32,320 nt of DNA. It comes from Ignavibacteriota bacterium. Its GTDB lineage: Bacteria > Bacteroidota > Ignavibacteria > UBA10030 > UBA6906. Under the pieces are notes generated by a model. The model was not told the origin of the DNA, did not search any database, and saw only the letters and a list, made by a program, of their open reading frames with translations. Where the stretch lies: NCBI GenBank assembly GCA_016218065.1, contig JACRFA010000082.1, positions 1 through 32,320 on the forward strand, written 5' to 3'. This document shows positions 1 to 32,320 of this stretch, piece by piece (the first letter of the stretch is position 1; each line of letters starts with the position of its first letter). The position numbers and the translations under genes were made by a program.

Positions 1-630
1 TCACCATCCGATAGTTAGGAGTCCATAGAAATAGCGCGAGAGGTCAGTTTCCTCATTGAGAAGGCTAATGCTCCTCTTGAGTTCCAGTAGGTGACCGAGT
101 GTCTTCGGATCCAAGGAGTACAGAGATGTGATTTTTGCATCAACGAGAGGAACTGAGTATTTTTTGAGGGACAAGGTTTTTTCGGGAGGTGCCTTACCAT
201 CCGCTGCAAGAGTTGTTAGCTGCTCGTCACTTAGCTTAAGGAATTTTTCAACTGCACTTCGGAATATTTCAACCTCGTGAACGCCTTTATAAGATTGTAT
301 TGCACTTTTGAACCACTCAAGATTGCTTCGATCGAACTTTCCAAAGTGGTTGTCAATCAAGTATACTAAGAGTGCGAGTTGGTATCGTAACTCGCTGAGT
401 TCTTCCCTTAGGGCAGTGCATATTTCACTAACTTCTATTCGTTTTCGGATTGTGTCTACTATTAGCGGGCTAAGCAAGCCTAGAAGCCATCCAAGAAGAA
501 CGAAAACCACCTTCTCTGTTGTATCGTCAAGGCCACCGTTCACCAACAAGGTATCAATCGCTTGCCTGCTGGAATCTTGGACCAAAGAATCAAGCTTGTT
601 GAATGGGCTTGTATCCAGAAATACATTCAT
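1..630 (-). CDS. Membrane protein with a PIN-toxin-like start (probable chimera)
   Basis: A 209-residue protein, not recognised as a whole. The first residues, MNVFLDTSPFN, look like the first beta strand and first catalytic Asp of a PIN-domain toxin, but no further PIN acidic motif follows. Instead there is one hydrophobic segment at about residues 40-60 (VVFVLLGWLLGLLSPLIV), then a long charged helical region. Its ATG overlaps the stop of the small antitoxin-like gene upstream by four bases (ATGA, 627-630), the arrangement usual for an antitoxin-toxin pair. I infer that the start of a PIN toxin gene was fused to an unrelated membrane-protein gene. The TGA stop occupies bases 1-3, so the gene is complete. 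The function of the membrane part is unknown. It is clearly an open, translated-looking frame; the chimera reading is less sure. Confidence 0.7.
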   Translation of the reverse strand: MNVFLDTSPFNKLDSLVQDSSRQAIDTLLVNGGLDDTTEKVVFVLLGWLLGLLSPLIVDTIRKRIEVSEICTALREELSELRYQLALLVYLIDNHFGKFDRSNLEWFKSAIQSYKGVHEVEIFRSAVEKFLKLSDEQLTTLAADGKAPPEKTLSLKKYSVPLVDAKITSLYSLDPKTLGHLLELKRSISLLNEETDLSRYFYGLLTIGW

Positions 631-833
631 CGTTCGTCGCGTTCTGCGGAGATCTCTTCAGAGAGGTTTCCTTTGATTGAGGAGGTCAGCCTTTGGGCTT
701 CTTCGAGGGCATTCAAATCCAATTTGAATTTTGGCAGCACAATAACTTTCACTTCTTGATTATTTGCAAAGGGCAGGTTTGTGAGTTCAATCCTACCGTT
801 ATTGACCTTTGTTTCATATACGTTTTGCTCCAT
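627..833 (-). CDS. Antitoxin-like small protein (AbrB/DUF2281-type)
   Basis: A 68-residue protein beginning MEQNVYETKVNNGRIEL. It has the compact beta-rich N-terminus (a short 'G.I.L...' strand pattern, then KVIVLP) and the acidic helical C-terminus (EEAQRL..., SEEISAERDER) seen in antitoxins that precede PIN-domain toxins. In such proteins the N-terminal half usually binds the operator DNA and the C-terminal tail masks the toxin. The stop overlaps the next start by ATGA, implying translational coupling. A weak AGGA ribosome site lies just upstream of the ATG. The partner gene downstream keeps only a PIN-like start, so this antitoxin may be an orphan. The family assignment is by general look, not by a decisive motif. 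Confidence 0.65.
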   Translation of the reverse strand: MEQNVYETKVNNGRIELTNLPFANNQEVKVIVLPKFKLDLNALEEAQRLTSSIKGNLSEEISAERDER

Positions 834-1010
834 AGTCCTGTTTCCCTTCTTGATCTGGAGGTAATCTATTCACAATTCACACAAGACGCAACGAGTTGGG
901 CGGCAAACAACGGAAGCGTGAGCCTTTTTACTGGGAAGGTGGGATGGATCCCGGAGCGACGACGAGGGAGATGGATTTGGATTAGCAGGATGTTGAAAAA
1001 GAAAGAAACG

Positions 1011-1096
1011 ATCCACGAAGAACACGAAGGCGCACGAAGGTTCTTCTGATACAAGCACAAATCACTTCTTAGTGTCCCTTCGTGAACTTCGTGGAT
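1011..1096. repeat. Palindromic cacgaagg repeat (hairpin)
   Basis: Two inverted arms, 1011-1030 (atccacgaagaacacgaagg) and 1077-1096 (ccttcgtgaacttcgtggat), match in 18 of 20 positions around a 46-base loop. The left arm continues into a further cacgaagg unit to 1040. The same ttcgtg...cttcgtggataa motif recurs at 5830-5860. It lies between the divergent antitoxin-like gene (ending upstream at 833) and the nadS remnant, in a stretch of about 320 bases (834-1151) with no other gene. It looks like a non-coding dispersed palindromic repeat, and spurious open frames cross it on both strands. Confidence 0.6.
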
Positions 1097-1098
1097 AA

Positions 1099-1155
1099 AA
1101 AATATCGCTGGTTTTTGTGGCCTTGAAGCATTTGGTCGAGGAGGAATTGCAATGA
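1099..1155 (+). pseudogene. Possible 3' remnant of the toxin partner of nadS
   Basis: Directly after the palindromic repeat a short frame is open for 18 codons (ending ALKHLVEEELQ) and stops in a TGA that overlaps the nadS ATG (ATGA). NadS antitoxins normally follow a RelE/ParE-type toxin gene, and this frame ends exactly where the toxin should end, with a plausible helical C-terminus. I infer that the rest of the toxin gene was lost and that repeat DNA now occupies its place. The fragment is too short for a family match, and the frame could be open by chance. Confidence 0.3.
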
Positions 1156-1445
1156 AAGAGGAACTATTCGAGGAACTTCTTGAAAGTATAAAGCAAGGCG
1201 GAGAAATCCTCAAGGGTACACCTAAGGCGAAGTGAGTATTCAATTTTGCGGAACCTGACGTGAAAACTATTCGTGAGCACTACGGTTTATCGCAAGCAAA
1301 GTTTTCAAAACTCCTGGGCATCTCTCCCGCAACACTGCGCAACTGGGAGCAAGGAAGAAGAAAACCCGACGGTCCCGCGAGGATTCTTTTGTGTGTCGCC
1401 GCGAAGCATCCAAAGGCCGTGCTGGACACACTGTATAAGACATGA
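1152..1445 (+). pseudogene. nadS: NadS-family HTH antitoxin, interrupted by an in-frame TGA
   Basis: The frame from ATG 1152 (MKEELFEELLESIKQGG) runs to TGA at 1233-1235. It resumes in the same frame with VFNFAEPDVK, then a helix-turn-helix (LSQAKFSKLLGISPATLRNW) and an EQGRRKPDGPAR tail. Together these make the usual layout and length (about 97 residues) of NadS/HigA-type antitoxins, which repress their own toxin operon. In intact relatives an Arg precedes VF.F, so a CGA to TGA change would explain the stop. A GGAGG site precedes the ATG. A GTG at 1260 could restart a 61-residue peptide that keeps the HTH. The stop overlaps the next gene (ATGA at 1442). The similarity is strong; whether any product is functional is unknown. 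Confidence 0.75.
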
Positions 1446-1624
1446 GTGAAGAGATGAAAGCAGTCGAAATGGTTCGCCGAATCAGAGATGAGCACCAGAG
1501 GATATTGTCGGGCAAATCGGCTGATGAAGTGAGGGCCTTCTATCACGAGAGAGCTTCAAGGCTCAACGCGAGAATCAACAGGATACTTGAAACGAAAAAT
1601 CCCCGACCCGGACAAAGTGGCTAA
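1442..1624 (+). CDS. Small TA-associated hypothetical protein
   Basis: A 60-residue, mostly helical, charged protein (KAVEMVRRIRDEHQRILSGKS, then a Y-H-E-R-A stretch). Short proteins of the pattern '(M)K.VE..R.IRD......K..EE...F' are common beside type II toxin genes, where they often act as antitoxins. Its start overlaps the nadS stop by ATGA. An internal ATG at 1454 is an alternative start, closer to what I remember of the family. The last ten residues (NPRPGQSG) overlap the next gene in another frame and may not be conserved. Function not known; the reading as an antitoxin is an inference from context. Confidence 0.55.
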   Translation: MSEEMKAVEMVRRIRDEHQRILSGKSADEVRAFYHERASRLNARINRILETKNPRPGQSG

Positions 1625-2165
1625 GCATCGGGCAACAACAGATGGCCCAACGGAGCATCGGCACCAGTTCATTTCGACGATCGAACGTTCGGATAACAAA
1701 CTCTGGGGCGCTCACTTCGAGGTGCCGAAACGCATCGCTTCGCAACTCATCAAAGGCCAGGATCGCAGGGTCATCTGTTCACTGAAGGGGGAGGCAGAAT
1801 ATCAATGCGCATTGCTGCCGCACGGCAACGGTTCGTTTGTCATAACGGTGAACAAGAAGCTGCGCGACAAACTCCACCTCAAACCAGGATCTGAAGTTGA
1901 AGTGTCGTTGCGAAAAGACGACAGTACGTACGGACTTCCGATGCCCGAAGAGTTGCGCGAAGTGCTGCGGCAAGATTCCAGAGCCAACAAGTTGTTTCAT
2001 GCACTTACACCGGGAAAACAGCGAACGCTTCTATACATCGTTGGAAACGTCAAGGACACCGACAGGCGAATCATGCGGGCCGTTGCAATTGCAGAACATT
2101 TGAAGTCGAACGACGGCACGATTCGGTACAAGCAACTCTCCGAATCCTTGAAGTTGTCTCGATAA
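1587..2165 (+). CDS. DUF1905 / YdeI-OmdA domain protein
   Basis: A 192-residue protein with two recognisable parts. A DUF1905-like beta-rich domain spans about residues 28-105 (W.A.FEVPK..A..L, then G.F.ITVNK.LR..L.L.PG..V.V.L). A C-terminal helical YdeI/OmdA (bacteriocin-protection) domain spans about 112-178, with the typical PMPEELREVLRQD entry and a 'L.PGKQR.LLYIV..VK....R' stretch. The biochemical role of these families is poorly defined. The frame opens with TTG at 1587, overlapping the previous gene by 38 bases; no ATG occurs before the conserved part, so the start may instead be GTG 1617. The family call is good, the start is uncertain. Confidence 0.8.
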   Translation: MKRKIPDPDKVAKHRATTDGPTEHRHQFISTIERSDNKLWGAHFEVPKRIASQLIKGQDRRVICSLKGEAEYQCALLPHGNGSFVITVNKKLRDKLHLKPGSEVEVSLRKDDSTYGLPMPEELREVLRQDSRANKLFHALTPGKQRTLLYIVGNVKDTDRRIMRAVAIAEHLKSNDGTIRYKQLSESLKLSR

Positions 2166-2241
2166 AATCGAGTTGCGTATTGCATTCATCTTCGTTAGAT
2201 TTGTTCCAGTTCATCCTGCACAACTCACTGGAGGTCGCCTC

Positions 2242-2883
2242 ATGAAAAAACTCGTCATTCTCTTGCTTCTCTCTTTCGCCGCCGCGTATTCACAGACCAA
2301 AATCGCAATTGAATCTGGACTCGGGTCGGGATTCTTGTCAAACGTCCCCATACCAGGCGACCCTAGAGCAAGCACAGTTCACATGTCCTATTCTGACGGA
2401 GAGACAGCCGGCTTGGTGTCCTACACCATCGGCTCGTATGTACGACACACTTCCTCGCGATGGGGAATGGATTTGGGAATCCGCTTTCTGCATACAGGCG
2501 GTAAGGAGAAAACTGCGTACGCTACCGGTACAATAACACAGAATTTCGTCAGCATCCCGGTTCGGGGACGATACTACTGGCTCGATTCTCCGCGAATGTA
2601 CGTGTTGACCGGCGCCGAGATGGCATTCCTGGTTTCTTCACGATCTCAGGGGACTCTGAATTCCTACCCCGGAGGAAACCACGATCGGGATATTACTCCA
2701 CTGGTGAGCACGCCGAATTTGCTTTTGAACGCGGGAGTCGGATACGATTTCGAAGTGTCGGGCATGACTGCCTATGCGCAGCTACTGTACACGCACAGTG
2801 TGTTTGACACGAGAGAATCATCCAGACCTGGCGCACGTTGGATAACACGAGACATCAGTTTCGCAATTGGAGTTTGCCTGTAA
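2242..2883 (+). CDS. Outer-membrane beta-barrel protein
   Basis: 213 residues. The ATG at 2242 is chosen over an upstream in-frame start because it has a clear GGAGG site about ten bases ahead and begins a signal peptide (MKKLVILLLLSFAAAYSQ). The mature part alternates short hydrophobic/aromatic strands with Gly-rich turns (for example SIPVRGRYYWL, LLLNAGVGYDF, AYAQLLYTHS) and ends in a hydrophobic strand, the pattern of PorT/OmpX-like barrels of Bacteroidota. The role (adhesion, porin or structural) cannot be read from sequence. A rho-independent terminator follows at once. Confidence 0.8.
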   Translation: MKKLVILLLLSFAAAYSQTKIAIESGLGSGFLSNVPIPGDPRASTVHMSYSDGETAGLVSYTIGSYVRHTSSRWGMDLGIRFLHTGGKEKTAYATGTITQNFVSIPVRGRYYWLDSPRMYVLTGAEMAFLVSSRSQGTLNSYPGGNHDRDITPLVSTPNLLLNAGVGYDFEVSGMTAYAQLLYTHSVFDTRESSRPGARWITRDISFAIGVCL

Positions 2884-2911
2884 TCCGGAGGTCAATCGGA
2901 AAGCATACGCG

Positions 2912-2938
2912 AAAGGCCGGACTCATCACCCGGCCTTT
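2912..2938 (+). terminator. Rho-independent terminator of the beta-barrel gene
   Basis: A perfect 9-bp stem, aaaggccgg (2912-2920) with ccggccttt (2930-2938), around a 9-base loop and followed by a short T-rich tract (ttttcgttttc). It lies 29 bases after the stop at 2883 and also sits just beyond the 3' end of the convergent gene at 2965. Confidence 0.8.
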
Positions 2939-2964
2939 TCGTTTTCGCTCAGCGAAATCTTCGT

Positions 2965-5436
2965 TCAGCGCACAACCATCAGCTTTCTTGTCATCGACAT
3001 TGAGCCAATAGTGAGTCTGTAGAAGTAGACTCCGCTCGCCACGCTTGACGCCTGCCCGTTCGATAGGTGGGCATCCCAAGTGACTGTGTACGCTCCGGCC
3101 GAGAGTTTTTCATTCACAAGCGTTGTTACCTCTCTCCCCAACAAATCAAATATTCTGAGTGTAGTAAGACCTGAAACCTGAATCCTGAAACCAATTGCTG
3201 TCACCGGATTGAAAGGATTCGGATAATTCTGATACAGCTCGAAACTCCCGGGCTGTGCGTCCTCTCGTTTTACCGAAGTAACGCCGCTTGGATATTTCAA
3301 CCTTGGATAGTCGAAGTAGATCGCTCCGGCATACGTGTTCCCTTGAACTCGTGTGCTTCCGAGTTGCACCTCGATCTTCTTCAATCGTACAGGATAATTG
3401 AACACCGCGCTGCCGATGGGAATCGCATTCGCGAACGCCACACGCATCGTGTCGAACCCGTTGAAGCTATTGACGTAGCGACTCGTGTAGATTCGGAATT
3501 GTTCTCCGTCATCGTCGTCGATGTAGAAGATGACGCGATGGCTGCTGCTATCGGCCCGCACGTCGAGCAATAGTGAATCTGGTACGCCGGCGATTGGAAT
3601 GTCTGTTTCCAGCCGCGCAAAGTTCTGCACCGACGGATCGTAAACGAAGCTGTAGTTCAGTTTCAATGATTTCGAGCCGAACGTCGCGACGCCATTCTGC
3701 ACCGCAACGCTCGCAGTCGCATTTGTGCCGGTGGCCGTCCAGCGCGCCGTCGATTCCATCGAGTCGAGCAGAGAGAAGCCGGTGACGACTTGAACTGTAA
3801 CATCCGCAGTGTCGCTCACACCGAGATAGCTTGTGCGCACTTGCGTTGCGCCGGCGAGTTTAGCTTTGAACGCGCCCACTGTATCCACCGCGCCGACAGC
3901 CGGATTCGACACCGACCATTGATACTCGTTCTGCGCTACGCCCTTTTCAACTCCATCCCAATCATACGCTCTTGCTCTGAATGTGACTTTGCGTACCGTA
4001 TCAGTGACAACGTTTTGCGGACTGACGGTAACGCGACCAATTGACTTCACGACGACGAACGCCGAATCACGAACCGATCCATAACGCGCATAAACATATC
4101 CACTGTCGGGAGTCAGCGCGGCGATGAATCGGCCGGCTGAGTCGATTGTGCCAAGGCGCTGCAGAACTGAGAATTGCTTCAGAGCCGGGTTGAGCGGAAT
4201 CGGATTGCCGTACTGGTCCGTTCCATAAAGTGTGAACGTGATCGACTCGCCGCGGTAGATGCGATAGCGCTTCGGGTTCATGTAAATTCTGCTCAGCGTG
4301 TCTTGCGGCGCGCTGGAAACGACGATCAGTGAATTTGAAACAGTGCGCTCTCCTCCACCGTCGGAAGGCGAGTTTGCAATAGCGCCCTGAACAACCATCG
4401 TCGTTGAACCACCGCCATCGAGGTTCACAGCCCGATCAACTCCGAGCGTGATCATGAAGTTTGCGAGTTGGTGCAGCGTCATTCCGGCACTGGTTGTCTG
4501 CCGTCCATCGACCGTCACCAAAAACAATTTTGAGCCGCTTGCGTTATAGCCCGCTGCCGTGCGAGGATGCACTTCATACGTGTGAGAGATTTGTCCTTCC
4601 TCCTGATATCCCTGATCGACGTAGTTCAGTCCGTTGTGAATAATCTTCGGACCGCCGCCCACCATTTGCGTGGTGCGCGCCAATGCCGAAAGTGCGCCCA
4701 TGAACACGCGGATCGTGTCGCCGACATGCAGATTCGTTACCATGAAACTCTGCGCCGTGCCATGACCCGAAAGCACAGCCTTGCCGGCCGGAATCGCGGT
4801 GCTGCCAACACCATCCGTCAACGATTCAACCACGCATCGCATCGTATCATTCACGTACCAACCGCTGAGCGGATTCACGACTGCCTCCGCGCCAAAGATG
4901 TTTGTTCCGGTGTTTGCGCCGAAGTATTTGCTATAGAGAATCAACTGATCTGCGCCGCGTGCTTGATTCACGCCGTTGATCGTTCGCTGCTGCGATGCGG
5001 TCTTCACAAACGAACTAAGGCTGACGATGCCGATCCACGGATCTTTCTGCGCAGTGAATGCAACAACCGAGCGGTGAATGGATTTCAGCAGCATCTCGCC
5101 ATTGCGGATCTGCATGTTCGTTGGTGTGGAGCTGTAGTAGTCGCCATTGGTCGCACCAATCACAGTATGTCCGGCAAAACTATTGCGCGCCGCCATCGAG
5201 CTGGTGCGCTCAAAGCCCGTCATACGATCGAGCGCCTTCACCGACTCCATGGTGATATACGGATTGTCAAGATCAACCTCGAGGACATTGATAGTCCATG
5301 GAACTGCCGGCGCGACGAGTTTCATGTGGATACAGCCCGGCCCGACGGGCAAGCGTTGCAGAGTATCCATCTGAATTTGGCCGAGGGCAGTTGCAACAGC
5401 AAAGAGTAACGCGCAAAGAGTAGAGACTCTTTTCAT
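2965..5436 (-). CDS. Secreted phosphodiester glycosidase (NAGPA domain) with T9SS sorting domain
   Basis: 823 residues from the ATG at 5436, which begins a signal peptide (MKRVSTLCALLFAVATALGQ). Residues ~30-370 form a phosphodiester glycosidase (NAGPA, PF09992-type) domain, with NGDYY at 97-101, an R-T-A-A-G segment and VNLDGGGSTTMVV further on. In this family the domain removes a sugar covering a phosphodiester. Next come bacterial Ig-like (Big2-type) segments and a beta-sandwich resembling a carbohydrate-binding module (LLDSMESTARWTATG...). The last ~80 residues are a type IX sorting domain (YQNYPNPFNP, LGREVTTLVNE, ASGVYFYRL), so the product is predicted to reach the cell surface or medium. 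Substrate unknown. Repeat DNA lies immediately upstream. Confidence 0.88.
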   Translation of the reverse strand: MKRVSTLCALLFAVATALGQIQMDTLQRLPVGPGCIHMKLVAPAVPWTINVLEVDLDNPYITMESVKALDRMTGFERTSSMAARNSFAGHTVIGATNGDYYSSTPTNMQIRNGEMLLKSIHRSVVAFTAQKDPWIGIVSLSSFVKTASQQRTINGVNQARGADQLILYSKYFGANTGTNIFGAEAVVNPLSGWYVNDTMRCVVESLTDGVGSTAIPAGKAVLSGHGTAQSFMVTNLHVGDTIRVFMGALSALARTTQMVGGGPKIIHNGLNYVDQGYQEEGQISHTYEVHPRTAAGYNASGSKLFLVTVDGRQTTSAGMTLHQLANFMITLGVDRAVNLDGGGSTTMVVQGAIANSPSDGGGERTVSNSLIVVSSAPQDTLSRIYMNPKRYRIYRGESITFTLYGTDQYGNPIPLNPALKQFSVLQRLGTIDSAGRFIAALTPDSGYVYARYGSVRDSAFVVVKSIGRVTVSPQNVVTDTVRKVTFRARAYDWDGVEKGVAQNEYQWSVSNPAVGAVDTVGAFKAKLAGATQVRTSYLGVSDTADVTVQVVTGFSLLDSMESTARWTATGTNATASVAVQNGVATFGSKSLKLNYSFVYDPSVQNFARLETDIPIAGVPDSLLLDVRADSSSHRVIFYIDDDDGEQFRIYTSRYVNSFNGFDTMRVAFANAIPIGSAVFNYPVRLKKIEVQLGSTRVQGNTYAGAIYFDYPRLKYPSGVTSVKREDAQPGSFELYQNYPNPFNPVTAIGFRIQVSGLTTLRIFDLLGREVTTLVNEKLSAGAYTVTWDAHLSNGQASSVASGVYFYRLTIGSMSMTRKLMVVR

Positions 5437-5576
5437 GATAGTGTCGTAGCTAGTGAGAATTGTCGTGGAGTGAAAGGAAAAGAAAGAACTGAAAATCACT
5501 GCAAGAATTTACGGTGTGCTTTGGCGAAATGCAAGGACGACATCGGTAGAGATTCCCCATCGGAAATCGTCCTACC

Positions 5577-5772
5577 ATTGTCATTCTGTCCCGACATAGT
5601 CGGGATCCCAGAGGCGAATGCCGAAGGCATCCCTTCGGGAGAATCCAGCAACCTGTTCTGGTCGATGACTCGACTCGTCGAGATTCTTCACTCCGTCCCA
5701 ACATGGAAAGAAGTTGGGACTCCCCGCCTGCCATCATGAAGCATGAGGCGGGCAGGCGTTCAGAATGACAAT
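5577..5772. repeat. MITE-like repeat with 12-bp terminal inverted repeats
   Basis: A 196-base non-coding block bounded by perfect inverted 12-mers, attgtcattctg (5577-5588) and cagaatgacaat (5761-5772). Inside are further palindromes: tcccgac/gtcggga (5589-5605), gtcccaac/gttgggac (5695-5720), and ccccgcctg ... ggcgggcaggc (5722-5757). The last motif recurs at 10852-10886, and the end motif recurs at 16072-16143 and in decayed form near 17465-17590. Flanking inverted copies of aggacga/tcgtcct (5534-5573) suggest a second repeat on the left. No transposase and no clear target duplication are visible. It fills most of the gene-free stretch 5437-5953. Confidence 0.6.
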
Positions 5773-5829
5773 CAAAAAAATGTCAATATGTTTCTCCTAC
5801 GTTTTCGGGAATCTCCATCGACATCGCCG

Positions 5830-5860
5830 CTTCGTGTCCTTCGTGACCTTCGTGGATAAG
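5830..5860. repeat. Second copy of the cacgaagg repeat arm
   Basis: The sequence cttcgtgtccttcgtgacc followed by ttcgtggataa repeats the right arm of the hairpin at 1077-1096 (ccttcgtgaacttcgtggat), here without a matching left arm nearby. It is part of the gene-free block between the glycosidase and fasciclin genes. Confidence 0.5.
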
Positions 5861-5914
5861 CAAGCATAAATGAAGCATGATTCCCGTTGTTGCGGCGGGA
5901 GACATAATGCGCGA

Positions 5915-5935
5915 GACCGGATTCGTCGTCCGGTC
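5915..5935 (-). terminator. Hairpin after the fasciclin gene (weak terminator)
   Basis: A 7-bp perfect stem (gaccgga 5915-5921, tccggtc 5929-5935) with a 7-base loop, 18 bases beyond the fasciclin stop on the minus strand. There is no T run after it, so its termination role is only a suggestion from position and from similarity to the other gene-end hairpins in the window. Confidence 0.4.
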
Positions 5936-5953
5936 CCGCATCTCAGAAGCAGA

Positions 5954-6511
5954 TTACATCTTCGGCATCAACACAGCATCAACAACCTGAATGACGCCGT
6001 TGGACTGATACACATCGTACGTAGAAATGTTGGCGACGTTTCCGTTCTCATCTTTGATGACGATATTGTGTTCGCCGTTCATCATCGCCCACAACTTGCC
6101 ACCGCTGACAGTTTTCAGCTCTGCGGTCCCATTTCCTTTCTTGATCCATTTGCTAATCTCATTGAAATCAAGTCGACCCGCAACAACGTGATACGTTAAG
6201 ATGCCGGTCAACATCTTCTTGTTCTCTGGCTTCAAAAGATTGTCGACTGTGCTGGCGGGCAGCATCGAGAAAGCGGCGTTCGTCGGAGCAAAGACTGTGA
6301 ACGGCCCCTTCCCTTTCAAAGTTTCGACAAGGCCGGCGGCCTTCACCGCGGCCACGAGAGTCGTGTGGTCTTTCGACTTCACAGCATTGTCCACGATATC
6401 CTTTGACGTGAACATCGCTTCCCCGCCGACCATCGGATTCTCTCCCGCGAATGACGTTACGCTGAGAGCAAATGCGGTGAGCGCGACTGCGAGAACGGAT
6501 TTGAATTTCAT
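5954..6511 (-). CDS. Secreted fasciclin (FAS1) domain protein
   Basis: 185 residues from the ATG at 6511, which starts a signal peptide (MKFKSVLAVALTAFALSVTSFA). The rest is one FAS1 domain. It has the H1-type box GPFTVFAPTNAAFSMLP, the YHVVAG box, then a G.A.L.T..GG strand and the C-terminal NG.I.VVDAVLMP. FAS1 domains act in adhesion or as small extracellular modules; no ligand can be inferred. An ATG-proximal longer frame reaches to 6643, but the signal peptide and family length favour 6511. The hairpin at 5915-5935 follows. Confidence 0.92.
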   Translation of the reverse strand: MKFKSVLAVALTAFALSVTSFAGENPMVGGEAMFTSKDIVDNAVKSKDHTTLVAAVKAAGLVETLKGKGPFTVFAPTNAAFSMLPASTVDNLLKPENKKMLTGILTYHVVAGRLDFNEISKWIKKGNGTAELKTVSGGKLWAMMNGEHNIVIKDENGNVANISTYDVYQSNGVIQVVDAVLMPKM

Positions 6512-6673
6512 GATTTTACCTTTATTGATTGTGTATGTGAATGTTGAATTGCGTTCGACACACACAATACGACGGCACGCAGCCGGCGGATTTCTTTCGC
6601 GCGAAAAGGGGACAAGGTTTTTGTTCAGCAAAATCAAATCCAATCGGAATCAATACTCGTATGCGGCGGATAC

Positions 6674-6699
6674 AAAAAAGCCCGACATCTCTGCCGGGC
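6674..6699 (-). terminator. Terminator of the zinc-ribbon gene
   Basis: On the minus strand the order is GCCCG (6699-6695), a loop, CGGGC (6684-6680), then a run of six T (bases 6679-6674). It lies about 26 bases after the stop of the 63-residue gene at 6725-6916. The short stem with a good T run makes a plausible rho-independent terminator. Confidence 0.65.
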
Positions 6700-6724
6700 A
6701 TTTGCAAGGCGATATCGCGCTCGC

Positions 6725-6916
6725 TCACGCCTTTTCATCCGATGACAGCCCAAGAAGTTTCTCTGTTAGTCGATCGGGATGATGAATCAATGCAGGCAGA
6801 CACTGCGGACAAATGAAGGCATCTCTCCCCTGCAACCGCAACGTCACGAGCGGAACATCACTATCCGTTCGCGAACAATTCAGGCAACTTGCTGATTCGT
6901 TTCTTGTACTCATCAT
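6725..6916 (-). CDS. Small zinc-ribbon protein (two CxxC knuckles)
   Basis: 63 residues with two paired-cysteine knuckles, CLNC (residues 11-14) and CPQC (36-39), separated by about 22 residues including PLVTLRLQGRDAFICPQC. This is a likely single zinc-ribbon fold. Short cytosolic proteins with this layout occur in several bacterial phyla without assigned function. Two ATGs are adjacent (6916 and 6913); GAGG lies two bases before the first and five before the second, so the second may be used. A dedicated terminator follows. A real gene by codon pattern, motif and signals; function unknown. Confidence 0.7.
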   Translation of the reverse strand: MMSTRNESASCLNCSRTDSDVPLVTLRLQGRDAFICPQCLPALIHHPDRLTEKLLGLSSDEKA

Positions 6917-6986
6917 TTCCTCGCTTAATGGAACTTTTCTTCGTCAGTTTCTTATGCCATGCAGTCAACTGCTGCAACGATGTGTC

Positions 6987-8387
6987 TCATAAGCCCTCTT
7001 CTGAAATGAGATAGCATATCATTGCTTCGACAATCGCTCCCAACTCCAACTCGCGTGGGTTCACCTTGTCGATCGTGTCGTTGTCGGAATGGTGATAGTC
7101 AAAGTACCTGTGACTGTCCACATACAACCCGAATCCCGGGACTCCCGTGTCGAGCAACGGCGCGATGTCAACGCCGCCGTAGCCGGGTTCAATCCTGCTC
7201 GCATCGAGAAGGTCGAAGTACGGCTTCCATTCCAAAACCTTTTTCTGAACGGAAGAATCACCCGCAACCGTGAACCCGCGAGGTGTGAAGCCGCCGCGAT
7301 CAGATTCCAGCGCGGCAACATGCTTCTCTCCTTTTCGTTCGGCAGCGACAGGATATCCTCTGCCGCCGCGATTGCCGTTTTCTTCGTTCATGAACATCAC
7401 TGCTCTGATTGTTCGCTTCGGACGAATACCGATCTTCTTGATGAGGTTGACAACCTCAATGGCCTGCATGCATCCAGCCCCATCGTCGTGCGCGCCCTGC
7501 CCCTTGTCCCAACAATCAAGATGTCCGCCTACGACAATGATCTCATTCGGCTTTTCGCTTCCCGCAATCTCGCCGACAACATTTGCCGACTCGACATCCG
7601 GCAGCGTTTTGCACGTCAGCGTTAGTCGAACCCGGGCCTGACCACGCGCAAGCGACGCGCTGAGCAATTCAGCCCCTTCGATGCTGACCGCGGCCGCGGG
7701 AATCTTCTTCACTGTGTCAACATAATTCATTGCGCCGGTATGCGGCACATCGTCTGGCCTGCCCGTCATTGAACGAACGAGAACCGCGACCGCGCCAACC
7801 TGAGCTGCAACAATCGCGCCTCTGCTTCGCTGATCGACTGCTCCGCCGTACGCGGCAAAGGCGTTCAACTTCGTCGGATCAAAGGCACGATTGAAGAAGA
7901 CAATCTTTCCCTTTCCCCGACTGCCAAGCGCACGCGCTTCATCCAGCGTTTTTACCTCCACGACTTCAGCGTCGATGCCGGATTCCGGCGTGGCAATACT
8001 TCCACCCAACGCGCACACAGAGAGCTTCTGAACGCGCATGGATTGTTTCTGCTTCAACGACGGAGCCGGTACGATGTACGCTTCCTCCTTCCCTCTCACC
8101 CACCGCGGAACCATAATCTTCTCAAGATGAACGTTCACGAAACCACGATCAGTCATCATCTTCTTCGTGAGCTGAACTGCCCGCTGCGCGTCTTCGTAAC
8201 CGCTCAATCGATGTGGCGCGTTCACGCAAAGCTCACTCAACATCGTGTACGATTCAGGTTGAGTAAGACCTTGCTCCAACAATTTCCGCGCAATACTCTC
8301 ATGTGTCGCGTTGAGTGTTTGAGCGAAGCAAGGCTCGAGTAAGAACGAAAGAAAGCAGAGAACACAACCGGCAGTTTTTAACATCAT
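6987..8387 (-). CDS. Secreted M28-family zinc aminopeptidase
   Basis: 466 residues with a signal peptide (cleavage near CFAQ, residue 23). A protease-associated (PA)-like insert lies at about 130-250. The M28 catalytic domain follows with all expected metal ligands visible: H289 (GGHLD), D301 (HDDGAG), E335/E336 (NEENG, base and ligand), D363 (ESDRGG) and H432/H433 (YHHSDND). Such enzymes are di-zinc exopeptidases that trim peptides in the periplasm or outside the cell. An AAGGAG site precedes the double ATG. It begins 21 bases after the stop of the dehydrogenase gene, so the two are probably co-transcribed. Substrate specificity cannot be read. Confidence 0.93.
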   Translation of the reverse strand: MMLKTAGCVLCFLSFLLEPCFAQTLNATHESIARKLLEQGLTQPESYTMLSELCVNAPHRLSGYEDAQRAVQLTKKMMTDRGFVNVHLEKIMVPRWVRGKEEAYIVPAPSLKQKQSMRVQKLSVCALGGSIATPESGIDAEVVEVKTLDEARALGSRGKGKIVFFNRAFDPTKLNAFAAYGGAVDQRSRGAIVAAQVGAVAVLVRSMTGRPDDVPHTGAMNYVDTVKKIPAAAVSIEGAELLSASLARGQARVRLTLTCKTLPDVESANVVGEIAGSEKPNEIIVVGGHLDCWDKGQGAHDDGAGCMQAIEVVNLIKKIGIRPKRTIRAVMFMNEENGNRGGRGYPVAAERKGEKHVAALESDRGGFTPRGFTVAGDSSVQKKVLEWKPYFDLLDASRIEPGYGGVDIAPLLDTGVPGFGLYVDSHRYFDYHHSDNDTIDKVNPRELELGAIVEAMICYLISEEGL

Positions 8388-8408
8388 ACTCTCCTTATGC
8401 GAGAAACA

Positions 8409-9440
8409 TTACTGCGCGTAGCGGGTCTTAATGCCCGGGATAAGGTACGCGTTGAACGAGCGCGCCTCATCGTATTCTGGTTTCCATCCCCAATCGGTTC
8501 GTGCGGTGGAATCGTCGACATCAGCCGGCCACGAATCGACAATCGCCTGACGTTTGTCGTCGGGAGAGAACTTAATCTCCGCGCCCGGAAATGCCCTCTT
8601 GACGATGGCAAAAATCTCTCCGGCTGTAGGACTGAAGCTTCCGATGTTGTACACTGCCGTGCTGAGTTTTCCTTTCGGCGCATCGTGAAGCTTGAGCAGC
8701 GCCGTGATCGCATCGGGCATGGCCATGAAAGGAATCGCGACATCTTCACGCACGAAACATGAGTAAGGCTTCCCTTGCGCCGCTGCATGCAGCATTTCAG
8801 GAGCATAGTCACTCGTGCCGCCGCTCGGCACCGTCACTGCGCTGATGAGTCCGGGAAAACGGATCGAGCGAAAATCAACTCCGCTGTTCGTGTTGTCCGA
8901 CGCAAGCTGTCGGTAGTGTTTCGCGTAGTAGCGGCCAAGGTGTTCGCAGTACAGCTTGTTCACGCCGTACATCGTTGTCGGATAATTCCACTCCGACTCT
9001 TTCACTTTGCCGACGCGCTTTTTCGTTTGCGTATCCGGCAAACCGTACACGGCAATTGAACTGGGAAACATAAATTTTACCGGCTTGCCGTGCCACCGCG
9101 ACTGCTCGATTGCCAGCTTCAGAAGGTTCAGCGTCCCCTCGACGTTCACGCGATGAGCGGCTTCCGGCGTGAATTCTGCGCGAGTCGAGAGCAGGGCTGC
9201 GAGATGGTAGATGCTGTGGACTTCATACTCGCTCTGCATACGTTCCAGCAATCGCGTCTCAAGAATATCGCCGATGATGACATCGGTACATTTCTTTTTT
9301 ATAGATTCGTCAAGCGGTCGTACGTCCAGAGCGATGATGCTGAAGCTTCCGCTTTCAGCGAGAGCATCGATCAGGCCGTGACCCATTTCGCCATTGGCGC
9401 CCGTAACAAGTACCGCGGGCTTTCGGATTGTTTCACTCAT
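8409..9440 (-). CDS. SDR-type L-threonine 3-dehydrogenase-like NAD(P) enzyme
   Basis: 343 residues of the extended short-chain dehydrogenase/epimerase fold. Features visible are the Rossmann glycine motif TGANGEMG (13-20), a Ser pair at 127-128 (FPSS), and the catalytic Y158-x3-K162 (YGVNK). The later segments PSGGTSDYA, CFVREDVAIPFM and MPDAI are typical of the UDP-glucose-epimerase-like L-threonine dehydrogenases, which oxidise threonine to 2-amino-3-ketobutyrate. Some relatives act on nucleotide sugars instead, but the whole C-terminal pattern (WPADVDDS.AR.DWGW) fits threonine dehydrogenase better. It is followed closely by the M28 peptidase gene, which could supply amino acids to it. Confidence 0.85.
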   Translation of the reverse strand: MSETIRKPAVLVTGANGEMGHGLIDALAESGSFSIIALDVRPLDESIKKKCTDVIIGDILETRLLERMQSEYEVHSIYHLAALLSTRAEFTPEAAHRVNVEGTLNLLKLAIEQSRWHGKPVKFMFPSSIAVYGLPDTQTKKRVGKVKESEWNYPTTMYGVNKLYCEHLGRYYAKHYRQLASDNTNSGVDFRSIRFPGLISAVTVPSGGTSDYAPEMLHAAAQGKPYSCFVREDVAIPFMAMPDAITALLKLHDAPKGKLSTAVYNIGSFSPTAGEIFAIVKRAFPGAEIKFSPDDKRQAIVDSWPADVDDSTARTDWGWKPEYDEARSFNAYLIPGIKTRYAQ

Positions 9441-9505
9441 AGAAATTCCGTCGTCGTAGTTCAGATTGAAGTTGTGTGAGTAACATCAGGAAAGTGGTGG
9501 AAGAC

Positions 9506-9532
9506 AAAAGCCTGCCGCGGAGCGCGACAGGC
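9506..9532 (-). terminator. Terminator of the response regulator gene
   Basis: The minus strand shows GCCTGTCGCG pairing with CGCGGCAGGC (9 of 10 pairs; bases 9523-9532 with 9510-9519), a 3-base loop, then TTTT (9509-9506). It starts ten bases beyond the stop at 9542. Confidence 0.8.
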
Positions 9533-9541
9533 ATTGCAACA

Positions 9542-9952
9542 TCATGAAACGCGGGCTGCCGTGCCTGGTAAAAATTTTCCTCGCTTCTCTTCGGGCGTCG
9601 TAAGGTACTTGATCCATTCGCGCAGTTCTTGCGGCGGCCTTCCCTTGCGGAGAAATCCATCGAACTTCGGATCACGCATCGAACCGAGCGTGTACTCGTC
9701 GCTGTATCCCGACACAAACAGGAACGGAGTCTTTTCATATCGTGGCATTTCACGCACTGATCGGTGCAATCGAACCCCATCCATCACGGGCATGTACACG
9801 TCCGAAATAATCATGTCGGGCTGAATGACGGAAAGCTTACGCAATGCTTCTTCTCCGTTCTCCGCCGTCAGCACATCCAAACCATCGGATATCAACAACT
9901 CACGCACGAGCATGCGATACGCAGCTTCATCATCAACAATCAGTACAGTCAT
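9542..9952 (-). CDS. Single-domain response regulator (CheY-like)
   Basis: 136 residues, almost entirely a receiver domain. The acidic pocket is D7-D8, the phosphoacceptor D51 (IISDVYMPVMDG), the switch Ser81 (FVSGY) and the conserved Lys103 (LRKGRPP). No DNA-binding or enzyme output domain follows, only a short basic tail, so it probably acts by protein contact or within a phosphorelay. No histidine kinase lies nearby. Terminators on both sides make it a single-gene transcript. Confidence 0.92.
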   Translation of the reverse strand: MTVLIVDDEAAYRMLVRELLISDGLDVLTAENGEEALRKLSVIQPDMIISDVYMPVMDGVRLHRSVREMPRYEKTPFLFVSGYSDEYTLGSMRDPKFDGFLRKGRPPQELREWIKYLTTPEEKRGKFLPGTAARVS

Positions 9953-9980
9953 CTACGCGCCTCCCCCAAGGCTGTGCAAA

Positions 9981-10014
9981 TAAAACAGAGCCGGCCAATC
10001 AGCAGACGGCTCTG
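9981..10014 (-). terminator. Terminator after the Cys/Lys-rich secreted protein
   Basis: An 8-bp perfect stem (cagagccg 9986-9993, cggctctg 10007-10014) with a 13-base loop. On the minus strand the stem is followed by TTTTA (9985-9981). It starts ten bases after the stop at 10025 and closes the metal-efflux cluster. Confidence 0.8.
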
Positions 10015-10024
10015 CGCAATCAAA

Positions 10025-10297
10025 TTACTTCTTCTTTAGTTCCGGCTTCTCAACTTTCTTCACATCCGTTTTTTTGTCGGATGGCTTCGCCGAAGTCTTC
10101 ATTTCCTTATCTTCACACTCCTTCATCTCAAGTTCCGTGCACTCTTTCTTCTCACCGCCTTCATGTGAGCAGCAACCCAATGTTGCTTTCTTCTTTGTCG
10201 TGGACTTCGTGTTCTTCTGATCCTTATCGCCTGCAAAACTGCTGCCGATAGCGAAAGCAAGAGCAACCACGAGAACGGAAAGACTGCGTGCCTTCAT
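10025..10297 (-). CDS. Secreted Cys/Lys-rich small protein of the metal cluster
   Basis: 90 residues from the ATG at 10297, which starts a signal peptide (MKARSLSVLVVALAFAIGSSFAG). The mature part is very rich in Lys and Glu and carries a compact set of possible metal ligands: C42-C43, H45, C53, M58, C61 and M66. No known domain is recognised. It lies downstream of the HMA lipoprotein and is the last gene before a terminator, so I infer a periplasmic metal-binding or sponge role within the copper/silver-type cluster. A stress or structural role cannot be excluded. A longer in-frame start at 10411 lacks a signal peptide and is not preferred. Confidence 0.7.
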   Translation of the reverse strand: MKARSLSVLVVALAFAIGSSFAGDKDQKNTKSTTKKKATLGCCSHEGGEKKECTELEMKECEDKEMKTSAKPSDKKTDVKKVEKPELKKK

Positions 10298-10418
10298 GAT
10301 GTTCCTTTCATAATGAGATGAGGGATGTGTTTTGATTTCCAAAAAAATATAAGAGATTTCCGGCTGATTTCCGAATACAACTTCGTATAACGTATTCGCC
10401 GTCACGTTCAATGACGGC

Positions 10419-10760
10419 TCATTGGCAACATTCCGGGAGCTGCTTGTAGGCGGCTTCGTCGCGTTGTACGCTGTTCGCGTCGTAGCCTGCGCCGGCTATT
10501 GCGGACTCCAACGTCACAACCGTTTGTTTCGATGCAGCAAACTGCACAGCGACGACTTTCTTTTCAAGATCAACAGACGCGTTCTGTACGCCATCCAGGT
10601 GCATGAGAGTCTTCGTGATTGTCTCGACACACATATCGCACTTTACAGTCTTCACTTCGATTGACGCGGTTGCGATTTGCCCCTCCCCTTTCGGCAGCTC
10701 AGATTTCTGACAGCCTATGGTAAAAGTCAACGCAGCGAACAGAATGATGAGGTGTTTCAT
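10419..10760 (-). CDS. HMA-domain lipoprotein (periplasmic metallochaperone-like)
   Basis: 113 residues from the ATG at 10760, placed seven bases after an AGGA site. The signal peptide ends in a lipobox (FTIGC, Cys17). A heavy-metal-associated domain follows, with the binding loop CDMC at 41-44 in VKCDMCVETITKTL and the usual HMA strand VASVDLEKK-like segment and GY element near the end. The C-terminus adds a second Cys pair (ECC, 111-112). HMA proteins pass Cu(I), Ag(I) or similar soft metals. A lipid-anchored one beside an RND metal pump suggests metal delivery to the pump, the job CusF does elsewhere. The exact metal is not determined. Confidence 0.88.
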   Translation of the reverse strand: MKHLIILFAALTFTIGCQKSELPKGEGQIATASIEVKTVKCDMCVETITKTLMHLDGVQNASVDLEKKVVAVQFAASKQTVVTLESAIAGAGYDANSVQRDEAAYKQLPECCQ

Positions 10761-10851
10761 GTTCATTTCCTTTTGCAATTTGTTTTTGATAATGTGAACA
10801 ACGATATGTTGCATCTCTCTTTTTAACTTCTGATTTTCCGGAGGCATCAAT

Positions 10852-10886
10852 CCCCGCCTGCACGCAGAACGCTCCGGCGGGCAGGC
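10852..10886. repeat. ccccgcctg / ggcgggcaggc palindrome
   Basis: The segment ccccgcctg (10852-10860) and ggcgggcaggc (10876-10886) is shared with 5722-5757, the right part of the MITE-like element, although the loop sequences differ. It lies between the RND pump and HMA genes and could form an RNA hairpin in the cluster transcript. Confidence 0.5.
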
Positions 10887-10892
10887 AACAAT

Positions 10893-10943
10893 CCATTACT
10901 CCATTACTCCATTACTCCAATTCTCCATTACTCCAATTCTCCA
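10893..10943. repeat. 8-bp tandem repeat (ccattact / ccaattct)
   Basis: Six consecutive 8-base units, ccattact x3, ccaattct, ccattact, ccaattct, then a partial cca. They sit between the pump stop (10976) and the HMA lipoprotein. They have no spacers and are not CRISPR. Unit number may vary between strains. Confidence 0.8.
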
Positions 10944-10975
10944 CTTCGCAAAAATGAACCTCAGCGTTTGATGGC

Positions 10976-13900
10976 TCACTTCATCCAACTTGCCATCTTC
11001 GACAGCTCCAGCGTTCCCTTCTTCAGCGCTCGTTCTTTCATATAGCTGAAGAGAATCGGGGTCACGACGAGAACGTGAATCGTTGATGTGATCAACCCGC
11101 CGATCATCGGAGCGACGAGCGGCTGCATAACATCGGCGCCAACGCCTGTACTCCACATGATCGGCACAAGACCGATGAGACTTGTTCCAACAGTCATAAC
11201 CTTCGGACGAAGACGAAGCACCGAACCTTCTATCGTTGCCTCGGTAATGTCTTTTTGTGTGATGGCTTCCCGCTGACCGAGTTTGTGGGCATGAATTTTT
11301 CTGTCGAGCGCTTCGTGCAAGTACACGACCATCACCACGCCTGTCTCAACGGCAAGTCCATATAACGCGATGAAGCCAACCCAAACGGCAACCGAGAAAT
11401 TGTACCCGAGAATGTAGATGAGATAGACGCCGCCAATCAGCGCGAACGGAACGGAGAGCATCACGACAAGTGCTTCAGTGAACTCCTTCGTCACCAAATA
11501 TAACATTACGAAGATGATGAAGAAAACAATCGGCATGAGAATCGTGAGACGCTCTTTTGCGCGAATCTGATTTTCCCATTGTCCACTCCATTGCAGCGTG
11601 TAGCCTTTCGGCAGCGAGAGTTCATTGCTCAGAACTTCTTTCGCTTCGGTCACGAAGCTTCCCATATCGCGACCGCGGACGTTCAGGAAGACGATGGAAC
11701 GAAGCTGAGCGTTCTCACTTGCGATCATCGGCGGACCGGGGACCATGTCAATCGTTGCCAGTTGTCCGAGCGGCACGTATGCGCGAGACGAAACCTCGCT
11801 GCGCAAGGCACGCGACTCCGACGCTGGCGCGAGTGAAATCTGCGCCGACGAAGTGCGCGCAGCCGATCTTCCCCACGACGATTGCCCGCCACCCATTCCA
11901 CCGCCCTGCATGCCGCTGCTTTGCACGCTGCCGCCTCCTCCTTCTGCCATCGAGCCGCCCTCGGAAGTTGATTCGCTCATGCCTGTGCCGCCGGTGTTCA
12001 CGGGAACAAGCAAGTTCTTCAGCGCATCAACGCTGGTGCGCGACTCGCGCGAATAACGCACACGAATCGGGAAACGCTGACGTCCTTCGATGACCGTGCC
12101 GATGTTCTCGCCGCCAATTGCCGTCTCGATAATATCCTGCACCGTGCCGATGTTGATGCCGTAACGTGCAACCGCTTCACGATCGATGTTGATGTCGAGA
12201 AAGAGCCCGCCCTGCGTACGCTCGGCGTAGAGATCGGCGGCGCCCGGAACTTTGCGCAGAATTCGCTCAGACTGAATCGCGAGCCGTTCGAGCGTGTCGA
12301 GATTCGATCCGAAAATCTTCACACCCAAATCCGTTCGCACGCCGGTCGAGAGCATGTTGATGCGATTGATGATCGGCTGAGTCCAGCCGTTTCGCACGCC
12401 GGGAATTTGCAGCTTTGCGTCAAGCTCGGAGATGATGTCGTTCTTCGTGATGCCCGGACGCCATTGTTCTTTCGGCTTGAGAAGGATGATAGACTCGATC
12501 ATGCTCACAGGCGCCGGGTCGGTTGACGTCTCGGCTTTGCCTGCTTTGCCGAGAACCGTTTCGACCTCCGGCAGAGACTTGATGATGGCATCCTGAACCT
12601 GCAGGATGCGATTCACTTCGGTAATGGACGCCGAAGGCAGCGTCACCGGCATGAAGAGCAAGCTTCCCTCATCAAGCGGCGGCATGAACTCCGAGCCGAT
12701 GTTAACGATCATTGGAACCGTGATCAGCAGCGCGATGACGTTGATCGCAATTGTCGTCTTCCGAAACTTCAGCACCCAGCGAATAATCGGCGCATAGATG
12801 CGATTCAGAATTCTCGTTATTGGATTTTGATTTTCGGTTCTGAATCTGCCTCTCGTCAGAAGCGTCATCAGCACCGGAACAAGCGTGATAGCAATGATCG
12901 CTGAGCCGAGCAGGACGAATGTTTTGGTGAACGCAAGCGGACGAAAGAGTTTTCCTTCCTGACCTTCCAGCAAGAAAACCGGAAGGAACGATACGACCAT
13001 GATCAGAACAGAAAAGAATATTGCCGGACCAACTTGCTTCGCGGAGACAATCGAGATGTCCGTAAAGTCCTTTTTCGTCAGCTCCCCTTTCGTTGCTTGT
13101 GCATGCGCGACGTTGCGGTATGCATTCTCCACCAGTACAATCGACGCATCAACGATGACGCCGATGGCGAGCGCAATGCCGCCAAGCGACATGATGTTCG
13201 ACGTAATGTTGAACGCCTTCATGAAAATGAACGCAATCAACACCGCGACAGGAATCTCAATGATCACGCGCAGCACGCTTCGGAAATGCAGTAGAAAAAT
13301 CATCACCATAATGCTGACGACAATTGCCGCTTCAATAAGTGCGCGATCGAGCGTGCCGACTGCGGCTTCGATGAGCTCGCTTCGGTCGTACGCGGTTTTG
13401 ATTTCTACTCCGGGCGGAAGTCCGGGCGTAATCTCTTCGATTCTCTTCTTCACACGATCTATCACATCTTTCGCGTTCTCGCCGTAGCGCGCCACAACGA
13501 TGCCGCCGACCGCCTGCCCTTTGCCATCCTTCTCAATCGAGCCGCGACGAATATCGCCGCCAAGCTGCACTGCGCCGATGTTGCGCACGTACACGGGCGT
13601 GCCACTTGCTCCGTTGCCCACGATGATGTTCTCCACATCCCGTGCCGACTGAATGTAGCCCTGACCTCGCACGAAATATTCCGCGTCGGAGATTTCGAGA
13701 ATCTTTCCGCCAACATCGTTGTTCGAACGCATCACGGCGTTGCGAACATCGGCGAGCGAAATGCCGTAGCCCTTCATCCTGTCGGGGTCAACATCAACCT
13801 GATACTGCTTCACGTACCCGCCGACCGACGCAACCTCGGCGACGCCTTGCACTCCCTGCAAGTTTAGCTTGATGTACCAATCTTGAATCGCGCGCAGCGC

Positions 13901-14353
13901 GCCGAGATCGTACTTCCCCTCGACTGTGTACCAATAGACGTGACCGACGCCGGTTCCGTCGGGACCGAGTTGCATCTTCGCTCCTTGCGGCAGCGACGAT
14001 TGCACGACGGAGAGTTTTTCGAGCACGCGGCTGCGCGCCCAATACAAGTCGGTGGACTCGTTGAAGATGATGTAGATGAACGACATGCCGAACATGGATT
14101 GCGCGCGGATGGCGTGAACTTCGGGCACGCCTTGCAACGCAGTCACGAGTGGAAACGTGATTTGATCTTCGACGAGCTTTGGCGAACGTCCCATCCACTC
14201 GGTGAAGACGATGACTTGATTCTCCGACAAATCGGGAATCGCATCGAGGGGCGTGTTGAACACCGCCCAAATGCCCGCGCCGATGATCAGCACATACGCA
14301 ACAACGATGAGGAACCGGTTGCGGGCGGAGAAGTCGATTATCTTCTCGATCAT
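10976..14353 (-). CDS. cusA: CusA/CzcA-family heavy-metal RND efflux pump
   Basis: 1125 residues, the inner-membrane proton-driven pump of a tripartite metal exporter. Family features include N-terminal SARNRFLIVVAYVLIIGAG, DAIPDLSENQVIVFTEW, the TM4 acid in VIVDASIVLVEN, GKAGKAETSTDPAP, RINMLSTGVRTDLGVK, and late-TM LAVETGVVMVVYL. Methionines in APVSM and NRINM fall where CusA-type monovalent-metal pumps carry substrate methionines (recalled alignment, not computed), so Cu(I)/Ag(I) is favoured over divalent metals. Unusually, about 70 residues of Gly/Ser/Met-rich low complexity (~787-855, SMAEGGGGSVQSSGMQGGGM) are inserted in a periplasmic region before VPLGQLATI. The gene follows the adaptor gene by 73 bases. 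Confidence 0.93.
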   Translation of the reverse strand: MIEKIIDFSARNRFLIVVAYVLIIGAGIWAVFNTPLDAIPDLSENQVIVFTEWMGRSPKLVEDQITFPLVTALQGVPEVHAIRAQSMFGMSFIYIIFNESTDLYWARSRVLEKLSVVQSSLPQGAKMQLGPDGTGVGHVYWYTVEGKYDLGALRAIQDWYIKLNLQGVQGVAEVASVGGYVKQYQVDVDPDRMKGYGISLADVRNAVMRSNNDVGGKILEISDAEYFVRGQGYIQSARDVENIIVGNGASGTPVYVRNIGAVQLGGDIRRGSIEKDGKGQAVGGIVVARYGENAKDVIDRVKKRIEEITPGLPPGVEIKTAYDRSELIEAAVGTLDRALIEAAIVVSIMVMIFLLHFRSVLRVIIEIPVAVLIAFIFMKAFNITSNIMSLGGIALAIGVIVDASIVLVENAYRNVAHAQATKGELTKKDFTDISIVSAKQVGPAIFFSVLIMVVSFLPVFLLEGQEGKLFRPLAFTKTFVLLGSAIIAITLVPVLMTLLTRGRFRTENQNPITRILNRIYAPIIRWVLKFRKTTIAINVIALLITVPMIVNIGSEFMPPLDEGSLLFMPVTLPSASITEVNRILQVQDAIIKSLPEVETVLGKAGKAETSTDPAPVSMIESIILLKPKEQWRPGITKNDIISELDAKLQIPGVRNGWTQPIINRINMLSTGVRTDLGVKIFGSNLDTLERLAIQSERILRKVPGAADLYAERTQGGLFLDINIDREAVARYGINIGTVQDIIETAIGGENIGTVIEGRQRFPIRVRYSRESRTSVDALKNLLVPVNTGGTGMSESTSEGGSMAEGGGGSVQSSGMQGGGMGGGQSSWGRSAARTSSAQISLAPASESRALRSEVSSRAYVPLGQLATIDMVPGPPMIASENAQLRSIVFLNVRGRDMGSFVTEAKEVLSNELSLPKGYTLQWSGQWENQIRAKERLTILMPIVFFIIFVMLYLVTKEFTEALVVMLSVPFALIGGVYLIYILGYNFSVAVWVGFIALYGLAVETGVVMVVYLHEALDRKIHAHKLGQREAITQKDITEATIEGSVLRLRPKVMTVGTSLIGLVPIMWSTGVGADVMQPLVAPMIGGLITSTIHVLVVTPILFSYMKERALKKGTLELSKMASWMK

Positions 14354-14426
14354 ACAGAACTCACTTTCTTCAATTTCAACATTCCATCATTGCATTCATT
14401 GCAACATGCTGCAATCGTGCAATGAT

Positions 14427-16163
14427 TCACTCCACTATGATTTTTCCGTGTAGCATCTTCATCCCGCACGAAAACGGAATCTCTCCGCTTTCCTTCGGCG
14501 TGAACTCGATTGCTGTTGTTGCGAACGCGGCAAGCTTCCGACGAATGCCGAATTTCTCGATGACAAGTTCTTCGCTGCATCGGGAGTTTTCTTCGCGATT
14601 GAAGACGAGCTTCACCGGCACGCCTGCCTTGACTCGAATGACGTTTGGTGAATAACCATCCTTCACGCGAATGCTGACCTCTTGCGTTCCGCTGTGCGCT
14701 GAGTGATCTTCCATTGATGAAGAAGTGTTCTGTTCAACGTCGCTCGCGTTTGTAGTTGCCGATGAAGACTTGTGCCCCGCGTGCGGATCGGCGGCGGTTG
14801 GCTGCTGCAATGCGCTTTCGGAGTCGAGCAAGAAACCGCCGGTCTCGACAACATGCTCGCCCTCATCCAATCCATTCAGAATTGCGGTCGAACCGTTGCT
14901 TGTGGAACCGACGACAACATCGCGCGGCTCGAATGTATTCTCTTTCACTTCAACCCACACCACCGTGCGCTTGCCCGTTGACATGATTGCTGTCGAAGGA
15001 ACCGCGAGCGCTCTCGCCTTCGGAACTGCAATCGTTGCCGTGACGAACCTGTTCGGCTTCAGCTTGAAGTGTCGGTTCGGAAATTCTGTTCGCACACGGA
15101 CAGTGCGCGTTTCGGGATTGACCACAGGATCAACAAACACCACTCGTCCGGCAAACTTCTCGCTCGGATACGCCTCGGTCTTGAGCAGCACGGATTGTCC
15201 CGGCGTGACGAAGCGAATATCTTTTTCGTACACATCGAGGTACGTCCAAACAGTCGAAAGGTCGGCGACATCGTACAGAGCCTCACCGGTTGAAGTGTAC
15301 TGCTGAAGGTCAACGCTCTTCTTCACCACAGTACCGCTCACGTGCGAGTAGATGGTGACCAGATTGCTCACTGCGCGCGTCTCTCTCAATGTGGCAATCT
15401 GCTTTTCGGTGAATCCCCACTGCAGCAGTTTCTGTTTTGATTGTTCGAGAAGTTGCGCCGCCGATTCGGCAAATGTCTGTGCACCGGCCTCCGCTTGTTC
15501 ATGCGAATCGAGCGCGAGCAAATACTCTTGCTGCGCCGAAATCGCTTCGGGACTGTACACCTCGGCTACGCGATCGCCTTTGCGAACAGACTGACCAGTG
15601 TATGAGAGATAGAGCTTTTCCAAGCGTCCGGGGAAGCGCATGCTTATGCGTTGATAGTTCGGCTCGGAGTAGCTCACAATGCCCACGGCTTGGATGTCGC
15701 GGCTGATCTCTTTGCGCTGCGCTTGTATGACCGAGACATTCGCGATCACGCGCTGTGTCGGCGAAAGGCTGACTGACTTCAGGCTTCCGACGCCGCTTGT
15801 ATCGTTGTTGTTCATTGCCGACTTCTTCACGAGCGCCATGCCGCAGACAGGACACGCGCCGGGTCTGTCCGAACGAACCGATGGATGCATCGGGCACGTG
15901 TAATACTCTTCGGCCTTCTCGCCGTCGTGTTGATGCTGCTGCACAGTGTCGGATGATTTTTGATCCGCGTTGTCGGATTTGGTGCAGCCGGCGAGGAACA
16001 ACAGAGCTGCAAATGCAACCCCGCTGACAACAGACCTCATCCCCCAGACGAGGCTCCTCTGAAAAGGATGATTGTCATTTTGAGGATTCTTTGGTCGCGG
16101 AGCTTTGGTTGAGCTATGTCGAAACGCTCCCTCAGAATGACAAGTGGCAAACGTGTTTTTCAT
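14427..16163 (-). CDS. cusB: CusB-like periplasmic adaptor with HMBD and cupredoxin domains
   Basis: 578 residues from ATG 16163, seven bases after AGGA and two bases after the previous stop. Residues ~6-35 translate a palindromic repeat. An internal ATG at 16040 with an AGAGGAG site begins a lipoprotein signal (VAFAALLFLAGC, Cys60), so that may be the working start. Domains: a heavy-metal-binding domain at ~87-112 (YTCPMHPSVRSDRPGACPVC), the membrane-fusion adaptor core at ~130-440 (barrel-sandwich, hairpin, beta-barrel), a His-rich linker (DPHAGHKSS), and a C-terminal cupredoxin-like domain at 494-578 with C529, C566, M568, M570 and H572. It links pump to outer-membrane channel. The C-terminal cupredoxin is unusual for CusB and suggests copper handling. 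Confidence 0.9.
   Translation of the reverse strand: MKNTFATCHSEGAFRHSSTKAPRPKNPQNDNHPFQRSLVWGMRSVVSGVAFAALLFLAGCTKSDNADQKSSDTVQQHQHDGEKAEEYYTCPMHPSVRSDRPGACPVCGMALVKKSAMNNNDTSGVGSLKSVSLSPTQRVIANVSVIQAQRKEISRDIQAVGIVSYSEPNYQRISMRFPGRLEKLYLSYTGQSVRKGDRVAEVYSPEAISAQQEYLLALDSHEQAEAGAQTFAESAAQLLEQSKQKLLQWGFTEKQIATLRETRAVSNLVTIYSHVSGTVVKKSVDLQQYTSTGEALYDVADLSTVWTYLDVYEKDIRFVTPGQSVLLKTEAYPSEKFAGRVVFVDPVVNPETRTVRVRTEFPNRHFKLKPNRFVTATIAVPKARALAVPSTAIMSTGKRTVVWVEVKENTFEPRDVVVGSTSNGSTAILNGLDEGEHVVETGGFLLDSESALQQPTAADPHAGHKSSSATTNASDVEQNTSSSMEDHSAHSGTQEVSIRVKDGYSPNVIRVKAGVPVKLVFNREENSRCSEELVIEKFGIRRKLAAFATTAIEFTPKESGEIPFSCGMKMLHGKIIVE
16072..16143. repeat. Palindromic repeat inside the adaptor gene
   Basis: Inverted 14-mers ttgtcattttgagg (16072-16085) and cctcagaatgacaa (16130-16143), with one mismatch. 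They are the same end motif as the element at 5577-5772 but with a shorter, different centre. The copy sits between the adaptor start codon and its signal sequence and keeps the frame open, contributing about 24 residues. Confidence 0.7.
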
Positions 16164-16165
16164 TT

Positions 16166-17428
16166 TCAATTCCTTTCACCTTTCATTTCAAAAATTCCAG
16201 CATAGCCGACTTCGCGTTTCAACTGAGCGATGGCTTGCTCGAATTGCATGCGCAGCATCAGCTTCTCCATCGATAGCTCGACGAGCATTCGGTACGAATC
16301 GATGAGCGTCAGAAAATCCGTGCTGCCGGTTTGGTATGCCGTCATGCTGGCGCGCAGCGCTTGCTGAGTCTGCGGCACGATCACCCTCGCGTAGTTCTCC
16401 ATCTGCTTCCTTAGTGACTGCGCCTTGAGATACAGCTCGTTGATGTTTGCGCGAACCATGTTCCGCGAGTTCTTGAGAACTTCCTGCGACTTCTCAATCG
16501 AGATGTTCGCCTCTTCTACCATTGCAGCGTTGCGGCTCAGACTCCATGGTGTGAACGGAAGATTGATCCCTGCTAAGACAGTCCACCCGCGAAAATCTGC
16601 AAACGGCTGCCTCACATATTGAACCCCGACTTTGAAATCGGGCAGATATTCTTTCTTCGCTAACGAAAGCATCTCTTCGCTCTCGATGACCGAAAGCGAA
16701 TCGTGCAGCAGCATGCCGCGATAACGCTGCGCGAGATATTGCAACGTGTCTTGCGTTGGAAGATACAACTCGTTGTTCGGAACAGAGGCAACCCCAAGCG
16801 TGTCAGTCGGCGGTCGGTTCAGCAATGCTTGCAACATGGACTTCATCGCAAGCTCCTGCTGGCGCAGCGTCACGAGTTGGTTATCGAGCTTTGCAATCTC
16901 GACGAACGCCTTCAACACATCTTGCTGGGGGGTTTGCCCGACGCCGTAGCGTGTCTGCGCAATCTTCGTGAACTGCTGGAGCAATCTTGCATTCTCGCGA
17001 TTCAATGCAATGGATTGCTGCGCGTACCACAACTCGAAGTACCCGGAACGGAGTTTTGCGAGCACTTCGTTCGCCTTCTCCATGTGATCATGGTGTGCGT
17101 GTTCGGCTTGAATCTCCGCAATCTCGGTTTTCGTCGAGAGCTTCCCCGGAAACGGAATCATCTGCATCAGCTCGATCTTCTGCATCATCGATTCATTCCA
17201 GCGGAAGCCGGGCATTTCTTCACGCATGTATGTCAGTTCAGGATCGTCAAGCGTTCCGATCGCGCCAACTCGCGCTTCCATCGCGTCGCGGTTCAGCTCG
17301 AACGCTTTCATCTCAGGATTTTTCCGCAACGCTTCGCGGACGAGATCGTTGAGGTGAAGCGTGTCGCTGCCGCTTTGCCCGATGAGGCGCAACGGAAGAA
17401 GTAAGAGCAGAGCAAGTATGTGTTTCAT
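16166..17428 (-). CDS. TolC-family outer-membrane efflux factor
   Basis: 420 residues from the ATG at 17428, which starts a signal peptide (MKHILALLLLLPLRLIGQ). An upstream in-frame start at 17470 would run through repeat DNA. Long helical segments with heptad character flank beta-strand stretches: the LNDLVREALRKNPEM entry typical of the outer-membrane efflux family, a GTLDDPELTY strand, and the second half EYLPDFKVGVQYVRQP. This duplicated layout matches OEP proteins that form the trimeric exit duct of tripartite pumps. It lies two bases ahead of the adaptor start codon, so translation is coupled, and it is the CusC counterpart. Confidence 0.9.
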   Translation of the reverse strand: MKHILALLLLLPLRLIGQSGSDTLHLNDLVREALRKNPEMKAFELNRDAMEARVGAIGTLDDPELTYMREEMPGFRWNESMMQKIELMQMIPFPGKLSTKTEIAEIQAEHAHHDHMEKANEVLAKLRSGYFELWYAQQSIALNRENARLLQQFTKIAQTRYGVGQTPQQDVLKAFVEIAKLDNQLVTLRQQELAMKSMLQALLNRPPTDTLGVASVPNNELYLPTQDTLQYLAQRYRGMLLHDSLSVIESEEMLSLAKKEYLPDFKVGVQYVRQPFADFRGWTVLAGINLPFTPWSLSRNAAMVEEANISIEKSQEVLKNSRNMVRANINELYLKAQSLRKQMENYARVIVPQTQQALRASMTAYQTGSTDFLTLIDSYRMLVELSMEKLMLRMQFEQAIAQLKREVGYAGIFEMKGERN

Positions 17429-17464
17429 AGATTTTCCAAATAAATCAGGATGAACTTGATGACT

Positions 17465-17590
17465 TGTCATGATAACCCTTTGACTTCGCTCAGAGTATCT
17501 CCGCGAGAATAGGATCCATGAGCAAGCCGAAATGGGCGCAATGGCCGAGAGTTCCAGATTCTTTGCCTCTCTCGAGGCTCAGAATGACAT
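17465..17590. repeat. Decayed copy of the gtcattctgag repeat
   Basis: Outer fragments tgtcat (17465-17470) and ctcagaatgacat (17578-17590) match the ends of the elements at 5577 and 16072, and cttcgctcagag (17484-17495) looks like an internal piece. Most of the palindrome has been lost. It occupies the 185-base gap between the Cys-rich small gene and the outer-membrane factor. Confidence 0.35.
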
Positions 17591-17613
17591 GGACGCAAAA
17601 ACGCGAGGAGATT

Positions 17614-18018
17614 CTATATCAGAAGTGAAGAGACGAGAATAGGTATGTCTGCCGTGAGAGGCGGAGAAGCAGTTGCGGAGATTATGGATTGGGGATTAGT
17701 GATTACGGATGACGGTACGATTGTCGTCAGAATTGCGACGATGGATTTTGCCGAGTCGAACAAAGGCTGACTCGCTTGCAAGAACTCTGTCTTGTTTCTG
17801 TCGGCGGCATATTTCGTTACGCAGCAACTCTTGTCGATAACGTTCGTGATCCGGACTTTGCCAGGCTCGGCACCATCATTACACATCATGCATGATCGCG
17901 AATTGGCATACTTCATCATCGGGCAGGACGCGACAACAACCGGCAACCCGATGTTGAAGAGCGCGAACACAACCGCCAGAGTCAGGCCAATCATCCGATG
18001 TGTAAACGAGAATTTCAT
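17614..18018 (-). CDS. Secreted Cys/Met-rich small protein leading the efflux cluster
   Basis: 134 residues with a signal peptide or N-terminal anchor (residues ~9-30, MIGLTLAVVFALFNIGLPVVV). Directly after it come soft-metal ligand clusters: CPMM (32-35), CMMC (43-46) and CC (65-66). A hydrophobic but otherwise unremarkable C-terminal half with many Ile, Ser and Thr follows. No named domain is recognised. As the first gene upstream of the outer-membrane factor, adaptor and pump, it probably binds Cu(I) or a similar metal in the periplasm, as a sensor, sponge or chaperone. That role is an inference from composition and position. The gene ends 185 bases before the outer-membrane factor, across repeat DNA. 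Confidence 0.75.
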   Translation of the reverse strand: MKFSFTHRMIGLTLAVVFALFNIGLPVVVASCPMMKYANSRSCMMCNDGAEPGKVRITNVIDKSCCVTKYAADRNKTEFLQASQPLFDSAKSIVAILTTIVPSSVITNPQSIISATASPPLTADIPILVSSLLI

Positions 18019-18292
18019 TTGTGTTGTTGAACGTCCCCTGTGTGTGCTTTTCGTTCCTACCAGAATTATGCCATAAGAAGCTACGTCATAACGGCTAGAA
18101 TTTCAAGCCCTCAATCCCACTTTTGCGAAACAAACCTGCTTCAATCCTCAAACATGAGAATTGCTCACAAAGATAGCGAAGGCTCGCTCGCACTTCGTTA
18201 CAGAATTCACGGCATGATTTGCAGATTATCTCGTCGCAGGGCTGATGAACTCCCGCCTTCGTACCGATACTCTATACGAAGGAGAATACACC

Positions 18293-21106
18293 ATGAAACG
18301 ACACGCTCTTGTCTTGCTGTTACTGGCGTTTCACTACACGCCTGAACTCCACGCACAGGATCCGATTGCTGAATGGCAGCGGCCATTTTCTTCGCGTCTC
18401 CTGCCAAGCAACAGCATTCCAGTCGCAACGTTTGTCGACTCCCATGGCAACACGTATGTTACCGGAAGAAGTCAAGGGGCTGATACTCAGATGGACTACC
18501 TCACAGTGAAGTACGACTTCAAAGGACGGGAAGTCTGGTCCGCTCGATTCGATGGGCCAACACACGGTACCGATGCGCCCGCCGCTCTCGCGGTTGACAA
18601 GAATGGAAACGTCTATGTCACGGGATCATGCAGCGCCGGCGGCTTAGGCACCGATATCGCGACAATCAAATACTCATCCACCGGGGATGAAGTCTGGGTT
18701 CATCGATATAGCGGCTCCGCGAACATGTCAGACTATGGCGTCGCGATTGCTTGTGATAACATTGGAAATGTCTTTGTGACTGGAGTAGCTTCCAAAAAAA
18801 ATCCTCCAGGCGCGTACGCTACACGAATCATCACATTCAAATTGGGTGAAGATGGGGTCGAACACTGGCTTCGATTCTACAATGATTCAGAATACAGTCA
18901 GGCCTCAGGGCTTTGCATCGATAGCGTTGGGAATCTGTATATCGTCGGTACTTACCTGAAGCGACTCGCGCTTAACTCATTCCTTCAATGCCTCGTCACG
19001 CTTAAGTACGATTCTCAGGGAGAGTTGCTGTGGTCAGCAGGATATGACCCCGGCGACGGTACTCTTGCCGAGGGGAAAGACATTGCTGTGGACAAACAAG
19101 GACGCGTTACGATTACCGGTGAAGTTAGTCGCGACCCTTCTTTCCCGTTGTATCGCCAACTGTTCGCTTTCGTTGTGATCAACTATGATTCAAATGGCAA
19201 TCAGCAATGGGCGGACACCTTTGGCGGAAGCGGTGAGCGCATGCGCTGCCGACCTACAGCGATGAGCGTCGATCCTCTCGGTAATATCTACATCTCAGCG
19301 ATCGCGGCTCAGCATGATATGACGCTGTTGTTTGGCGAGGAGCTGTTGACTGTCAAATACACTCCGGCCGGAGCGCGCGAGTGGACAGCACACTTTAACC
19401 ACGGTTACCAATCGATCTACGCTGGCGCCACTGCAATTGATCATGACGGAGGCATCTTGGTCGGTGGACTTCTGCAAAACTCGAAAGAACCTTTCTCGAT
19501 CAAGAAAGTCACAGACTACGCATTCGTTCTGAAGCTCTCATCGTCTGGTGGGCGCGAGTGGGTGAAGACATTCGAAGCAAAATACTCAAGCCACATTCCC
19601 TTCCCTACTTTCTCTATGAGCCTGGGGAGCAGACTCTCGATCGCTTTTCCGACCGGGACAATTGACAGCACGACGTTTACGACATTAGCTTTTGACGAGG
19701 TCGAGAATCTTCATTGGCGAAAGAACAAATATGGAGAGAGTAAATCCGACGAGGCGGCGTATCTCCTCGAGCTGGATAGGTTGGAGAATGTCTATGTTTG
19801 TGGAATGAGCAAGGGTAGCGGCACGTCGTTCGACATTCTCACGATGAAGTATGATCTGCGCGGAAATCTTTTGTGGACGGCTCGCTACGACGGGCCGACT
19901 CACAGGGGCGATGCGCCAACAGCCATCGTTGTTGACAGCGCGGGAGATCTGGTGATCGCAGGAATAAGCTATGACGATGGACGTCCTCGGCCTGTCATCC
20001 TGAAGTACACTGCGCATGGGAGATTGGAGTGGGTGAACCGATTGAGTGGACTTAGCAACGTTCAACGCGTGTTCATTGATCCAATGGGGAACATCATCCT
20101 GTCTGTCGATGAAAGCATAGTGAAGTATGATACTCATGGCCAGGAAATCTGGAGAGTCGACCAGCGATCGTATGCAATTGGCGTCGATAGAAACTCTAAC
20201 TTGTACTACATTGCCAAAGGAATCTGGAATCCGAACATCAGCACGCCAGACACCTTGTTCAAGCGAGGTCCTAATCTTGAGTCGCATTGGACACGTGTGC
20301 TCACTTCTGATGTGAACGAGGTACGCCTTGACGATCAAGGCTCGGTCTATCTATTTGGCTATGCAGGACAAGACATTAAGATCGACACGGCAGGCAACAA
20401 TCTCTGGAGCATGAGTTCGGCTGGGTACGACCACAAAATAGATTCTCGAGGAAACATCTTCGAACATGGAAGCAACATGAGGTTCCGCAAGATCCGAAGC
20501 AACGGAACGCTTGCATGGGAAGGCGCTTATGCAGGACTCGACGTCGTATTCGATTACCAGCCTGGACGGAACGGCAACATTACGGCAATTGGCATGAAGG
20601 GCTCGACTTATCCGGGCACACCTACGATCAGTTCACTGGATTCAAATGGAGTGATGCAATGGTGGATTCCGCTGGATGAAGGAACGAATCCTCTTAAGGA
20701 ATCATTCGGTGTTCGCACTGCGGAAGACGGCTCGGTGTACGCGATTGCCAACGGACAGCGCGACGATTTCTCGACGTATCCGGTGCTCCTCAAGTACAAG
20801 CCAGAACCACAGACTGCCGAGAGCAACCGGTCGAAATTGCCATCGGTGGTCACGTTGTCCGAAGCTTATCCAAATCCATTCAATCCGACTACCGCGATCC
20901 GGTTCACATTTCACCGCTCACAATTGACGATTCTCAGGGTGTACGATCTGCTCGGTCGCGAAATCGCAACGCTTGTGAACGAAGTGTTGACGGCGGGACA
21001 TCATTCGGCGACATGGGATGCGAGCCATGTTGCAAGCGGCATCTACATCTGCAGACTGGAATCAGGAAGCGCGGTGCTCAGCATGCGGTTGATGGTCGTG
21101 AAGTGA
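18293..21106 (+). CDS. SBBP-repeat beta-propeller protein with T9SS sorting domain
   Basis: 937 residues from the ATG at 18293, chosen for its GAAGGAG site (18278-18284) and signal peptide (MKRHALVLLLLAFHYTPELHAQ). Most of the protein is a tandem series of about 50-60-residue SBBP-type repeats with the pattern 'A...D..GN.YVTG.S......D..T.KY...G...W..R(Y/F)' (for example VDKNGNVYVTG, DYLTVKYDFKG, WSARFDGPTHG), forming one or more beta propellers. The last ~85 residues are a type IX sorting domain (SEAYPNPFNPTTAIRF, LLGREIATLVNEV, ASGIYICRL). It is predicted to be exported to the surface; ligand unknown. It is divergent from the efflux cluster, and the 274-base gap (18019-18292) should hold both promoters, but no clear box was found. 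Confidence 0.88.
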   Translation: MKRHALVLLLLAFHYTPELHAQDPIAEWQRPFSSRLLPSNSIPVATFVDSHGNTYVTGRSQGADTQMDYLTVKYDFKGREVWSARFDGPTHGTDAPAALAVDKNGNVYVTGSCSAGGLGTDIATIKYSSTGDEVWVHRYSGSANMSDYGVAIACDNIGNVFVTGVASKKNPPGAYATRIITFKLGEDGVEHWLRFYNDSEYSQASGLCIDSVGNLYIVGTYLKRLALNSFLQCLVTLKYDSQGELLWSAGYDPGDGTLAEGKDIAVDKQGRVTITGEVSRDPSFPLYRQLFAFVVINYDSNGNQQWADTFGGSGERMRCRPTAMSVDPLGNIYISAIAAQHDMTLLFGEELLTVKYTPAGAREWTAHFNHGYQSIYAGATAIDHDGGILVGGLLQNSKEPFSIKKVTDYAFVLKLSSSGGREWVKTFEAKYSSHIPFPTFSMSLGSRLSIAFPTGTIDSTTFTTLAFDEVENLHWRKNKYGESKSDEAAYLLELDRLENVYVCGMSKGSGTSFDILTMKYDLRGNLLWTARYDGPTHRGDAPTAIVVDSAGDLVIAGISYDDGRPRPVILKYTAHGRLEWVNRLSGLSNVQRVFIDPMGNIILSVDESIVKYDTHGQEIWRVDQRSYAIGVDRNSNLYYIAKGIWNPNISTPDTLFKRGPNLESHWTRVLTSDVNEVRLDDQGSVYLFGYAGQDIKIDTAGNNLWSMSSAGYDHKIDSRGNIFEHGSNMRFRKIRSNGTLAWEGAYAGLDVVFDYQPGRNGNITAIGMKGSTYPGTPTISSLDSNGVMQWWIPLDEGTNPLKESFGVRTAEDGSVYAIANGQRDDFSTYPVLLKYKPEPQTAESNRSKLPSVVTLSEAYPNPFNPTTAIRFTFHRSQLTILRVYDLLGREIATLVNEVLTAGHHSATWDASHVASGIYICRLESGSAVLSMRLMVVK

Positions 21107-21115
21107 GTGTTGTGC

Positions 21116-22243
21116 TTAGCTTGTGAATGCGCGCTGCACGCGGATGCTAATGTTGCAGGTGATCTCGTACGGAATTGTTCCGATCTTCTCAGCCATATCC
21201 CAGGCTGTGAGTGATTGCGAACCGTTGGCGCCAATCAGAATCACCTCATCCCCCACCGCAACGTCGTCATCACCAACATCGATCATGATGTGGTCCATGC
21301 AAACCGTCCCGACCGTAGGATAGCGCTTTCCTTTGATCAGCACTTCGCCGCGGTTCGTCAATGAACGACTGTAACCATCGCCATATCCGATCGGGACTGT
21401 GGCGACATTCGTTCTTGTTTTCGTGAAGTAGCGGCGGTTATAGGAGATGCTTGTCTGGGCCGCGACAGTTTTCATGAACGATACTCGTGAGACTAGCGAC
21501 ATCACAGGCTGAAGCGGCGGCGAACTAGCCATGCCGTTGCGCGGCGCGTAACCGTACAGCATAATTCCCGGTCGTACCATCGTGAAGTACGATTCGGGCA
21601 GAGCAATGATACCGCCGCTGTTTGCCAGATGTTTCAGCGGAATCTCGACTCCCTGCTTTTCGAGTTGATGAATGAGATCAGCGAACCGCTCGGTTTGCAC
21701 GCGGGCGTACGTCAAGTCTTCTTCATCGGATGTTGCGAGATGGCTATAGATGCCGACGACTTCGAGGTTGCTCAGTGATGCAATCTTCGCGGCGTCACTC
21801 GCTGCAGACGCGAACGGAAATCCCAGGCGGCCCATGCCCGAGTCGATCTTGAGATGCACTTTTGCTCGCCGCTTTATCTTGCCGGCAATCGAGCTTACGG
21901 CGTCGGCGCTTTCGCGATTGGCAATCGTCAGATCAAGATCGTCGATCAACGCCCGTTCGATCTGTTCGACGATCGGCACTTCAAACACGAGGATCGGATG
22001 CTTAACGCCATCGCGACGCAACAACGTCCCTTCGTCAACGCGGGCGACGCCAAGATACGCCGCGCCGTTGCGCGCGGCTTCGAACGCAATCGTCCGCATG
22101 CCGTGGCCGTAGGCGTTCGACTTCACGACTGCCATGATCTTCACGTCGTTCCCGACGCAGCTTCGCACGACACCCAGGTTGTGCCGGAATGCCGGGAGAC
22201 TGATCTTCGCTTTGGTTGGATGAGGAGACGTTATCTGAGCCAT
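21116..22243 (-). CDS. alr: Alanine racemase
   Basis: 375 residues, complete fold-type III alanine racemase. It interconverts L- and D-alanine for peptidoglycan. The PLP lysine is K41 in VVKSNAYGHG, the second catalytic Tyr is Y268 in SISYNRRY, and the signatures HLKIDSGMGRLGF, HLANSGG, VRPGIMLYGY, PIGYGDGYSR and TVCMDHIMIDVG are all present. It is convergent with the propeller gene (nine bases apart) and divergent from ppa across a 147-base gap. Confidence 0.97.
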   Translation of the reverse strand: MAQITSPHPTKAKISLPAFRHNLGVVRSCVGNDVKIMAVVKSNAYGHGMRTIAFEAARNGAAYLGVARVDEGTLLRRDGVKHPILVFEVPIVEQIERALIDDLDLTIANRESADAVSSIAGKIKRRAKVHLKIDSGMGRLGFPFASAASDAAKIASLSNLEVVGIYSHLATSDEEDLTYARVQTERFADLIHQLEKQGVEIPLKHLANSGGIIALPESYFTMVRPGIMLYGYAPRNGMASSPPLQPVMSLVSRVSFMKTVAAQTSISYNRRYFTKTRTNVATVPIGYGDGYSRSLTNRGEVLIKGKRYPTVGTVCMDHIMIDVGDDDVAVGDEVILIGANGSQSLTAWDMAEKIGTIPYEITCNISIRVQRAFTS

Positions 22244-22390
22244 AGGTCGTTTGCAGGAAGTGTGTGATTCAATATGACAACATCACCGACGAATTTCAAG
22301 ATGGAGGGAGAAGATCGTGCTTGCGACTCGCTCACTATTTCATCAAATTACGACACCGAAAACACTCGACCATCACTTGCGCAAAACTGC

Positions 22391-23002
22391 ATGAGCTTCC
22401 CAAAACCATTTTACCGCTGGCGACCTCATCCATGGCACGGCCTGGAGATCGGACCCGCGGCGCCGCAGATCGTTCACGCGTTTATTGAGATCACGCCGTT
22501 TGATTTGATGAAGTATGAAGTCGATAAAGCGACAGGCTACCTGCGAGTCGATCGACCGCAACGGACGTCATCCTTGCCGCCGTCGTTGTACGGATTTATT
22601 CCGCGCACGTACTGCGCTACCCGCGTCAAAGAGCTTTCGAGCGGCGCTGCTCGCGGCGACGGCGATCCGCTCGATATCAGCGTGCTGAGCGAGAGGCCGA
22701 TCAACCGCTCGGAAGTGATTCTTAACGCCCGCGTCATCGGCGGCATTCACATGATCGATCACGGCGAGGCTGACGACAAGATTATTGCCGTTCTGGAAAA
22801 CGACAATGTTTGGACGAACGTCAAAGAAATTGACGATGTCGCCCCGGTCATCATCCAGCGACTTCGTCACTACTTTGCCACGTACAAGACGATGCCCGGA
22901 GAGCCATCGCACGTTTCGATCGAGCGCATCTACAACTGCGAGCATGCGCTGAAAGTCGTGCAGGCTGCCATCGACGACTACGATGAGGTGTTTGGGAAGT
23001 GA
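22391..23002 (+). CDS. ppa: Inorganic pyrophosphatase
   Basis: 203 residues of a soluble family I pyrophosphatase, hydrolysing PPi to phosphate. The signature [10 protein letters not shown] gives metal-binding D90, D92 and D95; [13 protein letters not shown] and [12 protein letters not shown] are also typical. The start is set at ATG 22391 ([19 protein letters not shown]) because family members begin at this point. The frame stays open 39 codons further to ATG 22274, but that stretch has no recognisable content and neither start has a strong ribosome site. It overlaps the next start by GTGA and heads the plus-strand run. Confidence 0.93.
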
Positions 23003-23448
23003 GTGTGAGGGCTGTTCTTTACAAATACAATCCAGCGATTCCACGACGCTGGTTGCTGATCGTTGCAGGTTTGCTCTGGACTTCGGTGGGAACGATGCTC
23101 TGCCTGCGTGCAATTGGCTGGCTCGATGTGTTGCACGATGATATGGCGCCGCTGTTCGCGCTCTGCGGATTTCTCATCGCCATCGTGGCACACAGGTTCA
23201 TGCTGACGAAAGCTGCGCGGCGCAACGCCAATCGCATCTCATCGCTTCCTGAGCGTGCGTGCATGTTTGCCTTCACCACGTGGCGAGGATATCTGATGAT
23301 CGGCGGCATGGTTGCGCTGGGGCTGTTGCTGCGGAATTCGAGCTTCCCCCGAGAATATCTCGCTGTGCTGTATTCGGCAATGGGCGGGGCGCTCGTGCTT
23401 TCGAGCTTTGTGTTCTACTACACCTACTGGAGTTTGACGCGCACGTAA
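22999..23448 (+). CDS. Four-TM membrane protein coupled to ppa
   Basis: 149 residues starting at GTG 22999, which overlaps the ppa stop (GTGA), so translation is coupled. Four hydrophobic segments are visible at about residues 17-38, 48-66, 97-112 and 118-140. Between TM2 and TM3 is a basic cytosolic loop ([15 protein letters not shown]) followed by a conserved-looking [20 protein letters not shown] segment. I recall similar unnamed four-TM proteins in Bacteroidota with a 'C.F....W..Y' stretch, but no function. A genuine gene, role unknown. Confidence 0.8.
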
Positions 23449-23478
23449 CGCACCTGAAACATACATGGAGGATGAACG

Positions 23479-23904
23479 ATGGAAGCTGCGACCGAAGCCC
23501 GATCTCTGCTGCTCGAAAAAATTCGAGACGGCATTCGCAAATCCGATCTGCAGTCCACGACGCTCAAAAAGAAAAACTCCAGGTACATAACAGTCGGCAT
23601 TATTGCAAGCGCATTGAGCACGGTGATCGCCGGAGTCACCGCTGCTATTGGTCCTGTCGTCGCGCAGGGTCCGCCCGGTTGGAAGCTGACCTGCGGTCTG
23701 GTGGCAGTCTGCGCCGGCGTTGCGACGGTCTTCAATGGCCTGCAGCAGCAGCTCTCCATCGCAGAAAAGCTGGCAAAGGCAAACTCCTGTTCTGGCAAGC
23801 TGCACTCGCTGGAGTTCGCGCTAGCTATTGACAACCGCGATCCTTCAGAAGTGGTGAAGGAATACGAGACATTGATTTCGACGTATCCTGAAATTATCCT
23901 TTGA
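23479..23904 (+). CDS. Two-TM protein, weakly SLATT-like
   Basis: 141 residues with a GGAGG site seven bases before the ATG. A basic helical N-terminus (KIRDGIRKSDLQ, KKKNSRY) leads into two transmembrane segments (~37-58 and ~68-88, with a PPGW turn between). A cytosolic helix follows (QQQLSIAEKLAKANSCSGKL), ending in EVVKEYETLISTYPEI. The two-TM-plus-helix layout with a terminal 'Y..L....P' resembles SLATT-type membrane effector domains, but the likeness is only in shape. There is no nucleotide-sensing partner next door, so a defence role is not supported. Function unknown. Confidence 0.7.
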   Translation: MEAATEARSLLLEKIRDGIRKSDLQSTTLKKKNSRYITVGIIASALSTVIAGVTAAIGPVVAQGPPGWKLTCGLVAVCAGVATVFNGLQQQLSIAEKLAKANSCSGKLHSLEFALAIDNRDPSEVVKEYETLISTYPEIIL

Positions 23905-23947
23905 TTCTTCGCGCGTGAGCGCTCTGTTTGGTTGAATTCTGAATTAC

Positions 23948-24667
23948 ATGAAGTTAGGAAATTACGCGCACGTTTCTCTCTCGGTGCACACGCTTCGCGA
24001 ATCGCTTCCGTTCTACGCAGCTCTTGGATTTTCGAGGCTCTTCGGAAACGACGATCCGCAGCCGTGGGTGCTGCTGAGTGACGGCGTGCTGAATGTGCAT
24101 TTGTACGAGTCGTCGTTTCCATCGCCGGCGCTGCACTATTTTTCTTCGTCAATGAACGCAAAGGTCGCGGAGCTGGGCCAGCAAGCCCTGAAGCTGCAGG
24201 AACAGATCAGCAAGGACGGCACGAGACGACAACACACGCTTGTCGATCCGAACGACATGCATGTTGTGTTGATGCATCACGACGATGCCGACATGCCGCG
24301 ACCCGAAGGCTCGTCCCGGTCGGTGCTCGGAACATTTGCAGAGATCAGCATCAGCACAAACAATCTCGCCGGCTCGGCTGCATTCTGGAAATCCATCGGC
24401 TTCACCGAGAGACACGCATCCGCGAATCCATATCCGTGGACGATCATGAGTGACGATATCCTGACGGTCGGTCTCCATCAGACTTCGACGTTCAACGCAC
24501 CAGCGCTCACGTATCTCACGATGTCCGTGTCGCAGCAGATCGCTCAGCTGAAATCGATAGGGGTTGCGCTCACACACGAAATCAAAGGTCGGTCGGGAGA
24601 ACTCGCGGGAGCAATCCTCAACGCGCCTGACGGACAACTGTTCTTTCTGCTTCAAGGGAAACCATAA
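23948..24667 (+). CDS. VOC-family protein with two glyoxalase-like modules
   Basis: 239 residues made of two vicinal-oxygen-chelate modules, about 1-118 and 125-237. Each starts with a beta strand and a 'L..S..FY..LGF' helix (SLSVHTLRESLPFYAALGF; SISTNNLAGSAAFWKSIGF) and ends with a 'DP(N/D)......' or 'APDGQLFFLL' strand. Family members include glyoxalases, dioxygenases and drug-binding proteins. The usual His/Glu metal ligands are partly replaced, so the activity is unclear. It stands 43 bases after the two-TM gene, in the same run. Confidence 0.85.
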   Translation: MKLGNYAHVSLSVHTLRESLPFYAALGFSRLFGNDDPQPWVLLSDGVLNVHLYESSFPSPALHYFSSSMNAKVAELGQQALKLQEQISKDGTRRQHTLVDPNDMHVVLMHHDDADMPRPEGSSRSVLGTFAEISISTNNLAGSAAFWKSIGFTERHASANPYPWTIMSDDILTVGLHQTSTFNAPALTYLTMSVSQQIAQLKSIGVALTHEIKGRSGELAGAILNAPDGQLFFLLQGKP

Positions 24668-24690
24668 GTCATCATATCTGAAGGTCAGTC

Positions 24691-25353
24691 ATGAAACGTT
24701 CGGCAAGCAATCTATTCTCATCACAAGATTCCCAACGCATCGAAGCGGCGATTGCCGAGGCGGAGAAACTTACGTCCGGCGAGATTGTGCCCTATGCCGT
24801 CTCCTCGAGCGATGAGTATGAAGAGGCGCTCTGGCGTGCAGGCATCCTTCTGGGAGCGTTCACACTCGGTGTGTTTGTGGCGATACACAACTTCTCAACC
24901 TCGTGGCAGACGTTCGAGTTAGTTCAAGTGGCGGCAGCAACACTTGGAGCTTCACTCGCGGGCGTGCTGTTCGCGCGTTACTGGCAGAGTGCAACTCGTT
25001 TCTTTGCTGGCCGCGATACAATCCAGCGCAGAACCATGCAGCGTGCGATGGAAGCTTTTCTGGCGGAAGAAGTGTTCAAGACCCGCGACAGAACCGGCAT
25101 TCTCCTTTTCCTCAGCCTGCTGGAGCATAAGGTTATCGTGATGGGCGATTCGGGAATCAATGCCATGGTCAAGCAGGAAGAATGGGATCACGTGGTGAAG
25201 AGAATCGTTGACGGCATTCGTTCAGACAAAACCGCCGACGGCCTCATCGAGGCAATCCGCGAATGCGGCGAGCTGCTGAAGCGACAGGGCGTGACGATCA
25301 AAGCCGATGATGCGAACGAACTGAGCAATAAGATGAGATCAATGGATCGCTAA
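24691..25353 (+). CDS. TPM-domain membrane protein
   Basis: 220 residues. A TPM (TLP18.3/Psb32/MOLO-1) domain is split by two membrane segments (~47-66 and ~77-97). The first half has IEAAIAEAEKLTSGEIVPY. The second half has TRDRTGILLFLSLLEHKVIVMGDSGIN followed by W..VV..I..GI and GLIEAIRECGELL. This split form is common in bacteria, where it is often found with a second TPM protein or LemA; neither is present here. A phosphatase activity is reported for some plant members but is unproven for this type. It is convergent with the PAP2 gene, two bases apart. Confidence 0.87.
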   Translation: MKRSASNLFSSQDSQRIEAAIAEAEKLTSGEIVPYAVSSSDEYEEALWRAGILLGAFTLGVFVAIHNFSTSWQTFELVQVAAATLGASLAGVLFARYWQSATRFFAGRDTIQRRTMQRAMEAFLAEEVFKTRDRTGILLFLSLLEHKVIVMGDSGINAMVKQEEWDHVVKRIVDGIRSDKTADGLIEAIRECGELLKRQGVTIKADDANELSNKMRSMDR

Positions 25354-25355
25354 CG

Positions 25356-25976
25356 CTACCACTCCTCAATTTTCATCGCCAACCGATAGCAACCGTACGC
25401 GACAAACGGCGCACCCGCAACGTCGATCACGTAGTGAACATGCTGCCACACCACGGCCAACGCAACGACGAGTGTGAAGAGCAAGAACATCGCCTTCAGT
25501 TTTCTCTGCCGCGTGACAAGGAGGAGAATAAACATGGTCGATGTGTGTCCTGAGAAGAAAAGGTCTTTTGTCGGCGCGTTGCCGTCGCCGAAGAACTGCA
25601 CCAGCGGATCCTGAAGCACAATCAAGCCCTCGGGCGGATTGAGCGGCACAAGATACATCATCGCCCCCCTCGCCCACACCATGATCGTGTACGACTGAAT
25701 TGCCAGAAGAAGATCTCGCGGTTTGTTGAAAAGCGTCGCGATTGCGACAAGAACTGCAACGTAGATCAAGCCAAACGTTAGCCATGTCAGGTCCACCGGC
25801 GTAATCATCCGCAGAATCGGATCCGCAAGCGTCACGCCGGGGCGCGCTTCCACCCAAATTAGGAATTTCGTGAAGAAGCTGAGCGTGAGTATCAACGCGA
25901 GAATCGAAAGAACCGCTTGTACCCTGAATCGCGATTCAGCGAGTTCGGCTTTCCAGACTTCGATAAGAGTGTTCAT
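25356..25976 (-). CDS. PAP2-type (sphingomyelin-synthase-like) membrane phosphatase
   Basis: 206 residues with about six membrane segments. The catalytic residues of the PAP2_C/lipid phosphatase group are visible: H144 in FFSGHTSTMF, H181 in VHYVIDV and D185. The usual first KX6RP motif is absent, as in the sphingomyelin-synthase-like subgroup. A role in dephosphorylating or exchanging lipid headgroups is inferred; the substrate is unknown. The start at 25976 begins MNTLIEVWKAELAESRFR, a cytosolic N-terminus. Confidence 0.85.
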   Translation of the reverse strand: MNTLIEVWKAELAESRFRVQAVLSILALILTLSFFTKFLIWVEARPGVTLADPILRMITPVDLTWLTFGLIYVAVLVAIATLFNKPRDLLLAIQSYTIMVWARGAMMYLVPLNPPEGLIVLQDPLVQFFGDGNAPTKDLFFSGHTSTMFILLLVTRQRKLKAMFLLFTLVVALAVVWQHVHYVIDVAGAPFVAYGCYRLAMKIEEW

Positions 25977-26037
25977 TCAGGATTGAATGATGCTTTGAGA
26001 AGAGAATGCGGTCGCACCACCGCTCATGTATAGGTAC

Positions 26038-26072
26038 AAAAAGCCCTCTCTCCGGTCAAACGGAAAGAGGGT
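26038..26072 (-). terminator. Terminator of the coiled-coil lipoprotein gene
   Basis: On the minus strand CCCTCTTTCCG (26071-26061) pairs with CGGAGAGAGGG (26054-26044), ten of eleven positions, then GC and TTTTT (26042-26038). It lies about 20 bases after the stop at 26093. Confidence 0.85.
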
Positions 26073-26092
26073 CATCGCATACCTCCGAATCT

Positions 26093-26596
26093 CTACTTCT
26101 TCTTTGAAGCAACCTTCGTCGAGAGTTCAGTTTCAACTTTTCTGTAGTTTTCGATTGCAGAGGTCGCGCCGCTCAACGCGCCGTTGATTTCCTGAGTCGC
26201 TGAGGCAAGATCGTCCTTGCTCTTCTTCAGATTCGAAATCACTTCATCGAATTTCATCTTGTCCAGATCGGGCATCTTGTAGGCCCCGATCCATGCCGTC
26301 ACGTTCTCCTTCACTGACGTCAGGCGATCTTTCGCGGAATGCAATTGCGTCACAACATTCGTTATGGATACTGTATCTTTGGGAAACTTCCGGGCCAACG
26401 TGTCCGCACCGGCAAGCGTCGAGGAAACTTGTCCGCTCACGTCATCGAGCTTGTCAAGGGATGAATGTGTGTCGTTCACTAAGTTCGTCACTTCAGTCGT
26501 CAAGTCAGCAACCATTTGCTTTTGCTCTTGCGAGGGACCGCAACCGAGGACGGCAATCAGCAACGCGGCGGTCAAGAGAACAGCCAACTTCTTCAT
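26093..26596 (-). CDS. Coiled-coil lipoprotein
   Basis: 167 residues from ATG 26596. The signal peptide ends in a lipobox (LLIAVLGC, Cys ~19). The mature part is nearly all helix with heptad-like spacing of Leu, Val and Ile (VADLTTEVTNLVNDTHSSLD, DKMKFDEVISNLKKSKDDL) and ends in a basic KVASKKK tail. Composition and layout suggest an envelope structural or scaffolding lipoprotein. No named family is recognised. It has its own terminator and so is probably a single-gene unit. Confidence 0.8.
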   Translation of the reverse strand: MKKLAVLLTAALLIAVLGCGPSQEQKQMVADLTTEVTNLVNDTHSSLDKLDDVSGQVSSTLAGADTLARKFPKDTVSITNVVTQLHSAKDRLTSVKENVTAWIGAYKMPDLDKMKFDEVISNLKKSKDDLASATQEINGALSGATSAIENYRKVETELSTKVASKKK

Positions 26597-26768
26597 AAGA
26601 GTCTCCACGGAGTTTGGATGATAGTGAGTGATGAAATGCGACGCCAATATAGCGGAAATGCTTCTGCAAGCAAATTAAGTCAGACTTAAATCTTCTTAAT
26701 TCGATTCGTAAGGAGTGCAATCACAGCAGCATGTGTTCCATACGACCTTCGCAAAAAGCGCGCAGGGT

Positions 26769-27440
26769 TCAGGAGTGAGGAGAGCAATCATCGCAACATG
26801 CATTCTCGTTCGCGGCTTTCTCGAAGCACTCCTTCCCTTCCTTGAATGAGAAGTACGCCAAGCCAAATGTCGCGACGGTGTCGACATGCGGCACGTGGAA
26901 AAGTTCATACACTCCGCTGGAAGCGAGCAGCACGAGAGACATGTAGATGCACACGCGTGTGCAGCCCGCATCGGCAATGATGGGCTGTGAGTTAAGCCGG
27001 CGACCGACATGGAGCTTACCGTACATCAACGCGTACATGACTGCAATCGAAACAATTGAGATGACGATGCCCCAGAACGTTGTTTCCGGTTGATGGTTGG
27101 TGATGATGTTGATGATGGCGCTGATGAGAAGTCCGGCAACTAGCAAATAGAACGAGTAGCCGGTAACCTTCAGCGCTGTGCGTTCAAAGTCGTCGCGCAC
27201 AGTATTTTGATTTTGTCTGATACGAATAATCATGTGCGCAATACCAAAACCGGAGAGCGCCTCAATGAAGCTGTCAACGCCGAAGCCGAACAACGCAAGC
27301 GTCTCATCCTCATAACCAAAATACGTGGACACCAGGCCCTCGCCAATGTTGTACACGATAGTGAAGATGCTCAACGCAAACGCTATCGAGTACAATCGTC
27401 TCTGATCTGCCTCTACGCTTAGGGGTATTGATGTTTCCAT
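26769..27440 (-). CDS. CDF-like cation transporter with Cys-rich tail
   Basis: 223 residues, about six TM segments. Motifs of the cation diffusion facilitator superfamily in shortened form are visible: NIGEGLVSTYFG, then FGFGVDSFIEALSGFGIAHM in place of the first acidic metal site, and ADAGCTRVCIYMSLV where the second site should be. Cysteines replace the usual His. The C-terminus is a short metal-ligand tail, CCDDCSPH. This group is expected to move a divalent or soft metal, but the cargo is not known. It begins three bases after the dpaL stop, so the two are coupled. A second, out-of-frame copy of the tail lies just downstream (26708-26751). Confidence 0.8.
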   Translation of the reverse strand: METSIPLSVEADQRRLYSIAFALSIFTIVYNIGEGLVSTYFGYEDETLALFGFGVDSFIEALSGFGIAHMIIRIRQNQNTVRDDFERTALKVTGYSFYLLVAGLLISAIINIITNHQPETTFWGIVISIVSIAVMYALMYGKLHVGRRLNSQPIIADAGCTRVCIYMSLVLLASSGVYELFHVPHVDTVATFGLAYFSFKEGKECFEKAANENACCDDCSPHS

Positions 27441-27443
27441 CTC

Positions 27444-28562
27444 TTATCCAATTATTCGCTGATACATTTCGGGATCTGTAATTCCTTCTGTTGAAAAGAG
27501 AAGAACCCGGCTGTCCGCGTCGAGCGCAAGTCGCTTCCTCGCATCGCTGTCATCGCTCAACATTTCCAGCAGCGCTCCCAACCCTGCTGCGCCTGTTTCT
27601 CCACTGCTGATGTTGCAGCGCTTAAACATCCGCATCGCCTCCTTCGCCGGTTCGTCGGGGATTGACACGAAGCAGTTCATGCCTTGCCGAATGATCGGAA
27701 ATGAAATCAGCGAAGGTGAATCGCAATTCATTCCCACCATCATCGAGCAATGCGGTCCGGGCGCTTTCGTCATCTTCCCCGCCTTTACCGATTCGAGCAA
27801 ACACGCCGCTGATTCAGGCTCAACTCCGACGATTATCGGCTGATGTTCCTTAGCTCTGTAATGTCGAATAACAGCGTCGGCGAACGATCCGTTTCCTATT
27901 TGAACAAGTACATGCGTCGGATCAGTTTCATTCCGCTCGCGTAGCTGCTGGTCGATTTCCCACATCATCGTGGAATAGCCCTCGACGACGAAGCGGGCAG
28001 TCTTTTCATAGCCTGGCCAACTGTTGTCCTGAATGTGGATGCCGCTGCATGCCACCGCTTCACGCGCAGCAATCGCAACCGCGTGATCGTACGTCCCATC
28101 AACGATACTCACCGCTGCGCTTTCACTTTCGATGCCGGCGATGCGGGCTTGTGCCGTTCCTTTCGGAACAAAAACTCGGCTGCGCAGCCCGAAGAGTCGT
28201 GCAGTCCGCGCGACCGCTCGACCGTGATTCCCATCTGTCGCGGCGAACAGCACAGGCGAATCATAAATTCTCGCCGCAAGCTCATCGATTGTCAACCAAC
28301 CATGAACAAGCTCAGGGTGACGTTCGCAGAACTCACGATACGTCGCCCACGATGCACCAAGAATCTTGAACGCAGGTAGCCCCAGGCGAAACGATTCGTC
28401 CTTCACGAACACCTTCCCGACGCCAAGTTCTTCCGCCAACGAGCTGAGTGAATGAAGCGGCGTCGTAGCGTACGCAGGAAGCCGCCGATGAAACTCCATC
28501 GGCAGTCTGCTCGGCGGTGGAAACTTTATGTCTGCTTCAACTGAAGGATTGAAGAATATCAT
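27444..28562 (-). CDS. dpaL: Diaminopropionate ammonia-lyase (PLP enzyme)
   Basis: 372 residues of the tryptophan-synthase-beta fold (type II PLP). The N-terminal TPLHSLSSLAEELGVGKVFVKDES leads to the PLP lysine K66 in SFRLGLPAFKILGAS, typical of DpaL (YgeX). FAATDGNHGRAVA, QDNSWPGYEK, the phosphate-binding QIGNGSFADAV and the SSGETGAAGLGALLEM end motif also agree. DpaL breaks 2,3-diaminopropionate to pyruvate and ammonia. At 372 residues it is slightly short of the usual ~400, mostly at the N-terminus. It is co-transcribed with the CDF-like transporter; the reason for the pairing is unknown. Confidence 0.9.
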   Translation of the reverse strand: MIFFNPSVEADIKFPPPSRLPMEFHRRLPAYATTPLHSLSSLAEELGVGKVFVKDESFRLGLPAFKILGASWATYREFCERHPELVHGWLTIDELAARIYDSPVLFAATDGNHGRAVARTARLFGLRSRVFVPKGTAQARIAGIESESAAVSIVDGTYDHAVAIAAREAVACSGIHIQDNSWPGYEKTARFVVEGYSTMMWEIDQQLRERNETDPTHVLVQIGNGSFADAVIRHYRAKEHQPIIVGVEPESAACLLESVKAGKMTKAPGPHCSMMVGMNCDSPSLISFPIIRQGMNCFVSIPDEPAKEAMRMFKRCNISSGETGAAGLGALLEMLSDDSDARKRLALDADSRVLLFSTEGITDPEMYQRIIG

Positions 28563-28591
28563 TTGATGAATGCGTCGAGAGTGCCCCTCAG

Positions 28592-30373
28592 CTATTGTAA
28601 CAGCAGCAGCTTTTTCGTTTGAACGAAACTTCCTGATTCAAGTCGGTACAGATAAACGCCGGATGCATGACCATTCGCGTTCCACTGCACGGAATGAGTC
28701 CCCGGTTCCATCACCGCATTCACCAACGTAGCCACTTCGCGACCGAGAATGTCGAAGACCTTCAGTGTCACAAATCCCAAATTCCAATCTCCAAATTCCA
28801 GGTCGGATCCGTATTGGAATTTGTGATTTGGGATTTGAAATCTGATCGTTGTTGTTGGGTTGAACGGATTCGGATAATTTTGCATAAGCGTCGGCGTCAA
28901 CGCCAGTTGTTCGCCAGGTTGAACTTCCGACGGGCCGGGATTGCCGAGAGTGCCGTCGAGGTTCACGCGCTGTCCGTACACTCCGTTGTCATCGAGACGC
29001 TTGTCGGCCCACACGACCAACGATGCACCTGCCGCTGTGATTGCCCCGGTGAGTCTTCCCTTTCCACTGACGAGCGACGAAATATCTTTGATGGCGCCAC
29101 CCCACAGCATGTTGCCGTTACGATCCGTACGAAAGCCCTTGACGACGTGAGTTGTTCCCGTTACGAGTTGGAGATAGTAAACAACTGCGGATGAATCCTT
29201 TCCGTACGCTCGCACGAACGACGGCTGTGTCGAACGTTCGAGCTGCTTGAACGCAACGCCAGAATCAGCCCATACGCGATCGCCGGTCGGCGAAAATTTT
29301 TGTCCGTACACTCCATAATCTCGTTGGAAAGCCGCGTCAGTTTCATACCAAAACATATACGTCTCTCCTGTCATCGGAGTAAATGCAACCCACGCATCGT
29401 TGTGCAACCGACCCGACAGCGTAGATCCGGCTGACCCGTTTGTTGGAAAAAGTTTCGTGCCGGTCGAAGTGATGCGTTGAACATTCGAGAACGAACTTCC
29501 TGTGCTGTTCCTGTCGTCGTGCCACACACACAATGCGCCGTTGTTGCCGTCGGGAATCATCTTCGGCACAAAGAAGCCGGACACGCGGCCAAGGCCATAC
29601 ACAGTGTCAGGATTCGCGTTCCACACCGATGCGCCTGCGGCGGAAATCTTGCGCGCGTAGATTCTGTAGTTCGAAGGACTGATGAACGTTCCGGTGTAGC
29701 CTGAGTGCGAAAGCAAGACGCTGCCGTTATCAGAGCGAACGATGTTGGGATAATCAAGATTCTCGCTTCCGCTTCCCGCCCAGAGAATCGGATCAGCGCC
29801 CCACTGCCTCACTCCTGCCGCGTTGAGTCGTTGCATTGCGATCTTCCTTGGCGTGGAACTAAAAATCCATGCGAACACAAAGCTTCCGTCAGATGTCGCC
29901 ACAACTTTCGGATTGGGTTGAAAGGTCGATGAGGAAGTCGAAAGCGCAACGCCATTCGCTCCCCATCGGAAGTCGCCGTTGGGAGAAATTCTGTAGGCGA
30001 ACGGTTCAATCGATCCGCCGTTGCGAATATCGGTGAACACGACCACAGCGTTGTTGCTGTCATCAACCGCAAGGTCATAATCGACAGTCGATGTGTTCTG
30101 CGGATTGGCGCTGATCAACAACCCCTGCGATGCCCATTGCTTGACACCCTGAGCATTGAGCCGTTGCATGAAGACTTTGTAACCGCCGCCTCGAGTGTCG
30201 AACCACGACACGTAGCATCCTCCGTCGCTCGTCGCTACGATCTTCGGCAACTCCTGACTGCCACTCGTATCGGCGATCGCGAGATTGACGTTTGCATCCG
30301 ACGACCATTGTGCAAAAGCAGACGTCGCTGCGACAACAGCAACGAGGAACAACGATAAAGTAGAAATTCGCAT
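28592..30373 (-). CDS. Secreted repeat protein with interrupted T9SS sorting domain
   Basis: 593 residues from ATG 30373, which opens a signal peptide (MRISTLSLFLVAVVAATSAFAQ). The body is a series of ~45-50-residue repeats of the type 'P.IV.TSDG...V.W.D.R.....KVFMQRLNAQGVKQW', probably a beta propeller. A type IX sorting domain follows (LMQNYPNPFNPTTTIRFQIP, LGREVATLVNAV, ASGVYLYRL). Between IRFQIP and VTLKVFD about 20 residues (~513-534, KFQYGSDLEFGDWNLG) translate a palindromic DNA repeat and are absent from the sister domains at 2965 and 18293. Export to the surface is predicted; whether the insertion harms sorting is unknown. Confidence 0.87.
   Translation of the reverse strand: MRISTLSLFLVAVVAATSAFAQWSSDANVNLAIADTSGSQELPKIVATSDGGCYVSWFDTRGGGYKVFMQRLNAQGVKQWASQGLLISANPQNTSTVDYDLAVDDSNNAVVVFTDIRNGGSIEPFAYRISPNGDFRWGANGVALSTSSSTFQPNPKVVATSDGSFVFAWIFSSTPRKIAMQRLNAAGVRQWGADPILWAGSGSENLDYPNIVRSDNGSVLLSHSGYTGTFISPSNYRIYARKISAAGASVWNANPDTVYGLGRVSGFFVPKMIPDGNNGALCVWHDDRNSTGSSFSNVQRITSTGTKLFPTNGSAGSTLSGRLHNDAWVAFTPMTGETYMFWYETDAAFQRDYGVYGQKFSPTGDRVWADSGVAFKQLERSTQPSFVRAYGKDSSAVVYYLQLVTGTTHVVKGFRTDRNGNMLWGGAIKDISSLVSGKGRLTGAITAAGASLVVWADKRLDDNGVYGQRVNLDGTLGNPGPSEVQPGEQLALTPTLMQNYPNPFNPTTTIRFQIPNHKFQYGSDLEFGDWNLGFVTLKVFDILGREVATLVNAVMEPGTHSVQWNANGHASGVYLYRLESGSFVQTKKLLLLQ
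28771..28837. repeat. Palindromic caaatcccaaattcc repeat in a coding region
   Basis: Left arm 28771-28788 (caaatcccaaattccaat) is an inverted, gapped match to right arm 28813-28837 (attggaatttgtgatttggg, then atttg). The centre carries another ccaaattcca. It lies within the sorting-domain codons of the 28592-30373 gene, in frame. Confidence 0.7.
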
Positions 30374-30435
30374 GGCAAAGCCTCCTAACGTTCTTGAGAT
30401 GGTGAAGTGTCGATGTGGGAATGACGAATGCAAAT

Positions 30436-31209
30436 CTACGGATGCAGAAAAGACAGAACAGCACGAGCAAACGCTTCAGGCTTGTCGGCATGAACCCAAT
30501 GACCTGTCCCTTGAATGGTAACGATCTTCGAGTGAGGAAACAACCTTCGCAGGCGCGGCTCATCGTCATGAACAATGTATCTGGACTTTTCGCCTTTGAC
30601 AAATAGCGTCGACTTCGTGAATCTTCCCTCCGCCGGAATGTCGTCGGCGATCTCGGGATAATGTTTTTTGATGATGGAGAGATTCACTTTCCATTTCAAG
30701 CCGCCAGAGTCCGTGCGGGTGAGGTTTTTCAGAATGAACTGTCTGAGCGCGTAGTCGGGAATGCGCTTCGCGATTTCAACATCAGCTTCATGGCGGGTCG
30801 TGAGATCCTTCAATTTCAAGGAGCACATCGCTTCAAGAATTTCATCATGCGCGTTCGGATATTTCCGCGGAGCAACATCGACGACCACTAACTTGTCAAC
30901 CAGATCAGGATGAGTCAGGGCAAATTGCATCGCCGTCTTCCCGCCCATCGAGTGACCAAGAATGTGGGCAGAAACAAGGTGATGTTCGTGCATGAAGTCT
31001 CTCACATCAGCAGCCATCACTTCATAGTTGAACGTATCGCTATGAGGCGATTTGCCGTGATTCCGTTGATCGATGGCGAAGACTTTGAATCCGGCCCCGG
31101 CGTACATCGTACACTGCGTTTGCCAGTTGTCCAGCATGCCAAGCAAGCCATGCAGGATGATGACGGAGTGGCCGGCGTGACCGTAGATTTTGTGATGAAG
31201 ATGAAGCAT
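30436..31209 (-). CDS. Alpha/beta hydrolase (YbfF-like esterase)
   Basis: 257 residues. The oxyanion HG is in ILHGLLGMLDNW, the nucleophile S87 in GHSMGG, the helix cue DQRNHGKSP, and the catalytic His237 in GTGHWVHADKPEAF. The catalytic acid lies in the usual position after strand 6. The family hydrolyses short acyl esters such as acyl-CoA or palmitoyl esters; the natural substrate is unknown. It starts 12 bases after the stop of the metallophosphoesterase gene, so the pair is probably one transcript. Confidence 0.9.
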   Translation of the reverse strand: MLHLHHKIYGHAGHSVIILHGLLGMLDNWQTQCTMYAGAGFKVFAIDQRNHGKSPHSDTFNYEVMAADVRDFMHEHHLVSAHILGHSMGGKTAMQFALTHPDLVDKLVVVDVAPRKYPNAHDEILEAMCSLKLKDLTTRHEADVEIAKRIPDYALRQFILKNLTRTDSGGLKWKVNLSIIKKHYPEIADDIPAEGRFTKSTLFVKGEKSRYIVHDDEPRLRRLFPHSKIVTIQGTGHWVHADKPEAFARAVLSFLHP

Positions 31210-31221
31210 GGCATTTGAGAT

Positions 31222-32019
31222 TTATCTCGAAATCGAAAGCTCTTTGATGATTGTCTTTCCATCCGCGAGAGTCACGAAATTGAAACATGGCGGATGAACT
31301 TCGTCCTGTTCCACCTTCGCGTGCGCCGGCCACGAATGAAACTGCCCGATCGTGCTTGCAACGCTGGAATACAGGATGCCATCTCTGAACACTTGCATGC
31401 CGCGATGCACATGTCCAAAGAACACGCCGCGAATATTATTACGGAACGGAATGAGAGCCTGATGGAATTCTTCTCCGTTCAGGAGCAACATCGCTTCATC
31501 CAACCACGTGGAATCGAGCGCAAATGGCGGGAAGTGAATCAAGATGACGACATTGTTCTCAGCTGCGGCAAGCTCGCGCCTCAGGAACGCGAATTGATGC
31601 TCAGCGAGAATTCCGTGAGGATCAATCTCGTCGGGGCCGCGAGCATCGAGAGCAACGAAGCGAACTCCGCGTTTCTCGAATGTGTACGAGAGCAAGTCGG
31701 GACGGTCGCTCGCGAATTGTACTTCCTCCTTCAACAGATGCTTTCGAATGCAGCGCGACACGTCATGGTTTCCGGTGACGTAGTAGATCGGAACATGCAA
31801 CCGCGCAAACACGTCGGCAGCAAGTGTGTATGCGTCATCGTCAGGAAGTGATGTGATATCTCCGGTGTGAACGACAAAGTCCGGCCGAGTCGGGATTGCG
31901 TTGATCGCTTCGACGATGCGCCTCGCGTTGAGGTAGGGGTTGCAGCCGTAGAGACTGAATTCCTTCGTCGGACCGAAATGCGTGTCGCTGATATGGACAA
32001 AGCGGAGTGGTTCGCTCAT
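31222..32019 (-). CDS. Calcineurin-like metallophosphoesterase
   Basis: 265 residues with the complete metal-binding set: D12/H14 (HISDTHFG), D54 (HTGDIT), N84/H85 (TGNHDV), H162 (IHFPP), and H203/H205 (FGHVHRG). This arrangement matches class III cyclic-nucleotide phosphodiesterase/CpdA-like enzymes and related phosphoesterases. The segment after GNHD (LLKEEVQFASDRPDLLSY) and ALDARGPDEIDPHG fit that subgroup. Cyclic AMP cleavage is possible but not shown. It stands just ahead of the alpha/beta hydrolase. Confidence 0.92.
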   Translation of the reverse strand: MSEPLRFVHISDTHFGPTKEFSLYGCNPYLNARRIVEAINAIPTRPDFVVHTGDITSLPDDDAYTLAADVFARLHVPIYYVTGNHDVSRCIRKHLLKEEVQFASDRPDLLSYTFEKRGVRFVALDARGPDEIDPHGILAEHQFAFLRRELAAAENNVVILIHFPPFALDSTWLDEAMLLLNGEEFHQALIPFRNNIRGVFFGHVHRGMQVFRDGILYSSVASTIGQFHSWPAHAKVEQDEVHPPCFNFVTLADGKTIIKELSISR

Positions 32020-32112
32020 GCACTTTTGGGGGTAGTCGGTAGTTTCCTCTGACGAATGAAGATCGGAATTTCAGGGGAGTTCAACAAGGCTTCCGTCGAA
32101 ACGGTCAACGGG

Positions 32113-32320
32113 CTATGCCGGCGGTGTTTTGATGGCCTCGGTCCAGATTTGAAGATGATCTTTCGGAATCGTGCGCGGGTCTTCGAATCCCCACTCCACA
32201 ATATCTTTCAGATACTGTTCACGGGAGATCAGCGTTCCGTAGCAGATGCGCTCGGCTTGAGTGGGACCGCTCAGCTCGCGAGCAAAACGGCTCAGCAATT
32301 CTTCAAACACCCACAACGGA
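32113..32320 (-). CDS. C-terminal part of a gene cut by the window end (unrecognised)
   Basis: The last 68 codons of a minus-strand gene whose start lies beyond base 32320. A TTG at 32316 could serve as a start, but the frame stays open to the edge (PLWVFEELLSRFAREL), so truncation by the window is more likely. The peptide is helical and charged (TQAERICYGTLISREQYLKD, FEDPRTIPKDHLQIW). Not recognised. Confidence 0.5.
   Translation of the reverse strand, partial: PLWVFEELLSRFARELSGPTQAERICYGTLISREQYLKDIVEWGFEDPRTIPKDHLQIWTEAIKTPPA

Follow-up and report, generated by a model that had tools for sequence, protein, structure and literature searches.

How a long palindrome comes to be translated inside the sorting domain of an exported T9SS protein, and whether it stands there alone or as one case among many, are the questions raised by this locus. 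The window, that is, the whole stretch of 32,320 nucleotides that was analysed, corresponds to C317, one of the 319 contigs of a draft genome of 5.17 Mb that is 97.5% complete and 0.27% contaminated. The features on which the argument depends are the following, with the basis of each assignment in brackets:

28592..30433, minus strand: gene of an exported 613-aa protein that ends in a T9SS type-A sorting domain (ORF; TIGR04183/PF18962)
28604..28876, minus strand: sorting domain (CTD), residues 520-610 by TIGR04183 (TIGR04183/PF18962; AF2 model)
28771..28837, no strand given: 67-nt imperfect palindrome of CAAATCC/CAAATTC-type 7-mers (arms, DNA fold, motif enrichment)
28778..28831, minus strand: codons of the turn NHKFQYGSDLEFGDWNLG, model residues 25-42 (loop lengths; AF2 secondary structure)
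2974..3225, minus strand: second sorting domain of the window, with a bare 16-residue turn (comparison)
20864..21097, plus strand: third sorting domain of the window, with a bare 16-residue turn (comparison)

The palindrome and the domain that contains it

The palindrome recorded in the preliminary description of this DNA is indeed present: its arms (28771-28794 and 28814-28837, 24 nt each) are 83% complementary and flank a spacer of 19 nt, and the folding energy of the translated strand, taken as DNA, is -17 kcal/mol (z -4.1), where 200 dinucleotide shuffles gave -8.25 +/- 2.13 and none was equally stable. The motif CAAATYCCAAATYCCAA, with up to two mismatches, occurs five times in the window (0.04 expected), always inside 28771-28844. 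The repeat starts with CAAATCCC, without GTAG at the end of the stem-loop, and an Rfam scan of the window gave no match above the gathering score.

The palindrome is read in frame within the 613-aa product of the ORF, a gene whose relatives are found in the same genus, family and order; the protein around the insert reads PNPFNPTTTIRFQIPNHKFQYGSDLEFGDWNLGFVTLKVFD. The turn lies between beta1 (TTIRFQIP) and beta2 (FVTLKVFD), and the outer codons of the palindrome form the end of the former strand (FQIP) and the start of the latter (GFVT). The segment from PNPFN to LKVYD measures 31 residues, against the usual 16, so that of the earlier claim of about 20 in-frame residues added between the strands, the frame holds and the number falls to 15; in the two sister domains of the window the strands are nearly adjacent, as had been said, both having the bare turn.

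The domain with the insert, at the very C-terminus of the protein (residues 520-610 of 613), scores above the cut-off of both family models, with 30.1 bits for PF18962 (cut-off 27) and 29.5 bits for TIGR04183 (cut-off 23); its two neighbours reach 36-37, and these models would thus penalise real domains with long turns. Its named relatives belong mostly to metagenome genomes of the Ignavibacteria/Chlorobi type, and the host would accordingly be an uncultured bacterium of this class. The AF2 model of the domain (m79c34079b734) has a mean pLDDT of 80.5, rising to about 90 or more from beta2 onwards, with strands predicted at residues 17-24, 43-50, 56-65, 68-75, 82-90 and 93-101; residues 25-42, the insert, are modelled with low confidence between E17-24 and E43-50, and the Ig-like beta-sandwich is kept, the predicted fold being intact around them. 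The Foldseek matches of this model are weak (no E below 0.001) and include two solved T9SS sorting domains, the mirolase CTD 8qb1 and PorZ 5m11. In Porphyromonas gingivalis, export needs the C-terminus and the loop beta3-beta4, an 11-residue replacement in the loop beta5-beta6 is tolerated, and the beta1-beta2 turn is not among the needed motifs (PMC11285876), so that a neutral extension of the turn would be the simplest view of the insert. That the insert may alter sorting, as the preliminary description proposed, would be possible but is unsupported, given the position of the turn outside both needed motifs, the score above the family cut-off and the predicted fold.

Turn lengths and repeat families in the genome

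The 80 bases around the repeat, searched against the genome, matched intergenic tandem arrays of the 7-mers and also other sorting domains that have the repeat in this position, and a genome-wide set of 199 distinct sorting domains was therefore compiled. The turn, measured as the residues between PNPFN and LKVYD, has 16 residues in 103 of the 199 domains and 17 to 38 in the other 96; the first view of the insert was too narrow, as it is one of about 96. The variation in length is concentrated at this turn, the other segments of the CTD being nearly constant: among 180 parsed domains, the segment before the loop beta3-beta4 has 10 aa in 175 and that before beta6 has 9 aa in 157. Repeat-like inserts are seen rarely in other loops of the domain, namely NEEKPARPAGGPPGTY before the loop beta3-beta4 and GDASASSEHSPSAGSGQSF in beta6-beta7 (L134, C64:33806-34111; L093).

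The long turns hold at least seven unrelated repeat families, many of them palindromic, that also occur in intergenic DNA. Classified by a hand-made regex, they are distributed as follows:

CAAATCC 7-mer type: 17 long turns
GAAGTCG 7-mer type (SEVRSQRSEV): 13 long turns
GTAGGGAC...GTCCCTAC palindromes (VGTGHAPSL; VGTGPAGTTLAGRHAPSL): 15 short and 13 long
CCCTCTCCC...GGGAGAGG palindromes (PSPSGRGEK): 9 long turns
TTCACAA 7-mers: 7 long turns
AATGGGAGA: 4 long turns
CCTGCC: 2 long turns
Matching no defined family: 16 long turns

The GTAGGGAC...GTCCCTAC palindromes (families c and d) have GTAG at their ends, and their inserts are read in one frame, which suggests copying or selection; the 7-mer, CCCTCTCCC and AATGGGAGA families are without this tag. 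In some long turns one repeat lies inside another. At two loci (L180, L175) a GTAGGGATCCCTTCGGGAC palindrome and a 7-mer palindrome share one turn, the former lying beside or within the latter.

The long turns fold with a median z of -2.2, 39% of them below -3, a value passed by 1-5% of the bare turns and of the upstream and downstream control segments. Perfect hairpins of 9 bp or more number 1.48 per kb in the turns, 0.11 in other ORFs (a 13-fold difference) and 1.15 in the remaining DNA, and there are none in the 38.6 kb that make up the remainder of the sorting domains; of six repeat-like hairpins booked under other ORFs, two are sorting-domain turns missed by the regex, two are outside any long frame and two share a single doubtful frame of 132 aa. 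The 12-mers of the long turns occur at 2.4 per k-mer per Mb in non-coding DNA versus 0.44 in ORFs (about 5.5x), and those of the bare turns at 0.24 in non-coding DNA. The exact 28-mer GTAGGGACGGGGCATGCCCCGTCCCTAC is found outside long frames (L016, L116) as well as in a turn (L190). With the same 7-mers between genes and orthologues at 71-73% identity lacking the insert, the earlier statement that these repeats can enter coding DNA without breaking the frame is borne out. The hairpin density per base of original turn is several-fold above that of intergenic DNA, so that tolerance alone may not suffice, and targeting or copying between sorting domains probably adds to it.

The origin and spread of the inserts

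A bare turn is found in the orthologues of the window gene from two sister species (71% identity) and from four other genomes (45-73%, measured over the residues that precede the sorting domain), and the same peptide was not found conserved in distant homologues, in keeping with what had first been proposed. Bare turns account for 113 of the 128 in the sister genome G001. When cargo genes were paired with this genome by reciprocal best hits at >=50% identity, 18 pairs were bare in both, 8 were long here and bare there, none showed the reverse, and 3 were long in both with differing sequences; these pairs indicate that most inserts are young. A filled/empty pair lies within one gene cluster on contig C288 (L087), where the compared flanks are identical and the difference consists of the 24 bp CCCACACTGAGCGTAGCCGAAGGG. 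Replacement of the whole sorting domain was considered for this gene, but along the protein the identity to its orthologues declines by degrees, from about 78% to 35-60% at the C-terminal end, so that no breakpoint can be placed.

Beyond this genome, related families within the order and class have dispersed repeats of other kinds at this turn (CCGCCGAAGGCGGATCCGCCTCTGGCGG, GTAGGGGCAATTCATGAATTGCCCCTAC, GTAGGTCGGAATGGTATTCCGACTTAC), and further genomes of the class have other palindromes there (GATTCCCGCATTCGCGGGAATGAC, CATTCCGAACGAAGTGAGGAATC, CCTGAGCGGAGTCGAAGGG), as does the isolate Stygiobacter electus (L333) with GTAGAGACGTCATATATGACGTCTCTAC; GTAG ends are seen in several of the palindromes from other genomes. 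A last set from the class, GTAGGGACAAGTCGCGACTTGTCCCTAC and others, of which one lies in G140 (L432), a genome in a single contig, was found with queries that themselves contained inserts, and it therefore speaks for existence, not frequency. The single-contig genome G185 also has a repeat at this turn, and an HMM-ranked search of single-contig genomes found 2 of 32 turns to be long, a lower bound only, because the ranking favours short turns.

The same site, the many families, the same DNA between genes, the clean filled/empty pair and the bare orthologues together support the idea that the beta1-beta2 turn is very probably a place where, in this genome and in the class, dispersed repeats land recurrently and in frame and are tolerated, the window insert being one such copy. 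The repeats would arrive independently, by insertion or template switching, and would then spread onward among the roughly 200 paralogous sorting domains in short tracts of gene conversion; in-frame copies would survive, as the turn would face away from the export motifs and merely a hairpin would lengthen.

An alternative explanation is that each family was inserted once and was carried further by the duplication or shuffling of whole CTDs between cargo genes, as some pairs that are near-identical throughout (up to 98% downstream) might suggest. However, the mean identity of the flanks is about equal within and between insert families (60.8% and 59.5%), while within families c and d the identity of the inserts is 92-93%, beside flanks at 55-67%, and the inserts thus have a history of their own; these flank identities led us to reject whole-domain duplication as a general cause, and we hold this explanation to be quite improbable. 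Somewhat less improbable, if still unlikely, is an insertion targeted to the turn, in which a transposase of the IS200/RAYT type would direct GTAG-tagged and other palindromes there through a target sequence or a local hairpin. GTAG...CTAC palindromes with different cores do occur at the same codon position in several families of the class, the genome has two Y1 transposase genes, and the density per original target exceeds that of intergenic DNA; on the other hand, both transposases match the IS200/IS605 model and reach only 23.5 and 21.4 bits with the RAYT model, far below its cut-off of 80, so that a RAYT gene was not found in this genome at its 97.5% completeness, no GTAG elements were evident in the transposase flanks that were read, and three kinds of repeat in the turns are untagged. 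RAYT-driven mobility of the window repeat itself was rejected on the nature of the transposases and of their surroundings. A bolder form of the idea, which we would treat as a rather long shot, makes the turn an actively targeted cassette site, to which a transposase or hairpin-guided gene conversion among the ~200 paralogous tags would bring palindromic repeats by preference, and the repeats would be of use to the cell by diversifying or recombining its export tags.

The long turns could also be thought to mark an old functional subtype of the CTD with a long beta1-beta2 hairpin, its DNA being palindromic merely from similar residues in both strands, and the near-identical turn QIPNSNRQxGFxxSxLGFVS shared by three C1 genes and one gene of the sister genome would fit such a subtype; yet unrelated peptides stand at the same place, the same DNA lies in non-coding regions, the orthologues are bare and the filled/empty pair differs by 24 bp, so that this very improbable reading is already contradicted. 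Least credible of all is an artefact of metagenome assembly: the draft is in 319 contigs, some of which (C280 and C244) end in the same 7-mer arrays, but all the inserts are in frame in intact genes, the genome is nearly complete with little contamination, and the phenomenon recurs in an isolate and in single-contig genomes.

Known repeat systems and further repeats of the window and genome

The STRR-like repeats of cyanobacteria are short tandemly repeated 7-mers, and the present genome has in common with them the 7-nt period and intergenic arrays such as (TTTGGGA)n; unlike them, it has an inverted pair inside a coding region, and the unit sequence is another. Another likeness is found in the Rickettsia palindromic elements (RPE; Ogata, Claverie; cited in PMC3733652) and other protein-coding palindromes, which are dispersed palindromes lying in frame in protein genes and between genes, the protein gaining tens of residues, as with the turn inserts. 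The turn repeats have the corresponding traits, being dispersed in the genome, present outside genes, in frame, and absent from orthologues; but RPEs occur in many unrelated proteins and form few families per genome, whereas here there is one domain type, one turn and many families, and the host is not Rickettsia; the likeness is in the manner of insertion alone. GTAG-tagged REPs are likewise known inside genes, as in recB of two Xanthomonas species, where the sites nearly coincide (PMC3733652), and they share GTAG ends with families c and d and with some palindromes of other genomes; here, unlike in GTAG REPs, two tagged ends are joined in one near-perfect palindrome and no RAYT gene was found, and the window repeat, made of 7-mers without a tag, falls outside the GTAG/RAYT definition. 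In its manner of working the window repeat would resemble RPEs and intragenic REPs (PMC3733652).

The mitochondria of Nematomorpha likewise have coding sequences that contain long inverted repeats and still give functional proteins (PMC6649704); both arms encode conserved protein regions there, whereas here they fill a variable turn. In P. gingivalis, BrickBuilt and other MITEs lie beside CTD genes, 29% of the CTDs being reported as MITE-associated (PMC4596501), and they too are mobile palindromes linked to genes for T9SS cargo; they are intergenic neighbours, however, and the repeats described here are inside the sorting domain. The literature was searched for palindromes or repeats in T9SS sorting domains, and no earlier account of them was found. 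Coding palindromes are thus already known, and what would be new is a domain-specific landing site for many repeat families in genome after genome. An export tag can absorb repeated "junk" DNA in frame, with about half of roughly 200 tags affected, and the dozens to hundreds of paralogous filled and empty sites per genome amount to a natural experiment, which could tell how palindromes move, how far gene conversion reaches between paralogues, and where the T9SS signal can vary freely.

Other repeats were noted in passing. Contigs C280 and C244 (G000) have long (TTTGGGA)n arrays at their ends, where the draft assembly seems to break. In the window, a tandem array of about eight TCCATTAC/TCCAATTC 8-mers occupies 10884-10952, between genes ending at 10850 and starting at 10976, and two copies (95%) of CCTTCGTGAMCTTCGTGGATAA, apparently non-coding and presumably belonging to a widespread dispersed repeat, lie at 1077-1098 and 5838-5859. 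The frame 14427-16169(-) begins with CHSEGAFRHSSTKAPRPKNPQND (16100-16169), ahead of a lipoprotein-like signal; the frame may have the wrong start codon and so take in a dispersed repeat. Elsewhere in the genome, a 7-mer repeat at the 3' end of a putative DNA methyltransferase gene (L007 1501-1525; C104:7121-7145) lengthens the C-terminus of its product (TNPKSQIPMF...).
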